A stretch of DNA of 64,000 nt from Thermococcus barossii. GTDB taxonomy: Archaea > Methanobacteriota_B > Thermococci > Thermococcales > Thermococcaceae. Positions within the stretch are counted from its first letter, which is position 1. Every line of letters starts with the position of its first letter. The notes under the pieces were generated by a model, which made no database searches, had not been told where the DNA came from, and saw only the letters and a list, made by a program, of their open reading frames with translations. Positions 1 through 64,000 of the stretch are shown here, in pieces. The stretch covers positions 1,123,013 to 1,187,012 of the forward strand of contig NZ_CP015101.1 of the NCBI RefSeq assembly GCF_002214465.1, in the 5' to 3' direction. Made by a program: the position numbers and the translations under genes.

Positions 1-1743
1 CCTGAGCTCGCGGTTGTCCACATAGACGACGATTCCCTTCGGCTTCTTCACGAAGACCGGCTTTATTGGGAGCTTTTCGTAGACCTCCTCCTTGGAAGGC
101 TCGGTCTTTTCGGCCTTTTTCGGCTTTTCCACCTTCTTTGGCTTGAGAAACGCATCAAGCGGGGTTATCTTCCCCTTCGAGGGCATTTCAACACTCTCCG
201 GGACCTTTTCTCTTATTTCAGCCCAGTGTGGATGAGCTTTCTCAAGTTCGCGCGCTATCTTCCTTATAGCATCAAACATCCCTTTCTCCTTTCTCCGGGA
301 ACTCCAGTAGTAAGCCTCATCACGCGTTCCCTTTGCCATAAGGATTATGACCCTCCCCGGCCTGTGTCTGCCGGTTCTTCCGCGCCTCTGGATGCTCCTT
401 ATGGCGGAAGGAACCGGCTCGTAGAAGACCACCAGATCAACCTCGGGAACGTCCAGCCCCTCCTCACCCACACTCGTTGCCACGAGAACGTTGAACTCGC
501 CCCTGGAAAAACGCTCCAGGATTTCCTTCTGCTCCCTTTGGCTCATGCCCTTATCGTTGCTCCTGGTGGCCTGTCCGATGAAGCGCTCGGCAGATATCCC
601 CTCCCCGCGAAGAACCTCGACGATCTTCCTCCCTGTGTCGCGATAGTTGGTGAAGACGATGATTTTTGAGTCCGGCTTTTTCTTCAGCTGCTCGCTCACG
701 AGTTCCCTCAGCTTCTCCATCTTCGGGTGGTCGAGACCGAGCTCCTTCGCCTGGACGAGGAGATAGATGACCTTCCTCATGCGCGGGTCTTCCATGAGCT
801 GTCTGCTCGACTTCGTCCTTTTATCCTCGCGGAGCTTCTTTAGGTACGCCCTGAGTGCGGTCAGCCCCTGCGTCTCCAGCAGTTCTATCGCATGCTGAAG
901 CTTCACAGCCTTGGCCTGATGCATCCTCAGGCGACCAAGCTCGTAGTTTCCCCTCGCCACCTCCCGGTTTATCTTTGAACCCGCCTGGAGGACTTCCTTC
1001 TTCGAGATATCCGGCGAATACGTGCTCACCAGTTTGAACTGGGCGAGGGGCTTGAGGCTTTCCTTGAGCATCTCACGGAGGAGAGAGCGGACTTCCTTGT
1101 AGATGCCTGGAAGCTCAACCCTGACCCATTCGAAGGTCATTCTCTGAACGTAGGGCCTGACGTCCGGCGAGCTCTCGGTTCTTATCTCGATGTGCTCTAT
1201 TCCAAGGTTCTTCACTATCTCGCGTATCCTCATCTCGTCGCTTCCTGGGGAGGCGGTGAGGCCAAGAACAAGCGGATGTCTGGCGGTTTTGAGGTACTCC
1301 CTCGCTATGAAGACGTAGGAGTAGTTGCCCACCGCCCTGTGGGCCTCATCAAAAACCAGCAGGACAACGTCCTCCAGCGATATCTTTCCGGTGAGAATAT
1401 CGTTTTCAACAGTTTGAGGCGTGGCGGTGATGACGGTACTCTCCCTCCACACCTCAGCCCTCTTTTCGGGCGAAAGCTCGCCGGTGAGGACGTTGATTTT
1501 CTCCGGCGGGAGGTTGAAGAGCTTTCTAAAGCTCTCGGCGTGCTGGAGCGCGAGGGGCTTCGTCGGGGCGAGCATGAGAACCTTACCGCCGTACTTTGAG
1601 AGCCGGTAGTCGGCTATGAGCATTGCTATAAGGGTCTTTCCTAATCCGGTCGGCAGGACGACGAGGCAGTTGGTTTCTTTACAGCGCGCGTAGATGACCT
1701 CCTGATAAACGCGGGGCTCGATTATATCGCGACGAAGGTACAT
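1..1743 (-). CDS. hef: Hef helicase/nuclease (5' part, truncated by window)
   Basis: Archaeal XPF/FANCM-family protein that processes stalled forks and branched DNA; an N-terminal SF2 helicase is joined to a C-terminal ERCC4 nuclease. Visible from the start: Walker A PTGLGKT (residue ~31), DEAH box (VFDEAHR, ~130), and motif VI QRRGRTGRHRPGR. A charged linker leads to VYVDNREL, the beginning of the ERCC4 nuclease core, where the window ends at residue 581; the ERKxxxD site lies outside. ATG at 1743 has no Shine-Dalgarno sequence and lies 25 nt from the centre of a TATA box, so the mRNA is probably leaderless. Divergent from the gene at 1793. Confidence 0.95.
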   Translation of the reverse strand, partial: MYLRRDIIEPRVYQEVIYARCKETNCLVVLPTGLGKTLIAMLIADYRLSKYGGKVLMLAPTKPLALQHAESFRKLFNLPPEKINVLTGELSPEKRAEVWRESTVITATPQTVENDILTGKISLEDVVLLVFDEAHRAVGNYSYVFIAREYLKTARHPLVLGLTASPGSDEMRIREIVKNLGIEHIEIRTESSPDVRPYVQRMTFEWVRVELPGIYKEVRSLLREMLKESLKPLAQFKLVSTYSPDISKKEVLQAGSKINREVARGNYELGRLRMHQAKAVKLQHAIELLETQGLTALRAYLKKLREDKRTKSSRQLMEDPRMRKVIYLLVQAKELGLDHPKMEKLRELVSEQLKKKPDSKIIVFTNYRDTGRKIVEVLRGEGISAERFIGQATRSNDKGMSQREQKEILERFSRGEFNVLVATSVGEEGLDVPEVDLVVFYEPVPSAIRSIQRRGRTGRHRPGRVIILMAKGTRDEAYYWSSRRKEKGMFDAIRKIARELEKAHPHWAEIREKVPESVEMPSKGKITPLDAFLKPKKVEKPKKAEKTEPSKEEVYEKLPIKPVFVKKPKGIVVYVDNRELR

Positions 1744-1764
1744 ATGCCTATATCCTCGGCGAAG

Positions 1765-1772
1765 TTTATAAA
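1765..1772. promoter_or_regulatory. Shared palindromic TATA box for hef and the gene at 1793
   Basis: The perfect palindrome TTTATAAA is centred at 1768.5, about 25 nt from the ATG of hef on one side and 25 nt from the ATG at 1793 on the other. That is the usual archaeal TATA-to-start distance, so one TATA element appears to serve two leaderless transcripts. Sequence-based inference; no transcript data. Confidence 0.65.
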
Positions 1773-1792
1773 TTCTCGGACGAACCCCTGCC

Positions 1793-2260
1793 ATGCTCCT
1801 CACGAGGCACGCAAAGGAAAGATTAGCCAAGAGGCTCGCGAAGAGGAGGAAACTTGAGAGGATCTACTCGGAGCTGTGGGCCTTCCTCGACCGCTCTCGA
1901 AGGATCGACGTGAACGAAAAGGTGGTGATCTTCACCGACGGCAGAAAGAGTCTGGTATGTGCCAGGCTCGAATGCGAGAGGCTTTCTCTGGAGGAGATCA
2001 GGGAGAGGGTCTCGGGCATTTCCGGAGCATACGAGTGCGTCTTCTTCGATGGGCGGATGTTCAGGCATGCGAGGCCTGAAAAGTTCGTCCAGAGCCTTTC
2101 GGAGGGGGAGTACTGCTTCTACCTGAACAGGGAGAAGAGGAGCCTCTACATAGGAAGCGAGGAACCCCTGCTGGTCATAACGGTAAGGCCGGCAAGGGGA
2201 GTGGAAAGAGATCAGGCCTCCACGGGCACGACCAGTATGTCCCCGAAGGGCTCCTCCTGA
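1793..2260 (+). CDS. Conserved hypothetical protein, 155 aa
   Basis: I do not recognise a family. The first ~30 residues are strongly basic ([20 protein letters not shown]); the rest alternates predicted strands and helices ([28 protein letters not shown]), suggesting a small soluble alpha/beta protein. The ATG lies 25 nt from the TATA centre and has no Shine-Dalgarno sequence, consistent with a leaderless mRNA. Its 3' end overlaps the convergent scpA gene by about 50 nt, which is unusual, so the true stop region could be checked for a sequence error. The last ~20 residues encoded in the overlap are low-complexity (Ser/Thr/Gly). Confidence 0.7.
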
Positions 2261-2868
2261 ATCAGATCCACTTTCCCCATGTTGGAGAGGAACAGGAGGT
2301 AGAGGAAGGTCCTGGCGACTATCTTCGGAGTCGGGTCAAAGACGAGATCCCAGAAGTTTATTGGCTCCCTTGTTTCCCGGTACATGTTCACGACTATCTC
2401 GTGGAGGCGGTAGACGTGCTTCTCGATGTCCACGCGGAAGTCATCGACGACGAAGACCTCCTCCTCTATCTCGACCTTCTTTTTCTTCCTGGGCTTTCTC
2501 TTCTCAGCCTCCTCTAGGGCGTCCATCAGGGCATCCAGGAGGTCGTCGAAGGTGTAGTAGCGCTCGACCCTCCTGAGCGGCGGGGCGAGGGGCTCGACCT
2601 CGACCCTTATGCGCTCGTCGTGGTGTTCCTCCTCTTCCTCCTCGTCCGCGTGGAGCAAAGCCTCGCTCTTCATTCTCACCAGTATCGACGCCGCCAGTAT
2701 CGCCCTGGCTGAAACTCTGAGGTCAAGCTCCTTCATCTCCCTGAGCCGTTCGATGTACTTCTCGGTCAGGTCAACTATGTCTATGTTCCAGGGATCAACC
2801 TTACCCATGGTGACGAGCTGGAGGAGAATGTCAACGGGCGTTATCTCCTCCTCGCGACGGGATTCCAT
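2212..2868 (-). CDS. scpA: ScpA, kleisin subunit of the SMC-ScpAB condensin
   Basis: Kleisin that bridges the two SMC heads in chromosome condensation and segregation. The 218-aa protein has the ScpA pattern: [27 protein letters not shown] near the N-terminus (SMC-neck binding helices), a central acidic and Lys-rich linker, and a C-terminal winged-helix segment. An in-frame GTG at 2877 overlaps the upstream stop (GTGA), but the ATG at 2868 sits 5 nt after AGGTGA and is preferred. It is the last gene of an smc-HEPN-MNT-scpA operon. Archaeal ScpA is shorter and more diverged than the bacterial form, but the operon context supports the call. Confidence 0.88.
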
Positions 2869-2873
2869 AAGTT

Positions 2874-3293
2874 TCACCTCTCAATTCTAATCCAGCCCCG
2901 CTCAAAACGGCGGAACTTTCTTCTGACGGCGTTGAACATCGCCGTCAGTTCCTCAAGATAGTCCTCGTCAGCGTAGAGAACCTTCCCATCGGACAGGGCG
3001 TCAAGTATGAGTGGATGCCCCCTGAGGAGCATTTTTCTGATCTCCCCGGGGGTGTAGGCCTTCGCATCAATCGGAGCACGGGTTCTGTCGAGGTCGTAGA
3101 GAAGTTTCAGACGCTCGTTCGGATTCCTGGGAAGGTCCTCCGCAACCACCAGAACGTCCACGTCGCTTCCCAGACCGAACGTCCCCCTGGCAACTGAGCC
3201 ATACAGAAGTATCAGTTTTGGATTGAGGGCCTTTTTGACGGCCTCAACGTACTCCCGGATTTCCCGCCCGTAGGGAAGTTCACTGGACCTCAT
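2874..3293 (-). CDS. MNT-type nucleotidyltransferase (antitoxin-like), 139 aa
   Basis: Minimal nucleotidyltransferase of the kind paired with HEPN proteins, where it is known in some systems to AMPylate and neutralise the HEPN RNase. The signature GSVARGTFGLGSDVD (GSx10DxD) is complete, and a third acidic residue follows in APIDAK. An in-frame TTG at 3299 exists, but the ATG at 3293 is better placed after AGGAGGG. It overlaps the HEPN stop by 14 nt and its own stop overlaps the scpA GTG, so translation is coupled. Odd position: inside the smc-scpA operon. Confidence 0.85.
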   Translation of the reverse strand: MRSSELPYGREIREYVEAVKKALNPKLILLYGSVARGTFGLGSDVDVLVVAEDLPRNPNERLKLLYDLDRTRAPIDAKAYTPGEIRKMLLRGHPLILDALSDGKVLYADEDYLEELTAMFNAVRRKFRRFERGWIRIER

Positions 3294-3684
3294 CGGCAAC
3301 CCTCCTGACGAAGGCTATTATCGCAAGCGATGAGTTGATGGCCTCCACGGCATCTTTCTCCCCGTAGTACTCATAGGGAGCGCCCTCTATATATGCATCC
3401 GGGTACCTTGGGGGGATGTAATGCCGGTCCAGCAATCTGGCGCTGTCAAAGAGTTCCTCTGGAACATCAACCTCCTTCGAGAGCACGTCGAGTAGCCTCT
3501 TTATTGAGTGGCCGTACGCCATGATTCCAAGCCCAAATAGCAGGGCCTTGACGGCATACTCCGCGGCCTGCTGTGCCTTGAAGCATGCCCACGAATAGAA
3601 TCCCGACTTCATGTCGTTCTCGGCACTCCTGAGGGTGTACTCTGCCTGGGAGAGCCATCGCTCGAATTCCTCCCTGTCAAACAT
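3280..3684 (-). CDS. HEPN domain protein (toxin-like), 134 aa
   Basis: HEPN-fold protein; partners of MNT proteins are usually RNases or nucleotide-binding toxins. Visible: an N-terminal helix with the family-typical WLSQAEYTLRSAENDMKSGFYSWACFKAQQAAEYAVKAL pattern spread over residues ~10-48, and the RLLDRH motif (Rx4H, the catalytic HEPN signature) followed by YIPPRYPDAY. The ATG at 3684 lies 5 nt after GGGTGA, which also contains the smc stop codon. An upstream in-frame GTG at 3693 overlaps smc and is less likely. It forms a pair with the MNT gene immediately downstream. Confidence 0.87.
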   Translation of the reverse strand: MFDREEFERWLSQAEYTLRSAENDMKSGFYSWACFKAQQAAEYAVKALLFGLGIMAYGHSIKRLLDVLSKEVDVPEELFDSARLLDRHYIPPRYPDAYIEGAPYEYYGEKDAVEAINSSLAIIAFVRRVADEVQ

Positions 3685-3689
3685 CGAGC

Positions 3690-6600
3690 TCACCCGCCCA
3701 GGTGGCCGAACATCTCGGCGTGCTCGGCCTCGCTCCTCTTTCTGGCCTCTTCGAGTATCTTCATGGCCTTCTCAAGGCTCAGTGCAACGACGCGGGAGAC
3801 GCCGTTCCTCATGCTGACCCCGATTATCTTGTCCGCGTTCGCCATCATGACGTCCCTGAGTGTAATCACGATGAACTGGCTGTTCTGGGAGGCCTCCTTG
3901 ATGAGGTCGGCGACGCGCTTGACGTTGGCGTCGTCGAGGTGTGCATCGATCTCGTCGAAGAGGTAGAAGGGAGCCGGCTTGTAGCGCTGTATGGCGAAGA
4001 CAAAGGCCAAAGCCGTTAAAGCTTTCTCACCGCCGCTCATGGCCTCTATCCTCTTGACGTCCTTTCCAGCGGGCTTGGCCTCTATCTCAAGACCTCCGGC
4101 GAATGGGTCATCCGGGTTCTCAAGGATGAGCCTCGCACTCCCGCCCGGAGAGAGCTTGGCAAAAAGCTCGGAGAAGTTCCTGGCTATCTCGTTGAGGGTC
4201 TGCATGAAGACGTTCCTCTTCTGGCCCTCTATCTCCTCGATGAACTCCTCTATGCTCTCCTTCTCAGCGACGACCTGCTCGCGCTTGCTCTTCAGCTCAA
4301 GGTAGCGTCTCTCAACGACCTCGAAGTCTTCTATGGCCTTCATGTTCACCGGTTCGAGGGAGCGTATCTCCTCCTCCATCTTCTCTATCTGCTCCCTCAG
4401 GGCTTCGAGCTCCAGCGGCACTTCCTTGATGCTCCGAATTAGCTTGGCGTCGTGGTGCTTGAGCTCGTCCTGCTTCTCCTTCAGCGTTGCCTCGTACTGG
4501 GCGAGCTTTATCTTGAGGGTGTTGGCTTCAATGCGGAGCTCCTGGAGCTTGGAGTTGAGCTCGTCCTTCTCCGAGCGAAGGTCTATTATCTCGTTCCTAA
4601 CCTTCTCGCGCCTCTCGCGGAGCTCCTTAAGTTCGTCCTTCACACTCTCCTCGGCCTTTCTGAGCTTCTCCAGCTCCTTCTCGAACTCCTCTATGGCCTT
4701 CTCGTTCTCGGCGATGTTTGCCTTGAGGGCGTTTATCCTGTTCACCAGCCCCTCAATCTCCTCCTCAAGGTCGGCCTTCCTCGGGAGAAGTTCCTCGTTT
4801 ATCCTTATCTCAAGGTTCTCAAGCTTGCTCTCAACCTTGCTCAGCTCCTCCCTCAGCTTGCTTATCTCGTGCTCCACTTCCCTAATCTTCTGGTTTAGCT
4901 CCCTTGCTTCGGGGTTCTCAAGGGCCTTCTTGAGCCTCTCCTTCTTCTTTTCGAGGCGCTCTATCCTTCCGCGGAGCTTCGCCATATCGCCCTTCGTCCC
5001 GTGAATCCTCTTCTCAAGAACCTCAATGAGCCTCTCGCTCTCTTCAATTTCCTCCTTAAGGGCCTTATCCTCTGAGAGAAGGCGCTCCATCTCCCTCTGA
5101 ACCACCTGAAGGTCCTTGCTCAGGTCGCTCTTTTTCATGCGGAGCTCAAAAAGCTCGTTCTGAAGTCCCTTAACCTCAAGCTTGAGGGCGTTGATTGACG
5201 ACTCCAGAGCTTCCTTCTCGCGTTCGAGCTTTTCCACACGCTTCCTTATCTCATCGACGTTTATCCCGAGTTTGCCCCTTGGCCTGTAGTGGCCACCGGT
5301 TATGGCACCGCTCCTCTCAAGGAGCTCGCCGCTAAGGGTCACCATGCGGACCTTTCCAATCCCTACGGTTCTGGCCTCGTCCATATCGCTCACGATGAGC
5401 GTGTCGCCGAGGGCATAGGCGACGGCGTTCTTAAAGCGCGGGTCGTACTGGACGACGTCCATCGCCGGAATCCCGAGGGAAGGCTTCTCGCGCATCGAAC
5501 GTGGCTTAATCTTATTTAGCGGGAGAAAAGTTAGCCTTCCGAGCTTCTTCTCCTTGAGGAGCTTGATGGCCTTCTCGGCGACTTTGTCATCCTCGACGAC
5601 AACGTTGTCGTAGTTTCCACCGAGGGCAACCTCAACGGCGAGAGCATAGCCATTGTCCGCAACGGTTATCAGCTCACCGAGGGGACCGTAGAGACCGGGG
5701 ATGTTCTGGCTCTTGAGGAACTCAACCGCGCGGTTTCCACGAACCTCACGCTGGGCTTCGGCCTTTATCAGCTCCTCCCTGGCCTTTGCAAGCTCGCCCT
5801 CGACCTTTCTGAGGGCTTTGCTCTTCTCCTCAAGCTCCTTTTCAGCCTTCCTGAGCCTTGCCTCGGCCTTTGACATCTTCCCGTCTATCTCTCCCAGCTC
5901 GGAGCGCTTTGCCTCAAGGGATTTCCTGGCATCATCTATTTTCGACTTGAGGGCAGTTCTCCTGGCATTATCCTGGGCAATCTTGCCTTTGAGACGCTCT
6001 ATCTCCTCCTCGAACTTCTTAATATCGCTCTCCTTCATGTAGAGCTCCTTCTTGGCCTCCTCCAGCTCGTCAACGACCTTGTCGAAGTCCTGCTTGGCTA
6101 TGGCAAAATCCCTGTCAATCTCACCGAGCTTGACCACCAGCTCGTTTTTGATGACCTCTTTTTCCTTTATCTCCGCCTTGAGCTTCTCGCGCCTCTTGCT
6201 CCAGCGCTGAATGGCATTCCTGCTCTTCTCGATTTCCTCCGAGACCTTTTTGAGCTCCTCTTTCGTCTTAGCCAGCCTGTGCTGGCTGTCCTCTATCTCC
6301 TTCTGAGCCAGCTCGATGTTCTTCTTCGCCATTTCGATCTTCGACTGAACCTCGCTGATCTTTCTCGTGACCTCCAGGATACCGTCCTCGCTCTTTTCCT
6401 CAAGCTCCTTTTCGATGGCGTTCAGTTCCTTCTCCTTGGCGACTATCTCCTTGGCTATGTCCTTGAGGCGCTCCTCTATGGCGGCTATCTCCGCCTCTAT
6501 CTCCTTGTCGCGGAGGTTGTTCTCCTCAATCAGGGACTTGAGCTTCCTTATCTCGCCCAGGAGGAGGGTAACCCTGGCCCTTTCAACGCGCTCCTTGAGG

Positions 6601-7256
6601 TCAAGGTAGCGGAGGGCATCGTTGCGCTCCTTTTCGAGCTTGTCAAGCTGGGTCTTGACCTCGCGGATTAGAAGGTCAACGCGCGCCAGGTTCTCCTCCG
6701 CCTGCTTGAGCTCCTTGAGAGCCTTCTCTTTCTTCGCATCGTACTCGGCTATTCCGGAAATCTCGTCTATGAGCATCCTCCTTTCGGTCGGGCTCATCTT
6801 TATGAACTTGGTGATGTCACCCTGAAGGACGAGGTTGTAGCCCTCGGGTGAAATCATCGCTGCACTGAGGACGTCAAGGATGTCGCTCCTGCTGGTTCTC
6901 TTACCGTTGAGCCAGTATGTGCTCCTGCCGTCTGGATAGACGCGGCGCTTTATCACGACCTCGTCTTCATCGATTGGAAAACCCCTGTCCTCGTTGTTGA
7001 AGTACATTGCGACCTCCGCGTATTTAGCGGGAGCCTCGGTTTTTGTGCCAGCAAAGATGAGGTCACTTATCCTGGTCGCGCGCATGGCTTTGGCAGAGAG
7101 GCCGCCGAGAACGAAGAGAACGGCGTCACCGATGTTGCTCTTTCCAGAACCGTTGGCACCAACGATCGCTGTAAACCCCTTAGAAAGCGGAACGACTACC
7201 TTTCGGTTACCGTAGGATTTGAAACCTTTCATTTCAATCTTCTCGATGTACGGCAT
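3690..7256 (-). CDS. smc: SMC chromosome segregation ATPase
   Basis: Structural maintenance of chromosomes protein, 1188 aa, a usual full length. Walker A GANGSGKS is at residues 33-40; two long Glu/Lys-rich coiled coils flank a hinge at about 515-680 (GLYGPLGELI ... RGKLGINVDEI); the C-terminal head has the ABC signature MSGGEKAL, Walker B FYLFDEIDAHLDD and a D-loop. Head and hinge are both intact. The ATG at 7256 follows TAGGTGTAGGGC. First gene of the operon with HEPN, MNT and scpA, all linked by overlaps or gaps of a few nt. Confidence 0.98.
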   Translation of the reverse strand: MPYIEKIEMKGFKSYGNRKVVVPLSKGFTAIVGANGSGKSNIGDAVLFVLGGLSAKAMRATRISDLIFAGTKTEAPAKYAEVAMYFNNEDRGFPIDEDEVVIKRRVYPDGRSTYWLNGKRTSRSDILDVLSAAMISPEGYNLVLQGDITKFIKMSPTERRMLIDEISGIAEYDAKKEKALKELKQAEENLARVDLLIREVKTQLDKLEKERNDALRYLDLKERVERARVTLLLGEIRKLKSLIEENNLRDKEIEAEIAAIEERLKDIAKEIVAKEKELNAIEKELEEKSEDGILEVTRKISEVQSKIEMAKKNIELAQKEIEDSQHRLAKTKEELKKVSEEIEKSRNAIQRWSKRREKLKAEIKEKEVIKNELVVKLGEIDRDFAIAKQDFDKVVDELEEAKKELYMKESDIKKFEEEIERLKGKIAQDNARRTALKSKIDDARKSLEAKRSELGEIDGKMSKAEARLRKAEKELEEKSKALRKVEGELAKAREELIKAEAQREVRGNRAVEFLKSQNIPGLYGPLGELITVADNGYALAVEVALGGNYDNVVVEDDKVAEKAIKLLKEKKLGRLTFLPLNKIKPRSMREKPSLGIPAMDVVQYDPRFKNAVAYALGDTLIVSDMDEARTVGIGKVRMVTLSGELLERSGAITGGHYRPRGKLGINVDEIRKRVEKLEREKEALESSINALKLEVKGLQNELFELRMKKSDLSKDLQVVQREMERLLSEDKALKEEIEESERLIEVLEKRIHGTKGDMAKLRGRIERLEKKKERLKKALENPEARELNQKIREVEHEISKLREELSKVESKLENLEIRINEELLPRKADLEEEIEGLVNRINALKANIAENEKAIEEFEKELEKLRKAEESVKDELKELRERREKVRNEIIDLRSEKDELNSKLQELRIEANTLKIKLAQYEATLKEKQDELKHHDAKLIRSIKEVPLELEALREQIEKMEEEIRSLEPVNMKAIEDFEVVERRYLELKSKREQVVAEKESIEEFIEEIEGQKRNVFMQTLNEIARNFSELFAKLSPGGSARLILENPDDPFAGGLEIEAKPAGKDVKRIEAMSGGEKALTALAFVFAIQRYKPAPFYLFDEIDAHLDDANVKRVADLIKEASQNSQFIVITLRDVMMANADKIIGVSMRNGVSRVVALSLEKAMKILEEARKRSEAEHAEMFGHLGG

Positions 7257-7315
7257 GCCCTACACCTAAATTGGAGAATGATGAAGTAGGTTATATAACT
7301 TTACCTGCCGTGCGC

Positions 7316-7741
7316 TCACTCGACTATTCTGCGGAGGACGTTGAGTAGCCTGTTATCCAGGCCATCACTAACCGTGACATAGAAGTTGGAGTTCTTCATG
7401 ACGGCCATGTCCCGTATCTTGCTGACGAAGCGAAGAGTTGGCTCAACGCCATTCTCGATCATGAGGTATTCAACGGCATCGAGAACAACGTCGGATTTCT
7501 CATTCTGGAGCCTGTCCCACACGATCTGCTCGATAACGTGTAGCCTCGATGGGTGAACCGCGTTCGGATGAGAAACTTTAGTTATCCAAATCTGATAGAC
7601 ATTTGGAGCGCTAACCTCGAAGGGGGCCCTCCTTGTTATAAGAATCTTCCCTCTCTTCGGATTCCTCACCAGAATGTCGTTGAGACGGCGATAGTCCAGT
7701 ATCCGTGACTCCCTTCTGAGGGGTCGCCCCCTAAACATCAT
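7316..7741 (-). CDS. DUF835 family protein, 141 aa
   Basis: Single DUF835 domain, a family frequent in Thermococcales and often fused to membrane or sensor domains. The pattern seen is ILITRRAPFE...YQIWITK...HPSRLHVIEQIV...VVLDAVEYLMIENG...LRFVSKIRDMAVMKNSNFYVTVSDGLDNRLLNVLRRI (given here in pieces), matching the strand-helix order of the family. No membrane segment. Two adjacent ATGs (7741 and 7738). Function unknown; a signalling role is inferred only from the domain's usual contexts. It stands alone between smc and the methylmalonyl-CoA genes. Confidence 0.75.
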   Translation of the reverse strand: MMFRGRPLRRESRILDYRRLNDILVRNPKRGKILITRRAPFEVSAPNVYQIWITKVSHPNAVHPSRLHVIEQIVWDRLQNEKSDVVLDAVEYLMIENGVEPTLRFVSKIRDMAVMKNSNFYVTVSDGLDNRLLNVLRRIVE

Positions 7742-7916
7742 AAGTCATCACTTCGTACACATGACTTGGATATGGTTCTTACCACCTTACAGCCACAGAA
7801 GGTTTGCAAACATGCCTAATAAACGTTACGGTGTGAATCTAAGCAAAGAACTGTTCCAACCTTTCAGTTAAATATGAAAGAAGGGCATGGTACCAAACGC
7901 CACTATTTCCGGAACA

Positions 7917-8318
7917 TCATTCCTTTCTCTCACAGAGTTCGAGAAGCACACCTGTAACTGCCTTCGGGTGGACGAAGGCTATCCTTGCGCCGCCGGCACC
8001 TATGCGCGGCTCCTCATCTATGAGCCTGTAGCCGGCCTCCTTGAGCTTTTCAAGATGCTCCTCAATGTTATCCACGCCGAGGGCTATGTGGTGTATGCCC
8101 TCACCGCGCTTGGCTATGAACTTGGCTATCGGCGAGTCCTCGGCGGTCGGCTCCAGGAGCTCAATTCTGCTCTCGCCGACGTGGATTATCGCCGTCCTTA
8201 CCTTCTGGTCAGGAACCTCCTCGATCTCCTCGACCTTGAGACCGAGGCCCTCCCAGACCTTGATGGCCTCCTCCAAGTTCTTAACGGCTATACCAACGTG
8301 GTCTATCTTCTTTATCAT
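7917..8318 (-). CDS. mce: Methylmalonyl-CoA epimerase
   Basis: Interconverts the (R) and (S) forms of methylmalonyl-CoA. The 133-aa protein is a glyoxalase/VOC-fold enzyme: it starts [16 protein letters not shown] (metal-ligand His), has [17 protein letters not shown] with a ligand Glu, then [14 protein letters not shown] with a second His, and ends [10 protein letters not shown] with the final Glu. The ATG overlaps the meaB stop (ATGA) and follows GGGGGTGA, so it is co-translated with meaB. Completes the mutase-epimerase step of propionyl/succinyl-CoA interconversion. Confidence 0.95.
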
Positions 8319-9274
8319 GCCTTCACCCCCAGGGCTTTTTCAAGTACCAGATCCGCGGCAGAGTAGGGATCGATTTCACGCATCACAATCTTCTCTATCA
8401 GAGACGCCACATCCTCTTCATCCAGCCTCTCGCTTATCATCCTGGCTATCTTGCCGGAGACTATCGTCTTGACCTCTTCCTCGGCCCTGAACTTCCTTTT
8501 ACGCTCTATCTCCCCGCTCCTTTCGAGAAATTCATGGTGCTCCTTTATAGCCTCCCAGAGGTCTCTAATTCCCCTCATGGTTGTGGCGACGGTTTCAACT
8601 ATCGGCGGTCTCCAGCCGCGCTTCTCCCAGCGCTCCTTCTCCAGGTCGAGCATGAGGTTGAGCTCAAAGTAGGTCGCGTCAGCCCCCTCCTTGTCGGCCT
8701 TGTTGATTACAAACACGTCGGCTATCTCCATGAGGCCGGCCTTTATTGCCTGCACATCGTCCCCCAGCCCGGGAACGGTGACTAGAACCACGGTATCGGC
8801 AGTCTTCACGATGTCGATTTCAATCTGGCCGACGCCAACGGTCTCAACGAAGATGACGTCGCAGCCATAGGCGTCGAGAACCTTTATCGCATCGCTTGTT
8901 GCCTTTGCGAGGCCGCCGAGGGAGCCCCTGGTTGCCATGCTCCTGATGAAAACCCCCGGGTCCGTCGAGTGCCGCTGCATCCTTATCCTGTCACCGAGCA
9001 AAGCCCCACCGGTAAAAGGCGACGTGGGGTCTATGGCTATAACCCCCACGACTTTTCCCTCTTCTCTGGCGACCCTGATGAGCTTGTCCAGAAGCGTTGA
9101 TTTCCCTGCCCCGGGCGGTCCGGTTATTCCGACGATGTACGCGTTGCCGGTGTGGGGGTAGATTCTTGAGATTATCTCCCGGGCCTTTTCCTCGTCGTTT
9201 TCGACGAGGGTTATGAGCCTCGCAGTGGCTCGTTTGTCGCCGTTAAGCATGCGTTCTATGAGGTCGTCTATCAT
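8315..9274 (-). CDS. meaB: MeaB/ArgK-type GTPase, methylmalonyl-CoA mutase chaperone
   Basis: G3E-family GTPase that protects and reloads the B12 cofactor of methylmalonyl-CoA mutase. Walker [11 protein letters not shown], Mg-binding [15 protein letters not shown], switch region FVETVGVGQ, and NKAD are all visible; the C-terminal helix region is the dimerisation arm. 319 aa from the ATG at 9274 (after GTGGTGACG); an in-frame GTG lies at 9283. Its own promoter (TATA at ~9305-9315) carries a 13-nt near-palindrome shared with the mutase subunit genes. Overlaps mce by 4 nt. Confidence 0.95.
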
Positions 9275-9285
9275 CGTCACCACTC

Positions 9286-9298
9286 GGACAAATTATCC
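9286..9298. promoter_or_regulatory. Candidate methylmalonyl-CoA regulon operator (meaB copy)
   Basis: GGACAAATTATCC (reverse strand GGATAATTTGTCC), a 6-1-6 near-palindrome with one mismatch. It lies between the meaB TATA box (~9305-9315) and the expected transcription start, a typical place for repressor binding in archaea. Close matches occur upstream of mmcB (9826-9838) and of the mutase large-subunit gene (47015-47027). Regulator unknown. Confidence 0.5.
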
Positions 9299-9322
9299 AG
9301 CAAGAAATTATAAAGGTTGGGT

Positions 9323-9754
9323 TCAGGCCGACCTGAACTTCCTGAGCTTCGGAACGTTCTCGTCTATGAATCTTATTATGTCACCAATCGGACTTCCCGG
9401 ACCGAAAACCCTGGCAACACCGCCCTTTTCGAGCTCCTCCGCATCGTCGGGCGGGATTATTCCACCGGCTATGACGAGCACGTCCTCGTTGGGTTTTATG
9501 CCACGCTCCTCAAGGAGGCGGATTATCTTGGGTATCAGGACCATGTGGGCACCGGAGAGGATGCTTATTCCAAGGACGTCAACGTCCTCCTGAATGACGC
9601 TCTCCACTATCTGTTCCGGGGTCTGCCTTATGCCCGTGTAGATGACCTCAAAACCGGCATCGCGCAAGGCCCTCGCGACGACCTTGGCTCCCCTGTCGTG
9701 ACCGTCAAGTCCGGGCTTTGCAACGAGAACCCTAACCTTGGAGCGCTCGACCAT
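9323..9754 (-). CDS. Methylmalonyl-CoA mutase, B12-binding subunit
   Basis: Small cobalamin-binding subunit, 143 aa, which works with the separately encoded substrate-binding subunit at 45253-46941. The B12 motif is intact: [18 protein letters not shown] (DxHxxG with the cobalt-ligating His), then [12 protein letters not shown] (SxL) and [11 protein letters not shown] (GG). The ATG at 9754 follows GGTGGTGA; an in-frame GTG lies at 9763. TATA at about 9786-9794. It precedes meaB-mce on the same strand but meaB appears to have its own promoter. Confidence 0.95.
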
Positions 9755-9802
9755 TTTCACCACCGGGTGAGTTTTGTTTCAGCGGTATTTAAAGGTTGTC
9801 AA

Positions 9803-9839
9803 AACTCAAGGTTGGACTTTACGTTGGATATTTTGTCCA
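9803..9839. promoter_or_regulatory. 37-bp conserved upstream element of mutase small-subunit gene
   Basis: A 37-bp block ending in GTTGGATATTTTGTCCA. It aligns without gaps to 46992-47028 upstream of the mutase large-subunit gene, with 30 of 37 positions identical. Both copies lie just upstream of the TATA boxes, and the 13-nt core (9826-9838) starts about 32 nt beyond the TATA in both. A position upstream of TATA suits an activator, or a repressor with a second site. It also lies ahead of the divergent PHP gene (TATA ~9846-9853). Confidence 0.6.
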
Positions 9840-9873
9840 GAAGGCTTTTTAATCCCGCCGAGGAGTTCTTAAC

Positions 9874-10530
9874 ATGCTCGAATTTTCCCATGACATCCAC
9901 ACGCACTCAGTCTATTCAGACGGCGTTGGCGGGATAGGGGACAACATAGGCGCAGCCGAGGGGAGGGGACTGAAGCTGCTCGGCATAAGCGACCACAGCC
10001 ACTACCTCACCGGCCGGGCCTTCAACCGCTACATCAGGGACATCAACCGCTGGAAGGAGGAGTCTGAGATAACCGTTCTGGCAGGGATAGAGGCCAACAT
10101 AACCCACAGCGGCGTTGACGTTGCCGCGGGGATTGTGGAAAAGCTCGATTACGTCATAGCCAGCGTCCATCTATGGCTGAGCGATCCCGAGGAGTACGTG
10201 GAGCTGGTGAAGATTGCTCTCCTCGATGAGAACGTTGACATAATCGGGCACTTCGGAGCGAGCTTTCCACACATAGGCTACCCCTCTGAGGAGAGCTTAA
10301 TGGAGGTCATAGAGCTGGCGGAAGCAAACGGAAAGGCCTTTGAGATAAGCTCCCGCTACCGCGCCCCCGATGTTGGCTTCATAAGAGAGTGCATAAAACG
10401 TGGAGTAAAGCTGGCCTTCGCGAGCGATGCCCACAGGCCAAAGGACGTTGGGAACGTCTCCTGGAGCGAAAGGGTCTTCAAAAAGGCCGGAGGAACGAGG
10501 GAAGACCTGCTGTTCGGGGAGTTTTTGTGA
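9874..10530 (+). CDS. PHP-domain metal-dependent hydrolase
   Basis: PHP-superfamily phosphoesterase, 218 aa. Metal-binding motifs: DIHTHSVYSDG near the N-terminus, GISDHSHY, the Glu of LAGIEANI, VIASVHLW, IIGHFG, and the C-terminal FASDAHRP. This fits histidinol-phosphatase-like, PolX-PHP-like or 5'-3' nuclease-like PHP proteins; the substrate cannot be read from sequence and no histidine genes are nearby. Probably leaderless or short-leadered: TATA about 25 nt before the ATG. The stop codon lies only 4 nt before the last repeat of a CRISPR array. Confidence 0.85.
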   Translation: MLEFSHDIHTHSVYSDGVGGIGDNIGAAEGRGLKLLGISDHSHYLTGRAFNRYIRDINRWKEESEITVLAGIEANITHSGVDVAAGIVEKLDYVIASVHLWLSDPEEYVELVKIALLDENVDIIGHFGASFPHIGYPSEESLMEVIELAEANGKAFEISSRYRAPDVGFIRECIKRGVKLAFASDAHRPKDVGNVSWSERVFKKAGGTREDLLFGEFL

Positions 10531-10534
10531 GGAG

Positions 10535-10764
10535 CTTTCAATTCTCCTAGAGTCTTATTGCAACGAAACTAGAAGAGCTGGAGCTTGTTTCAGTCGAAAA
10601 ACTTTCAATTCTCCCAGAGTCTTATTGCAACCTACGTATCAAACAGCACGACAGTTGACAACTACTACTTTCAATTCTCCCAGAGTCTTATTGCAACACC
10701 TCGTAAGCCACGTCCTCACGATTTACTTCAACACCTTTCAATTCTCCCAGAGTCTTATTGCAAC
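10535..10764 (-). CRISPR. Short CRISPR array: 4 repeats, 3 spacers
   Basis: 30-nt repeats at 10535-10564, 10602-10631, 10668-10697 and 10735-10764; spacers of 37, 36 and 37 nt. On the minus strand each repeat begins GTTGCAATAAGACTC and ends GAATTGAAAG, the Thermococcales repeat type. Three repeats are identical; the one at 10535-10564 has one substitution (CTCCTAG versus CTCCCAG on the plus strand), as expected for the leader-distal end. The array is therefore read right to left from a leader at 10765 onward. No cas genes in the window, so it depends on Cas proteins encoded elsewhere. Confidence 0.97.
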
Positions 10765-11235
10765 AGGGCGGCTTTTGCCCTTTTTTGCCCATTAAATTGT
10801 TAGAAAGCCTCAGATATTTAAGGTTTTCTGGAAAACATGCCATAAACGGCCCCCTGAGGCCTTTGGTTTGAAGCCAGCTGGTTCGTGATCCTGTCAGCAG
10901 GGGATTGTTGCAGGGACTTTTTTGATGGGGCTCTGGAACAGCATATAGACTTCCCGAGGGAGGCTTTCCCTGTTTTTTGAGACAATGCCCTCCAGAAAGC
11001 CTTTAGGACCAAAAGCCCCACTCTCAACAGGGTGCAGGTTGCCTGGGGCCCTCTGCTCTCCCGTGACCACTTTCCGAAAGAATTTCGTCTTAAAATTATG
11101 GCAGGAGTGTTACTGTTGGTTACAAATTTAGGAGAGAAGAAATCAGCTTCCAGGAACCTCAAAGGGCAGAGTTTTCATTAAACTCGTGCCCCATCATCCA
11201 ATACCGAAAATGGGGATAGAACAGCGTGATAGCCG
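10765..11235 (-). promoter_or_regulatory. CRISPR leader and promoter region, no gene seen
   Basis: About 470 nt without a convincing gene, directly upstream of the first repeat in the transcribed direction. Long leaders of this order are known for Thermococcales CRISPR loci. On the minus strand CTTAAATATC (about 10811-10820) is a TATA candidate that would place the transcript start 20-30 nt before the first repeat. The leader-repeat junction is G/C- and A-rich (GGGCAAAAAAGGGC on the minus strand). A 114-codon open frame inside it has atypical composition and is not called. Confidence 0.65.
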
Positions 11236-11790
11236 CTACATAACCCGAAATCCAAGCTCCCTCAGCTTCCAAACAATCTCAAGCGGGAAGCCGACGACGT
11301 TGTAATAGTCTCCTTTAATCCACTCAACGAAGATGCCCGCTTTGCCCTGTATGCCGTAGGCTCCGGCCTTGTCCATCGGTTCACCGGTTCTGATGTACTC
11401 CCGTATGAGCCCATCGTCCAGCTCACGGAACTTGACCTCTGTGACGGCAGCTCCACAGTGCTCTTTCCCCCGGTGGATGATGCAGTAGCCGGTGGTTACG
11501 AGGTGAACCCTGCCGCTGAGCATCTTCAGCATCCTGAAGGCATGCTCTTTGCTTTTCGGCTTGCCGAGGATGTGACCGTTTATCGAAACCACAGTGTCGG
11601 CCCCGATGACTGTCCCGCCGACGCGGTTGTAGACCTCCCGTGCCTTCCTCCTGGCGAGTTCAACTGCATAATCCTCCGGATCCCTCAGGTGGCACTCCTC
11701 ACTGGCCCTGCTCGGCACTACCTCGAAGTCTTCGATGAACCTGGCGAGTATCTCGCGCCTTCTGGGTGAAGCCGATGCCAGGACCAGCAT
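11236..11790 (-). CDS. maf: Maf family nucleotide pyrophosphatase
   Basis: Maf/ITPase-like house-cleaning enzyme that hydrolyses modified or non-canonical NTPs. 184 aa, normal length. Seen: N-terminal LASASPRRREIL (SxSPRR nucleotide-binding motif), VIGADTVVSINGHILGKPKS (catalytic Asp in ADT), GRVHLVTTGYCI, and DKAGAYGIQGKAGIFVEWIKGDYYNVVGFPL in pieces near the C-terminus. ATG at 11790 follows GGAGAGACC. Single gene, downstream of the small-membrane-protein cluster. Confidence 0.95.
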   Translation of the reverse strand: MLVLASASPRRREILARFIEDFEVVPSRASEECHLRDPEDYAVELARRKAREVYNRVGGTVIGADTVVSINGHILGKPKSKEHAFRMLKMLSGRVHLVTTGYCIIHRGKEHCGAAVTEVKFRELDDGLIREYIRTGEPMDKAGAYGIQGKAGIFVEWIKGDYYNVVGFPLEIVWKLRELGFRVM

Positions 11791-11895
11791 GGTCTCTCCT
11801 TTCGGAAAGGGTTAAAAAATCTTGCGAGGACTTAACCCGGCGATGAAGACAATTTCGCTAGCTGAGGCGTGATGAGTACCCTCGCAGCGGAGCCC

Positions 11896-12078
11896 TCATG
11901 TGGTTTCTTTTCTGCACTTAGCCCACTTCTCGATGCTTGAAGCGGCCAAATACACGAGAGCGAGTATCCATAGAACACTCCCAACCACCAGAGCCTTTGG
12001 GCCGACCAGGAACACGGAGAGGTAGACAACCAACCCCCCGATAGCCAGGGACCAAAAGACCTTATCTTTCCAAACCAT
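11896..12078 (-). CDS. Small membrane protein (fifth of cluster), ~60 aa
   Basis: Two predicted TM segments (VFWSLAIGGLVVYLSVFLVG and LVVGSVLWILALVYLAAS) and a short basic tail ending CRKETT; unlike its four neighbours it has no coiled-coil tail. Start choices are ATG 12078, ATG 12084 or an upstream TTG at 12102; GGGGTGA lies 5 nt before 12078. It overlaps the end of the preceding gene. No known family; same operon as the other four. Confidence 0.6.
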   Translation of the reverse strand: MVWKDKVFWSLAIGGLVVYLSVFLVGPKALVVGSVLWILALVYLAASSIEKWAKCRKETT

Positions 12079-12319
12079 CACCATCACCCCTCTGTCCCTC
12101 AAGCTTTTTCAGGTGAGATTCAAGCTCGATAACTCTGGATTCCAGACGCTCGACTTCCCGCACGAACGCCAGCAGCAGGAACATCAGAACGACGAAAGCT
12201 ATTGCCAGGAGAAAGGCTGCATCAGCCCTCTTCTCCGGCCGGACCCAGAGTACCAACGCAAGCGATGTCAGCACCGCAAAGAGCACGGAGAGATCCCTTA
12301 CGAGCCTCATCTCAGCCAT
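12062..12319 (-). CDS. Small membrane protein with C-terminal coiled coil (fourth of cluster), ~85 aa
   Basis: Two TM segments (DLSVLFAVLTSLALVLWV and AAFLLAIAFVVLMFLLLAFV) followed by a heptad-like helix VERLESRVIELESHLKKLE and a hydrophilic end. Start may be ATG 12319 (its ATGGCTGA overlaps the previous stop), TTG 12328 or ATG 12310. No recognised family. It shares the hairpin-of-TMs plus coiled-coil plan with three neighbours. Confidence 0.62.
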   Translation of the reverse strand: MAEMRLVRDLSVLFAVLTSLALVLWVRPEKRADAAFLLAIAFVVLMFLLLAFVREVERLESRVIELESHLKKLEGQRGDGDGLER

Positions 12320-12536
12320 CCACCTCAACCCTTCTCCTCAGAGCCTTTATCTCGCGCCGCAGTTCCCACACCTCCGAGTTCAGTTCACCCAGTTCATCGA
12401 CTATCCCCAGCATCGTCCAGCCAACGACAACAAAGAGAAGCACCATCATCAGGGCAAAAAACCATCCCACCGGATACACGAGTGCGAGGATTGAAAGGAC
12501 TATCACGGCAAATCCCCGGGCGGAGAGGTCAGCCAT
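12312..12536 (-). CDS. Small membrane protein with C-terminal coiled coil (third of cluster), ~74 aa
   Basis: Two closely spaced hydrophobic segments (FAVIVLSILALVYPVGWFFALMMVLLFVVVGW, quoted in part) and a charged helix LNSEVWELRREIKALRRRVE. ATG 12536 sits about 7 nt after GGGGGAT; ATG 12545 is an alternative. Its start ATGGCTGA overlaps the stop of the second gene in exactly the same way as at the third/fourth junction. Unknown function. Confidence 0.62.
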   Translation of the reverse strand: MADLSARGFAVIVLSILALVYPVGWFFALMMVLLFVVVGWTMLGIVDELGELNSEVWELRREIKALRRRVEVDG

Positions 12537-12762
12537 CCGCGGCATCCCCCTGGCCCTTTAGAGATTCCAGCTCCATCCTCAGGGATTCGAGCTTCTCGTT
12601 GAACTCCCTCCGCATCTCACCCATCTTCCAGACGACGAGGCCGATTCCCATCATGAGGGCCCCGGCAAAAAGGCCGGCTCCATACGTTGCGAACATCAAT
12701 ACCAGCCCGAATCCGACCACAATCGCCCCAACGGCCTCAAGGGCGTCATGCCTCTTCTCCAC
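12529..12762 (-). CDS. Small membrane protein with C-terminal coiled coil (second of cluster), 77 aa
   Basis: Hydrophobic segments AVGAIVVGFGLVLMFATYGAG and FAGALMMGIGLVVW, then a heptad-like helix REFNEKLESLRMELESLK. GTG start at 12762 overlapping the first gene's 3' end by 17 nt. No known family. The repeated architecture suggests paralogy with neighbours, though primary sequence identity looks low by eye. Confidence 0.62.
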   Translation of the reverse strand: MEKRHDALEAVGAIVVGFGLVLMFATYGAGLFAGALMMGIGLVVWKMGEMRREFNEKLESLRMELESLKGQGDAADG

Positions 12763-12988
12763 TCTCCTCTCCCTCCATTCCCTTCTTCAATGCCTCAAGC
12801 TCTCTCTTCAGGCTTCTGATGTCATCGCTGATTTCCCACGTCTTAACCATGAGTGCCAGAAGAAGGAGCAGGGGTAGCAACTTGATTATGAGAGGCACCA
12901 CTCCTGGGGCGCCTGGGATGAAGGGGACGAGTATCAGGAGGATGAAAAAGACTGCCCCGATGATGGCTATGATGTCGGCGGCGCCCAA
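12746..12988 (-). CDS. Small membrane protein with C-terminal coiled coil (first of cluster), ~80 aa
   Basis: Hydrophobic N-terminal half (IIAIIGAVFFILLILVPFIP and VVPLIIKLLPLLLLLALMV) followed by ISDDIRSLKRELEALKKGME and an acidic tail. TTG 12988 lies 5 nt after GGTGG; an upstream TTG at 13000 is the alternative. A TATA candidate (CTTTTATAG on the minus strand, ~13019-13029) makes this the first gene of a five-gene operon. Confidence 0.62.
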   Translation of the reverse strand: MGAADIIAIIGAVFFILLILVPFIPGAPGVVPLIIKLLPLLLLLALMVKTWEISDDIRSLKRELEALKKGMEGEESGEEA

Positions 12989-13045
12989 GCTTACCACCAA
13001 ATAAAAGAAGAAATCAAACTATAAAAGGTTTTCGAAGTCAGCAGG

Positions 13046-14854
13046 TCAGGCGGTCGCCCATATCGGTATCCCCGCCTCGATGAGCCTCCTGAGCTCCTTG
13101 CCTATGGGTGTGTTTTTGCTCACCTTAACGAGGCCCTTCTTGCTTGGCGTTGCGGTGAAGACATACTGTTCGCCGCCGTAGAACTTGAGCGGCTTCTTGG
13201 CGTAGTCCGGGGAAACTCTAAGGACTATCGTTTTCTTCTTCTCCTCAACCTCGACGGGTATCTTCTCCTTCGGCCTCTCCGCCTCCCTCTCGGCGAAGCT
13301 CTTGACGTCTATGCTTATCCCTATCCTCTTCTCCAGCTCGGTTATGCGCTTGCCCTTCTTGCCGATTATTGCCGGGATGTCAAACTCATCTGCATAGATT
13401 ATCGCCTTGTGCGGGCTGACTATCTCGACCTCGGCATAAACGTCGGGCAGGAACTTCTTTATCTCCTGCTTGAGCCTCTTCTCGGCGAGCCTTAATGCCG
13501 GAGCCTTCTCCTCTCTCTTGACCGGAACGACGCTTATCTCCTCGCCGTAGGTGTAAATCTCGTACTCCAGCTCGCCAGTTTCGAAGTCCCTGACCTCTAT
13601 GACGGGCCTCGCCAAATCCTCCTCCCTCATGCCACTCGGCACCTTAACGAGGTATTCGAGCGTGAGAACCTTGGCAACGCGACCGGCCTTGATGAAGATC
13701 ACCGTGTCCACTATCTGCGGTATCATTCCAAGCTCGACCCTTCCTATGAACCTCTGCACCGCGTCGATAGGCTTGGTCGCGTGCACAACGCCGACCATTC
13801 CAACCCCAGCGAGCCTTAAATCGGCGTATATCTTGAAGTCGCTCGTCTTCCTCATCTCGTCGAATATCGTGTAGTCCGGCCTGACGAGGAGGAGTATGTC
13901 GCCGGTCTTCTCCATTCTGCCGCTTAAAGCCGTGTACTGCGTTATCTCCTCCCCAACCTGCAGGTCGCGCGGCTTTTCCATGGTCTTGACTATCCTGCCC
14001 ATTCCAGCGTACCACTCGGCTAAAGCCTGGGCAAAGGTTGTCTTACCCTCTCCCGGTGCCCCAGCGATGAGTATTCCCTCGGCCTTGTCCTTGAGCCTCT
14101 CCATGAGCTTCTCGCTCAGCTCGTAGTCCTCTATGCTGAGCTTTTTGACCGGCCTCACGGCGGTGATCTCTATCCTGTCCGCGAAGGGGGGCCTGGCTAT
14201 TACTATGCGGTAGTTCCTGAGCTGAACGACGGTAGCCCCGGGTTCGTCGAGCTCTATGAAGCTCTCCGGGTCTCTCTTCGCCCTCTCGACTATATCGTCC
14301 GCTATCTCCTCCAGCTCCTCGTCGGTCAGAACCTCATCGCGAACCGGAACGAGCCTCCACTCTCCGGGACGGCCCTTCTTTGCGAGGGGCCTGAGGCCAG
14401 CCTTCAGGTGAACGCTCATCGTGGTCTTGTCGAAGAAGTCCTCAAGGCGGTGCTTTACCTCCTTCCTGGCGGTTAGGTAAATAACCTCTATGCCCTTGGC
14501 TATCGCGATGTCCCTCTGCACCTGGTCACCGGTTATCAGCGTGGCTCCGAGCTCTCTGGCTATCTCTCTGACCATGTTGTCTATCTCCCCTGACTTGGCC
14601 CTCTTTATCTGCCAGAGCTCGGGCCTCTCCCCGCGAAACTCAAGAACGATCCTGCCCTCGTTGGCCATTTCACGGAGCTTTTTGAGTTCCTCAAGGCCCA
14701 CATGACCTATCGCTTTCCCCTCGTTGGCCTGGTGCTCTATTTCCGCTATGACTGCCTCCGGGATGATGACCTTAACGTCGCCCTCGACACCCGCGAGGAA
14801 CTGCGTAAGCCTGCCGTCAACAATCACGCTCGTATCTGCAACAAACATCCTCAT
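13046..14854 (-). CDS. PIN-domain / VirB11-like ATPase / KH protein (PINA type)
   Basis: Archaeal fusion protein of 602 aa. N-terminal PIN domain: VADTSVIVDG (Asp), PEAVIAEIEHQ (Glu), ITGDQVQRDIA (Asp). Central secretion-ATPase-like module: Walker A GAPGEGKTT (~residue 255) and DYTIFDEMRKTSDF. C-terminal KH-like segment with IIGKKGKRI. Homologues (PINA) form hexamers acting on branched DNA or RNA; that role is from family knowledge. The ATG at 14854 follows GAGGTGAG by 4-5 nt; an in-frame GTG lies at 14863. Divergent from the MinD-like gene. Confidence 0.9.
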   Translation of the reverse strand: MRMFVADTSVIVDGRLTQFLAGVEGDVKVIIPEAVIAEIEHQANEGKAIGHVGLEELKKLREMANEGRIVLEFRGERPELWQIKRAKSGEIDNMVREIARELGATLITGDQVQRDIAIAKGIEVIYLTARKEVKHRLEDFFDKTTMSVHLKAGLRPLAKKGRPGEWRLVPVRDEVLTDEELEEIADDIVERAKRDPESFIELDEPGATVVQLRNYRIVIARPPFADRIEITAVRPVKKLSIEDYELSEKLMERLKDKAEGILIAGAPGEGKTTFAQALAEWYAGMGRIVKTMEKPRDLQVGEEITQYTALSGRMEKTGDILLLVRPDYTIFDEMRKTSDFKIYADLRLAGVGMVGVVHATKPIDAVQRFIGRVELGMIPQIVDTVIFIKAGRVAKVLTLEYLVKVPSGMREEDLARPVIEVRDFETGELEYEIYTYGEEISVVPVKREEKAPALRLAEKRLKQEIKKFLPDVYAEVEIVSPHKAIIYADEFDIPAIIGKKGKRITELEKRIGISIDVKSFAEREAERPKEKIPVEVEEKKKTIVLRVSPDYAKKPLKFYGGEQYVFTATPSKKGLVKVSKNTPIGKELRRLIEAGIPIWATA

Positions 14855-14962
14855 CTCTCTCACCTCAGAAGATTCGAAACTCTCCTTCGATTACGTTACT
14901 TTCAAGGGGTGCTACAGCTAAAGGTTCATAAAGGTTTAGCCGAAAAATAAATGGGTGGGACA

Positions 14963-15700
14963 ATGGGTAGGCTCATCTCTATAGCCTCAGGCAAGGGAGG
15001 CACGGGAAAGACCACAACGACGGCTAACCTCGCCATCGCCCTCGGAAAGATGAACTATCACGTCTGCGCCGTAGATGCCGACCTCACCATGGCCAACCTG
15101 AGTCTTGTGATGGGAATAGACGACGCTTACACTACCCTTCACGATGTTCTCGCTGGAAGGGCAACCATAAGCGATGCAATATACGCGACTGCCTACGAGA
15201 ACGTTCACCTCGTTCCCGCGTCAATAGACTGGGAGCACGTCATACGGGCCGACCCCAGGAAGCTCCCCGAGACGATAAAGAAGCTGAAGGATAAGTTCGA
15301 TTTCGTTGTCATAGACTCTCCTGCGGGCCTTCAGATGGACGCCATGAATGCCATGCTGAGCGGAGAGGAGGTTCTTCTTGTCACGAACCCTGAAATCTCG
15401 TGCGTTACCGATACAATGAAGGTGGGGATGGTTTTAAGGAAGGCCGGCCTGGCAATTCTGGGCTTTGTTCTGAATCGTTACGGACGAAGCGAAACGGAAA
15501 TCCCGCCGGAGGTGGCCGAGGAGGTAATGGAACTGCCCCTTCTTGCCGTCATCCCGGAGGATCCCGCGGTGAGGGAGGCGACCCTTGAGGGCGTCCCCGT
15601 TGTGGAATACAAACCCGACTCTGAGGGTGCGAAGGCCTTCATGGAGCTGGCTGAGAGGATATCCAGAATATCCGGCCTCAAAGCCAGGGTGATGAGATGA
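14963..15700 (+). CDS. MinD/ParA-like ATPase
   Basis: Deviant-Walker P-loop ATPase, 245 aa. Motif SGKGGTGKTTT carries the signature Lys at its second position; AVDADLTMANLSLVMG and VVIDSPAGLQMDAM follow. No partner MinC/MinE; archaeal MinD-like proteins are often implicated in positioning of surface structures, but nothing here fixes the role. ATG 14963 follows GGTGGGACA; ATG 14951 is an alternative. It overlaps the GPN-loop GTPase gene by 4 nt. Confidence 0.92.
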   Translation: MGRLISIASGKGGTGKTTTTANLAIALGKMNYHVCAVDADLTMANLSLVMGIDDAYTTLHDVLAGRATISDAIYATAYENVHLVPASIDWEHVIRADPRKLPETIKKLKDKFDFVVIDSPAGLQMDAMNAMLSGEEVLLVTNPEISCVTDTMKVGMVLRKAGLAILGFVLNRYGRSETEIPPEVAEEVMELPLLAVIPEDPAVREATLEGVPVVEYKPDSEGAKAFMELAERISRISGLKARVMR

Positions 15701-16440
15701 TACTGACGTTCGTGGGCACCGCCGGAAGCGGAAAGACCACCCTGACGAGGGCGTTTGGGGAATACCTTGAGGGGAACGGTTACAGAGTCTCGTACGTCAA
15801 CCTAGATACGGGTGCGAAGAGATTACCATACAAGCCCGACCTCGACGTTAGGGACGATGTGACCGCCTGGGAGATTATGGAGGAAGGCTACGGTCCCAAC
15901 GGGGCCATAGTGGAGAGCTATGACAGGCTCCTTCCGCGGGTTTCTGAGTACATTTCCTCAATCATGGAGCTGAAGGGGAGGAGCGACTACGTTCTCCTGG
16001 ACACCCCCGGCCAGATGGAGACGTTTCTCTTCCACGACTTCGGCGTCCGGTTGATGGAGAACCTCCCCGAGCCACTCACGGTTTATCTGTTCAGCCCAGA
16101 CATACTGAGGAAGCCCGCTGACTTCTGCTTCGCTCGCTTCTTCGGACTGATGATAGAACTGCGCCTCGGAACAACAACCGTACCGGCGATGAGCAAGGTT
16201 GACACAGTGAGCAACATCGATGAATACAGACGGTACCTGGACGATATCGAGTACCTCACCGCCAGACTCCGGCTGGAACCATCCACTCAGGGACTTCTCG
16301 CCCACAGGATGTGCCTGGTTTTTCCGGAGCTGGCGCCCCCAACCAGAGTCCTCTACCTCTCATCCAAGACAGGGGAGGGCTTCGATGACCTTGAGACCCT
16401 CGCATACGAGCACTACTGCACCTGCGGCGACCTGACGTAG
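15697..16440 (+). CDS. GPN-loop GTPase
   Basis: Archaeal member of the GPN/XAB1 GTPase family (P. abyssi PAB0955 is the structural prototype), 247 aa. Walker A GTAGSGKTT near the N-terminus, the family-defining Gly-Pro-Asn insert in GYGPNGAIVESYD (~residue 65), DTPGQMETF (G3), and SKVD (G4). Eukaryotic relatives assist RNA polymerase II assembly; the archaeal role is unsettled. ATGA overlap with the MinD-like gene shows translational coupling. Confidence 0.93.
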   Translation: MILTFVGTAGSGKTTLTRAFGEYLEGNGYRVSYVNLDTGAKRLPYKPDLDVRDDVTAWEIMEEGYGPNGAIVESYDRLLPRVSEYISSIMELKGRSDYVLLDTPGQMETFLFHDFGVRLMENLPEPLTVYLFSPDILRKPADFCFARFFGLMIELRLGTTTVPAMSKVDTVSNIDEYRRYLDDIEYLTARLRLEPSTQGLLAHRMCLVFPELAPPTRVLYLSSKTGEGFDDLETLAYEHYCTCGDLT

Positions 16441-16560
16441 TTCAGCGCGATACGTCGTTTTTGAGCGGGTTTTCAGTTTCCCGCGAAGGTTATGGAAACT
16501 CTTTCAAGGGATAATGAAGAAGCCTTTTGGCATTGTACTCCAAGTTCATGTGGTGGGAGC

Positions 16561-18003
16561 ATGTGTCTGATAGCGGGAGGAATCGGTGAGGGATTAAGGG
16601 AAAGGTTCGTGAGAATGATAATGGCCGGAAAGCACAGGGGAGAGGACTCCTTCGGTGTGTGGACCGAGCAGGGGGTGTTCAAATCCGACGATTTCTCGCG
16701 GGTTTCAGAGATTCCCGACGGAAGGATAGGCCTTCTACAATGCAGGCTGGCGATGACCGGCTCCAAATCGTTTACCCAGCCTTTCTACAATGACCTCGCC
16801 CTCGTCCACAACGGGGAGATATACAACCACGTCCATCTACGGGCATATCTGGAGGGAAAGGGCGTCTCCTTTGAGACGGACATCGACAGCGAGGTAATCC
16901 TTCGGCTGATTGAGAGCCTTCTGGGGAAGGGACTGAGCGTGGAGGAAGTCGTGAGAAGGGCCATGAATATGCTCGAAGGGGACTACGCGGTGGCCTTCAG
17001 CGATGGGGAGAGAATTTACCTCTTCCGTGACCCAGTTGGAGTGAGGCCCCTCTACTATTCTCCGGGAGGTTTCTTTGCGTCCGAGAGAAAGGTCCTCTGG
17101 GCGATAGGGGAGAACGCTATTCCAGTGGAGCCGGGAGAGCTCGTCTCAATCTCCCGGTGGGGAGTAGAGAGAAGGAGGATTTTCAGTCTTACGGAGCTTG
17201 GGGGGACAACCCTAAGGCCAGATGCTGGAGAGCGTGCGCTTTTGAACATCTTGAGGCACGCTGTGAGGGTTCGAACCGGAAAGAGAACCGGAGTCCTGTT
17301 CTCGGGGGGACTGGACAGCTCGCTGGTGGCACTCCTGGCATCCCGCCACTCCGATGTCGTCCTGTACACCGCCGGTGCCGAGGGCAGTCCAGACCTTGAG
17401 TGGGCGAGAAAAGCCAGCGAACTCCTTGGGCTTCCCCTCAGGGAGTACGTTTTTGACATGGATGACGTCCGGGAGGCAGTTCCCAGGGTGGTTTTCGCCA
17501 TAGAGGAACCGAACGCCATGAACCTCGCCATAGGCATACCCATTTACTTCGCCACAAAGCTGGCCGGAAGTGATGGATGCAGGCTTCTCCTCACGGGTCA
17601 GGGTGCGGACGAGCTGTTCGGCGGTTACGCCAAGTACCTGAGAGACCCTGCATTGATGGAGAGAGACCTAATCGAGATGGGCGAGAGGAACCTGGCCAGG
17701 GACGACAAGATAGCCATGCTCAACTCGGTTGAGGGGCGCGTGCCGTTCCTTGATCTGGCGGTCGTATCCATCGCTATGAGAACTCCCGTAACAGCAAAGA
17801 TTGAGAACGGCGTCAGAAAGGCCATTCTCAGGAAAGTGGCCCTCAAACTCGGCCTGCCAAGGGAGATAGCCGAGCGCGAGAAGAAGGCAGCCCAGTACGG
17901 AAGCCACGCCCAGAAACTGCTCGAAAAGCTGGCTAAGAGTGAAGGCCTGACCCTGAACGGCTACGCTCAAAAAGCTTTTAGAGAGGTTTTTAAACGTGAG
18001 TAA
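16561..18003 (+). CDS. Asparagine synthetase (glutamine-hydrolysing)-like
   Basis: Class II glutamine amidotransferase fused to an ATP-pyrophosphatase synthetase domain, 480 aa. The start is fixed by MCLIAGG: Cys2 is the amidotransferase nucleophile and GGTGGGAGC precedes the ATG; an upstream in-frame ATG at 16492 would bury this Cys. Synthetase motif LFSGGLDSS (~residue 265) and TGQGADELFGGY are intact. Shorter than E. coli AsnB (~550 aa), as in other archaeal forms. The acceptor could be aspartate or another carboxylate. Confidence 0.88.
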   Translation: MCLIAGGIGEGLRERFVRMIMAGKHRGEDSFGVWTEQGVFKSDDFSRVSEIPDGRIGLLQCRLAMTGSKSFTQPFYNDLALVHNGEIYNHVHLRAYLEGKGVSFETDIDSEVILRLIESLLGKGLSVEEVVRRAMNMLEGDYAVAFSDGERIYLFRDPVGVRPLYYSPGGFFASERKVLWAIGENAIPVEPGELVSISRWGVERRRIFSLTELGGTTLRPDAGERALLNILRHAVRVRTGKRTGVLFSGGLDSSLVALLASRHSDVVLYTAGAEGSPDLEWARKASELLGLPLREYVFDMDDVREAVPRVVFAIEEPNAMNLAIGIPIYFATKLAGSDGCRLLLTGQGADELFGGYAKYLRDPALMERDLIEMGERNLARDDKIAMLNSVEGRVPFLDLAVVSIAMRTPVTAKIENGVRKAILRKVALKLGLPREIAEREKKAAQYGSHAQKLLEKLAKSEGLTLNGYAQKAFREVFKRE

Positions 18004-18097
18004 ACGTTTTTGAACGTCCGTTAATCCTGCGGCGTCTGGTGGGAGGTTTTCCTCCCCCTGTTCCCGTTGGCTCCGAACGGGGGCAAACGATTGCGTG

Positions 18098-18121
18098 AAA
18101 AAGGCTTAAATAAGCCTTTTT
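18098..18121. promoter_or_regulatory. 24-nt inverted repeat containing a TATA box
   Basis: AAAAAGGCTTA-AA-TAAGCCTTTTT is an 11-nt perfect inverted repeat with a 2-nt centre. Its middle (GCTTAAATA) resembles a TATA box about 25 nt ahead of a plausible start site for the gene at 18147. It could be promoter, operator, or the terminator of the upstream gene; the position close before the next gene favours the first two. Confidence 0.5.
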
Positions 18122-18146
18122 CCAAGGTAAAAGCAGGTGAGAAGAC

Positions 18147-19352
18147 GTGATAGGTAAAAAGGGCCTTGTAATCCTCATGAGTCTTATCTTCATCCTGGGT
18201 GCCGTGCCCCTTCCCCGTGCATTCGCTGAAAACACCAGGCTGGTCATCCTGGTCAGCGACAACGAGGCGGATTGGGCGATAGCCCAGAACGTGGCCGACC
18301 TCCTCGGGGTGCATCTCATAGTCAGCCCGTGGGGGACGTACGACCCCGCTGTGAGCGCCGAGATACTAAGTGTTGAGCCGGAAAGGGTGATAATCATAGG
18401 CGGGCCGGTGGCAATACCGGAGGAGTACACAAAGGATTTTGACGAGTTTGGAATCCCCTACGAGCGCTGGTACGGCGAAACCCGATACGAGACGAACCTC
18501 GTGGTGATCCAGGCACTTGGGGAGGAGTTCCCTGAGGCCTTCGACGAAATAGGAACCATCGTCATAGCCAACGGGCGCGATGCGCTGGCCATTGAAGGCT
18601 ACCTTGAGGCCATGAAGTTGAGACCGTATGAGTTCAAGGGAAAACCGATTCTCATACTGACCGACGAGGGGAGGGAAAACGTTACGATAGCCGCCCTGGA
18701 GCGTTTCGTGCGCATATCCGAGGTTAAGTACGCGGCGACGTATTCCGGAAGGGAAAAGCCGATGTTCCCGCTGAATCGTGAGGAGATTGATGCCTGGATG
18801 AGGAACCACTTCGCTTCCTACACAGAGGATACTCTCGCCCGATCCCCCACTGAAGGGGATGTTCATTCCCTGCTCATCAACGTCCAGAACAAGACAGAGC
18901 GCGCAGAGGAGCTGCTCGACGGTCTCAGGGTGCCCGATGCCCGGAGAAAGCTGGAGGAAGCGAAGAATGCCCTCAACCTAGCATGGAGCGCGTACAACTC
19001 AGGCGATTATTCCAGAGCCTACCAGCTGGCCATGGTCGCAAGCTTCAACGCGGATTTCGTAATATCCCGGGCCTATCGTGAGATGAGAACCGTCTATCAG
19101 GGTCTGCCGAACATGCAGCTCCAGAGGGAAATTCAGCAGTTCGAGATTATGGCCAAGGTCCTCAAGAGGAAGGGCTACGACGTAAGTGAGCTGGAATCCC
19201 TGATCAGCCAGGCAAAAGAGGCCCTCAAGGATGGCAAATACTCCCTTCTCCTCAACGAGCTGATTCCGGAGATAAAGGAGACCATCGCCAAGCTGACGAC
19301 CAAGAGGCCCTCACCCGGAATACCTGGCGGAAAGAACCACAAAAGACCATAA
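18147..19352 (+). CDS. Secreted protein with CWB2-like N-terminal region, 401 aa
   Basis: Signal peptide at residues 1-28 (KKGLVILMSLIFILGAVPLPRAFA, cleavage near AFA-EN). The next ~200 residues resemble cell-wall-binding repeat 2 units: ERVIIIGGPVAIPEEY, then YGETRYETNLVV (the (G)xxRYET motif), and IVIANGRDALA. The C-terminal half is helical with Ala/Leu/Glu-rich segments, possibly helical-hairpin repeats. Role likely at the cell surface; archaeal CWB2-like proteins are poorly characterised. GTG start after AGGTGAG. Followed 38 nt later by a glycosyltransferase. Confidence 0.72.
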   Translation: MIGKKGLVILMSLIFILGAVPLPRAFAENTRLVILVSDNEADWAIAQNVADLLGVHLIVSPWGTYDPAVSAEILSVEPERVIIIGGPVAIPEEYTKDFDEFGIPYERWYGETRYETNLVVIQALGEEFPEAFDEIGTIVIANGRDALAIEGYLEAMKLRPYEFKGKPILILTDEGRENVTIAALERFVRISEVKYAATYSGREKPMFPLNREEIDAWMRNHFASYTEDTLARSPTEGDVHSLLINVQNKTERAEELLDGLRVPDARRKLEEAKNALNLAWSAYNSGDYSRAYQLAMVASFNADFVISRAYREMRTVYQGLPNMQLQREIQQFEIMAKVLKRKGYDVSELESLISQAKEALKDGKYSLLLNELIPEIKETIAKLTTKRPSPGIPGGKNHKRP

Positions 19353-19390
19353 GCCTTTTTAACGTCCCTTCTCCATTTTCTCCGGTCAAA

Positions 19391-20419
19391 ATGCGGATTC
19401 TGATGGTAGGACACTACCCACCCCACGGAGGAGGGGTTGCCAATCACCTGGACAGTCTTGTGGGGGAGCTTAGAAAGCGTCATGAGGTTCACGTTCTCAC
19501 GTACGGGCCCATAGAGCCCAGAACATTTGAAGCGGGGTTGGTGCACCAGGTCACTGTCCCCCCGGTGTACGGAATCAGGGGGACAACGTTTGCCCTGCTG
19601 GGGGCGAGGAAAATACGCAGGTTGCACGAAGAATTTGATTTTGATTTGGTTCACGCCCATTTCATTGGAACAACCAGTTATGCCGCCGTTCTCGCAAAAG
19701 GAAGAATAGGACTGCCCCTAGTAGTTACCGCACATGGCAGCGACCTGGAGCACACGGCGAAGCTGACCCTGGGCAGGTTTTATGTCAAGAGAACCCTCGC
19801 TGAGGCCGATGCGATTATAGCCGTCAGTCACTGGCTCGCGGTGAAGGCCTCATCTCTCGGCGCGGAAAGGGTCAGAGTAGTGCCCAACGGTGTTAGGTCC
19901 CTCCCCTCATCCGGGGGACAGCGGGAGTACATAACATTCATCGGCGCTCTCAGGGACTACAAAAGCCCGGAGACCTTCATAGAGCTGGCCCGTGAATTTC
20001 CGGATGAAAAGTTCTTGGTTGTTGGCGATGGTCCGCTCCGGAAAAAACTCCAGGCAACCGCACCCTCCAACGTTAAGTTCACCGGCTACCGCCACGACGT
20101 TGATAGAGTGCTGTCACGGAGCAAGCTGCTGGTTCTGCCGTCCCTGAGGGAGGGCTTTGGGCTGGTTGTGCTTGAGGCCAACAGCCTAGGCGTTCCCGCC
20201 GTGGGGAGGCGTGTGAGTGCGATTCCCGAGCTCATACGCGAAGGGAAGAACGGACTGACCTTCCAGAGCTTTGATGAGCTGGTAGAGGCCGTCAAGGTGC
20301 TTCTGAAACCAAAGTTCAACGCCAAAGCTGGGGCCATTGGAAGGAGGATAGCGGGTTTGTACACGTGGAGCGCGGTTGCCCGGGAGGTCGAGAGGGTCTA
20401 CGAAGAGGTTGTTGGATAA
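19391..20419 (+). CDS. GT4-family glycosyltransferase
   Basis: Retaining GT-B glycosyltransferase, 342 aa. Starts MRILMVGHYPPHGGGVANHL (Gly-rich donor-domain loop), has VHAHF, VTAHGSDLE, VVPNGV, ITFIGALRDYKSPE, VVGDGPLRKKL, and the EGFGLVVLEANSLGVPAV motif with the catalytic Glu of the EX7E pair. No TM segment; acts at the inner membrane face or cytoplasm. Sugar and acceptor unknown; proximity to the CWB2-like surface protein hints at envelope glycans. Confidence 0.9.
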   Translation: MRILMVGHYPPHGGGVANHLDSLVGELRKRHEVHVLTYGPIEPRTFEAGLVHQVTVPPVYGIRGTTFALLGARKIRRLHEEFDFDLVHAHFIGTTSYAAVLAKGRIGLPLVVTAHGSDLEHTAKLTLGRFYVKRTLAEADAIIAVSHWLAVKASSLGAERVRVVPNGVRSLPSSGGQREYITFIGALRDYKSPETFIELAREFPDEKFLVVGDGPLRKKLQATAPSNVKFTGYRHDVDRVLSRSKLLVLPSLREGFGLVVLEANSLGVPAVGRRVSAIPELIREGKNGLTFQSFDELVEAVKVLLKPKFNAKAGAIGRRIAGLYTWSAVAREVERVYEEVVG

Positions 20420-20460
20420 CGTTTTTAACGGCCTCCTCTCGGTGAATCTTTGGTGAGAGA

Positions 20461-21480
20461 ATGACGGTAGTAATCAACATGAGAGATGGGCTGGACGAGA
20501 GGAGGATAAGGATAGCCGCGAGGTTCATACTGGAGGGAAAACTCGTCGCGTTCCCCACGGAGACTGTTTACGGCCTTGGGGCGGACGCTCTCAACGAGAA
20601 GGCCGTGAAGAGGATATTCGAGGCAAAAGGAAGACCTGCCGACAATCCGCTCATAGTTCACATAGCCGATTTCCGCGACCTGAAAAAGCTGGCAAGAGAT
20701 ATCCCGGAGGAGGCAAAGCTCCTCGCCGAGCGCTTCTGGCCGGGCCCCCTGACGATGGTTCTGCCGAAGAGGGAGGAAGTTCCATTGGTTACCACCGGCG
20801 GCCTCGACACAGTTGCCGTTAGAATGCCCGCCCACCCAATAGCGCTCGCCCTGATACGCGCCAGCACTCCGATTGCGGCTCCTTCGGCCAACATAAGCGG
20901 GAAGCCCAGTCCAACACTGGCGGAGCACGTGATAGACGACTTCTACGGAAAAATCGAGGCCATAATAGACGGGGGCGAGACGAGGATAGGAGTAGAATCG
21001 ACGGTGATAGACCTGAGCTCCGAAAAGCCCACCCTCCTGAGGCCCGGCGGTCTGCCCCTGGAGAAAATCGAGGAGGTCATAGGTGAGGTCGAGATACACC
21101 CCGCGGTGAGGGGAAAGCTCGTCGATGTCGCCCGTTCGCCGGGCATGAAGTACAAGCACTACTCGCCCAGTGCGCAGGTGATAGTGGTCGAGGGAAGGCG
21201 TGAGAACGTGAGGATGAAAATAGCCGAGCTCGTTGAGGAGTACCGCTCCAAGGGGCTCCGCGTTGGGGTCATGGCAACGGAGGAGTATGATGCGGACGAG
21301 TTCTTCCACCTGGGGGGGAGTGAGGAAGAAGTCGCGAGAAACCTCTTCAGAGCCCTTCGCGAGCTCGATAAGAGGGGCGTTGATGTCATAATCGCAGAGG
21401 GCATCGAGGAGAGGGGCCTTGGATTCGCCGTTATGAACCGTCTGAGAAAGGCAGCGGGGTACAGGATAGTCTGGGCATAG
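20461..21480 (+). CDS. sua5: Threonylcarbamoyl-AMP synthase (Sua5)
   Basis: Makes threonylcarbamoyl-AMP for t6A37 tRNA modification. 339 aa: YrdC domain with GKLVAFPTETVYGLGADA in the first 45 residues, KGRPADNPL, LRPGGLPL, then the interdomain PGMKYKHYSP linker and a C-terminal Sua5 Rossmann-like domain (RVGVMATEEY). The long two-domain form is the Sua5 rather than TsaC type. ATG follows GGTGAGA. Confidence 0.96.
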   Translation: MTVVINMRDGLDERRIRIAARFILEGKLVAFPTETVYGLGADALNEKAVKRIFEAKGRPADNPLIVHIADFRDLKKLARDIPEEAKLLAERFWPGPLTMVLPKREEVPLVTTGGLDTVAVRMPAHPIALALIRASTPIAAPSANISGKPSPTLAEHVIDDFYGKIEAIIDGGETRIGVESTVIDLSSEKPTLLRPGGLPLEKIEEVIGEVEIHPAVRGKLVDVARSPGMKYKHYSPSAQVIVVEGRRENVRMKIAELVEEYRSKGLRVGVMATEEYDADEFFHLGGSEEEVARNLFRALRELDKRGVDVIIAEGIEERGLGFAVMNRLRKAAGYRIVWA

Positions 21481-21553
21481 ACAACGCTTAAATATCTGGA
21501 GCCCTTAAATTTAGCCAGCAAGCCCTGGACTTGAATCATGTGGGGTGAGAAAT

Positions 21554-22732
21554 TTGCCAGCGAACATTGGACTAGAGGGGCCAGAAGAGCTAGAACAGCT
21601 CGCCTTTAAGAGGCTCAATGAGGGAAGAATCAAGGACGGGCTAAAATTGGTTCTTCGCGCCGCGAAAGGTTATGAAGAGGAAGGTAAAACCGAGGACGCG
21701 GCTAGGCTTTACAAGTACCTGGGATACGTCCTTCTCAAAAAGACGAAGGCCATTGAGAAGGCCCGCCCCTCCCTCCTGAAGAGCGCCTATCTGTATATCG
21801 ACCTCATAGAGGAGGAAATCTCCCGGGCCGAAGTTGACCTGGACATTCTTGATGAGTACTGCTCGAACGTCCTTGAGATTTTCATGACGCTTAACGATGA
21901 GAAGAACCTGATGAAGTACGCCGAGGAGTTCGCGGCCATCTACGAGGATCTGGGCAACTCCTACCAGGACAACGATGATATACCGATGGCCATAAGAGCA
22001 TACGAAGCGGCTTATCGCTACTACAGAACCATAAACGACGTTGAGTCATACAGAAGGCTTGCCGAGACACTGATAACCCTCTACGGCCAAATCGCCGAGA
22101 GCAGGCTGGAGAAAGGTGACGCCAGAGGTGCAGCGGAAGCATTCTACCGCCTGGCAGGCTTCATCAGGGCAATATTCGGATACGACATACACTTCATAGA
22201 GATGATGGACACCGCCGCCAAGAACTTCGAGAAGGCGAGCAAGATAGCCTACTCCCATGGAGACCTTGATAGGACGACCAGCTGCCTCGTGAAGGCCCAG
22301 TACGCGTATCTGCTCGCAAAGAACTTCAGCAGGGCAAAGCTTATCGGGCTCAACACCGCGAGGATGCTCTATCAGATAGTGAGCTCCTACAGGGGTAAAG
22401 GCGACGATGAGATGGCAGCCGAAAAGCTCACCGAGCTAACGGAAGCCCTCATAGGCATGGGCAAGCTCAACGAAGCCATGGAGGCATACAAGAGTGTCCT
22501 GGAAACCAAGAGCGACCTGAGGTTCCGCGTCAGAGTCCGCATAGCCGCTCTCAAACACTTCGCGGCATCCACAGGGTCTGAAGAAGTTCTGGCGGATATA
22601 GAGACCGTTGAGTACTACTTCAACAAGAAGGCCTACCTGCGGGCTCTGGAACTTGCGGAGAACGCTATGATGAGAGAAGGCCTCAAAGATGCCGCAAACA
22701 GAATCCACGAGGCAGAGGGTATATATCATTAA
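21554..22732 (+). CDS. TPR-like helical-repeat protein, 392 aa
   Basis: All-helical protein with tetratricopeptide-like pairs, for example GLKLVLRAAKGYEEEGKTEDAARLYKYLG, PMAIRAYEAAYRYYRTI, ARGAAEAFYRLAGFI and LNEAMEAYKSVLE (pieces). Probably a scaffold or adaptor; no enzymatic motif. Start decision: GGGGTGA is 5 nt before TTG 21554, whereas GTG 21545 lies within it, so TTG is preferred. Stands alone; a related unknown gene follows on the opposite strand. Confidence 0.72.
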   Translation: MPANIGLEGPEELEQLAFKRLNEGRIKDGLKLVLRAAKGYEEEGKTEDAARLYKYLGYVLLKKTKAIEKARPSLLKSAYLYIDLIEEEISRAEVDLDILDEYCSNVLEIFMTLNDEKNLMKYAEEFAAIYEDLGNSYQDNDDIPMAIRAYEAAYRYYRTINDVESYRRLAETLITLYGQIAESRLEKGDARGAAEAFYRLAGFIRAIFGYDIHFIEMMDTAAKNFEKASKIAYSHGDLDRTTSCLVKAQYAYLLAKNFSRAKLIGLNTARMLYQIVSSYRGKGDDEMAAEKLTELTEALIGMGKLNEAMEAYKSVLETKSDLRFRVRVRIAALKHFAASTGSEEVLADIETVEYYFNKKAYLRALELAENAMMREGLKDAANRIHEAEGIYH

Positions 22733-22750
22733 GGGAAGAAGGGAAAGAAA

Positions 22751-23179
22751 TCACTGAGGCTGGGGCTTGACTTCAACCCTGGGAAGCGGTATGTGGTAGG
22801 GCAGGCGCATCTCCTTGGCCATTAACATGAGAATGGGAGAAACCTCCTTGGTTATGAAGTTGACGACCTCGGCGAAGGTTAGGGAGTCTATCTTTTTCTC
22901 ATCTTCCCAGAGGTTCAGTATCTCGTCCATTTTATCCTTCTGGGGCGGGAGGTAGAGTATCGCGCCCTCAATCGCACCCTGGGCTATTCTGGGGTTGTAA
23001 TCAATCTCGTATCTGAAAAGTATCTCTACCCCGTTCATCTTTCCGGTTGGAGTGCGTATCTCCCCGAGGCGCATCTCCTTGACCTTGGGGGAGAGCCTGA
23101 CCTCTATCTGGCCCTGGGGCACCGCTAGGGTAACCTTCTCAAGCTCTATCTTGGTTATGTTGAACCCAAGCACTGGCAT
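22751..23179 (-). CDS. Conserved hypothetical protein, 142 aa
   Basis: No family recognised. N-terminal half predicted beta-rich (VLGFNITKIELEKVTL, IEVRLSPKVKEMRLGEI, EILFRYEIDYNP), C-terminal half helical. The pattern of an extended beta-sheet followed by helices suggests a compact single domain. No signal peptide or TM segment. ATG 23179 lies 5 nt after GGTGGTGA, which contains the alternative GTG at 23191. Confidence 0.72.
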   Translation of the reverse strand: MPVLGFNITKIELEKVTLAVPQGQIEVRLSPKVKEMRLGEIRTPTGKMNGVEILFRYEIDYNPRIAQGAIEGAILYLPPQKDKMDEILNLWEDEKKIDSLTFAEVVNFITKEVSPILMLMAKEMRLPYHIPLPRVEVKPQPQ

Positions 23180-23260
23180 CTCTTTCACCACCCAAAACTG
23201 GTTCCGGCTATATAAAACGCTATCGGTAGGGCTTTAAACGTTCCGGTCGAGCTTAGCTCG

Positions 23261-23965
23261 ATGCCGAGGGAAAAGGTTGTTCGCGTCTGGGATGAAAGGG
23301 AGGTCGTGTACACCCCCAAAAGATGGCGCTATCTCTGGGAAAAGAGGGAGAAGGCACTTTCGATCATGGAAAGGCTTGAAAGCTTTGATCCCCAAATCTA
23401 CGGCAGCGTGGCAAGGGGAGACGTAAGAAAGGACAGCGACGTGGACATCTTCATACCCTACAGGGTTCCGAGCTACCTAGTTGAGCTGGCCCTTGAGGGC
23501 CTCGTGGGCAGGCGGAAGATAGTCATGGCGACGCCCTGGCACCTGATAAAGGGGGTCATAGAGATAGACGATGAAACTACTGTAACGTTTCCCCTGGTTG
23601 AGCCAACTGACAGGGAGCTGGAGTTTTACAAATGGGGAGGAATGATAGATTTATGGGGCTTGAAGACGGGGCAGCGCGTTCCAGGCGTAAACAAGAAGCT
23701 TATTCTAATAATCCCAACAGAAAGGGGGCACATCGAGAGGGAAGTTGTCGGACGTGAGAGTGAAGTTGCCAGAACCCTCGGCGTGAGCGTGGACATCGTC
23801 ACCGAGCGCGTCCACGTTTTAACGAGGAGGGACGCGATTGGGAGGACTGGCATCTACCTGAACGAAGAGATTCCAGACTGGATGACCTTCGAGGAAGCGC
23901 TGAAGGTGATAGCCGACCGGGACCCCAAGGTGAGGAGAAAGGTGAGGGAAGCAGGGGGGATATGA
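23261..23965 (+). CDS. Predicted nucleotidyltransferase, 234 aa
   Basis: Archaeal stand-alone nucleotidyltransferase-superfamily protein. Motif GSVARGDVRKDSDVDIFI (GSx10DxD, ~residues 48-65) is complete. The remainder does not match CCA-adding enzyme or poly(A) polymerase length; it has a helical C-terminus (WMTFEEALKVIADRDPKVRRKVREAG, quoted in part). No HEPN neighbour, so it is distinct from the MNT gene at 2874. Substrate unknown. Confidence 0.82.
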   Translation: MPREKVVRVWDEREVVYTPKRWRYLWEKREKALSIMERLESFDPQIYGSVARGDVRKDSDVDIFIPYRVPSYLVELALEGLVGRRKIVMATPWHLIKGVIEIDDETTVTFPLVEPTDRELEFYKWGGMIDLWGLKTGQRVPGVNKKLILIIPTERGHIEREVVGRESEVARTLGVSVDIVTERVHVLTRRDAIGRTGIYLNEEIPDWMTFEEALKVIADRDPKVRRKVREAGGI

Positions 23966-23996
23966 GAAGACTGCATACAGAACAAAAGAAAGGGTA

Positions 23997-25364
23997 TCAG
24001 CCCTCGCAACAGCGCTCCTTCATGTTCGCTGGCAGAATCTCCTTGAAGCCGGTGTACTTCCAGATGGCCTTCGGAAGCTTGACGACTCCTTCCTCTGTCT
24101 GGAAGTTTTCAAGGATTGCAACGATTGCCCTTGAGGTGGCTATGGCCGTCGAGTTGAGCGTGTGGACGAACTTGGGCTTCTCATGGGTCTTGTCGCGGTA
24201 GCGGATGTTCAAGCGCCTCGCCTGCCACTCGGTGCAGTTGCTCGCGCTTACAACTTCCCTGAACTTGCCCTGACCGGCCATCCAGGCCTCGATGTCGTAC
24301 TTTTTAGCCGCCACATAGCCGAGGTCGCCGGTGCAGATGTTTACGACCCTGTAGGGAATCTCAAGCTCCTGGAAAATCTCCTCGGCGTTTGCTATAATTT
24401 TCTCGTGCCACTCCCAGCTCTCCTCGGGCCTCGAATAGACGAACTGCTCGACCTTGTGGAACTGGTGCACTCTAAAGATTCCCTTGGTGTCCTTCCCGGC
24501 CGTTCCCGCCTCCTTCCTGAAGCATGGACTTACGCCGACGTAGAGGAGGGGCAAATCCTTCCCCTCGATTATTTCGTTGGCGTGGAGTCCCGCCAGCGGG
24601 TGCTCGGCCGTCGGGATGAGGTAGAGGTCTTCACCTTCCACCTTGTATATGACGTCCTCGAAGTCGCCGAAGCTCGTGACTCCCTCCTCCACAAACCTGC
24701 GCACCATGTAGGGCGGTATGACAGGGACGAAACCCTTCTCGATGAGCTTGTCGAGGGCGAAGCGTAGGAGTGCCAAATCAAGTATGACGAGCTCGTTCAT
24801 GAGGTAGTAGAACCTCGAACCGCTGACCTTGGCGGCCCTCTCAAGGTCCGCCCCCCTCAAAAGCTCAAGCATGTCCACGTGGAGCCTCGGCCTCCAGTCG
24901 AGAACCTCGTAGTCCATCTTGCCAAGGCTCTGCTCCTTGAACGTCTCCAGGAAACCTTCCCAAACTCTCGCCTTGCCCCAGAACCTTATAGGAACGTTCT
25001 CGCTGTCGTCCTTACCGATGGGAACGCTCTCGTGGGTGATGTTCGGGAGGCGCCAGAGGTAGTAGTCGATTTTCTTCCTCAGCTCCTCGACTTCCTTCTC
25101 AAGCTCCTCTATCTGCTTCACTATCTCGTTGCTCCTCGCGAGGAGGTCATCTATCGGCTCTCCGGCCTTCTTGCGCTTGCCTATCTGCACCGCCAGCTGG
25201 TTGCGCTCCTTTCTGAGGGCGTTTATCTTCCTCAGGTTCTCACGCCACTTCCTGTCAAGCTCAAGGATTTCGTCTATCCACTTGAGCTTCTCTATCTCCC
25301 CGCGCTTTATGAGATCGCCCTTGACCAAGTCGGGATTTTCACGGATGAGCTTTATGTCCAGCAT
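23997..25364 (-). CDS. serS: Seryl-tRNA synthetase
   Basis: Class II aminoacyl-tRNA synthetase of the common (bacterial-type) form, 455 aa. N-terminal antiparallel coiled-coil arm (residues ~30-100, Glu/Lys/Arg-rich) that contacts the tRNA long variable arm; motif 2 CFRKEAGTAGKDTKGIFRVHQF; serine-pocket region SASNCTEWQARR; motif 3 NSTAIATSRAIVAILE. ATG follows AGGTGAAAGG. Not the rare methanogen type. Confidence 0.97.
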   Translation of the reverse strand: MLDIKLIRENPDLVKGDLIKRGEIEKLKWIDEILELDRKWRENLRKINALRKERNQLAVQIGKRKKAGEPIDDLLARSNEIVKQIEELEKEVEELRKKIDYYLWRLPNITHESVPIGKDDSENVPIRFWGKARVWEGFLETFKEQSLGKMDYEVLDWRPRLHVDMLELLRGADLERAAKVSGSRFYYLMNELVILDLALLRFALDKLIEKGFVPVIPPYMVRRFVEEGVTSFGDFEDVIYKVEGEDLYLIPTAEHPLAGLHANEIIEGKDLPLLYVGVSPCFRKEAGTAGKDTKGIFRVHQFHKVEQFVYSRPEESWEWHEKIIANAEEIFQELEIPYRVVNICTGDLGYVAAKKYDIEAWMAGQGKFREVVSASNCTEWQARRLNIRYRDKTHEKPKFVHTLNSTAIATSRAIVAILENFQTEEGVVKLPKAIWKYTGFKEILPANMKERCCEG

Positions 25365-25438
25365 AACCTTTCACCTGGGAAGAGAAGGTGAAGGAGTTTA
25401 AAAAAGGTTTTGATGGGGGATTTGGAAAAACGACGGTC

Positions 25439-26641
25439 TCAGCCGAAGAACGTAACCTCCACACCTTCACCGGCATCAAGTATCTCGACGTTCTCCGGCA
25501 CCTCTATGAAGCCATCGGCGTCAATGAAGCTCGTAACGGCCCCGCTCCCCTTGAGTATCGGTACAGCTTTTTCACCCTCTATTCTGACGGGAAGGAATTG
25601 ACGCCTGCCTTTAACGGAGAAGACCTTGTGGGCGAGCCTTTTCTTCACCTTCCTGACTTCGCTCTCCCTACCAAGGAGCTTCCTGAGCAGGGGTGCAACG
25701 AGCAGGGTGAAGTTAGTTAGACAGCTGGTGGGGTAGCCGGGGAGGCCAAAGACCGGCTTTCCGTTGATTATTCCAATTATAGCCGGCTTTCCAGGTTGAA
25801 TCGCTATGCCATGTACCTTCACCTCCCCCAGCTCCTCGATTATCGAGCTGGTGAGGTCCCTTATCCCGCCGCTCGCGCCACCGCTGAGGATCACCACGTC
25901 GCAGCACTCGACGCCCCTCTCGATGAGGGCCTTGAGGCTCTCCCTGCTGTCCCGCGCTATGCCGAGGAAAATCGCTTCGCCACCGAGCTCCCTCACAGCA
26001 TCGGCTATTGCTCTACCGTTGATGTCGTAGATCTGGCCGGGCTTTAACTCCCCTCCTGGAAGGACGAGCTCGTTCCCGGTGCTTATCACGGCCACCCTCG
26101 GCCTCTTGAAGACCGGGACCTCGGAAATCCCAACGGCGGAGAGGAGGGCGGTTTCTTTGAAGCCGAGCTTTGTCCCCCTCCTTAGGAGGGGTTTTCCCTC
26201 TGGAATGTCCGCCCCGGCCTTCATGACGCCGAGACCGGGATATGCTGGCCTGTAGATGACCACCTCATCGCCCTCCCTGTCCACGTCCTCGAACTGTATC
26301 ACCGCGTCGGCACCCTTCGGCAGCGGTGCGCCCGTGGAGATGTAGACGCTCTCGCCCTGCTTGAGCTCGAAGTCGGGGAAGTCACCGGCGTTCACCTCAC
26401 CGATGACCCTCAGCCTGACCGGTTCGTTCTCGCTCGCCATGAAGGTGTCCTCGGCGCGAACCGCGTAGCCGTCAACGGTTGCCCTGTCGAAGGGAGGAAC
26501 GTCTATGGGAGAAGCCACGTCCTCCGCAAGAACCCTGCCGAGGGCATCTCCCAGGGGAACTTTTTCTACTTCTGGCATCAGGGGAAATGAGTCTATGACC
26601 TCAAGCGCCTTTTCCAGAGGAACAACTTTCAGGAACGCCAT
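25439..26641 (-). CDS. moeA: Molybdopterin molybdenumtransferase MoeA
   Basis: Inserts Mo or W into adenylated molybdopterin; in Thermococcales the metal is mainly tungsten. 400 aa with the MoeA layout: PPFDRATVDGYAV, DAVIQFED, VAVISTGNEL, YDINGRAI, VILSGGASGG, and KPVFGLPGYPTSC before the C-terminal beta-barrel. ATG follows CCGGTGATAG. The MobB-like gene of the same pathway is at 52421. Confidence 0.95.
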   Translation of the reverse strand: MAFLKVVPLEKALEVIDSFPLMPEVEKVPLGDALGRVLAEDVASPIDVPPFDRATVDGYAVRAEDTFMASENEPVRLRVIGEVNAGDFPDFELKQGESVYISTGAPLPKGADAVIQFEDVDREGDEVVIYRPAYPGLGVMKAGADIPEGKPLLRRGTKLGFKETALLSAVGISEVPVFKRPRVAVISTGNELVLPGGELKPGQIYDINGRAIADAVRELGGEAIFLGIARDSRESLKALIERGVECCDVVILSGGASGGIRDLTSSIIEELGEVKVHGIAIQPGKPAIIGIINGKPVFGLPGYPTSCLTNFTLLVAPLLRKLLGRESEVRKVKKRLAHKVFSVKGRRQFLPVRIEGEKAVPILKGSGAVTSFIDADGFIEVPENVEILDAGEGVEVTFFG

Positions 26642-26704
26642 TCTATCACCGGAGAAAAGAAAGCGCGGTTCTATAAATGGGTTGCGTAAAAGGAAACGTT
26701 TAAC

Positions 26705-26860
26705 TCACCACTCCTCCTCTTCCTCCCAGTCTTCCTCTTCCCACTCCTCTTCCCACTCCTCGTCCTCCCAGTCCTCCTCGAATTCCCACTCCTCCTCTTC
26801 CTCGAAGAGGTCTTCCTCCTCAAACTCCTCGACCTTCTTCTTTTTCTTAGGAGGCTGCAT
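26705..26860 (-). CDS. Glu/Trp-rich acidic miniprotein, 51 aa
   Basis: After MQPPKKKKKVEEF the protein is almost only Glu, Asp and Trp: by hand count 27 Glu, 4 Asp and 6 Trp of 51 residues, with Trp spaced at 4-6 residues and ending EEEEEW. A GGGGGATTGG sequence precedes the ATG. A basic head and an acidic tail suggest an intrinsically disordered or nucleic-acid-mimicking or binding protein; this is inference. Opposite-strand reading (Ser-rich) is a shadow. Confidence 0.72.
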   Translation of the reverse strand: MQPPKKKKKVEEFEEEDLFEEEEEWEFEEDWEDEEWEEEWEEEDWEEEEEW

Positions 26861-26990
26861 TCCAATCCCCCTTCCCAATAGCCAATAATGGCTTATAAAC
26901 TTTTTTCTACAGAATCGAAGCCTTTCACAGCCAAAATTTTTGATTAGAACGGTTAGAAAGGTTTTTAATTGTGGAGACGTATCAGAGACC

Positions 26991-27752
26991 ATGAGGGTGG
27001 CCATCGTAACAAGCGACGCTAGGGTTTACTACCTGGCCACAAGGGTGCTGAAGGAGTACGGCATACCCTTCCACAGCATCAGGGTGGGGGATAGGATACC
27101 GTTCGATGTCGAGGTCGTCCTGACGAGCGAGGGGGACTGTCCAAGGGTGGATTTTCCGGTCAAGGTGATCGTAAGGAACGAGAATTTCATAGATGAACTC
27201 CTCGCCAAGCTCGAAGGGAGGGAGAGGTTTAAAAGGGTGTACATAGCCATTGACCCCGGTGAGAGGCCCGGCCTGAGCGTCGTTGCCGACAACCGCGTGG
27301 TTGAGGTTCACCACCTCAAAAGCCCCCGGGACGTTGGAATAATACTCGACCTGCTGGAAAAGTACCCCGGTGCTAAAATCAAAATCGGACACGGGGCCAA
27401 GAGGCAGAGGGTTCTCATGCTGAAAGCCCTCGCAGACCTGCTGGGATACGATTACCCGATCATCGTGGTCAACGAGTCGAGGACTACCCCCAAGGTCGGG
27501 GGGATAGAGGTCTCCCAGGTTCAGGACATCGTGGCTGCCATAAACATAGGGCTCCGTGAGGGGAGGGAGGTTCCCATCGGGGAGCTCATAGAGACGAAAG
27601 AGCCTACGAAGCGTGAGATTGATGACATAAAGAGACGGAGCCGCGAGCTGAGCGGGAACATCACCATATCCTCAAAGCTCGCCCGTGAGGTGGCCCTGGG
27701 CAATCTGACGCTTGAGGAGGCTATCGAAAAGCAGAGGAGGCGGTCAAGATGA
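26991..27752 (+). CDS. Conserved archaeal protein with RuvC/RNase H-like features, 253 aa
   Basis: N-terminal ~85 residues form a Rossmann-like segment ([19 protein letters not shown]). The rest looks like an RNase H/RuvC-YqgF fold: [15 protein letters not shown] (beta1 Asp), IVVNESRTT (Glu at the end of a strand), [12 protein letters not shown] (C-terminal helix Asp), the three acidic positions of that fold, then a basic C-terminal tail. Catalysis is not proven. ATG 26991 is 25-30 nt after TTTTTAATT, so leaderless. Its TGA overlaps the cdc48 ATG (ATGA): co-translation. Confidence 0.75.
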
Positions 27753-30262
27753 TTTTTGGAAAGGACGAGGAGAGGTACGAGAAGATAAAGCTCCGCGTTG
27801 CCGAGGCCCTTAAGAGAGACGTTGGGAGGGGGATAGTTCGCTTTGACCGAAAGTATCAGAAGCAGCTTGGGGTGGAGCCGGGCGACATCGTGGAGCTGAT
27901 AGGCGACCGCACAACCGCCGCGATAGTCGCAAACCCGCACCCGGACGACCGGGGACTGGACATCATCAGAATGGACGGCTACATCAGGAGGAACGCCGGG
28001 GTCAGCATAGGCGACTACGTGACGGTAGCGAAGGCCGAGGTGCAGGAGGCAAAGAAGGTCACCCTTGCTCCGGCCCAGAAGGGCGTCTTCATCCAGATAC
28101 CCGGCGATATGGTGAAGCAGAACCTCCTGGGAAGGCCCGTGGTGAAGGGGGACCTGGTGGTCGCCAGCAGCAGGGGGGAGACCTACTACGGCGGCTCGCC
28201 CTTTGACGAGCTGCTCAGGGGGCTCTTCGAGACAATGCCCCTCGGGTTCGGGGAGCTGAAGTTCGTGGTGGTCAGCACCAACCCCAAGGGCGTCGTCCAG
28301 ATAACCTACAACACCGAGGTTGAGGTCCTCCCGCAGGCGGTTGAGGTGCGCGAGGAGGCCATCCCAGAGGTCACCTACGAGGACATCGGCGGCCTGAACG
28401 ATGCGATTCAAAAGATACGCGAAATGGTCGAACTTCCGCTCAAGCACCCCGAGCTCTTCGAGCGCCTTGGCATTGAGCCGCCGAAGGGAGTTCTCCTATA
28501 CGGTCCTCCGGGAACGGGTAAGACTCTGCTCGCTAAAGCCGTTGCCAACGAAGCGAACGCCCATTTCATTGCAATAAACGGTCCAGAGATAATGAGCAAA
28601 TTCTACGGGGAGAGCGAGGAAAGGTTAAGGGAGATATTCAAGGACGCCGAGGAGAACGCACCGAGCATCATCTTCATAGATGAGATTGACGCCATAGCCC
28701 CGAAGAGGGAGGAGGTCGTTGGGGAGGTCGAGAAGCGCGTCGTCAGCCAGCTACTCACGCTTATGGACGGCCTCAAGGGCAGGGGCAAGGTCATAGTCAT
28801 AGCGGCAACCAACAGACCCGATGCCCTCGACCCGGCCCTCAGAAGGCCTGGTAGATTCGACAGGGAGATAGAAGTCGGCGTTCCGGACAAGCAGGGCAGG
28901 AAAGAGATACTCCAGATACACACGAGGGGAATGCCCCTAGAACCGGACTACGACAAGGCCACGGTTCTCAAGGTTCTCAGGGAGCTGGCCAAGAGGGAGG
29001 CCTTCAAGAGGGAGAAGATTGAGAGACTCATCGAGAAGGTCGAGGCCGCTAAGAGCGACAGTGAGGTTAAGGAGGCTCTGAAGAGTGAGAGCGAGATTTA
29101 TCCGGAGGTAAGGGGCAGACTGATAGACAGAATGCTTGAGGAGATAGCAGAAAAGACGCACGGCTTCGTTGGAGCGGACCTCGCGGCCCTCGCGAGAGAG
29201 GCGGCGATGGTTGTTCTGAGAAGGCTCATAAACGAGGGCAAGATCAGCCCGGAGCAGGAGAGAATCCCACCGGAGGTTCTCCAGCAGCTCCGTGTGAGGA
29301 AGGCCGACTTCTACGAGGCGCTGAAGATGGTGGAGCCGAGCGCCCTCAGGGAGGTTCTCATCGAGATGCCCAACGTCCACTGGGAGGACGTCGGCGGGCT
29401 GGAGGAGGTAAAGCAGGAACTCAAGGAGGCCGTTGAGTGGCCCCTCAAGTATCCCAAGGCTTTCCAGCGGTTGGGGATAGAGCCACCGAAGGGAGTGCTC
29501 CTCTACGGGCCGCCGGGAACGGGCAAAACGCTACTGGCAAAGGCCGTCGCAACGGAGAGCGAGGCCAACTTCATCGGCATCCGCGGGCCGGAGGTGCTGA
29601 GCAAGTGGGTTGGCGAGAGCGAGAAGCGCGTGAGGGAGATATTCAGGAAGGCAAGGCAGGCGGCTCCAACGGTGATATTCATAGACGAGATTGACGCGAT
29701 AGCCCCCGCCAGGGGCATGGAGGGCGACCGCGTTACGGACAGGCTCATCAACCAGCTCCTCACGGAGATGGACGGAATAGAGCGCAACAGCGGCGTGGTG
29801 GTAATAGCGGCCACCAACAGGCCCGACATTCTTGACCCGGCATTACTGAGGCCCGGCAGGTTTGACAGGCTCATACTCGTGCCAGCGCCAGACGAGAAGG
29901 CCAGGCTGGAGATATTCAAGGTGCACACCAGAAGGGTTCCCCTCGCGGGAGATGTAAACCTCCGCGAGCTTGCGAAGAAGACCGAAGGCTACTCCGGTGC
30001 CGACATCGAGGCCCTGGTGAGGGAGGCGGCCCTGCTGGCGATGCGCAGGATAATGGCCGAACTTCCAGCGGAAATCGTGGAAGAGGAAAGCGAAGAGTTC
30101 CTTGAAAAGCTCAGGGTCTCAAGGCGGGACTTCGAGGAGGCCCTCAAGAAGGTCAAGCCGAGCATAACGCCCTACATGATGGACTACTACAGGAACTTTG
30201 AGGAGAGCAGGAAGTCGAGGGTCGAAAAGAGAGCGGCCGGCCCTGACTACTACACCTTCTGA
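27749..30262 (+). CDS. Cdc48/VCP-type AAA+ ATPase (837 aa)
   Basis: Hexameric double-ring unfoldase. N-domain (double-psi barrel) to ~190; D1 with [17 protein letters not shown] and [16 protein letters not shown]2 with [17 protein letters not shown] and [16 protein letters not shown] ~50-residue Lys/Glu-rich helical insert sits late in D1 ([17 protein letters not shown]...), also present but different in the second copy at 48596. C-terminus ends DYYTF, two aromatic residues near the end, resembling but not matching a proteasome HbYX tail. Co-translated with the RuvC-like gene. Confidence 0.97.
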
Positions 30263-30337
30263 TTTCTTTTCCCTTTGGAAAAAGTTTTATACGTTGGTGC
30301 CCAAGAACTTACACGATTAAACCGAGGGGTGGCGAAA

Positions 30338-30664
30338 ATGGTCAAGATAATAGCCTCCAAGCTTAGGGACGTGGAGCTGATAACCGACACTGGTATAAGG
30401 CTCGGCTGGGTCTACGACCTCAGCTTCGATGAGGAAACTGGAGACATTCTCGTGATAGTTGCCGAGCCTGATGAGGATCTCGATACGAGCGAGTTTGTCA
30501 CCGATCACGAGGGTCTTCTCCTCATTCCGGTCAGCGCTGTCAAGAGCATTGGTGAGGTTATCATAATCGACTCCAGCAAGCTCGCAGTCAAGTCCAAGCT
30601 CAGAAGGGTAGGCACGATAAAAAGGAAGCTCACCGAGGAGGAGTCTGGGACCCTCGGGGAGTGA
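30338..30664 (+). CDS. PRC-barrel domain protein, 108 aa
   Basis: Archaeal stand-alone PRC-barrel: LRDVELITDTGIRLGWVYDLSFDEETGDILVIV (quoted in pieces) and LLIPVSAVKSIGEVIIIDSSKL are the strand-turn repeats of the fold. The family includes the RimM C-domain and photosystem H-subunit domains; archaeal single-domain versions such as CdpB-like proteins bind cell-division factors in haloarchaea, so a division role is possible but unproven. TATA GTTTTATAC at ~30285; ATG 30338 is preferred over the upstream frame extension. Confidence 0.85.
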   Translation: MVKIIASKLRDVELITDTGIRLGWVYDLSFDEETGDILVIVAEPDEDLDTSEFVTDHEGLLLIPVSAVKSIGEVIIIDSSKLAVKSKLRRVGTIKRKLTEEESGTLGE

Positions 30665-30673
30665 TCCCCTCTT

Positions 30674-31381
30674 TTAATATCCCTCATAGAGCCTCATGGC
30701 CAGAAACCTCGGAAGTCCTGCCTCTATTATCTTCCTTGCGGCCTCTTCCACGTCGTATTCCACCCGATGGAACTCAACGTTATCCGAAAGCTTTCCCTCG
30801 GTGTCTATCAGCGCGTAGCTTGCCCTCCAATCCCCATCGCGGGGCTGACCCATCCCGCCGGGGTTGATAATTCTTCTTCCATTGATCACCCTGAGCATGG
30901 GCACATGGGTGTGGCCGACGAGGAGGTCGTCCTGTTTAACGTAGCTCAGAACGGCGCGGAACTCCTCCTCTGGGAGCCAGGGGAAGAGGTACTCGTCCAG
31001 AGGGGCCCGGGGGGAGCCGTGGATTAGGAGGTAGCTTCGGCCCGTGTCGTCAGTGAAGAGCCCCCTAACCGGAAGGCGCCTCAGGAACTCAAGGTTTTCA
31101 ACGCTCATCACCCGCTGGTGCCACCTTACAGCCTGTCTCGCGTAGGGATTGAATCCCCACTCGGCGCCGAAGGCTATTGCGTTGTCGTGGTTTCCGCGAA
31201 CGCAAAGGAAAGTTCGTTTCTTCATCTGCCTCCTCACGAACTCCACAACCTCGTTCGGACTGGCTCCATATCCCACCAGGTCGCCCATGCAGAGTACCGC
31301 ATCGGCCCTTCTGACCTCTCGCCAAACTGCTTTCAGCGCTTCCAGGTTGGAGTGGATGTCGCTTATGAGGGCGATGAGCAT
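30674..31381 (-). CDS. Metallophosphoesterase (MJ0936/YfcE-like)
   Basis: Calcineurin-like phosphodiesterase, 235 aa. All metal motifs present: ISDIHSNLEAL (DxH), MGDLVGYG (GD), VRGNHDNAI (GNHD), LIHGSPR and VGHTHVP (GHxH). Known relatives hydrolyse 2',3'- or 3',5'-cyclic nucleotides or bis-pNPP; the natural substrate is not fixed. ATG follows GGGGAGTGCC. Convergent with the PRC-barrel gene, about 10 nt apart. Confidence 0.9.
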   Translation of the reverse strand: MLIALISDIHSNLEALKAVWREVRRADAVLCMGDLVGYGASPNEVVEFVRRQMKKRTFLCVRGNHDNAIAFGAEWGFNPYARQAVRWHQRVMSVENLEFLRRLPVRGLFTDDTGRSYLLIHGSPRAPLDEYLFPWLPEEEFRAVLSYVKQDDLLVGHTHVPMLRVINGRRIINPGGMGQPRDGDWRASYALIDTEGKLSDNVEFHRVEYDVEEAARKIIEAGLPRFLAMRLYEGY

Positions 31382-31472
31382 GGCACTCCCCTATGTTTAT
31401 ATGGGAGACGCACGTTAAAAACACTTACCAAAAACCGGAGAGAACCGAGAAGAGATAGGAAGAAATGAGAAA

Positions 31473-32867
31473 TCACTCCTTCTTCTGCCTGGCCTTCCAG
31501 TTGCTCCACCTGTAGAGGGCCGCGAGGGACTTTATCGCCCTCTCCGGCTCGGGGTAGGCCGGAATGCCTTCCTCGTTGAGCATGTCTATTGCCTCTTTCG
31601 CCTCTATGCCGCCGACGATGGCAACGACGAGGGGCTTCTTCCTTCCGCTCTCGTTGTACTCGCGGATGACTATCTTCGCCAGGTCACGCGGGTCAAGCAC
31701 GGCCGTCTGGCAGTAGAGCACCGCTATGCTGTGCATGTTCGGGTTGGCGAGGGCGTCCCTGACGGCACCCTCGTAGGCCTCCGCGCCGGCCATACCGGTG
31801 AGGTCAACCGGGTTCTTGTAGCTTCCGAAGGGCGGCATGTGGTTGGCGAAGACCTTGAGGTCCTCGAGGTCGTCGTAGAGGTGAAGTCCCTCCTCCTCGG
31901 CGGCATCTGTGGCCATGACTCCTATTCCACCGCCGTTGGTGAGTATGACGACGTTCTCCCCCTCGGGCTCCGGGAGGTTGCTCAGAGTCCTGGCCCAGTC
32001 GAAAGCCTCGCCGATGGTGAGGGCCCTCAGGACGCCGCTCTGCTTGAAGGCCGCCTCGTATATCTTGTCGGCACCGGCGAGGGAACCGGTGTGGGAAGCG
32101 GCAGCCTTGGCACCGCGCTCGCTCCTTCCGGCCTTGATGATGATTATCGGCTTCTCCTTGCTGACCTCCCTGGCAACCTCCATGAAGCGCCTCCCGTCCT
32201 TGACGCCCTCCATGTAGATGAGGATGGCCTTGGTGTTGTCGTCGGTCTTGAAGAACTCGAGCAGGTCGGCATCGTCGATGTCGCTCTTGTTCCCGACGCT
32301 GACAACCGCTGAAAGGCCGACCTTCTCAAGGATGGTCCAGCCCATGAGGGCTATTCCCAGCGCACCGCTCTGGCTGATGAGGGCCAGGTTGCCTGGCATG
32401 ACGTCGGTGGGACCAAAGGTGGCGTTCATCTTGGCGGGGGTGTAAACGACGCCGAAGATGTTCGGGCCGAGGATTCTCATCCCGTACCTGTGGGCGGTCT
32501 CGACTATCTGCCTCTCGACCTTCTTGCCCTCCTCGCCGAGCTCGCCGAAGCCCGAGCTGATGATCGGGAGAACCTTGACGCCCTTCTTTCCTGCCTCCTC
32601 AACGACCTGTGGGACGAACTTGGCCGGGACGACGATGACGGCCATGTCCACCTCGTCCGGAACGTCGAGGATGCTCTTGTAGGACTTGAACTTCCTCCCG
32701 TTTATCTCTATCTCAACACCCTTGATGTTCACGGGGTATATCTTACCCTCGTATCCGTACTCAACAAGGTTTCTCATAATAGCATATCCTATCTTGCCCG
32801 GTTTCTCAGAAGCGCCGATGACGGCGATGCTCTTGGGTCTGAAGAGGGCCTCCAGGTTTCCTTCCAT
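31473..32867 (-). CDS. acdA: ADP-forming acyl-CoA synthetase, alpha subunit
   Basis: Converts acyl-CoA + ADP + Pi to acid + ATP, the energy-yielding step of peptide and sugar fermentation in Thermococcales. 464 aa: CoA-binding Rossmann start SIAVIGASEKPGKIGY, ligase-CoA region ILGPNIFGVVY, LISQSGALG, and the phosphohistidine AASHTGSLAG. The beta subunit (ATP-grasp) is not in the window, so several AcdA paralogues and their specificity cannot be told apart. ATG 32867 lies after GAGGTGAT; GTG at 32876 is an alternative. Confidence 0.93.
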   Translation of the reverse strand: MEGNLEALFRPKSIAVIGASEKPGKIGYAIMRNLVEYGYEGKIYPVNIKGVEIEINGRKFKSYKSILDVPDEVDMAVIVVPAKFVPQVVEEAGKKGVKVLPIISSGFGELGEEGKKVERQIVETAHRYGMRILGPNIFGVVYTPAKMNATFGPTDVMPGNLALISQSGALGIALMGWTILEKVGLSAVVSVGNKSDIDDADLLEFFKTDDNTKAILIYMEGVKDGRRFMEVAREVSKEKPIIIIKAGRSERGAKAAASHTGSLAGADKIYEAAFKQSGVLRALTIGEAFDWARTLSNLPEPEGENVVILTNGGGIGVMATDAAEEEGLHLYDDLEDLKVFANHMPPFGSYKNPVDLTGMAGAEAYEGAVRDALANPNMHSIAVLYCQTAVLDPRDLAKIVIREYNESGRKKPLVVAIVGGIEAKEAIDMLNEEGIPAYPEPERAIKSLAALYRWSNWKARQKKE

Positions 32868-33053
32868 CTCAATCACCTCATCCGAATGAAAGTCACAGTT
32901 TCACGTCCGTAAAACGAGTTATAACTTTTCCCTTCTCTTTTTGACGATAGGAAACTCGACGGACGTTAAAAGAACCGAAGGTTGGACACCATTTGGGAGA
33001 TTTTTCGAAAGGCTTTTAGTCCGCGAGGTGTAAACCCTTTAAGGGGAACATAA

Positions 33054-33509
33054 ATGAGAGCAATATCCAGCCGGAGCGAGAAGACGGCCCTCAAATGGCT
33101 CAGTCTATTGTTTGACTTCGTTGTGATCGCCCTTGGGACGCTCACGATGGTGTACGTTGTCTGGATGATCATAGACCTCGCTATAAACTCCATAAAGCAC
33201 TTCAGCCCGGATGAAGCCCTTCAGGGGATAGTTCTTATCTTGATATTTCTTGAGGTGTTTGAGATAATAGCGATGTACATCATCTATCACCACGTCCCAA
33301 TGAAAAATGTTGTGGAGATAGGCGTCCTGGCGCTCGTCAAAGAGCTACTCGTGACCATAAACCTTGAGGAACTCGGCTGGCAGATGCTCTTCGGGATAGC
33401 GGCTCTCATAGCGGCGATGGGATGGGTCTACACACGGGAACGGAGAAGAGAGGATGAACACGAACATTTCTTAATCGAACACGGAAGAGAGGAGCTCATG
33501 GGAGATTGA
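33054..33509 (+). CDS. PsiE-like membrane protein (first of tandem pair)
   Basis: Four predicted TM segments of the PsiE fold: WLSLLFDFVVIALGTLTMVYVV, ALQGIVLILIFLEVFEIIAMYII (in part), NVVEIGVLALVKELLV and LFGIAALIAAMGWVY, with a charged C-terminus. 151 aa. PsiE is named for phosphate-starvation induction in E. coli; function is unknown. A close paralogue follows 55 nt downstream and the same motifs (FDLVVIALGTLTM, NVVELGVLAMV, MAALILAMGWIYV) recur there. Confidence 0.82.
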   Translation: MRAISSRSEKTALKWLSLLFDFVVIALGTLTMVYVVWMIIDLAINSIKHFSPDEALQGIVLILIFLEVFEIIAMYIIYHHVPMKNVVEIGVLALVKELLVTINLEELGWQMLFGIAALIAAMGWVYTRERRREDEHEHFLIEHGREELMGD

Positions 33510-33564
33510 GGCCTCCCAATACGAACATTTTTAAATCCTAGTCCTTAGGCGTGCAGGTGGAAAC

Positions 33565-34005
33565 ATGAGTAGGAAGCCCACCATTGTGGAGAGCGTTGTG
33601 ATGGGCTGGCTTAGTGCTCTCTTCGACCTAGTCGTCATAGCTCTTGGGACGCTGACCATGGGCTACGTGATCTATCTGATCTGGAACCTCCTTGAGACAT
33701 CCCTACAGGGATTCGACGTGGAGGTTGTCCTCCACGAGATAGTGCTCATCATAATCTTCTTGGAGATCTTCGAACTGCTCGTGATGTACGTCAAGGAACA
33801 CCATGTCAGCATGAGGAACGTCGTCGAGCTCGGGGTTCTGGCGATGGTAAGGAAGATAGTCATCACTCTTGACTATAGCAAGATTCCCTGGACCACACTC
33901 ATTGGAATGGCAGCCTTGATACTTGCAATGGGCTGGATATATGTTCAGGAGAGAAGAAGGATAACATCTCACGAGGAGTTCCTGATTGAGAAGGGTAGGA
34001 AGTGA
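33565..34005 (+). CDS. PsiE-like membrane protein (second of tandem pair)
   Basis: 146 aa, four TM segments, alignable end to end with the protein at 33054 (LFDLVVIALGTLTMGYV, IVLIIIFLEIFELLVMYV, HHVSMRNVVELGVLAMVRKIV, GWIYVQERRR). The conserved H-H/E-H-V-x-M-(K/R)-N-V-V segment between TM2 and TM3 probably marks a functional site. ATG follows CAGGTGGAAAC, and TTTTTAAATCC just upstream may be its own TATA, so each gene may have its own promoter. Confidence 0.82.
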   Translation: MSRKPTIVESVVMGWLSALFDLVVIALGTLTMGYVIYLIWNLLETSLQGFDVEVVLHEIVLIIIFLEIFELLVMYVKEHHVSMRNVVELGVLAMVRKIVITLDYSKIPWTTLIGMAALILAMGWIYVQERRRITSHEEFLIEKGRK

Positions 34006-34058
34006 CTTTGGACAAACCCTAAATACCTTTACGGCCTTTCTTCTTTTAGGTGGTGAGT

Positions 34059-35084
34059 ATGGGAGTACAGATAGGTGAGCTGGTTCCGAGGAAGGAGATA
34101 GAGCTGGAGAACCTCTACGGAAGGAAGATCGCGATAGATGCCTTCAACGCGATATACCAGTTCCTCTCGACCATTCGTCAGCGCGACGGAACGCCGCTCA
34201 TGGACTCCCGGGGGAGGATAACCTCCCACCTCAGCGGACTCTTCTACAGGAACATCAACCTCATGGAGGCCGGGATAAAGCCGGCGTATGTGTTCGACGG
34301 CAAGCCGCCGGAGTTCAAGAAGAGGGAGATAGAGAAGAGGCGTGAGGCGAGGGAAGAGGCCGAGGAGAAGTGGTACGAGGCCCTCGAAAGGGGCGACCTC
34401 GAAGAGGCGAAGAAGTACGCGATGCGTGCAACCCGCGTAAACGAGGGGCTCATAAACGACGCCAAGAGACTCCTCGAGCTGATGGGCATCCCAGTAATCC
34501 AGGCGCCGAGCGAGGGTGAGGCCCAGGCGGCATACATGGCGGCGAGAAAGAAGGTCTACGCCTCCGCGAGCCAGGACTATGATTCTCTCCTCTTCGGCGC
34601 GCCGAGGCTTGTCAGAAACGTCACGATAACCGGGCGGAGAAAGCTCCCGGGGAAGAACGTCTACGTCGAGGTGAAGCCCGAACTGATAGTCTTGGAGGAA
34701 GTTCTCAGAGAGCTGGGCATAGACAGGGAAAAGCTCATCGAGATGGCCATCTTGGTGGGCACCGACTACAATCCGGGCGGGATTAAGGGCATCGGGCCGA
34801 AGAAAGCCCTAACCATCGTCAAGCGCAGCAAGGACCCGCTGAAGAAGTACAACAAGGACAGCGAGGTTGACCTCTACGCGATAAAGGAGTTCTTCCTCAA
34901 CCCGCCGGTTACCGATGAATACGAGCTTAAGTGGCGCGAGCCGGACGAGGAAGGAATCCTCAAATTCCTCTGCGATGAACACGACTTCAGCGAAGAGCGC
35001 GTTAAAAACGGCCTTGAGAGGTTGAAGAAGGCGGTAAAAGCAGGAAAGCAGTCGACGCTGGAGAGCTGGTTCGGGAAGCGCTGA
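34059..35084 (+). CDS. fen: Flap endonuclease 1
   Basis: Structure-specific nuclease that removes 5' flaps during Okazaki-fragment maturation. 341 aa. N region: [23 protein letters not shown] (catalytic Asp), [12 protein letters not shown] region: [44 protein letters not shown] (H3TH); C-terminal STLESWF is the PCNA-binding PIP box. The second ATG (34059) after AGGTGGTGAGT is the start. Confidence 0.98.
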
Positions 35085-35095
35085 CTTTCCTTTTC

Positions 35096-35995
35096 TCAAA
35101 CGGGTATCTTCAGGTTCAGCTTGTCCACGAGCTCCTTGTACCTGTTCCTGACCGTGACCTCAGTGACGCGCGCCACCTCGGCCACCTCGCGCTGGGTTCT
35201 CTTCTCGTCCTCAAGAAGGCCTGCAATGTAGAGCGCGGCCGCGACAAGTCCGGCGGGACTCTTTCCGCTCGTGAGACCCTTTTCGTAGGCTTCGTCGAGT
35301 ATTTTCACGGCCCTTCTTCTGACCTTCTCACTCAGGCCGAGCTCGTCTGCAAACTTGTTGACGTAGTCCGTTGGTTTTACGAAGAGCTTCTTCGGAGTGA
35401 GGTTGAGGTTCCTCGCGATAAAGCGGAAGCTCCTGCCTATCTCCTTCTTGTCGACGCGCGATATGTCAGCTATCTCGTCGAGCGTCCTCGGAACTTTCAG
35501 GAGCCTGCAGGCGGCGTAGACACAGGCCGCTATCACGCTCTCAATGGAGCGGCCCCTTATGAGGCCCTTCCTGACGGCCTCGCGGTAGAGCCTTGCCGCC
35601 TCCTCCTCGACGTGCCTCGGGAGCTTGAGCTGGGAGGCGATTCTATCGAGCTCGCTCAGGGCGAAGGCGAGGTTCCTCTCGGCGGCATCGCTCACCCTCA
35701 GGCGGGACTGCCACTTCCTCAGGCGGTACATCTTCTCGCGCATCAGCCCGGAGAGGTTTCTATCGATGCCTATGTCGGTCGAGAGACCCTTATCGTGGAG
35801 GAGGATGCTCTCGGGTGCACCGACACGGGCCCTCTTTTCCCTCTGGCTCGCGTCAAATGCGCGCCACTCCGGACCCATATCTATGACGTTCTCCTCGATA
35901 ACGTAACCGCAAACCTTACAGACGACCTCTCCCCTACCCGGGTCGTAGATGAACTCCGTTGAACCACAGACCGGGCAGACCCTACGCTTGCTCAC
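35096..35995 (-). CDS. tfb: Transcription initiation factor B (TFB)
   Basis: Archaeal TFIIB. 299 aa: N-terminal zinc ribbon CPVCGSTEF...CKVCGYV, B-finger/linker (VIDMGPEWRAFDASQREKRARVG, quoted in part), and two cyclin-like repeats; the C-terminal HTH (TQREVAEVARVTEVTVRNRYKEL, in part) contacts the BRE. In T. kodakarensis the fen gene lies next to tfb1, and the convergent arrangement here agrees with TFB1. GTG start at 35995. A second TFB may exist elsewhere in the genome. Confidence 0.96.
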   Translation of the reverse strand: MSKRRVCPVCGSTEFIYDPGRGEVVCKVCGYVIEENVIDMGPEWRAFDASQREKRARVGAPESILLHDKGLSTDIGIDRNLSGLMREKMYRLRKWQSRLRVSDAAERNLAFALSELDRIASQLKLPRHVEEEAARLYREAVRKGLIRGRSIESVIAACVYAACRLLKVPRTLDEIADISRVDKKEIGRSFRFIARNLNLTPKKLFVKPTDYVNKFADELGLSEKVRRRAVKILDEAYEKGLTSGKSPAGLVAAALYIAGLLEDEKRTQREVAEVARVTEVTVRNRYKELVDKLNLKIPV

Positions 35996-36033
35996 TCAAA
36001 CACCCCCAACCGGCCGGCTATTTTATAAAGCCC

Positions 36034-36312
36034 TTATAAACCTTCTCCTTTTTTCACAACGTAACGTAGTAACCAGGCAAGGTCCTCGCGCTTGAAGGTT
36101 ATCCTCTCCAGAACACGGACGTCCCAGTCTTCCTCCACCACGTTAGCGTATATCCAGAGGAAGACCGGATCCTCGTCAGTCCCAACGTGGAGGTTCTTGT
36201 AGAGAACGTCAACGGTACCGTCCTTGTTCTTCTTAACCGAGACGGCCCTCCAGGTTTCGAGACTAACCTCTCCCTTTTCGTCCAGTATACGGACTATCTC
36301 CCTGGCGTCCAT
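36034..36312 (-). CDS. Conserved hypothetical protein, 92 aa
   Basis: Small soluble alpha/beta protein (EIVRILDEKGEVSLETWRAVSV, GTVDVLYKNLHVGTDEDPVFLWIYANVV in pieces). The position immediately after the PDCD5-like gene in a translation-linked operon suggests a ribosome or chromatin-associated role, but no family is recognised. ATG follows AAGGTGCTCCC. No metal-binding or catalytic motif. Confidence 0.78.
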   Translation of the reverse strand: MDAREIVRILDEKGEVSLETWRAVSVKKNKDGTVDVLYKNLHVGTDEDPVFLWIYANVVEEDWDVRVLERITFKREDLAWLLRYVVKKGEGL

Positions 36313-36327
36313 GGGAGCACCTTCTGG

Positions 36328-36666
36328 CTACCACTTAATCTTGAAGTCACGCCTCGTTCTGGCGTCTATCTGGGCCAGTATCTTTTTCAGCTTGGCGTCG
36401 TCTATGGGCTCCCTTATCTGCCCCGCCTGGTAAAGCTGAACGAGAACCAGCTCCACCTGTCTCGCGAGCTCGGGCTTGACGAGCTTGACGCGACCGAGCC
36501 TCTCCCTGGCATCGGGCGTGAGAATTCTCCTCATTATGGCATCAAGCTGGGCCTCAAGCTCCATCTCCTGTCTCAAAGCCTCCTCCTGAGCCTTCTGCTG
36601 CTCAAGGTACTTCTTCTGCAGTTCCATGAGCTTGCGCTTCCTGATCTCCTCTATGTCCTCGGCCAT
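36328..36666 (-). CDS. PDCD5-like DNA-binding protein
   Basis: 112 aa helical protein of the PDCD5/TFAR19 family (M. thermautotrophicus MTH1615 type). Charged N-terminal helix (EEIRKRKLMELQKKYLEQQK), core QLDAIMRRILTPDARERLGRVKLVKPELARQVELVL (quoted in pieces) and the conserved C-terminal helix ending DFKIKW. The ATG at 36666 is the natural start; an upstream open frame extension has no homologous character. Operon with S19e and YhbY-like genes. Confidence 0.93.
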   Translation of the reverse strand: MAEDIEEIRKRKLMELQKKYLEQQKAQEEALRQEMELEAQLDAIMRRILTPDARERLGRVKLVKPELARQVELVLVQLYQAGQIREPIDDAKLKKILAQIDARTRRDFKIKW

Positions 36667-36766
36667 CCTCTCACCCCCACATAGGGTTATACCTTCGGTT
36701 AAAAAGGTATTGGGTTTGAGAACCGCGGGAAGAGGGAAACCAACAAGTAGAAAGGGGCCAAAGCCC

Positions 36767-37219
36767 TCAGTACTTCTTGAGCTCCGGAATCTGCTCCTCA
36801 AGCTCCTTCTTGAGCTCGGTGGCGACCTTGTCGAGGAAGCTCTGCCCCTGCGGGGTGACGATCCTGCCCTCACCCGGAACCTTCTGGACAAAGCCAGCGG
36901 CCTCAAGCTGCTGGAGGGCCTTCCTTATGATGCTTCCCCCGGCCTTGTAGAAGTGCTCCGGGGCGTGACCGCGGTTCTTCCTGCCGCCGTACCAGGTCCT
37001 GAGCCTCTCGATTCCGACCGGCCCGTCGATGTAGATCTTCCTGAAGATGCTGGCAACTCTGTAGTACCACCAGTCCTCCTGCTCGGGAAGCCTCTCCTTG
37101 TGCCTGCCGGTCTTGACGAACGGGGCCCACTCGGGCGGCTTTATGGCCTCTATCTCCTTGAGTTTCTGGGCAACCCTCTCAACGAGCAAATCACCGGGAA
37201 CGTCATAAACTGTCGCCAC
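36767..37219 (-). CDS. rps19e: 30S ribosomal protein S19e
   Basis: Archaeal/eukaryotic small-subunit protein, 150 aa. Begins [17 protein letters not shown], includes [41 protein letters not shown] (in part) and ends ELKKY. Start decision: GTG 37219 lies 7 nt after GGGGAGGG and gives the usual 150-aa start; the TTG at 37225 (MKVATV) is too close to the ribosome-binding site. Between YhbY-like and PDCD5-like genes. Confidence 0.96.
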
Positions 37220-37221
37220 TT

Positions 37222-37638
37222 TCAATCCCTCCCCTTCTTGAATTTCCTCCTGAACTGAGCGATATCGAGCCTGACTTTCTTAACGGGCTTCTCCTCCCGC
37301 TTTTCCTTCGAAAGCTCCTTTCTCTGGAGCTTCCTTAAATACTTTTCCCAACCTTCCCTCGGTTTGAACAATATAAACCTTTTGCCGCGAACCTCAATCA
37401 GCTCGCTGTCCGTCATTTCAGCGACCTTCTCGGCCAGCTGCCTCCTGTCCAGTTCGGTGCTTATGAGCGCGCCCTTCCTTATCTCAACCTTGAGAATGCC
37501 GTCCTTCTCAAGCTGGGTGTTTATCTCCTCGATGACACCCTCATCCAGTCCTCTCTTACCTATCCACGCCCGCGGAGGAATGTCGTAGTATCTCGCCCTT
37601 ATGGCGCGTCTCACCTTTCCGGGTAAGCGTTTCTCCAT
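37222..37638 (-). CDS. YhbY/CRM-domain RNA-binding protein, 138 aa
   Basis: A short basic protein starting [19 protein letters not shown]. It has helical and strand segments ending in a Lys/Arg-rich tail ([16 protein letters not shown]) and is the first gene of the S19e-PDCD5 operon, and it is annotated in relatives as a YhbY-like or ribosome-biogenesis protein. I see [21 protein letters not shown], loosely like the KIGKxGLxxxxIxEI of CRM domains, so the family call is tentative. ATG 37638 follows AGAGGTGAGAGAG. Confidence 0.68.
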
Positions 37639-37739
37639 CTCTCTCACCTCTAAGCTTCTCGCGGGTGGAGGCCTTATAAAGGTTGGCCTTTTAAAGGTGT
37701 TGGCGACAACCACAGAGAAGCATAGATTGGGGTGAGGCC

Positions 37740-38345
37740 ATGCTCGTCCATCATCTCTATTCGGGCGGAAAGGACTCAAGCTTAGCCGCGTGGATTCTAA
37801 CCAGGCTCGGCTACGAGGTGAAGCTCGTAACGGTGAGCTTCGGCCTCCTCGACAACTGGCGTTTCGCCAGGGAAACCGCCGAGAGGCTGGGCTTTGAGCA
37901 CCAAGTCCTGTACCTGCCCAGGGAAGTTCTGGAAAAGGCGGCTGAGATTGCCATTGAAGATGGGCGTCCCAACAACGCGATACAGTTCATCCACGAGAAG
38001 GCCCTGGAGGCTCTCGCCTCTCTACCGGAGGTCGGGAGGGTCAGCGACGGAACGAGGAGGGACGACAGGGTTCCGCTCCTCGACCTGTCGAAGGCCCGCT
38101 CGCTGGAGGACCGCTTTGGCGTTGCCTACATACGCCCGCTCCTCGGCCTCGGGTACAAGACGATACGGGAGCTTACGGAGAGGCTATTCATCGTCGAGAT
38201 AAGGGAGAGCGAGGAGCTGGAGAAGGCCGACTACGAGGTCGAGCTGAGGCACATCATGAGGGAGAAGGGACTTGACCCCCTCGAAATCTTCCCGAAGAGG
38301 CACTACCAGTCGAGGGTTCTTGGCTGGAGGGAGAAAGGGATTTAA
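37740..38345 (+). CDS. PP-loop ATPase, asparagine-synthase-like, 201 aa
   Basis: N-terminal PP-loop HLYSGGKDSSLAAWIL (SGGxDS) identifies an N-type ATP pyrophosphatase that adenylates a substrate. GRVSDGTRRDDRVPLLDLSKA and AYIRPLLGLGYKTI follow. Too short for a complete asparagine synthetase or QueC; archaeal family often annotated alpha hydrolase or 'asparagine synthase-related'. Possible tRNA or RNA-thiolation role is inference. ATG follows GGGGTGAGGCC. Divergent from YhbY-like gene. Confidence 0.8.
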   Translation: MLVHHLYSGGKDSSLAAWILTRLGYEVKLVTVSFGLLDNWRFARETAERLGFEHQVLYLPREVLEKAAEIAIEDGRPNNAIQFIHEKALEALASLPEVGRVSDGTRRDDRVPLLDLSKARSLEDRFGVAYIRPLLGLGYKTIRELTERLFIVEIRESEELEKADYEVELRHIMREKGLDPLEIFPKRHYQSRVLGWREKGI

Positions 38346-38377
38346 ATTTTCTCTCCCACTCCTTTGGGGGACGTTAA

Positions 38378-39145
38378 ATGAGAATCCTCACGATTTCCGG
38401 CGGTCGATTTTTCTCCAGCAGAGTCAGAAAACTTGTCGAGGAAGTTTCCGGGAGGATTGAGGTTCTGGAGAACGCGGTCCTGTTCCCAGAGAGCGTTGAG
38501 GCCGAATACGGGAGATTCAACGCGGCAAGCTCCGTCCTTTTGGGCCCCCGGATAGGGGCAAGGGGCTCCAAGTACTACACCTCGGGCTGGCTCTTCAACA
38601 CGTCCAGAAAATTCGTGCCGGAGGAAGGCGTTCTTTCCAGCGAGCTCCCATTGGTTCCGGCCCAGTACAGGGTCGAGCTCGACGTCCCCGGCTCCGGAAG
38701 GATCGAGCTTCCGGGATACCGGCTCAAAAACGGTGTTCTGCTCCTCTACATTACGCCGAGTTACCGGGTCACGTTCCCGGGCGACGTTCTGGAGGCGGGA
38801 AACCTGGAGGACTACGCCCAGGTCTCCCTAAAACCCCTTGAAAACGGCTTTGAAGGAGCGATTACATTAAACCTCCAGAAGGCCGAGTACGCTGACCTTC
38901 TCCTGCTCGGCAAGATGGTCGAGGATATCGTCTTCTTCGGAAGCGAGCAGGGAAGGTTCACCTACGAGTTCATCAGGGAACCGATGCTCATAATCTCCCA
39001 CGAGAAAGTTCTCTCGCCCCAGGGACTCCAGAAGGCCATGAGCGGCTTTATCGGGCTCAGCGGACACGGAAAATTCACGCTCAGGCTCAGCGTTGGAAAG
39101 GCAAGGGAAGAAATGGACTTCTCGGTGGGGATTGGGGTAGAGTAG
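38378..39145 (+). CDS. Conserved hypothetical protein, 255 aa
   Basis: No family recognised. N-terminal segment MRILTISGGRFFSS looks Rossmann-like; the middle is beta-rich (YRVELDVPGSGRIELPGYRLKNGVLLLYI in pieces); the end GKFTLRLSVGKAREEMDFSVGIGVE is amphipathic strand. No signal peptide or TM. TATA candidate ATTTAAATTTT lies 30 nt before the ATG, which follows GGGGGACG. Convergent with the ribosomal operon. Confidence 0.72.
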   Translation: MRILTISGGRFFSSRVRKLVEEVSGRIEVLENAVLFPESVEAEYGRFNAASSVLLGPRIGARGSKYYTSGWLFNTSRKFVPEEGVLSSELPLVPAQYRVELDVPGSGRIELPGYRLKNGVLLLYITPSYRVTFPGDVLEAGNLEDYAQVSLKPLENGFEGAITLNLQKAEYADLLLLGKMVEDIVFFGSEQGRFTYEFIREPMLIISHEKVLSPQGLQKAMSGFIGLSGHGKFTLRLSVGKAREEMDFSVGIGVE

Positions 39146-39154
39146 AAAAGGAAA

Positions 39155-39385
39155 TCAGAGCCCGCTGAGCTTTCTGACTATCGGGTTCTCAGCCTCTTCG
39201 GGCTTTATCTCCTCAATGCTCTCGATCCATATCTTGTTTCTCGGAACGCGGTGCTTGCTGCCGACCTCGGAGTAGAGTATCTCGACGACGTCCTCTTCCT
39301 TAAGACCGCGGTACTCCCTCGTGAACCTCTCCCTCTTTCCGTTCCTCTCGAAAACGCCCTTAACGCGGAAGACCTTAACCTCCAT
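39155..39385 (-). CDS. rpl18a: 50S ribosomal protein L18Ae (LX)
   Basis: 76 aa, the archaeal LX protein. Begins [16 protein letters not shown] and has [19 protein letters not shown]. Last gene of the L39e-L31e-eIF6-L18a cluster that is conserved in Thermococcales and other archaea. ATG follows GGAGGTGTGAGCT. Confidence 0.95.
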
Positions 39386-39402
39386 AGCTCACACCTCCAT
39401 CA

Positions 39403-40089
39403 TCAGTCAAGGAAGCCCAGAGCTTCTTCAATCTTCACTATCTCCGGACCGGTGGTCAGGTGCCCAACTACGACACCGTAAGAGTTGGCAAGCATGCACG
39501 AGCCAACGAAGGGAACGCCCATGTTGGCGGTTCCGACGTAGATGTCAACCTTGAACAGGTCGCGGAGCCATTCCAGCTCCTCGTCGGTGGCCTCCGGATG
39601 AACGAGTCCGCCCCTGTTGGTGACGACCCCGACGCTCCCAACGGCGTGGAAGTCACCTATCATCCCCCTCTCGACCTCGACGCCGAGTATGTCTTCGAGT
39701 TTCTTTGCCTCCTCGCGCGTGAACTTTGCGCTCACCAGCGCGGCCCTGTCGTTGGCGAGGATTAAGTTGCCGAAGGCCGTGAGGGTGCTCTGGAACGGGA
39801 CTATTTCGGTGTCTATTCCGTACTCCTTAAGCTGACCGTTGATGTGCTCCAGTTCGGCGTCCCAGACGTACCAGGGGACGACTATGGCACTGGAGTTTCC
39901 GGCCGCGAATATGCCAACTATGCGGGACTTCATTATGCTCGTTTCAATGAGCGGAACCTTGAGAACCTCCCTGAGAACCCCGAGCTTCTTCTCGCCGAGG
40001 CCCTCCCTGATCAGGACTAACTTGTCGGTGGCGGTACCGTAAACGCCCAGATACGGAGAGTTCTCAAAATCGAGCCTTTCTATGTGCAT
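39403..40089 (-). CDS. eif6: Translation initiation factor 6
   Basis: aIF6, 228 aa, anti-association factor that binds the 50S subunit. Five-fold repeated alpha/beta pattern; hallmarks NSPYLGVYGTATDKLVLI at the start, SSAIVVPWYVWDAEL, DRAALVSAKFT, GGLVHPEATDEEL and CMLANSYGVVVGHLTTGPEI near the end. ATG follows CGAGGTGACGAG. Sits between L31e and L18a. Confidence 0.97.
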   Translation of the reverse strand: MHIERLDFENSPYLGVYGTATDKLVLIREGLGEKKLGVLREVLKVPLIETSIMKSRIVGIFAAGNSSAIVVPWYVWDAELEHINGQLKEYGIDTEIVPFQSTLTAFGNLILANDRAALVSAKFTREEAKKLEDILGVEVERGMIGDFHAVGSVGVVTNRGGLVHPEATDEELEWLRDLFKVDIYVGTANMGVPFVGSCMLANSYGVVVGHLTTGPEIVKIEEALGFLD

Positions 40090-40116
40090 CTCGTCACCTC
40101 GTTAAATTAAAAGGAA

Positions 40117-40386
40117 TCAAGCGAGGGAAACCTTGGCTATCCTCTTGCCCTCTTCCTCTTCGACAACGACCTTAACGCGGAGCTTGTTGGGCGGCTTTTC
40201 CGCCCCGCGCTCCCAGAGCTTCTCGTTGACGTCGGTGCCGATGATGACTTCGTCGGCCTTGGCGTGCCTGGCTATCCACTCGCGGACGAACTTAGCTGCT
40301 CTCGGGGCCCTCTTCCAGCGCGGAACGCGCTTCTTTATCTTCCTGATGGGAACGACGAATATGACCTCCTCTCCGGGCTTGATCAT
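40117..40386 (-). CDS. rpl31e: 50S ribosomal protein L31e
   Basis: 89 aa; motifs [30 protein letters not shown] (in pieces) and [24 protein letters not shown] are characteristic. ATG follows GTGAGGTGAGTTAAG. Directly downstream of L39e. Confidence 0.97.
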
Positions 40387-40397
40387 CTTAACTCACC

Positions 40398-40553
40398 TCA
40401 CTCCTTGAGCTTGGTCCTTCTCCACATCCTTCTCTTCGGATGGGTCATGACCTCCCTGTTGGTCTTGACTATGACCCAGACCGGAATGCGCCTGTTCTGC
40501 TTCGCGGCCTTTGCAAGTCTGAGTTTCTTCGCAAGCGGCTTGTTTCTCGCCAT
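40398..40553 (-). CDS. rpl39e: 50S ribosomal protein L39e
   Basis: 51 aa, very basic: [35 protein letters not shown] and [17 protein letters not shown] 40553 follows GGAGGTGTAGTT; first gene of the operon with a TATA candidate GCTTAAAAAAGG (minus strand) at ~40606-40616. That promoter lies between the gene and the foreign-looking island, so the island did not destroy it. Confidence 0.96.
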
Positions 40554-40662
40554 AACTACACCTCCGGGGATTATCATGATGCCTGTTGATGCTTTGGCTA
40601 TCCTTTTTTAAGCTTTTTTGTGGGGTTTTGGGGTTTCAACATCAGATTAAAAAGATTAAAGA

Positions 40663-42036
40663 TTATGTGGTTCTTTTAGGGATTATGTTGTATTCAACTA
40701 TAATGCTAGATTGAGCACCTTGGGTATGACTATTGTTAGATGCGAGCGTTGCATAAATAACATCCAAATTTTTTACTATTAAGTTTCCTTTATTTTCAAG
40801 ATCTAAGAAGGTATCCCTGATGAATAATAGTTTCTTCCGTTCACATTCATCATGGGTATTAAGTTGACGAGTAAATGGAATTTTCGTGAACTCATGGAAT
40901 GTATCCTGAAACAAAAGCCTATTAAAAAGATCATTGCAATCATTATCATTATTTTGACGGTTTATGCAGATATCAGTTTCAAATCGATGATATCGTGAAT
41001 ATGCTATTTCAAAAACTTCCCCAAGAGTATACGTAAACAATAAGCAACTTAGTTTTTCTTTTTTTAGTTTTTCTTTTTGTAACATTTTTTTATCTCTAGA
41101 TTTATCTTCAGATTTATCTTCCCAAATGTACAAAGAGTCAAAGATTGCAGAAAGGTATTCTAGAAGATCTTTTGGACTTGTTGTATTAAGTATAGGTCGA
41201 TCACGCTCCTTATTCCATTTACATGTCTTCAATGTTATACTGATATTCAACTTATGTAACAATTCCCTATTTTTCCGTTCACGAATATAAGCTCTTACAA
41301 AAACAAACCCAAGTTCAAAAAACAGTATTACAAGTACAACCACAAAAATCTGTAAAATCGTACGATCGTACATAATTTGGTTACCATTCAAGAACACAGA
41401 CAAAGTGATTCCTGAAAACATCGAACTACTAATTGCCACAAATGTCGTCAATAAACATAGTCGTAGCATTCGAATAATGTATCTCCTGGACCCCCACTGA
41501 GATCCTAACATTGGAACTATTAGTTCGTAAAAAATAACAAACTTAACCATATTTAATATGTCTCTATCTACCATTATCCAATATGCATAACATACCATAG
41601 AAAAAATAATAAGAAACAAAATCCACGCCTCTACTCTGGAATATCCGTCTGAGGGCATTAATGCAATAAAAAATAACAGATATACCACTAAGTATATTGT
41701 TTTTCTGTAATTTACTAATGACAAATATTGCTTGAACCCTATAACTCTTACCGTTACTAGTGTATGCAGACTCCATTGCAGAAGTGAGTATGATACTATC
41801 AGGAGAGTTATTAATCTAAGTCGGAAATCTATCCAAGAATCCACATTCGGATACAATCTGCCTAGTAATGATGGGGCACTATGAGATGCATTTAGTATTA
41901 TGCCAATAATTATGCTAAATGTTACGATTGCACCATAAGTGATTTCCAGAAAAGAAATATCTTCATGCAACCCCTGGCTGTTTTTTATTATATTGTTAAC
42001 AATTGTATTAAGAGTCTCACTCTGTGCGTTCCCCAT
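40663..42036 (-). CDS. Island gene 4: multi-TM protein with cytosolic domain, 457 aa
   Basis: No family recognised. Six or seven predicted TM segments in the first ~250 residues (e.g. YGAIVTFSIIIGIILNAS, TIYLVVYLLFFIALMP, AWILFLIIFSMVCYAYWIMV, ILQIFVVVLVILFFELGFVFV), then ~200 soluble residues with a charged Lys/Glu/Asp segment (EDKSEDKSRDKKMLQKEKLKKEK in part). ATG 42036 lies 4 nt after AGGTGAT, whose GTG at 42045 also overlaps the preceding stop. Codon and base composition is A+T-rich, unlike the chromosome. Last gene of the operon. Confidence 0.82.
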   Translation of the reverse strand: MGNAQSETLNTIVNNIIKNSQGLHEDISFLEITYGAIVTFSIIIGIILNASHSAPSLLGRLYPNVDSWIDFRLRLITLLIVSYSLLQWSLHTLVTVRVIGFKQYLSLVNYRKTIYLVVYLLFFIALMPSDGYSRVEAWILFLIIFSMVCYAYWIMVDRDILNMVKFVIFYELIVPMLGSQWGSRRYIIRMLRLCLLTTFVAISSSMFSGITLSVFLNGNQIMYDRTILQIFVVVLVILFFELGFVFVRAYIRERKNRELLHKLNISITLKTCKWNKERDRPILNTTSPKDLLEYLSAIFDSLYIWEDKSEDKSRDKKMLQKEKLKKEKLSCLLFTYTLGEVFEIAYSRYHRFETDICINRQNNDNDCNDLFNRLLFQDTFHEFTKIPFTRQLNTHDECERKKLLFIRDTFLDLENKGNLIVKNLDVIYATLASNNSHTQGAQSSIIVEYNIIPKRTT

Positions 42037-42041
42037 AATAA

Positions 42042-43139
42042 TCACCTAAAATTGACTTGTGGAATAAAACTACGCACAATATAACACGGGTAATATTCGC
42101 AAGTATGGGTCCAATGCATAATGTACAGTTTAGAAATAATATTCTTCCCATTTAGTTCGTCTTGTAAGAAACATCCTAAAAATTCATCCTGTATGCTATT
42201 GTTTTGACGTTGTCCCCATTTTTCTAGAACTGTTTCCAAGTACTCAGAAACAAATTTTTCGTATCCTTCCGAAACATAATGAGTAGTAATAACAACTGCA
42301 TTAATCAAATGAGTAGTGTTGAAAGAATCTGAGTTTTTAACTTCCCCTATAAGCTCAATCAGAGTATTGGATCTAGAATAACAACCATGGTCCCTAATGT
42401 AGGTAATGTCAATGTTATAATTAGTGTCCGGGGGGTTATTGAAGCGCTCACCTTTTCCCTTTTCTTTTTCTGGATAATAGGCCAATGGACACGTTCCCAT
42501 TTTAGGACAAGAAGTACCCTCTGTACTACCATAATGAAGTTTGGCTAGTTTAGCATGTAAGTATTCTTCAACAGATTCTCTACTACCTGAAGTTTCCGGA
42601 ACAATTAGAAGATATTTCCGTATAGTACTTGCTCTTATTGGAATGCCCACTTTTTTGTTTTTATTTTCAATTTTCACATCTACAATTAGATTATCAAGCA
42701 GCTCTGAGATAGCTTTTATTACGTTTATTTTTGTTAAGCATGCAGTAACCTCAAATGTAGCAATAACTTCAAGTTGCTGTTGATTTGAGACACTCATTTT
42801 AGAGCTATTAGGATTCACAGGATATTCAATTTTTCCCGTCCTTTCTTTTAGTTTAACAAGTTCAATAATTGCATGAAAGTTTATACGTGGTTTTATTGTC
42901 ATAAGAGGGTGTGTTGGGAAATTTAATAAGCCAGAACTAGGAGAGGCAAAACGTTCACAAGTTTCAACGGTAGTGTATTTAATATTCAAAAGATAATCAA
43001 ATTTTTTCGAGCGTTCTGTTTCAGTCTCTAGTTGAACTCCATGAAGTGTTTTAAGGGTTGTATATAATGCACCGGGAATATCATCCACACACATGAATAG
43101 TCTAAATTTGCTTTTGAAGTTATCAGTCCCATCTGACAA
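42042..43139 (-). CDS. Island gene 3: soluble protein, 365 aa, unknown
   Basis: No recognised family and no TM segment. The first 38 residues (FRLFMCVDDIPGALYTTLKTL) resemble an ACT-domain start (DxPGALxxxxxxL), a small-molecule-binding fold; this is a suggestion only. Nine Cys, including C211-x5-C217 and C253, could form a metal site. TTG start at 43139 overlaps the end of the 616-aa gene; GAGAGGGGG lies ~10 nt upstream. A+T-rich. Probably a partner or regulator of the two membrane proteins that flank it. Confidence 0.8.
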   Translation of the reverse strand: MSDGTDNFKSKFRLFMCVDDIPGALYTTLKTLHGVQLETETERSKKFDYLLNIKYTTVETCERFASPSSGLLNFPTHPLMTIKPRINFHAIIELVKLKERTGKIEYPVNPNSSKMSVSNQQQLEVIATFEVTACLTKINVIKAISELLDNLIVDVKIENKNKKVGIPIRASTIRKYLLIVPETSGSRESVEEYLHAKLAKLHYGSTEGTSCPKMGTCPLAYYPEKEKGKGERFNNPPDTNYNIDITYIRDHGCYSRSNTLIELIGEVKNSDSFNTTHLINAVVITTHYVSEGYEKFVSEYLETVLEKWGQRQNNSIQDEFLGCFLQDELNGKNIISKLYIMHWTHTCEYYPCYIVRSFIPQVNFR

Positions 43140-44973
43140 AGTTAGAAACCCCCTCTCGTATGGTTTTGTATGGGTGGAACAGATGAACTCTATTCAGATC
43201 TATCCCGTTTCTGTAAGCACTCTCTAGTAATCGTTCAAGCTCATTTCTGAAAAAATATGGAGCAATTATCCAATAGTCTTCTGTATATCCAGACAAAGCC
43301 TTAAAAACTTCTAAACATAGTGACTCAGAGATGCCTTCTTTTCCGATGATGACAAATATTGGCACAATTTTGCGGGATTCCCTACTGGTTTTATTCAAGG
43401 TTTGGACTATATTACATAAATGCTTAATGACTCTAAACGTGACTTCTGGAAGCACATATACAGTAGCAACTTTTTTAAATCCTCTTTGTCTGTCATGTCT
43501 AATTGGTAAATAATACTCAATTAATCTCTTTCTTATGAACTCGTTATCAATACTATTTTCTTTAAAAATCTCGTTCAGGATTTTCAAAGAATTATTTTCT
43601 TTATCACAGTCTAGTTCTAAAGGGCTAGAGTTTTCTTTTATAAAGTTGTCACTTGATATAACAATAATATTCTTTAGGAACTCGTGAGCACATTTTTCAT
43701 CCGTTCTCTTTGCCTCCCCGTTATCTATGGCAGCATCTTGCACTTTTTCTTCACTTGATCTTCCCCTCTCCAAACGAGGGAGCAATTCTTCGACTAGTTT
43801 GTCCCAAGCTTTTAGAGCATAATACACCTCCGGCCCGTTACCTATTAAAAAGATAATGTAACTTTGTCCTTTCCAGAATGTTTCAGACAACGCTGCATAT
43901 AATCGTCTTAATAGCAAAGTGCCTAGCTCGAAGGGAGGATAAAACCTGAGGGCTTTACCTGTTTCATCTTTTTCAGAAATCTCTGAATAGGAAGTAGAAA
44001 CCGAAGACCTAATAACGACAGTAGTTAGAGTTTGTCTTTGTAGAAGATAACTTTCTGTCTCTTTATTTTTAAACGTTTGTATAACTGCTTTTGCCCTTTC
44101 AAAGTTTAATAACTTCCAAGTGTTATCACTTTTTAAGTCAGATCCCACAATAGGAACAAATACCCGATCTCCCCATGTGGGAATTATCGCCTCAAGTCCG
44201 AGTGATTTAAAGTATGGGTCCTCCAATTTATAATCCCATTTATCCGTATTTGGGTCTAATATAACCAAGAAAGGGAATAATTTTTCCAATTTTAGCTTAG
44301 TGCCGTCGAATATCCAAACCCAGTACATTTTCCATTTTTCATTATCCATAGATCCTATATAGAGCATTTGTAAGAGTCTTTCGGCTAGTCGTTGTCCAAT
44401 ATTCCCATATCCCCCTATAACTATATGGCTTCTTAGCTTTGGCAATATTGTCGATGTTCTTGAAATAACTTTAGTTATGTGAATTTTGGAATAATCTTTT
44501 GAAATCTCGAGAGTCTTTTCAATAAACATAACCAGAAATCCTGCAGAGAATATTACGACTGCCAATATTTCTTTAATATCGCTGTTTGGAACTGTTAATG
44601 ATTTTAAGCCATTTAAAAATAAGACATCTGCAAGAATTGGGGATGATAATATGAAAATAACAATCCCTAAAAGTGGAGAAGAACGAGATGTTTCTAACAT
44701 TTCGAGAAATGGAACACTAATAAGAACATGATGCTCTCTTTGTTTAAGATAAAAAAGAAGCAAAACTACGATTATCCAAGTCATTGTATAATATTCTATA
44801 AGAACTACACGAGCTAAATATGCAAGATATCCCCCTATTAACACAGTTATGAACACTATACCCTCTAAGGAGAGATAGATAATGGGAGCAATAAAACTCG
44901 CCTTTTTATAAATCTCATGCATCACAACAAAACATACAACGGCAAATAGAATAATAAAGAATGGGGAGAACAA
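43123..44973 (-). CDS. Island gene 2: membrane protein with tandem RCK/TrkA-N-like domains, 616 aa
   Basis: Four or five TM segments in residues 1-155. Then LRSHIVIGGYGNIGQRLAERLL (Rossmann GxGxxG at 187-193) and VFVPIVGSDLKSDNTWKLLNFERAKAVIQTF in pieces (270-301), the G-D/S-x-L...A-x-x-V pattern of RCK_N/TrkA-N. A second Rossmann-like start IIFLIGNGPEVYYAL is at 373-387. Such domains gate K+ channels on binding NAD(H), ADP or ions. The canonical TxGYG filter is absent. TTG start, GGAGGGGGAT upstream. Not a known channel by eye. Confidence 0.82.
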   Translation of the reverse strand: MFSPFFIILFAVVCFVVMHEIYKKASFIAPIIYLSLEGIVFITVLIGGYLAYLARVVLIEYYTMTWIIVVLLLFYLKQREHHVLISVPFLEMLETSRSSPLLGIVIFILSSPILADVLFLNGLKSLTVPNSDIKEILAVVIFSAGFLVMFIEKTLEISKDYSKIHITKVISRTSTILPKLRSHIVIGGYGNIGQRLAERLLQMLYIGSMDNEKWKMYWVWIFDGTKLKLEKLFPFLVILDPNTDKWDYKLEDPYFKSLGLEAIIPTWGDRVFVPIVGSDLKSDNTWKLLNFERAKAVIQTFKNKETESYLLQRQTLTTVVIRSSVSTSYSEISEKDETGKALRFYPPFELGTLLLRRLYAALSETFWKGQSYIIFLIGNGPEVYYALKAWDKLVEELLPRLERGRSSEEKVQDAAIDNGEAKRTDEKCAHEFLKNIIVISSDNFIKENSSPLELDCDKENNSLKILNEIFKENSIDNEFIRKRLIEYYLPIRHDRQRGFKKVATVYVLPEVTFRVIKHLCNIVQTLNKTSRESRKIVPIFVIIGKEGISESLCLEVFKALSGYTEDYWIIAPYFFRNELERLLESAYRNGIDLNRVHLFHPYKTIREGVSNFVRWD

Positions 44974-44987
44974 AGACTATCCCCCTC

Positions 44988-45134
44988 CTAATACAAGATT
45001 AGATTCCCCCTATGAGCATCTTCTTTACGGCCAATCCCTGTATAGCTCCTGCTCCGATGAATATACTCCATCACTATCACTCCTACTAAAATAAAAACAA
45101 CAAACCCATTTACAAGGAGCGCTCCTATGTCCAT
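44988..45134 (-). CDS. Island gene 1: 48-aa single-TM protein
   Basis: MDIGALLVNGFVVFILVGVI then a charged tail YIHRSRSYTG and RKEDAHRGNL. One TM helix at residues ~5-24. Perfect ribosome-binding site GGAGGAGG with 5 nt spacing. Ends 15 nt before the TTG of the 616-aa gene. First gene of the island operon, with the promoter at 45201-45210. Small TM proteins commonly assist or anchor larger membrane complexes; function here is unknown. Confidence 0.72.
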   Translation of the reverse strand: MDIGALLVNGFVVFILVGVIVMEYIHRSRSYTGIGRKEDAHRGNLILY

Positions 45135-45200
45135 GTGTGCCTCCTCCTGAACCCTGAAATCAGGTTAAAGGGTAATTTACACATCACTCTCTGCAAAGGG

Positions 45201-45210
45201 GATATATAAC
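45201..45210 (-). promoter_or_regulatory. Island operon TATA box
   Basis: GTTATATATC on the minus strand, followed ~60 nt later by the GGAGGAGG ribosome-binding site of island gene 1. Lies in the 118-nt gap between island and mutase large-subunit gene; a leader of 40 nt or so would result. Unlike many neighbours this transcript is leadered. Confidence 0.6.
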
Positions 45211-45252
45211 ATTTGCGGTCACAGATAAACGAAAAGTTAGAATTTTAGAAAG

Positions 45253-46941
45253 TTAGAATATCAGCGGCGCCCTGTACTCGCCCCAGACCTCGCGCAGGAC
45301 GTCGGTGACCTCTCCAAGGGTCGCGAGGTGCCTGTGGGCCTCGATGATGTAGGGCATGAGGTTCTCGTCCTCGCTCTCGGCTGCCTTCCTGAGCTTATCA
45401 AGGGCCTCCTCGACCTTCTTGCTGTCGCGCTCGCTCCTCAGCTTCTTGAGCCTCTCGATCTGCTTCTCCCTGATGCTCGGGTCGACCTTGAGTATCTCGA
45501 CGTCGAGCGGCTCGTCGACGATGAACTCGTTCACACCGACGATGATGCGCTTCTTCTCCTCGACCTCCTTCTGGTACTTGTAGGCTGACTCCGCTATCTC
45601 CTTCTGGATGTAGCCGCGCTCGATGGCCCTCATCATGCCGCCCATCTTCTGGATCTTCTCGATGTACTTGAGGGCCTCTTCGTAGATGTGGTCGGTGAGC
45701 CACTCGATGTAGTAGGAACCGCCGAGCGGGTCGATGGTGTCCACAACACCGCTCTCATAGGCTATTATCTGCTGGGTCCTGAGGGCTATCCTGACGCTCT
45801 TCTCGGTCGGAAGGGAAAGGGCCTCATCGTAGGAGTTGGTGTGAAGGCTCTGCGTCCCGCCGAGGACAGCGGCTAAGGCCTGAATGGCAACGCGGACGAT
45901 GTTGTTCTCAGGCTGCTGGGCGGTGAGCGTTGAGCCGGCCGTCTGGGTGTGGAAGCGCAGGAGCATCGAGCGCGGGTTCTTGGCGTTGAACCACTCCTTC
46001 ATTATATACGCCCATAGCCTTCTTGCTGCTCTAAACTTGGCTATCTCCTCAAGGAAGTTGTTGTGGGCGTTGAAGAAGAAGCTCAGCCTCCCGGCAAACT
46101 TGTCCACGTCCATACCCCTCTCTATGACTGCCTTGACGTACTCGATACCGTCGGCGAGGGTAAAAGCTACCTCCTGGACGGCGTTCGCGCCTGCCTCGCG
46201 GATGTGGTAGCCGCTTATGCTTATCGGGTTCCACTTGGGGACGTTCTCGGCACAGTACATTATGATGTCGGTCGTGAGGCGCATGCTCGGCTGCGGCGGG
46301 AAGATGTAGGTGCCGCGTGCTATGTACTCCTTGAGGATGTCGTTCTGAACCGTTCCGCGGAGCTGGTGGGGCTGGACCCCCTGCTCTTCAGCCACGAGGA
46401 TATACATGGCGAGCAGGTTGGCGGCCGTCGAGTTGATGGTCATGCTCGTTGAGACCTTGTCGAGCGGGATTCCATCGAAGAGTATGCGCATGTCCCAGAG
46501 GGAGTCAATGGCGACACCGACCTTTCCGACCTCACCCTCACTCATCGGGTGGTCGGAGTCGTAGCCTATCTGGGTGGGCAGGTCAAAGGCGACGCTCAGA
46601 CCGGTCTGACCCTGCTCAAGCAGGTACTTGTAGCGCCTGTTGCTCTCCTCAGCGGTTCCGAAGCCGGCGTACTGTCTCATCGTCCAGAACCTTCCGCGGT
46701 ACATGGTAGCGTAAACGCCCCTTGTGAAGGGATACTCACCGGGGAAGCCGAGCTTTTCAAGGTAGTCCCAGTCTTCCCCGAGGTCGGCGGGAGTGTAAAC
46801 GCGCTTTATCTCAAAACCGTCGTCTGTCATGAACTTCTCCTTTCTTTCGGGCCTCTTCTCAATGAACTTTTTAACGGTCGTTTCCTCCCAACGCTTCTCC
46901 TCCTCCCTAATCTTCGCGAGCTTCTCCTTATCGAAGGTCAT
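45253..46941 (-). CDS. Methylmalonyl-CoA mutase, substrate-binding subunit
   Basis: 562 aa TIM-barrel subunit (N-terminal, catalytic) of B12-dependent mutase. Motifs: [16 protein letters not shown], the [31 protein letters not shown] stretch in pieces, [64 protein letters not shown], and [28 protein letters not shown] (both quoted in part). The B12-binding subunit is encoded 36 kb away at 9323. ATG 46941 after GGTGGTAGGC; in-frame GTG at 46950. TATA ~46973-46982. Confidence 0.97.
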
Positions 46942-46991
46942 GCCTACCACCTGCCCCTATTTGGGTGCCGGCCTATAAAAAGCTTTTACAT

Positions 46992-47028
46992 AACTCAAGG
47001 CCGAACTTGATGTTGGATAAATTGTCCA
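46992..47028. promoter_or_regulatory. 37-bp conserved upstream element of mutase large-subunit gene
   Basis: Second copy of the block described at 9803-9839, 30/37 identical without gaps, including the 13-nt core GGATAAATTGTCC at 47015-47027. It begins ~10 nt, and its core ~33 nt, upstream of the gene's TATA box (~46973-46982), matching the geometry at the small-subunit gene. It also lies ahead of the divergent MBL-fold gene at 47087. Confidence 0.6.
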
Positions 47029-47086
47029 TCAGTCCAACCGAGGCCGGGCGAAGATAAATAAGGCCGACTAACCCTTATTCAATGTG

Positions 47087-47944
47087 ATGATAATAGGCAA
47101 CGTAGGCCTCGACAGCTCCGCGCGCTTCGCCTTTCAGAGCCACGCCCACACCGACCACTTCGTCAGCGGAGAGGTCATCTTCGCAACCAAGGCGACCAAA
47201 TTCCTCAGTCACCTCCGGAAGGGCGGCTTTTACAGGGAGGTCGAGTTCGGGAAGACCTTCTACCTCGATGAATTCAGGGCGAAGCTCTATCCAGCGGGTC
47301 ATATGCTCGGCTCGGCAGGAATAAAGCTCTGGCTGGAAAACGGGACGCTCTTCTACACAGGTGACACCAAGTGGTTCAAGCTCAGGACTGCGGAGAGGAG
47401 CAGGTTTCCGAGGGCGGACTTCCTGGTCATAGAGGCCACCTTCGGCGTCCCGAGCTTTACCTTTCCAGCTCCGAGGGAGGCAGAGAAGAAGCTGATAGCC
47501 TTCGTGGAGGAGGCCCTCGACAGGGAAAAAAGGCCGGTTCTCTACGTCAACCAGACCGGAAAGGCACAGGAGGTCATGAAGATACTGGAGGCACACGGTT
47601 ACACCGTCAAGACCTCACGGGAGATTCTCAAGGTGGCGCGCGTTTACTCGAAGTTCGGGGTAACCTTTGGAAACATCGATCCCGATGGCGAGGTCGTTCT
47701 TCGTTCCTACCGCTCTCCGCACGTGAAGAACTCCCTATCGCCCTGGGAACTGACGGTTTCAGGCTTTGGAAGATTGAAGCTCAGCAACCACGCCGACTTC
47801 TGGGAGCTGATGAGGATTGTGGAGAAGGTAAACCCGGAAAGGGTCTTCACGGTCTACGGCTTCGCCCGGGAATTTGCGAGGATACTGAGGGGACTCGGTT
47901 ACACTGCCGAGTCCATAGAGCCCAACACGGGGCTGAGGATTTAG
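47087..47944 (+). CDS. MBL-fold nuclease-like protein (YSH1/exonuclease-like)
   Basis: Metallo-beta-lactamase fold, 285 aa. Metal motif SHAHTDHFVSG (HxHxDH), AGHMLGSAGIKL, FYTGDTKW (Asp), and LSNHADFWEL with a late His. Resembles the COG1236 nuclease family but short: the beta-CASP helix region is reduced. Could be a DNA or RNA nuclease; substrate unknown. ATG 47087 immediately follows a GTG at 47084. TATA AAGATAAATAAGG at ~47050 is possibly its own. Confidence 0.85.
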   Translation: MIIGNVGLDSSARFAFQSHAHTDHFVSGEVIFATKATKFLSHLRKGGFYREVEFGKTFYLDEFRAKLYPAGHMLGSAGIKLWLENGTLFYTGDTKWFKLRTAERSRFPRADFLVIEATFGVPSFTFPAPREAEKKLIAFVEEALDREKRPVLYVNQTGKAQEVMKILEAHGYTVKTSREILKVARVYSKFGVTFGNIDPDGEVVLRSYRSPHVKNSLSPWELTVSGFGRLKLSNHADFWELMRIVEKVNPERVFTVYGFAREFARILRGLGYTAESIEPNTGLRI

Positions 47945-47967
47945 TAACGACCGGGGACTAAAATCGA

Positions 47968-47980
47968 AAAGTTTATAAAG
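47968..47980 (+). promoter_or_regulatory. hsp20 TATA box
   Basis: AAAAGTTTATAAAGGG spans ~47968-47981; the TATA is TTTATAAAG. It lies ~25 nt before the Phr TGGTAA element, at which the transcript start is expected. Confidence 0.8.
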
Positions 47981-47988
47981 GGTCAGCT

Positions 47989-48012
47989 TTTAGTTACTAC
48001 TGGTAACCAAAA
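47989..48012. promoter_or_regulatory. Phr heat-shock operator at hsp20
   Basis: TTTA at 47989-47992, TGGTAA at 48001-48006 and AAAA at 48009-48012 reproduce, in order and spacing, the three elements described for the Pyrococcus heat-shock repressor Phr (around -10, the start site, and +10). Includes the small inverted repeat GTTAC-TACTG-GTAAC. Predicts repression of hsp20 at normal temperature and release on heat shock. Confidence 0.85.
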
Positions 48013-48030
48013 GGTGGAGGGGGTGAGAAG

Positions 48031-48516
48031 ATGGTCTGGAGGAGGGACCGCTACTGGGACCCCTTCGACCTGATGAGGGAGATTCAGGAAGAAATCGACG
48101 CCATCTTCAGAGACATCATGCGCGGACCGAGGCTCTGGGGCTACCGCGAGCCCGGAGAGAGCATAGCCGTCAGCGAGACCTGGCGCGAGCCCTTCGTGGA
48201 CATCTTCGACCGCGGTGACAGGTTCGTCATAACCGTCGAGCTTCCAGGGGTCAGGAAGGAGGACATCAAGCTCCGCGTCACAGAGGACACGGTTTACCTT
48301 GAGGCCCAGGTGAAGCGCGAGAAGGAGCTCGAGGAGGAGGGCGCGATAAGGATCGAGCGCTACTACAGCGGCTACCGCAGGGTCATCAGGCTCCCGGAGG
48401 AAGTCATCCCTGAGAAGACCAAGGCCCGCTACAACAACGGAGTCCTTGAGATAGAGATACCCAAGAAGGCTCCAAAGAAGACAGAGGGAGAGGGCTTCGA
48501 GGTGAAGATCGAGTAA
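48031..48516 (+). CDS. hsp20: Small heat shock protein Hsp20
   Basis: Alpha-crystallin-domain chaperone, 161 aa. N-terminal WRRDRYWDPFDLMREIQEEID, then the crystallin core EPFVDIFDRGDRFVITVELPGVRKEDIKLRV (in pieces), YSGYRRVIRLPEEV, ARYNNGVLEIEIPK (the GVL motif), and a C-terminal tail without an obvious IXI beyond IEIPK. ATG follows GGAGGGGGTGA. Promoter has a Phr operator. Upstream of cdc48, as in P. furiosus PF1883/PF1882. Confidence 0.97.
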   Translation: MVWRRDRYWDPFDLMREIQEEIDAIFRDIMRGPRLWGYREPGESIAVSETWREPFVDIFDRGDRFVITVELPGVRKEDIKLRVTEDTVYLEAQVKREKELEEEGAIRIERYYSGYRRVIRLPEEVIPEKTKARYNNGVLEIEIPKKAPKKTEGEGFEVKIE

Positions 48517-48595
48517 TGACCCTTTCGATTTTTCCGTTTTGGATTAAAATCAGTCAACTCACGATCATCGGTCACGAAAAATTTGGAGGTGGTGA

Positions 48596-50989
48596 ATGAT
48601 GACCGAGAAGAGGGAAGTCAAGCTCAAGGTCGCCTCTGCTTACCAGAGGGACGTTGGGAGAGGAATAGTTAGAATAGACCGCAAGGCGATGCGTGAAATC
48701 GGCGTTCAGAGCGGTGACATAATCGAGATCATCGGAACCAAGAACACGGCCGCGGTGGTGTGGCCTGCCTACCCCGAGGACGAGGGACTCGGCATAATCA
48801 GGATGGACGGAACCATAAGGAAGAACGCCGGCGTTGGCCTCGGTGACGAGGTGACCGTCAGGAGGGCCGACGTCAAGGAGGCGAAGAAGGTCATAGTCGC
48901 CCCGACCGAGCCGATCCGCTTCGGGCACGACTTCGTCGAGTGGTTCCACAGCAGGCTCGTCGGGAGGCCCGTCGTCAGGGGAGACTACATCAAGGTCGGA
49001 ATCCTCGGCCAGGAACTGACCTTCGTGGTCACCGCAACGACTCCGGCCGGAATAGTCCAGATAACCGAGTTCACCGAGTTCCAGGTCAGCGAGAAGCCCG
49101 TCAAGGAGGTGTCAAAGACCGCAGCCCTCGGCGTCACCTACGAGGACATCGGTGGACTGAGCGACGTCATCCAGAAGGTCAGGGAGATGATAGAGCTCCC
49201 GCTCAAGCACCCGGAGATATTCGAGAAGCTCGGCATTGAGCCGCCAAAGGGAGTGCTCCTGTACGGCCCGCCCGGAACGGGTAAGACGCTCCTCGCCAAA
49301 GCTGTGGCAAACGAGGCAAACGCTCACTTCATAGCCATCAACGGGCCGGAGATAATGAGCAAGTACTACGGTGAGAGCGAGGAGCGCCTGAGGGAGGTCT
49401 TCAAGGAGGCCGAGGAGAACGCGCCGGCGATAATATTCATCGACGAGATAGACGCGATTGCTCCGAAGAGGGAAGAAACCCACGGTGAGGTCGAGAAGCG
49501 CGTCGTCAGCCAGCTACTCACGCTCATGGACGGCCTGAAGAGCAGGGGCAAGGTCATAGTCATAGGCGCCACCAACAGGCCCGATGCCATTGACCCGGCC
49601 CTCAGGAGGCCCGGAAGGTTCGACCGCGAGCTCGAAGTTGGTGTCCCGGACAAGCAGGGCAGGAAGGAGATACTCCAGATACACACGAGGGGAATGCCCA
49701 TCGAGCCGGAGTTCAGGAAGGGCAGGGTCATGGAGATACTCGAAGAGCTTGAGAGGAACGACGCCTACCGCGAGAGCGCCGAGAGGGCACTCATGAAGGT
49801 CAAGGATGCCAAGGAGGAGGAGATTCCCGAGATACTCAGGGGCATAGACGAGAAGCTCTACGACGAGGTTAAGGCCAGGCTCATCGATGCTCTCCTCGAG
49901 GAGCTGGCGGAAGTGACCCACGGCTTCGTCGGTGCCGATCTCGCGGCGCTGGCGAGAGAGGCGGCGATGGCCGCTCTGAGGAGGCTCATCAAGGAGGGCA
50001 AGATCGACTTCGAGGCCGAGCACATACCCAAGGAGGTCCTTGAGGAGCTCAGGGTCACGAGGAAGGACTTCTACGAGGCGCTGAAGATGGTCGAGCCGTC
50101 GGCGCTAAGAGAGGTGCTCCTCGAGGTTCCGAGCGTCCGCTGGGACGACATAGGCGGCCTGGAGGACGTCAAGGAGGAGCTTCGCGAAGCGGTGGAGTGG
50201 CCTCTCAAGTACCCCGAGGCCTTCATGGGGCTCGGCATAACCCCGCCGAAGGGAATACTCCTCTACGGCCCGCCTGGAACCGGTAAGACGCTCCTCGCTA
50301 AAGCCGTTGCCAACGAGAGCGAGGCCAACTTCATCGCCATCAAGGGTCCAGAGGTGCTGAGCAAGTGGGTCGGCGAGAGCGAGAAGAACATCAGGGAGAT
50401 ATTCAGGAAGGCGAGGCAAGCCGCTCCGACGGTTATATTCATCGACGAGATCGACGCAATAGCCCCGAGGAGGGGAACCGATGTCAACCGCGTCACAGAT
50501 AGGCTCATCAACCAGCTCCTCACCGAGATGGACGGAATCCAGGAGAACAGCGGGGTGGTTGTTATAGGCGCGACCAACAGGCCCGACATCATCGACCCGG
50601 CCCTGCTCAGACCTGGAAGGTTTGACAGGCTCATACTCGTGCCAGCGCCAGACGAGAAGGCGAGGCTGGAGATATTCAAGGTTCACACCAGGAAGGTCCC
50701 ACTGGCAGAGGACGTCAAGCTCGAGGAGCTGGCGAAGAAGACCGAGGGCTACACGGGAGCCGACATCGAAGCGGTGGTCAGAGAGGCCGCGATGCTCGCC
50801 ATGAGAAGAGGCCTGCAGGAGGGCATCATAAGGCCCGGCATGAGGGCGGACGAGATAAGGGCCAAAGTCAAGGTCACGATGAAGGACTTCGAGGAGGCCA
50901 TGAAGAAGATAGGCCCCAGCGTGAGCGAGGAAACCATGGAGTACTACAGGAAGATTCAGGAGCAGTTCAAGCAGGCCCGCGGAGCGTGA
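48596..50989 (+). CDS. Cdc48/VCP-type AAA+ ATPase, hsp20-linked (797 aa)
   Basis: Second Cdc48 copy, corresponding in position to the Phr-regulated AAA+ ATPase next to hsp20 in P. furiosus. N-domain to ~195; D1 [17 protein letters not shown] and [16 protein letters not shown]2 [17 protein letters not shown] and [15 protein letters not shown]; arginine-finger segments [10 protein letters not shown] and [10 protein letters not shown]. Shorter D1 insert than the 837-aa copy; C-terminus FKQARGA has no aromatic tail. Two ATGs (48596/48599) after GGAGGTGGTGA. I do not see a clear Phr site in its own upstream gap; read-through from hsp20 is possible. Confidence 0.97.
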
Positions 50990-50990
50990 G

Positions 50991-51057
50991 CCAGTGAACG
51001 ATAGTTCACGCGGGGCGAGAGGGTGAACCAGCGAACTGTAGTTTGCGCAGGTCGAGG
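50991..51057 (+). ncRNA. Tandem imperfect 30-nt repeat, each a hairpin
   Basis: Units 50991-51020 and 51028-51057 align base for base (ccag-gaac-tagtt-cgc...cgag) with substitutions that keep pairing: GTGAAC-GATA-GTTCAC (50994-51009) and GCGAAC-TGTA-GTTTGC (51031-51046, one G-U). Compensatory changes argue for RNA structure. May be part of the cdc48 3' UTR or a small RNA; type is uncertain. Confidence 0.4.
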
Positions 51058-51079
51058 GGATTGCTGTCCAGCGCTCATG

Positions 51080-51102
51080 TGGGGCCAAAAGACGGGGCCC
51101 CA
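51080..51102 (+). terminator. G/C hairpin before the next promoter
   Basis: TGGGGCC (51080-51086), a 9-nt loop, then GGCCCCA (51096-51102). A strong hairpin directly before the TATA of the next gene; it could end cdc48 transcripts or insulate the promoter. No U-tract follows, so a classical intrinsic terminator is not shown. Confidence 0.35.
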
Positions 51103-51105
51103 ACC

Positions 51106-51114
51106 TTTAAATTA
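51106..51114 (+). promoter_or_regulatory. TATA box for the gene at 51137
   Basis: TTTAAATTA, preceded by the BRE-like AACC. The ATG at 51137 is ~27 nt from its centre, fitting a leaderless transcript carrying the small gene and the membrane protein gene after it. Confidence 0.5.
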
Positions 51115-51136
51115 TCTTTGGCAAAGTAGTAAGTTG

Positions 51137-51289
51137 ATGGCATGCTGGATAATTGTGTATGAAACAGAATTCGGAGATGTGAAAGAAGAGATCTACAGAG
51201 ATTATGGAGACGCTATAGTAAGATACGATGAACTGTATTTTTCTCCATTCATAAAACGAGTGGAACTCATTGAAAGGTTCTTTTGTTAG
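51137..51289 (+). CDS. Small hypothetical protein, 50 aa
   Basis: MACWIIVYETEFGDVKEEIY ... ending RVELIERFFC: an acidic, aromatic-rich small protein with alternating pattern. No family recognised. Supported by its leaderless promoter and by the next gene's ribosome-binding site overlapping its stop (TTAGGTGG). An N-terminal extension exists in frame but is Cys/Gly-rich and overlaps the hairpins. Confidence 0.5.
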   Translation: MACWIIVYETEFGDVKEEIYRDYGDAIVRYDELYFSPFIKRVELIERFFC

Positions 51290-51297
51290 GTGGTCCC

Positions 51298-51786
51298 ATG
51301 AACGTCCGGAAGCTTGAGGTTCTCTTCACGCTCACGCTGATTATGATGATGTACGTCTACCCGCTGACGGTTGTGGGCCTCTGGCTCCTCATGGGGGAGC
51401 TCGCGGATTACAAGGAGCCGCTGAAAAGGTCGCTCGTTGCACTCGTCGCCTCGTTGCCCCTCTACGGGGCCAAGATAATGCTGGGCATCTCCGGCTGGAG
51501 CGAGGCTCTCGGCATAACCCCTATCGAGGCGAGCCAATGGGTGGTGAACGCAGTCCACGTGACTTTTCTTCTCCTGCAGTTTCTGAGCCTCTACTTCCTC
51601 TACCGCGCCCTCTCGCGGATGTCCGATGATACCGGGGCGGAGATGCTGAAGACCGGCGGGCTTATGCTCCTCGTTGCGATACCGCTCCACGTCATCACAG
51701 TAACGGCGTACTTCGTGGCTACGTGGATGGGCCTCCTCCTGATAATCTACGGGCTCGAACAGACGAAAGGAGCATTTGGGTATTAG
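51298..51786 (+). CDS. Hypothetical membrane protein, 162 aa
   Basis: Four predicted TM segments: LEVLFTLTLIMMMYVYPLTVVGLWLLMG (in part), SLVALVASLPLYGAKIML, VVNAVHVTFLLLQFLSLYFLY and GGLMLLVAIPLHVITVTAYFVATWMGLLLIIYG (in part). No catalytic motif. ATG 51298 follows AGGTGGTCCC; the stop of the 50-aa gene lies in the ribosome-binding site, so they are likely an operon. Confidence 0.72.
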   Translation: MNVRKLEVLFTLTLIMMMYVYPLTVVGLWLLMGELADYKEPLKRSLVALVASLPLYGAKIMLGISGWSEALGITPIEASQWVVNAVHVTFLLLQFLSLYFLYRALSRMSDDTGAEMLKTGGLMLLVAIPLHVITVTAYFVATWMGLLLIIYGLEQTKGAFGY

Positions 51787-51806
51787 ATGGAGGGAAGAAA
51801 AGGGAG

Positions 51807-51956
51807 TTACTCAAGCTTCTCAAGCTCGAAGACCCTCGCATCCTTCCGTTTCATCTCCCTTACCGCCATCCTCCTGGCCTCGTCGGCGCTGTCGGCGTGG
51901 AAGATTATGGTTTCGCCGTGGTTTTCCCCGCCATGCAGGGTGAGGGCCCATTTCAT
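51807..51956 (-). CDS. Small hypothetical protein, 49 aa
   Basis: MKWALTLHGGENHGETIIFH then ADSADEARRMAVREMKRKDA and RVFELEKLE: strand-helix-strand, soluble. ATG 51956 follows GGTGATACG. The TATA ACTTATAAGG at 51991-52000 is shared with the divergent JAMM gene. No family recognised. Confidence 0.55.
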   Translation of the reverse strand: MKWALTLHGGENHGETIIFHADSADEARRMAVREMKRKDARVFELEKLE

Positions 51957-51990
51957 CGTATCACCGGCAAAGACCTCTCGGCTCTCCAAA

Positions 51991-52000
51991 ACTTATAAGG
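51991..52000. promoter_or_regulatory. Shared TATA box between 49-aa gene and JAMM gene
   Basis: CTTATAAG is palindromic. It lies ~26 nt before the JAMM ATG at 52021 and ~39 nt before the divergent ATG at 51956 (which has a ribosome-binding site and so tolerates a leader). Inference from spacing. Confidence 0.5.
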
Positions 52001-52020
52001 TTAACGGGAAATTTATTGAC

Positions 52021-52419
52021 ATGATGATGGTTATCCGGGGTGAAGATTTAAAGCGGATTATCAAAGCGGCGGAAAATTCACGGATTGAGGTATGCGGCAT
52101 GCTCTTCGGCCGGGGAAGCGGGGAACGGATCGAGGTTGAAGAAGTCCGCTTCATCCCAAACAGGCTGAACTCGGCAGAGGGGTTTGAGATGGAACCGCTG
52201 GAGATGGTAAAGGCAATAGACGACGCCGAAGCGATGGGTTTGCAGGTTGTTGGAATCTTCCACTCCCATTTGAAGTGTCCGCCAAGACCGAGCGGCCGCG
52301 ATCTGAAGGGAATGAACCTCTGGCCGGTGGTCTGGCTGATAGTGGACGACATGGGGAACTACGGGGCTTATGTGCTGGAGGGAGACAAAATCCGGGAGGT
52401 GAAAGTTAAAATCGTCTAA
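52021..52419 (+). CDS. JAMM/MPN+ metalloprotease (desampylase-like)
   Basis: Zn-dependent isopeptidase that removes ubiquitin-like SAMPs from proteins in archaea. 132 aa; the JAMM motif is complete: EVCGMLFG (Glu), then HSHLKCPPRPSGRD (HxHx10D). Corresponds in size to the thermococcal JAMM1. Three consecutive ATGs (52021/52024/52027); leaderless start expected from the TATA at 51991-52000. Zn, SAMP and MobB/MoaD-like chemistry link it to the neighbourhood only loosely. Confidence 0.9.
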   Translation: MMMVIRGEDLKRIIKAAENSRIEVCGMLFGRGSGERIEVEEVRFIPNRLNSAEGFEMEPLEMVKAIDDAEAMGLQVVGIFHSHLKCPPRPSGRDLKGMNLWPVVWLIVDDMGNYGAYVLEGDKIREVKVKIV

Positions 52420-52420
52420 C

Positions 52421-53155
52421 TCAATCCTCCCTTATCACTATCTCTATCCTCCTGCCCTCGCGGTAGCCCTTCATGCTTGAGAGCATGCCCTTTATCGTCT
52501 TCTCCACCAGCTCCTGCACCCAGTCCTTCATCGGCAGAACCCGCCCGTCTATCTTAACCGTGACCTTCGGCTTTGAGCTGAGCACAACGCAGTCCTTCAG
52601 CGTCTTCTCACCGTTCACTATCATCCTCGCCATCTCCGCACAGCGGAAGCCGCAGAGGCCGCAGTCTATGTTGGGAAGCATGAAGGCGCGCTTTTCCATG
52701 AGGGCAGCAAGCCTTTCCGGCTCTTTAGTCGCGTCTATAACGGGCAATCCGTCTATCTCTTCAACACCGGTTGAAGCTATTACCCCGCTCACCGCTATGG
52801 CAAGGCCGTCGTTGAGCTCCCTCACATCATCCTCATTCCTCGCACATATCACCTTCGGAACGTGCTGTACTGACTTGAAGCCCTCCAGCAGGAGGAAGTC
52901 CGCGTTAACCATCGAGAACAGCGCGTTGATGTCTTTAGCCCTGAAGAGGAGCGCATCCGTGTCACTGGCACTTACCAGAACGGCATCGGCGACCCTTGAG
53001 AAGCGCCAGGTGTCGCTCCCTTCCCTGTCAAAGTCGGCGTGCATGCTCTTCGCTATTGCAACCCTGTAACCGCGCTCCTCGAGAACCCTCGCAACGGCCT
53101 CGACCGTTGTGGTTTTCCCGCTCTTCTTGAAGCCGACGAAAGCAACGGCCCTCAT
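52421..53155 (-). CDS. mobB: MobB-like GTPase with C-terminal Fe-S motif
   Basis: Molybdopterin guanine dinucleotide pathway protein, 244 aa. N-terminal P-loop GFKKSGKTTTVE and KSMHADFDREGSDTWRFSRVADAVL in pieces (MobB-typical DxxGxD-TWR); FLLLEGFK. The C-terminal ~80 residues contain NIDCGLCGFRC and, 15 residues later, KDC: a C-x2-C-x3-C-x15-C cluster typical of 4Fe-4S binding, absent from bacterial MobB. Ends 2 nt from the JAMM gene, convergent. Confidence 0.88.
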   Translation of the reverse strand: MRAVAFVGFKKSGKTTTVEAVARVLEERGYRVAIAKSMHADFDREGSDTWRFSRVADAVLVSASDTDALLFRAKDINALFSMVNADFLLLEGFKSVQHVPKVICARNEDDVRELNDGLAIAVSGVIASTGVEEIDGLPVIDATKEPERLAALMEKRAFMLPNIDCGLCGFRCAEMARMIVNGEKTLKDCVVLSSKPKVTVKIDGRVLPMKDWVQELVEKTIKGMLSSMKGYREGRRIEIVIRED

Positions 53156-53164
53156 CTCAACACC

Positions 53165-53380
53165 TCACAGCAACATTATCCAGTTGAGGTCGTCTATCTT
53201 AACGAGCAGTTCCTTCGCCCTGTTCCCGGCTATGTCCACGACGTCGCGGAGCAGTATGACCTCCTCATCGAAGTCTTCGAGAATCCCTGTGAAGGAGTGC
53301 TCGTTGCTAACCGCTATGGCAACCCTCTTCCCCTTCCATGTCTCAAGGGTCCTGTCGAGAAGGTACTGCTTCTCGCCCAT
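53165..53380 (-). CDS. Lsm/Sm-like protein, 71 aa
   Basis: RNA-binding Sm fold: GKRVAIAVSNEHSFTGILEDFDEEVILLRDV is Sm motif 1 (quoted in pieces) with the ELLVKIDDLNWIML end as motif 2. Short (71 aa) and lacking the usual Sm2 'RG' loop, so a divergent member. ATG follows GGAGGTGAGCGC. Co-directional with MobB; spacing 10 nt to the MobB ATG. Confidence 0.75.
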   Translation of the reverse strand: MGEKQYLLDRTLETWKGKRVAIAVSNEHSFTGILEDFDEEVILLRDVVDIAGNRAKELLVKIDDLNWIMLL

Positions 53381-53442
53381 GCGCTCACCTCCAGAAACCA
53401 AAAACCTATAAGGCTTTTAACCGTTTCCGGTTCGGTGATAGA

Positions 53443-54270
53443 ATGAGGTTCGTTACGAAGAGTGAATCGGTGAAGAAATCGTTTTTCGATGACCTGAAGA
53501 GGGAGGGCATTAAGTTCGAGCTTCATGAGAGACTCGGATACGAGGCGTTCGTCGGGTACCTGCTGGAGGGAACCCTGGAAGAGATAAGCGCACAGATAGA
53601 CGTTATCGAGGGGGCCGACAGGGAGGCCCTCAGAGAGGGATTCGTTTCCTTCAGGGAGAGCCTGAACCACATACTGGAGCACATCAAGGTCGGCGAGAGG
53701 TTCGAGGTTCTCCTGCAGGAGGGCCCGTGGGTCGCCGAGCTCCTCGACCAGCTCACGAGAAACGGGGCGATAGACTACGAGGACGGCGTGATAAGGCTGC
53801 GGGAGGGCGTTGACGTCACGAAGCTCCGCTTCGAGTTCAAGTTTCCCTTCAACCTCGTCCACACTCCGGAAAGCGCCGAGAGGATAGCGAAGCAGTTCGC
53901 CTTTGCCGACCTCACAATGGAGTATGAGTTCGAAATACTGGAGCTGGACATAGCCAAGATAAACACCCTCGGAAAGATTGCATCACGCTACTTCCCGGAG
54001 GACTACCTCCTCAAGGTCTACTTCGCGCTGATAGGCCGCTCTATCCTGGCGGGGGAAATACTCAAGTCCCTCGGCGGCGAAAAGGTTCCGGAGGAGGACC
54101 TGGTCAGGGGATTCGTTAGGGCCTCCCCCATTTCGATACCCACCGAGAAGGGAACCCTCGTCATCAACTACTCCCCAAAGGCCATTGAGGAGGTGCTTCG
54201 CTTCCTCAAGAGAGCCGGCTACATCGAGATAAAGGCCGGGAAGGTCAAGAAGCTCAGGGATTTGCATTGA
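53443..54270 (+). CDS. Conserved hypothetical protein, 275 aa
   Basis: No family recognised. Soluble, with an N-terminal region of mixed helices (SVKKSFFDDLKREGIKFELH) and a C-terminal winged-helix-like segment (AIEEVLRFLKRAGYIEIKAGKVKKL in part), so nucleic-acid contact is possible. ATG 53443 follows CGGTGATAGA. Divergent from the Lsm-like gene across ~60 nt. Confidence 0.72.
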   Translation: MRFVTKSESVKKSFFDDLKREGIKFELHERLGYEAFVGYLLEGTLEEISAQIDVIEGADREALREGFVSFRESLNHILEHIKVGERFEVLLQEGPWVAELLDQLTRNGAIDYEDGVIRLREGVDVTKLRFEFKFPFNLVHTPESAERIAKQFAFADLTMEYEFEILELDIAKINTLGKIASRYFPEDYLLKVYFALIGRSILAGEILKSLGGEKVPEEDLVRGFVRASPISIPTEKGTLVINYSPKAIEEVLRFLKRAGYIEIKAGKVKKLRDLH

Positions 54271-54287
54271 ATTGTCAACATGACAAT
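54271..54287. repeat. 17-nt perfect inverted repeat
   Basis: ATTGTCA-ACA-TGACAAT, immediately after the stop of the preceding gene and 157 nt before the NSS transporter ATG. Could be an operator, a terminator stem, or incidental; there is no U-tract. The 174-nt gap to 54444 is A+T-rich with a TATA candidate GATAAATACC at ~54400 for the transporter. Confidence 0.45.
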
Positions 54288-54444
54288 ATATCATCACCAT
54301 TTTTTATTGTTAATTGCTATTGTGCTAATTTACTGGCTCTTTTAAGCAAAATTGGCAATACATAGTAGATAAAAAATTAAAACAGTCCCTGACCAATATA
54401 GATAAATACCAACCTCAAAGACGCAATCTGCTGGAGGGGGTAAA

Positions 54445-55734
54445 ATGAACAGGTTTACTTTGGGATACTTAAGCCTAGTTGTTGCTGCGTTTATGATAGG
54501 CCTCGGCAACATATGGAAGTTCCCGGCCCTAGCTTTTCAGCACGGTCTCGGGGGAATAGTGGTCTATCTAATCTTCGTTGCAATGATGGTTCCCCTCATA
54601 GCTGTGGCACTCGAGAGCACGAAGCACAAAAGATACGAGCTCTTGGAGTATTACCTGAAGGAATATAAAAGGCCGGCGTTTGGATTCATGTTCTTTCTCT
54701 TCAACATACTCCTGCTGAGCTACTATTCCATAGTCGGTGGCTGGACCCTGAGTTCATTAGTAATCAAGGACGTTACCGGGAGTCTCTCTGGGAACGCAAT
54801 AACACTCGTGTTTGTTTTTGCCCTCCTGATATTAATCCTCATCAGGGGAAGAGAAAAGACCCTTGACGTCATGGTGATATCGGTTGGACTCTTTTTCCTC
54901 GCGCTCATAGTGGCTATCATTGGGATATACTCCAATGTCCCCGACAAAGGTGCCATCAGTCACTTCATAGGGCAAGCATTCACGTGGAAGGGCATAACCG
55001 AGGCCACCGTGAGGGACATGGCAATTCAGGCGGCTTATTCTCTCAGTCTGGGTATGGGTTTCTACCTAATACTTGGGGCATTCCTACCTGATGAGATATC
55101 CGGTGCAAAGCTTGCATCGATTGGAGCGGCACTGGATACCTTTGCCTCAATCCTTGCAACGTTCGTGATTGCTATGGTTCTTGCCGTTGATCCCAATATA
55201 CCGATACAGGGCACGGCACTATTGTTCCAAGGCCTCCCGAAAGTTATGGTTGACATACTCAAACTTCCCGCCCTATTTTATCTACTCAGTTTCGCGGTGT
55301 TCCTAGCTGCACTCTCAAGTATGATACCCATTGGGGAAACCATAGTGAGAATCTATGAGGAATTCATGAGGCTTCCACGCGACAAGGCAGTTCTTACGAT
55401 AATAGGCGTTACCGCTCTCCTGGGACTTACAAACATCTTGGGAATGAAGTTTGGAATCGACACGATAACCATACTGGACGGAGCCGTCTCGACATTTGTC
55501 CTCTTTGGAGGAATAATAGCCGCATGGGCGGCAATAGAACACAGGGAATATGTGCCAGAAGGACTCAAAAAAGTCGCTTACCCCGGTATCGTCGTGGTTG
55601 GAATACTTGGCCTGTACAGCCTTTACCACATGCTCACGGAGGGTCAGTATGTGTCATTTCTCCTGCTGATCGGTATAGTCGGACTGGCCCTCATACTAAA
55701 CGACAAGATCAAGAACTACCTTGAGTCCAGGTGA
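54445..55734 (+). CDS. Neurotransmitter:sodium symporter family transporter
   Basis: NSS/SNF family, 429 aa, ~11 predicted TM segments. N-terminal GYLSLVVAAFMIGLGNIWKFPALAFQHGLGG matches the TM1 'GNIWKFP' substrate/Na+ site (quoted in pieces); VGGWTLSS for TM3. Imports an amino acid or related compound with Na+. Shorter than eukaryotic members and like LeuT-type. ATG after GGAGGGGGTAAA. Confidence 0.93.
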   Translation: MNRFTLGYLSLVVAAFMIGLGNIWKFPALAFQHGLGGIVVYLIFVAMMVPLIAVALESTKHKRYELLEYYLKEYKRPAFGFMFFLFNILLLSYYSIVGGWTLSSLVIKDVTGSLSGNAITLVFVFALLILILIRGREKTLDVMVISVGLFFLALIVAIIGIYSNVPDKGAISHFIGQAFTWKGITEATVRDMAIQAAYSLSLGMGFYLILGAFLPDEISGAKLASIGAALDTFASILATFVIAMVLAVDPNIPIQGTALLFQGLPKVMVDILKLPALFYLLSFAVFLAALSSMIPIGETIVRIYEEFMRLPRDKAVLTIIGVTALLGLTNILGMKFGIDTITILDGAVSTFVLFGGIIAAWAAIEHREYVPEGLKKVAYPGIVVVGILGLYSLYHMLTEGQYVSFLLLIGIVGLALILNDKIKNYLESR

Positions 55735-56426
55735 ACGTACTCAACCTTTGCCCTTCCATTCTTTTCCAGCCATTCCAGCAGTTCCTTAGCGAACTCGAAC
55801 TTCTTCCTCTTGCTCTCCCATATTGGGGCATGTTCTCTGAGACCCGGTTTGCTCCACCTCCCAACGGTATCGCCGAAGTCGAAGCCGACGAGGATTATCT
55901 CCCTCGCGCCGAGCTCCTCGGCCAGAAAAGCGGCCCTGTCACCGTCGGTGAAGCCGCCGAAGTTGTAAACGATGTCGAGGGGCTCGGTCTGGGTCGTTCC
56001 AAGAACCCTTGAGAAGAGCGGAACGTAGGAGCTCAGCCTGTCCACGTTGTCGCCGTGGGCGTGAATCACCATGAACGCCCCCCTATCGTTGGCTATCCTC
56101 AGGTCCGGAATCCTGCCGTCGAGGTCAGTAACTATGATATCTGGGATCAAGCCGTTCTCTATGAGCGCGGAGGTGGCTCCGTCGGCCGCTATCAGCGTTC
56201 CATCCGAAAAATCAAACTTCCCAAGGGCCTTCTCCAGGCTGGGACCGCACCCAAAGACATAAACTCTTTTCTCAATGATGGTTGCCAGTTCGTCCCGCAG
56301 GATGTATTCGTCGCCCTCCAGCAGGAGCGCCCTCAGAAGCTCGGCCGCCTTCCTGTCATCTTCAACCGAGTACCCCATCTCCCGGACTACGCGCAGGTAG
56401 AAGGGCTTCCATTCTTCCCAGTCCAT
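55716..56426 (-). CDS. mptE: 6-hydroxymethylpterin diphosphokinase MptE-like
   Basis: DUF115/MptE enzyme producing 6-hydroxymethyl-dihydropterin diphosphate in archaeal pterin synthesis. 236 aa; FGCGPSLEKAL (Gly-rich), IAADGATSALIENGLIPDIIVTDLDG (in pieces) is the family signature; IHAHGDN, NFGGFTDGDRAA and GFDFGDTVGRW follow. TATA ATATAT at ~56447-56454 is ~25 nt from the ATG 56426, favouring a leaderless start there over ATG 56441. Overlaps the 3' end of the convergent NSS gene by 19 nt. Confidence 0.88.
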   Translation of the reverse strand: MDWEEWKPFYLRVVREMGYSVEDDRKAAELLRALLLEGDEYILRDELATIIEKRVYVFGCGPSLEKALGKFDFSDGTLIAADGATSALIENGLIPDIIVTDLDGRIPDLRIANDRGAFMVIHAHGDNVDRLSSYVPLFSRVLGTTQTEPLDIVYNFGGFTDGDRAAFLAEELGAREIILVGFDFGDTVGRWSKPGLREHAPIWESKRKKFEFAKELLEWLEKNGRAKVEYVHLDSR

Positions 56427-56555
56427 GGAAGGAACTCGCATGGAGCATATATCAACTTTGCCCCGGTACGGGGTTCTGACTTCGTCGGTTCGATAATGAA
56501 CACTACGAAAGGTTTAAATCCATAGATGCTCGTAAATATCCATCGGTGACACCTT

Positions 56556-58112
56556 ATGCGACGGCAGTATGCGACATTGGCCCTGGTGTTTTTGGTTGTT
56601 TTTTCTGTCGTTGCCAGCGGCTGCATAAGCGGCGGTGGAGGCGGCGAAGAAAAGCCAACGACGATAGTGATAGGAGTCACTGACAAGGTAACCGACCTCG
56701 ACCCGGCCAACGCCTACGACTTCTACACATGGGAGGTTCTCAACAACGTCATGGAGGGCTTGGTGAAGTACAAGCCGGGCACCCTGGAAATTGAACCTGC
56801 CCTGGCAGAGAGCTGGGAGGTCAACGAGGACTCGACAGTTTGGACCTTCCACCTAAGGAAGGACCTCAAATTCGCGGACGGAACCCCCCTCACGGCCAAG
56901 GACGTGGTCAGGAGCATCGAGAGAGTAATGACCATTCAGGGCGACCCCTCGTGGCTCGTTACCGACTTCGTGGACAAGGTGGAGGCCAAGGATGACTACA
57001 CGGTTGTCTTCTACCTCAAGCAGCCAACCGCATACTTCTTAGCGCTCCTGACGACCCCGCCGTACTTCCCGGTTCACCCGGACTACGCCCCCGACCAGAT
57101 ACAGAGCGACCAGACCGCCGGCGGTGCGGGCCCCTACAAGATAATCAAATGGGTTCGTGATGAGGAGCTCGTTCTTGAGGCCAACCCGAACTACTACGGA
57201 GAGAAGCCGAAGACCGAGAAGATAATCATCAAGTTCTACCGCGACGCCTCGACCATGCGCCTCGCCCTCCAGAACGGCGAGATAGACATCGCCTGGAGGA
57301 CCCTCAGGCCCAGTGATATAGACAGCCTGAAGAAGGACGAGAACTTCAACGTCATAGAGGTTCCGGGCGGATTCATCCGCTACATCTGCCTCAACACCAA
57401 GAACGACCCGACGAGCAACGTCAAGGTCAGGCAGGCGCTCGCGGCGGCCGTTGACAGGCCGGAAATAGCCCAGAAGGTATTCATGGGAACCGTCGAGCCA
57501 CTCTACAGCCTAATACCGAACGGAATGTGGAGCCACAAGGACGTCTTCAAGGAGAAGTACGGCGACGGCAACCTTGACCTTGCCAAGCAGCTCCTCAGCG
57601 AGGCAGGCTACTCCGAGAGCAACCCGCTGGAGATACAGCTCTGGTACACGCCGACCCATTACGGGGACACGGAGGCGGACCTTGCCCAGATGCTCAAGGA
57701 GCAGTGGGAAAAGACCGGAATGATAAAGGTCACCATAAAGAGCGCCGAATGGGGAACCTACACCGACTACGCCAGGAACGGCCAGATGCAGGTCTACCTG
57801 CTCGGCTGGTACCCGGACTACCTCGACCCCGACGACTACACCACCCCGTTCCTTAAGACCGGCGCCAACAAGTGGGCCGGAACCGGCTACTCCAACCCGA
57901 CGATGGACGACCTCCTGAGCCAGGCCCAGAGGCTCAGCGACCAGAACGAGAGGACGAAGCTCTACGAGCAGGTTCAGGATATACTGGCGCAGGACGTTCC
58001 CTACATACCGCTGATACAGGGCAAGCTCTTCGTGGTTACCCAGAAGAACGTCAAGGGAGTAACGATAGGCCCGGACATGATATTCCGCTACTCGACCCTC
58101 TACAAGGAGTGA
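56556..58112 (+). CDS. Peptide/oligosaccharide ABC transporter, substrate-binding lipoprotein
   Basis: Family 5 (DppA/OppA-type) solute-binding protein, 518 aa. Signal peptide with lipobox-like VVASGCISGGGG (Cys anchored to membrane; Gly linker). Mature part shows DLDPANAYDFYTWEVLNNV, FHLRKDLKFADGTPLTAKDVV, and YTDYARNGQMQVYLLGWYPDYLDPDDYTTPF (in pieces). In Thermococcales such systems take up peptides or beta-linked sugars. ATG after GGTGACACC, TATA TTTAAAT at ~56512. Heads a five-gene operon. Confidence 0.93.
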   Translation: MRRQYATLALVFLVVFSVVASGCISGGGGGEEKPTTIVIGVTDKVTDLDPANAYDFYTWEVLNNVMEGLVKYKPGTLEIEPALAESWEVNEDSTVWTFHLRKDLKFADGTPLTAKDVVRSIERVMTIQGDPSWLVTDFVDKVEAKDDYTVVFYLKQPTAYFLALLTTPPYFPVHPDYAPDQIQSDQTAGGAGPYKIIKWVRDEELVLEANPNYYGEKPKTEKIIIKFYRDASTMRLALQNGEIDIAWRTLRPSDIDSLKKDENFNVIEVPGGFIRYICLNTKNDPTSNVKVRQALAAAVDRPEIAQKVFMGTVEPLYSLIPNGMWSHKDVFKEKYGDGNLDLAKQLLSEAGYSESNPLEIQLWYTPTHYGDTEADLAQMLKEQWEKTGMIKVTIKSAEWGTYTDYARNGQMQVYLLGWYPDYLDPDDYTTPFLKTGANKWAGTGYSNPTMDDLLSQAQRLSDQNERTKLYEQVQDILAQDVPYIPLIQGKLFVVTQKNVKGVTIGPDMIFRYSTLYKE

Positions 58113-58137
58113 TTTCCTTCTTTCACTCCTTTTTGTC
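58113..58137 (+). terminator. Pyrimidine-rich tract between SBP and permease genes
   Basis: The 48-nt gap contains a C/T-rich run ending CCTTTTTGTCTT. Archaeal termination favours T-rich tracts, so partial termination here could raise binding-protein output over permease output. Not tested; the permease gene has no separate TATA visible. Confidence 0.3.
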
Positions 58138-58160
58138 TTAATTAACGAAGGGGTGATAAC

Positions 58161-59180
58161 GTGGCCAGGGGACTCGGTCAGTACATAATAATCAGGGCGC
58201 TCATGATAATTCCGACGATCCTCATTCTCTACACCCTCGTGTTCTTTTTCCTGAGAATCCTTCCCGGAAACCCGGTTATGGCCGTAGTTGGAACGAAGAA
58301 CATTCCCCCAGAGCAGCTGGAGCACCTCATGCACATGGCCGGGCTGGACAAGCCCCTGTACGTCCAGTACTTCGACTACCTCAAGGGTGTCCTCCACGGA
58401 GATTTTGGCGTAACCTTGGCGTTTCCGATGGGAAAGCCCGTGTGGGACTACATAGCCCAGCGCTTCCCGGCGACGCTGGAGCTCGCCCTCTGGGCCTTCA
58501 CCGTCAGCGTGCTCCTCGGCCTCCTGACCGGAGTGATAGGCGCCACAAGGAAAGGGACGAAGACGGACACGGCGATGAGGGTGTACAGCATAATCGCCTA
58601 CACGCTCTTCATACCCTGGTTCGGTATGATGCTCCAGTACCTCTTCGGCATCCACCTGCACTGGCTGCCCACTTCAGGCAGACTCGACCCGGGGGTTAAT
58701 CTGCACACGATAACGGGCCTCTACGTCCTGGACAGCATCCTTACAGCCAACTGGGACGCCCTCGTGAGCTCCGTTAGGCACCTCATCCTGCCGGCTCTCA
58801 CCCTGGGAATCGTCCTCAGCGGGGCTTACACGAGGCTGGTGAGGAACAACATGGTTGACGTCCTCAGCCAGGACTTCATAAGGGCCTACCACGCGAGGGG
58901 CGTTGCCGACAGGAAGGTGATGTGGTACGCCCTTAAGAACGCGTTCATACCGGTAGTTACCCTGATGGGACTCCAGTTCGCGATACTCCTGGGAGGAGCT
59001 GTTCTCACCGAGACGACCTTCAGCTGGCCGGGAATGGGAACTTTTCTGGTGGACAGGATAGACTACCGCGACTACAACGCCATCCAGGGTGCGGTGATAT
59101 TCTTCGCCTTCTTCGTCGGCATCATCAGCCTCATAGTGGACATAGTCTACGCGCTGCTCGACCCGAGGGTGAAGTACTGA
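58161..59180 (+). CDS. ABC transporter permease DppB-type
   Basis: 339 aa, ~6 TM segments, BPD_transp_1 fold. N-terminal cytosolic then YIIIRALMIIPTILILYTLVFFFLRILPGNP (in pieces), GLDKPLYVQYFDYLKGVLHGDFG, and EAA-like loop AYHARGVADRKVMWYALKNAFIPVV (in part). GTG start after AAGGGGTGATAAC. Translation followed within 10 nt by the second permease. Confidence 0.93.
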   Translation: MARGLGQYIIIRALMIIPTILILYTLVFFFLRILPGNPVMAVVGTKNIPPEQLEHLMHMAGLDKPLYVQYFDYLKGVLHGDFGVTLAFPMGKPVWDYIAQRFPATLELALWAFTVSVLLGLLTGVIGATRKGTKTDTAMRVYSIIAYTLFIPWFGMMLQYLFGIHLHWLPTSGRLDPGVNLHTITGLYVLDSILTANWDALVSSVRHLILPALTLGIVLSGAYTRLVRNNMVDVLSQDFIRAYHARGVADRKVMWYALKNAFIPVVTLMGLQFAILLGGAVLTETTFSWPGMGTFLVDRIDYRDYNAIQGAVIFFAFFVGIISLIVDIVYALLDPRVKY

Positions 59181-59190
59181 GGTGGTCAAG

Positions 59191-60039
59191 ATGGAAATAG
59201 CGGGAAAACTTACGGAGTTCGTCTTCGGGAAGAAGCCCGGCAGGGGCATGCTCATCTTCGGCATAATCATCGTCCTCATCGTCGTAATCATGGCGGTTTT
59301 TGCACCATGGATAGCCCCATACGACCCGACGCAGAGCAGCGACGACGTCTTCGCCCCACCGAGCCACGACCACCTCATGGGGACCAACAGGCTCGGCCAG
59401 GACATGTTCTCGAGGATAGTCTGGGGTTCAAGGGTCGTCCTCTACGTCGTCTTCATAGCGACTCTGCTCTCAATGGCGATAGGAATTCCTCTGGGACTTC
59501 TCTCCGGCTACCACGGTGGAAAAATCGACAGAACGCTGAGCGTGATAATGGACAGCATCTACGCCTTCCCTGCTTTGATCCTCGCGATGGTCATCGCTGT
59601 GGTTCTGGGCCCGAGTCCGATAAACACCGCCATAGCTATAAGCTTCGTCTACGTGCCGACCTACTTCAGGATGGTCCGCGGGCAGACCCTCAGCTTCACC
59701 GGCCAGCTCTTCGTTGAAGCGGCCCACGCGATAGGTGCGAGGGACAGGGAGGTCATGTTCAAGTACATCCTGCCCAACCTGGCGCCAACCATACTGGTGG
59801 TCTTCACCCTCAGTGTCGCCGATGCCATATTAACCGAGGCCGGCCTGAGCTTCCTGGGACTGTCGGTAACGCCGCCGACGCCCGACTGGGGGTACGACCT
59901 GCGCGTCGGCCAGCCCTTCCTCCTCGACGGTTACTGGTGGCTGGTCTTCTTCCCGGGAATAATGATAATGCTCCTGGCCATGGCCTTCGCGCTGATAGGA
60001 GAGGCCCTCAGCGAGAGGCTCTCCCTTGGAACGAGGTGA
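59191..60039 (+). CDS. ABC transporter permease DppC-type
   Basis: 282 aa, ~6 TM segments, paired with the DppB-type permease. Motifs IAPYDPTQSSDDVFAPPSHDHLMGTNRLGQDMFSR (in pieces; the DppC N-terminal signature) and AHAIGARDREVMFKYILPNLAP (EAA loop). ATG 59191 follows GAGGTGGTC, with an in-frame GTG at 59182. Confidence 0.93.
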   Translation: MEIAGKLTEFVFGKKPGRGMLIFGIIIVLIVVIMAVFAPWIAPYDPTQSSDDVFAPPSHDHLMGTNRLGQDMFSRIVWGSRVVLYVVFIATLLSMAIGIPLGLLSGYHGGKIDRTLSVIMDSIYAFPALILAMVIAVVLGPSPINTAIAISFVYVPTYFRMVRGQTLSFTGQLFVEAAHAIGARDREVMFKYILPNLAPTILVVFTLSVADAILTEAGLSFLGLSVTPPTPDWGYDLRVGQPFLLDGYWWLVFFPGIMIMLLAMAFALIGEALSERLSLGTR

Positions 60040-60044
60040 TGTGA

Positions 60045-61016
60045 ATGCTGCTGGAGGTCAAAAATCTTAGCATCTACTACTACACCCTTGCGGGAGTCGT
60101 CAAGGGGGCCGAGAAAGTTACGTTCAGCATAGACAGGGGCGAGTGGGTCACCTTCGTCGGGGAGAGCGGGAGCGGGAAATCAACGGTCGCCCACGCGATA
60201 ATGAACATCGTTCCATCACCTGGAAGGATAGTGACGGGGGAGGTTATCTTCGAGGGGAGGGACCTCCTGAGGCTCGGCAAGGACGAGCTGAGGGACATCA
60301 GGGGTAAGGACATCAGCATGATATTCCAGGACCCGATGACCAGCCTTGACCCCCTCAGGAAAGTCGGGGACCAAATGGTCGAGGTCATGACGGTTCACGG
60401 CGTCCCGGAGGAGGAGGCGAGGGAAAGGGCAAAGGAGTTGTTGGAGAAGGTAAACCTGCCCCCAGACAGGCTCGATTACTACCCGCACCAGCTCAGCGGT
60501 GGCCAGAGGCAGAGGATAAGCATAGCGATGGCGATGGCCTTCAACCCGAAGCTCCTCATCGCGGACGAACCGACGACCGCCCTAGACGTCATCGTGCAGG
60601 ACTCCATAATGGACCTCATTGACAACCTCAAGGCGGAGGGGACGAGCATATACTTCGTCACCCACGACATCTCTCTTGCGGCTGAGAGGAGCGATAAGAT
60701 AGCGGTAATGTACGCAGGAAAGCTCGTCGAGTTCGGAACCGTTGAGCAGATAGTCGAGAATCCTCTCCACCCTTACACAAGGGCGCTCATCGAGGCGGTT
60801 CCGGACCTCTGGAAGGAGAGCGAGGTCAGAGCAATTCCAGGATATCCCCCAGACCTCAGAAACCCACCGAGGGGATGCCGCTTCCACCCGAGGTGCCCGG
60901 TTTTCAGGGAGCGCCCGACCCTCAAGGGCCTCTGCGACGCGGTGGAACCTGAAATGATAGAGTACGAGAAGGGTCACTTCGTGGCCTGCCATCTCTACGG
61001 GGGTGCAGGGGAATGA
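60045..61016 (+). CDS. ABC transporter ATP-binding protein DppD-type
   Basis: 323 aa. Walker A GESGSGKSTVA, signature LSGGQRQRISIA, Walker B KLLIADEPTTALD, H-switch VTHDIS, and the C-terminal oligopeptide domain with Cys in RGCRFHPRCPVF, which can hold an Fe-S cluster in this family. ATG after GAGGTGATGTGA; 4-nt overlap with the next gene. Confidence 0.95.
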   Translation: MLLEVKNLSIYYYTLAGVVKGAEKVTFSIDRGEWVTFVGESGSGKSTVAHAIMNIVPSPGRIVTGEVIFEGRDLLRLGKDELRDIRGKDISMIFQDPMTSLDPLRKVGDQMVEVMTVHGVPEEEARERAKELLEKVNLPPDRLDYYPHQLSGGQRQRISIAMAMAFNPKLLIADEPTTALDVIVQDSIMDLIDNLKAEGTSIYFVTHDISLAAERSDKIAVMYAGKLVEFGTVEQIVENPLHPYTRALIEAVPDLWKESEVRAIPGYPPDLRNPPRGCRFHPRCPVFRERPTLKGLCDAVEPEMIEYEKGHFVACHLYGGAGE

Positions 61017-62002
61017 GCGAGCCACTTCTTCGCGTTGAGAACCTCAAAAAGTACTTCCCGGTCAAGAGGAACATCCTGGAGGTGCTCAGAAAGGAGCCAC
61101 CGCGCTACGTCAAGGCCGTGGACGGCATCAGCTTCGAGATAGCCAGGGGAGAGGTGCTCGCGCTCATCGGCGAGAGCGGCTGCGGTAAAACCACAGCTGG
61201 AAGGACCGTTCTGAGGCTCATAGAGCCCACGGACGGCAGGATAATCTTCGACGGGACGGATATAACGGAGCTCTCCCGCGAGGAGATGAGGCCCTTCAGG
61301 CGGAGGATGCAGATAATCTTCCAGGATCCATACGCGAGCCTGAGCCCCAGGATGAAAATAGGCGACGCCATAGCCCACCCCCTCCTCGTCCATGGCATAG
61401 CCGAGAAGGAGGAGGCAAGGGAGATGGCTCTCAGGATGCTGAAGCGCGTCGGCCTAACTCCAGAGGAGGAGTTCTACGACCGCTATCCGCACCACCTCAG
61501 CGGCGGCCAGAGGCAGCGCGTTGTCATAGCGAGGGCGATGATACTGAAGCCGGAGTTCGTGGTTGCCGACGAGGCGGTCTCGATGATAGACGTCTCGATG
61601 CGTGCCTCGATACTTGAGCTCCTTGAAAGCTTCAGGGAGGAGTACAACCTCAGCCAGCTCTTCATCACCCACGACATAGCGGTGGGCAAGCTCATAGCCG
61701 ACAGGATAGCGGTGATGTACCTCGGCAAGATAGTGGAGATAGGCCCGACGGAGGAAGTCCTGAAGAACCCGGCCCACCCATACACGATGGCCCTCATCCA
61801 GGCGGTACCTTCAATAGCGCGCAGGAAGAAGGAGAAGAAGCTCAAGATAACAGGGGAAGTTCCAAACGCGGCAAACCCGCCCAGGGGATGCAGGTTCCAC
61901 CCGAGATGCCCATTCTCAAGCGAGGTCTGCATAGCCCACGAACCGGAGCTGGTGGAGGTAAGCCACAACCACTTCGTCGCCTGCCACCACCCGCTTCACT
62001 GA
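61013..62002 (+). CDS. ABC transporter ATP-binding protein DppF-type
   Basis: 329 aa. Walker A GESGCGKTTAG, signature LSGGQRQRVVIA, VVADEAVSMIDVSMRAS (Walker B with AVS in place of PTS), FITHDIAVG, and C-terminal RGCRFHPRCPF with Cys. Partners with DppD-type ATPase as heterodimer. Starts inside the DppD stop (ATGA). Last gene of the operon; its stop is 6 nt into the convergent Mut7-C gene. Confidence 0.95.
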   Translation: MSEPLLRVENLKKYFPVKRNILEVLRKEPPRYVKAVDGISFEIARGEVLALIGESGCGKTTAGRTVLRLIEPTDGRIIFDGTDITELSREEMRPFRRRMQIIFQDPYASLSPRMKIGDAIAHPLLVHGIAEKEEAREMALRMLKRVGLTPEEEFYDRYPHHLSGGQRQRVVIARAMILKPEFVVADEAVSMIDVSMRASILELLESFREEYNLSQLFITHDIAVGKLIADRIAVMYLGKIVEIGPTEEVLKNPAHPYTMALIQAVPSIARRKKEKKLKITGEVPNAANPPRGCRFHPRCPFSSEVCIAHEPELVEVSHNHFVACHHPLH

Positions 62003-62463
62003 TTTATTTTTCTCAGCTTTTTGTCCATCCTGAGCATCTCCTTCCACTGCCTCCCGGGCCAGTACACCTGCCCACAGTTCTCGCAGACGTAAAACTCGTC
62101 GTACCTCTCGTATACCTCCTCCGGAACTCTCTCCCTGATTTCTTCCTTTGGGACCGGTCTTATGGGCCCGTTACACTTCGGACAGCGCGCGTTGGCTGGG
62201 AAGAGCTCCTTAAACTCCACCCCAAAACTCCTGAGCTCTTCCATCTGACCCTCAAGGGAGTTCGAGGTGAGTAGGATAACGCTCACTCCAAGCTTCTTAG
62301 CCCTCCCTGCAAGGCCCGAATCCCGGGTCAGAAGAACCCGGTTCTCGGCCAAGGCAATCCGGAGTATGTCCTCATCCGCCTCCACCCCGTAGAGGGTGTC
62401 GTGGCCGTAAAGTCGGAGCCACCTCGCGAGACGGCCAAGCATCATGTCAGCGATGAACCTCAT
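61996..62463 (-). CDS. Mut7-C RNase domain protein
   Basis: PIN-like Mut7-C domain, 155 aa: MRFIADMMLGRLARWLRLYGHD (Asp, GRLARWLR), ADEDILRIALAENRVLLTRDSGLAGRAKKLG (in pieces; Asp cluster), then a zinc ribbon CPKCNGPIRPV...VCENCGQVYWPG. An inferred RNase. Leaderless: ATG 62463 is 25 nt from the centre of CCTTATAAGG. Divergent from a PhnP-like gene. Confidence 0.9.
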   Translation of the reverse strand: MRFIADMMLGRLARWLRLYGHDTLYGVEADEDILRIALAENRVLLTRDSGLAGRAKKLGVSVILLTSNSLEGQMEELRSFGVEFKELFPANARCPKCNGPIRPVPKEEIRERVPEEVYERYDEFYVCENCGQVYWPGRQWKEMLRMDKKLRKINQ

Positions 62464-62483
62464 ATGCTGAAGTTGGAGGCAAT

Positions 62484-62493
62484 CCTTATAAGG
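62484..62493. promoter_or_regulatory. Shared palindromic TATA box for Mut7-C and MBL genes
   Basis: CCTTATAAGG, a perfect 10-nt palindrome, centre 62488.5. 25 nt from the Mut7-C ATG (62463) and ~39 nt from the TTG at 62528, which has a ribosome-binding site. Same arrangement as at 1765 and 51991. Confidence 0.55.
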
Positions 62494-62527
62494 GCCTTAT
62501 TTCACAGCCGTGAAATAGGTGGTGGAT

Positions 62528-63277
62528 TTGATAGTCTACTTCATAGGCACCGGCGGCAGCGAGGGGATTCCCGCTCACTTATGCACTTGCTCAACCTGCA
62601 CCGAGGCGAGGAGGTTCGGCTTCGCCCAGAGGAAGCCCTCGACCCTCGCTGTGATCACCGAAAAGGGGAAAGCGGTTCTCTTCGACGTGGGCACGGACAT
62701 AAGGGATTACCTCAACGTCCCCCTGGAGGCAATATTTCTGACTCACTGGCACCACGACCACATCTACGGCCTCTACAAGCTCCGCTGGATGGCACTTGAA
62801 ACCCCGCTCTACGCTCCGGAAGGGCACGCCGACGCCCTGATCCTCCGCGAGCCCAAGAACCTCCAGCCAAGGGTGGTGAAAGCGGGTGACGTTATTAAGC
62901 TGGACACGCTGAGGATAACGGCCCTGAAGCTCAATCACCAAGTCGAAACCCTCGGCTACCTGATCGAGGAGGACGGGAAGGCCATCGCAATCCTCTACGA
63001 CACCAAGGGCCTGCCAGGGGAGACGCTTGAGTTCCTGAAGGGGAAGGCTCCGCTCAGACTCGCCATCGTCGATGCCACCTACCCGCCGGGAATTGAGGAT
63101 CCTTACCACAACAACGTTGATGAAGCCGCAGAGATTGGACTTAGGCTCGCCGAGAGGACGGTCCTGAGCCACATTTCCCACAAGAACCTGCCATTCCTTG
63201 AGCTGACGGAGTACGTTAGAAAAAGATGGGGAAACAGGGTTCTCGTCGCCTACGACGGCATGGTGTTCTACGTGTGA
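62528..63277 (+). CDS. PhnP-like MBL-fold phosphodiesterase
   Basis: 249 aa, lactamase-B fold with the PhnP-style N-terminal GTGGSEGIPAHLCTCSTCTEARR (in pieces; a Cys-rich Zn knuckle), THWHHDHIYGL (HxHxDH), YDTKG, and SHISHKNLPF. Relatives cleave cyclic phosphates such as phosphoribosyl cyclic phosphate; the substrate here is not certain. TTG 62528 lies 5 nt after AGGTGG; GTGs at 62519 and 62522 are in frame. Divergent from Mut7-C. Confidence 0.82.
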   Translation: MIVYFIGTGGSEGIPAHLCTCSTCTEARRFGFAQRKPSTLAVITEKGKAVLFDVGTDIRDYLNVPLEAIFLTHWHHDHIYGLYKLRWMALETPLYAPEGHADALILREPKNLQPRVVKAGDVIKLDTLRITALKLNHQVETLGYLIEEDGKAIAILYDTKGLPGETLEFLKGKAPLRLAIVDATYPPGIEDPYHNNVDEAAEIGLRLAERTVLSHISHKNLPFLELTEYVRKRWGNRVLVAYDGMVFYV

Positions 63278-63315
63278 GCGCAATGCTTAAAAAGTTATAA
63301 GTTGAGTATCATACT

Positions 63316-64000
63316 ATGCCAATAACTTTTGTTGACCGGGAGTCCGAGATAGAGTTCATGGAAAGACTCTGGGAGGGGGAGAACGCATTCCTTCCCATCT
63401 ACGGGAGGAGGCGCGTGGGAAAGACCCGCCTGGTCAGGGAGTTCATGGGGGACAAACCGTCGGTTTATTACCTAGCCAGAAACAGCACCTACCATGACAA
63501 CCTGAGGGGGTTCACCCGGGAGGTTCTCAAGGTGCACCCCTCCACCTTCCTGAACGAGTCGTCGTTCTTGAGCTTCGAGGAGGCTTTCAGGTACATCGCG
63601 GAGAAGGGGAAGGTCGTGGTTGTCATAGACGAGTTTCCATATCTCATCCAGTCGGACAGAAGGGTTTTGAGCGAGTTTCAGTACATAGTCGATGAAATCG
63701 TCAGGAACTCCGGGATTTATCTCATACTCGTCGGTTCGAGCGTTGGTATGATGGAGGAGCACGTGCTGGGCCAGAAGAGCCCGCTCTACGGCAGGAGAGA
63801 CGGCCAGATAAAGCTCGGCCCCCTCGACTTCTTCAGCTCCTGGAAGCTGCTCGGTGTTGGCGTTGAAGAAGCCGTGAAGATTTACGGAGTGACCGGCGGG
63901 GTTCCGGCGTATCTCCTCCTCTTCAGCCACTTTGAGGACGTCAAGCGGGTCGCCTTCAGCAAGCACGGATTCCTATACGCCGAGGCGGATTTCCTGCTTT
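63316..64000 (+). CDS. Archaeal AAA ATPase, truncated by window end
   Basis: Starts MPITFVDRESEIEFMERLWE, Walker A YGRRRVGKTRL (GRRRVGKT), Walker B VVVIDEFPYLIQ, VGSSVGMMEE, and FFSSWKLLG. Archaeal ATPase family (PF01637-like), usually with a C-terminal DUF234 domain, which lies beyond the window. A TATA candidate AAAAGTTATAAG is ~25 nt before the ATG. Role unknown; these are common, mobile-looking STAND-type ATPases in Thermococcales. Confidence 0.85.
   Translation, partial: MPITFVDRESEIEFMERLWEGENAFLPIYGRRRVGKTRLVREFMGDKPSVYYLARNSTYHDNLRGFTREVLKVHPSTFLNESSFLSFEEAFRYIAEKGKVVVVIDEFPYLIQSDRRVLSEFQYIVDEIVRNSGIYLILVGSSVGMMEEHVLGQKSPLYGRRDGQIKLGPLDFFSSWKLLGVGVEEAVKIYGVTGGVPAYLLLFSHFEDVKRVAFSKHGFLYAEADFLL

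Follow-up and report, generated by a model that had tools for sequence, protein, structure and literature searches.

A mobile four-gene cassette of membrane-associated proteins at an insertion hotspot in Thermococcus barossii

The 64,000-nucleotide stretch of the Thermococcus barossii genome analysed here (contig NZ_CP015101.1, positions 1,123,013 to 1,187,012), referred to as the window, contains an island of four packed, co-directional genes on the minus strand. Gene 1 (44988..45134) starts with ATG and encodes 48 residues; gene 2 (43123..44973) and gene 3 (42042..43139) both start with TTG and encode 616 and 365 residues, respectively. Gene 4 (40663..42045) encodes 460 residues from a GTG, or 457 from an in-frame ATG three codons on, the start chosen in the preliminary description of this DNA. 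The assignments rest on the open reading frames, on hydropathy, and on a counterpart of each gene in a second genome (see below); the reading-frame check agreed with the coordinates, sizes and TTG starts given earlier. Genes 1 and 2 are separated by 14 nt, while genes 2 and 3 overlap by 17 nt and genes 3 and 4 by 4 nt. Reading of the sequence places a TATA-like box, TTATATAT, at about 45202-45209 on the minus strand, ~70 nt upstream of gene 1, and AGGAGGAGG precedes the gene 1 ATG. A TATA-like TTTATAA is also present upstream of gene 1 in the second copy. The element TTATATAT is probably the promoter of a four-gene operon, and the tight packing suggests that one promoter is common to all four genes. 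A sigma-70 promoter scan was run as well, a method that is not meaningful for archaea. Rfam and tRNA searches at the island gave no match.

The island is flanked by a gene matching the Pfam family MM_CoA_mutase on one side and by genes matching L39e, L31e and eIF6 on the other, confirming the position assigned in the preliminary description. The flanking promoters had also been described as intact; both flanking genes are whole, and the sequence just before L39e, which is common to empty sites, is retained. The base composition is unlike that of the flanks, with a GC content of 0.344 at 40620-45250 versus 0.556 in the remainder of the window. Overlapping 4.6-kb segments clear of the island (n = 250) have a mean GC of 0.555 with an SD of 0.016 and a minimum of 0.520, and the island therefore lies about 13 SD low. 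Third-position GC is 0.26-0.39 in the island genes, as against 0.75-0.82 in three flanking genes.

The extent of the insert was defined by comparison with the closest relative examined (G016), whose mutase is 99.6 % identical to that of the window. The blastn alignment of the two stops at 45255 and resumes at 40637; an insert of 4617 bp (40638..45254) thus takes the place of 36 bp of mutase-rpl39e intergenic DNA in G016. The break at 45255 coincides with the final codon bases of the mutase gene, the stop codon of which ends at 45253. The same gap (window 40578-45252) was surveyed in genomes in which the mutase gene and rpl39e were found close together (loci L078-L097). It is empty (about 90-260 bp) in 14 congeners and holds other cargo in 13 further genomes: a secreted-type protein of ~650 residues in 8 of the 13, one of which also carries an ABC-transporter-like set, an A+T-richer two-gene set in 3 and other sets in 2. 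Three of the cargo proteins were searched and have no Pfam family. Since the gap between the mutase gene and rpl39e carries different cargo in 13 genomes and is empty in 14, it is a hotspot for insertion. No words of eight or more bases are common to the two ends of the insert, in direct or inverted orientation, and searches for an integrase, a tRNA or end repeats were negative; entry by homologous recombination in the conserved flanks would be our guess.

The two-gene cargo sets (L079, L084 and L087) have a GC content of 0.43-0.45. Each pairs a ~365-aa protein that begins with a signal/TM segment with a variable protein of 480-637 residues, in which the C-terminal half is conserved and the N-terminal half differs; neither protein of the L087 set gave a Pfam match. 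At L090, an insert of about 4.9 kb (GC 0.43) holds a minus-strand run of small multi-TM proteins. Two of its ORFs open with the identical stretch SPIYWSTxE, which suggests duplicated units in the hotspot.

When 94 genomes of the family were searched in full, one other strong match emerged, in a genome of the same genus (G049). All four genes are present there in identical order (locus L017), at a genomic site unlike that of the window, so that the gene order proposed earlier as worth seeking elsewhere does recur. The counterparts encode 46, 599, 396 and 460 residues, start with ATG, TTG, TTG and GTG, and overlap from gene 2 to gene 4; the GC content of this copy is about 0.31-0.38. The two loci share only the four cassette genes. 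Identities between the copies are 37 % for gene 1, 47 % for gene 2, 43 % for gene 3 and 28 % for gene 4, which makes them old relatives rather than a recent duplicate; as two copies are known, all statements on conservation refer to this one pair. In all four genes divergence is greatest at third codon positions and least at second positions (third > first > second), and selection has therefore acted on the proteins. The second copy of the whole set, this pattern of divergence and the retained TTG/TTG/GTG starts together identify the four ORFs as real genes.

The second locus also has a natural empty counterpart. A genome with ~92 % identical DNA (G057) has 102 bp where G049 has 5.8 kb that includes the cassette; the alignment of G057 with L017 runs up to position 4727 and again from 10561. 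The four-gene unit is thus found at different loci, with close relatives empty at both, as expected for a mobile cassette, and from these empty sites the island in the window is a recent gain. Both of the outcomes that the preliminary description had named as support, recurrence of the set elsewhere and an empty site in relatives, were therefore observed. At L017 (4713-4729) the last cassette gene runs antisense into a short-chain dehydrogenase gene, with an overlap of 17 bp at the 3' end of the latter; the C-terminal residues of the cassette protein consequently lie in DNA that also belongs to this neighbouring host gene.

Strong matches to gene 2 occur in 2 of the 94 genomes of the family, and strong matches to genes 3 and 4, among 115 genomes searched across the phylum, likewise in 2, these being T. 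barossii itself and G049. Of the weaker matches to genes 2 and 3 in other genomes, those at the four loci inspected (L004, L006, L012 and L016) were rejected, as they lie antisense to an isoprenyl-synthetase-like gene, within an AAA ATPase, or in unrelated sequence. A scan for the pattern HTCEYxPC returned 27 loci, none of which clearly extended past the motif, and tblastn gave weak matches only. No relative of gene 2 was found by a close-homologue scan of GTDB genomes, and none of the cassette in plasmids, phages and viral contigs; pattern-based scans of this kind may overlook distant relatives. The preliminary description had recognised no family in most of these proteins, and Pfam, NCBIfam, PADLOC and PHROGs likewise gave no match over cut-off, in the case of PADLOC up to E = 1. 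Searches of solved structures with the cassette proteins returned chance matches only, and a literature search for RCK-type or conflict-system parallels found nothing specific. As far as these searches reach, the cassette appears to be new and undescribed.

Hydropathy gives gene 2 about five TM helices (residues 1-150). Next come a fingerprint of the GxGxxG dinucleotide-binding type, HIVIGGYGNIGQRLAERL, at residues 183-200, which is kept in the L017 homologue as HIVIGGYGNVG, and then a large soluble region; within this, a second alternating alpha/beta segment is predicted at about 350-600. The protein had been called RCK-like, and that label holds in part. Residues 184-202, covering the first beta-alpha-beta dinucleotide fingerprint, match TrkA_N (PF02254) at 17.1 bits, below the curated cut-off of 23.8, but the likeness could not be extended over the remaining RCK domain. 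In hhalign, RCK proteins from this genus align with gene 2 over the fingerprint only; hmmsearch with a 33-sequence RCK profile adds one weak collinear piece (gene 2 residues 282-307, model positions 55-80); and the region past the fingerprint is indistinguishable from shuffled sequences (p 0.22 and 0.37). Full RCK homology of gene 2 is therefore unsupported by any of the three. The AlphaFold model, made from a two-row alignment, is poor (mean pLDDT 44), with the C-terminal alpha/beta part at about 350-600 better than the remainder; Foldseek with this model gave no significant matches, and MthK RCK chains recur among the weak ones. The other AlphaFold model, also from a two-row alignment, has a mean pLDDT of 33 and, like the first, is too poor for use. 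The K+ selectivity filter T-[VI]-G-[YF]-G (TVGYG/TIGYG) is absent from the TM region of gene 2 in both copies, whereas the host's own RCK channel does carry it (TIGYGD); gene 2 is thus not an ordinary K+ channel. A dinucleotide-binding domain in gene 2 is probable.

The remaining proteins offer fewer landmarks. Gene 1 has a single TM segment at about residues 3-21 and a conserved tail, GxGRKEDxxxGxxIL. Gene 3 is soluble and contains the motifs CPKMGTCPL, YIRDHGCY and WTHTCEYYPCYIVRSF; these Cys/His motifs are invariant between the two copies, which suggests metal or redox binding. The N-terminus of gene 3 (VxDxPGxL) looks ACT-like by eye, a resemblance that Pfam, searched up to E = 10, does not bear out. 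In gene 4, about six TM helices precede a soluble C-terminal region, and this protein is the most variable of the four.

The four genes form a recurring, horizontally acquired unit, membrane-associated by hydropathy and kept by selection. Our main reading, held tentatively at a probability of roughly 0.4, is that they constitute an operon for one membrane complex in which gene 2 senses a dinucleotide and switches permeability or transport. RCK domains gate channels and transporters. Gene 2 would be the core, its TM helices joined to a cytoplasmic RCK/TrkA-N-like module that may sense NAD(H) or a similar nucleotide. As its membrane partners we propose genes 4 and 1, the three together forming the membrane part; gene 3 would be a soluble Cys/His-rich regulator, docking on gene 2 and adding a metal or redox signal. 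A change in ligand would then switch the complex, altering membrane permeability, conductance or transport. The patchy spread and the hotspot location suggest a conditional benefit, in stress or in virus defence; whether defence or ion/metal handling is the benefit is a choice that sequence alone cannot make.

One alternative, which we consider rather unlikely, is that the cassette encodes a niche transporter or channel of a metal, an ion or a small solute, with RCK-like and Cys-rich regulators, and is carried like any other accessory metabolic operon. Its layout would resemble that of multi-subunit transporters (two polytopic proteins, a small single-TM subunit and a cytoplasmic regulator), and the Cys/His motifs of gene 3 would fit; yet Pfam and NCBIfam contain no transporter family that matches, and the proteins lack a selectivity filter, an ATPase and any known transport motif. 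Also unlikely, by a similar weighing, is a virus-defence or abortive-infection module, in which infection would alter a nucleotide such as NAD or a signal nucleotide, gene 2 would sense the change, and the membrane parts would depolarise or permeabilise the cell. A defence role is plausible in that the cassette is patchy, horizontally moving and cargo of a hotspot, that it combines membrane proteins with a putative nucleotide sensor, and that membrane systems and defence are reported to be abundant in archaeal dark-matter islands (PMC4158269). Against it, PADLOC has no match, no nuclease, NADase or cyclase domain is present, no recognised defence genes are neighbours, and the hotspot cargo of other genomes is not recognisable as defence either. 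The bolder proposal of a new class of four-component immune or stress machine of hyperthermophilic archaea, in which a membrane protein that senses a dinucleotide would act with a cytoplasmic Cys/His-rich regulator to gate an unrelated pore in the membrane, is quite improbable on present evidence.

The cassette might instead be left over from an integrated virus or plasmid, its membrane proteins serving in structure or entry and not in a cellular system. Such an origin would account for an A+T-rich, foreign and recent insertion, but is very improbable, given that PHROGs, phages, plasmids and viral contigs yield no match, that no integrase, tRNA or replication gene is present, and that the two loci have just the four genes in common. 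Chance ORFs or decaying foreign DNA could be argued from the orphan sequence and unusual composition only; such an origin is hardly credible, being refuted by four intact homologues in identical order at another locus with coding-type divergence across codon positions.

The proposed membrane complex can be set beside two known groups. Like the RCK/TrkA-N (PF02254) channels and transporters MthK, TrkA and Kef, gene 2 has TM segments followed by a cytoplasmic start of the GxGxxG dinucleotide-binding type, and its poor model draws weak matches to the MthK RCK fold; unlike them, it scores below cut-off, lacks the K+ filter, has no detectable remainder of an RCK domain and is accompanied by orphan partners in a four-gene operon. 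The archaeal membrane dark-matter islands, in which membrane systems are over-represented and stress and conflict roles are predicted, are similarly lineage-specific, fast-evolving clusters of membrane-protein genes at variable genome sites (PMC4158269). The four-gene set was not found in the part of that work available, and the present case is one defined unit with demonstrated mobility and an empty site; the general picture fits the set but does not identify it (PMC4158269).

Four linked protein families without a named relative therefore move as one unit within the genus. Thermococcus is genetically tractable. As both insertion sites are precisely defined and strains with the empty site occur in nature, deleting or transferring the operon would test it directly. 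The mutase-rpl39e gap is itself a hotspot for accessory genes, and a place to seek other unknown systems.
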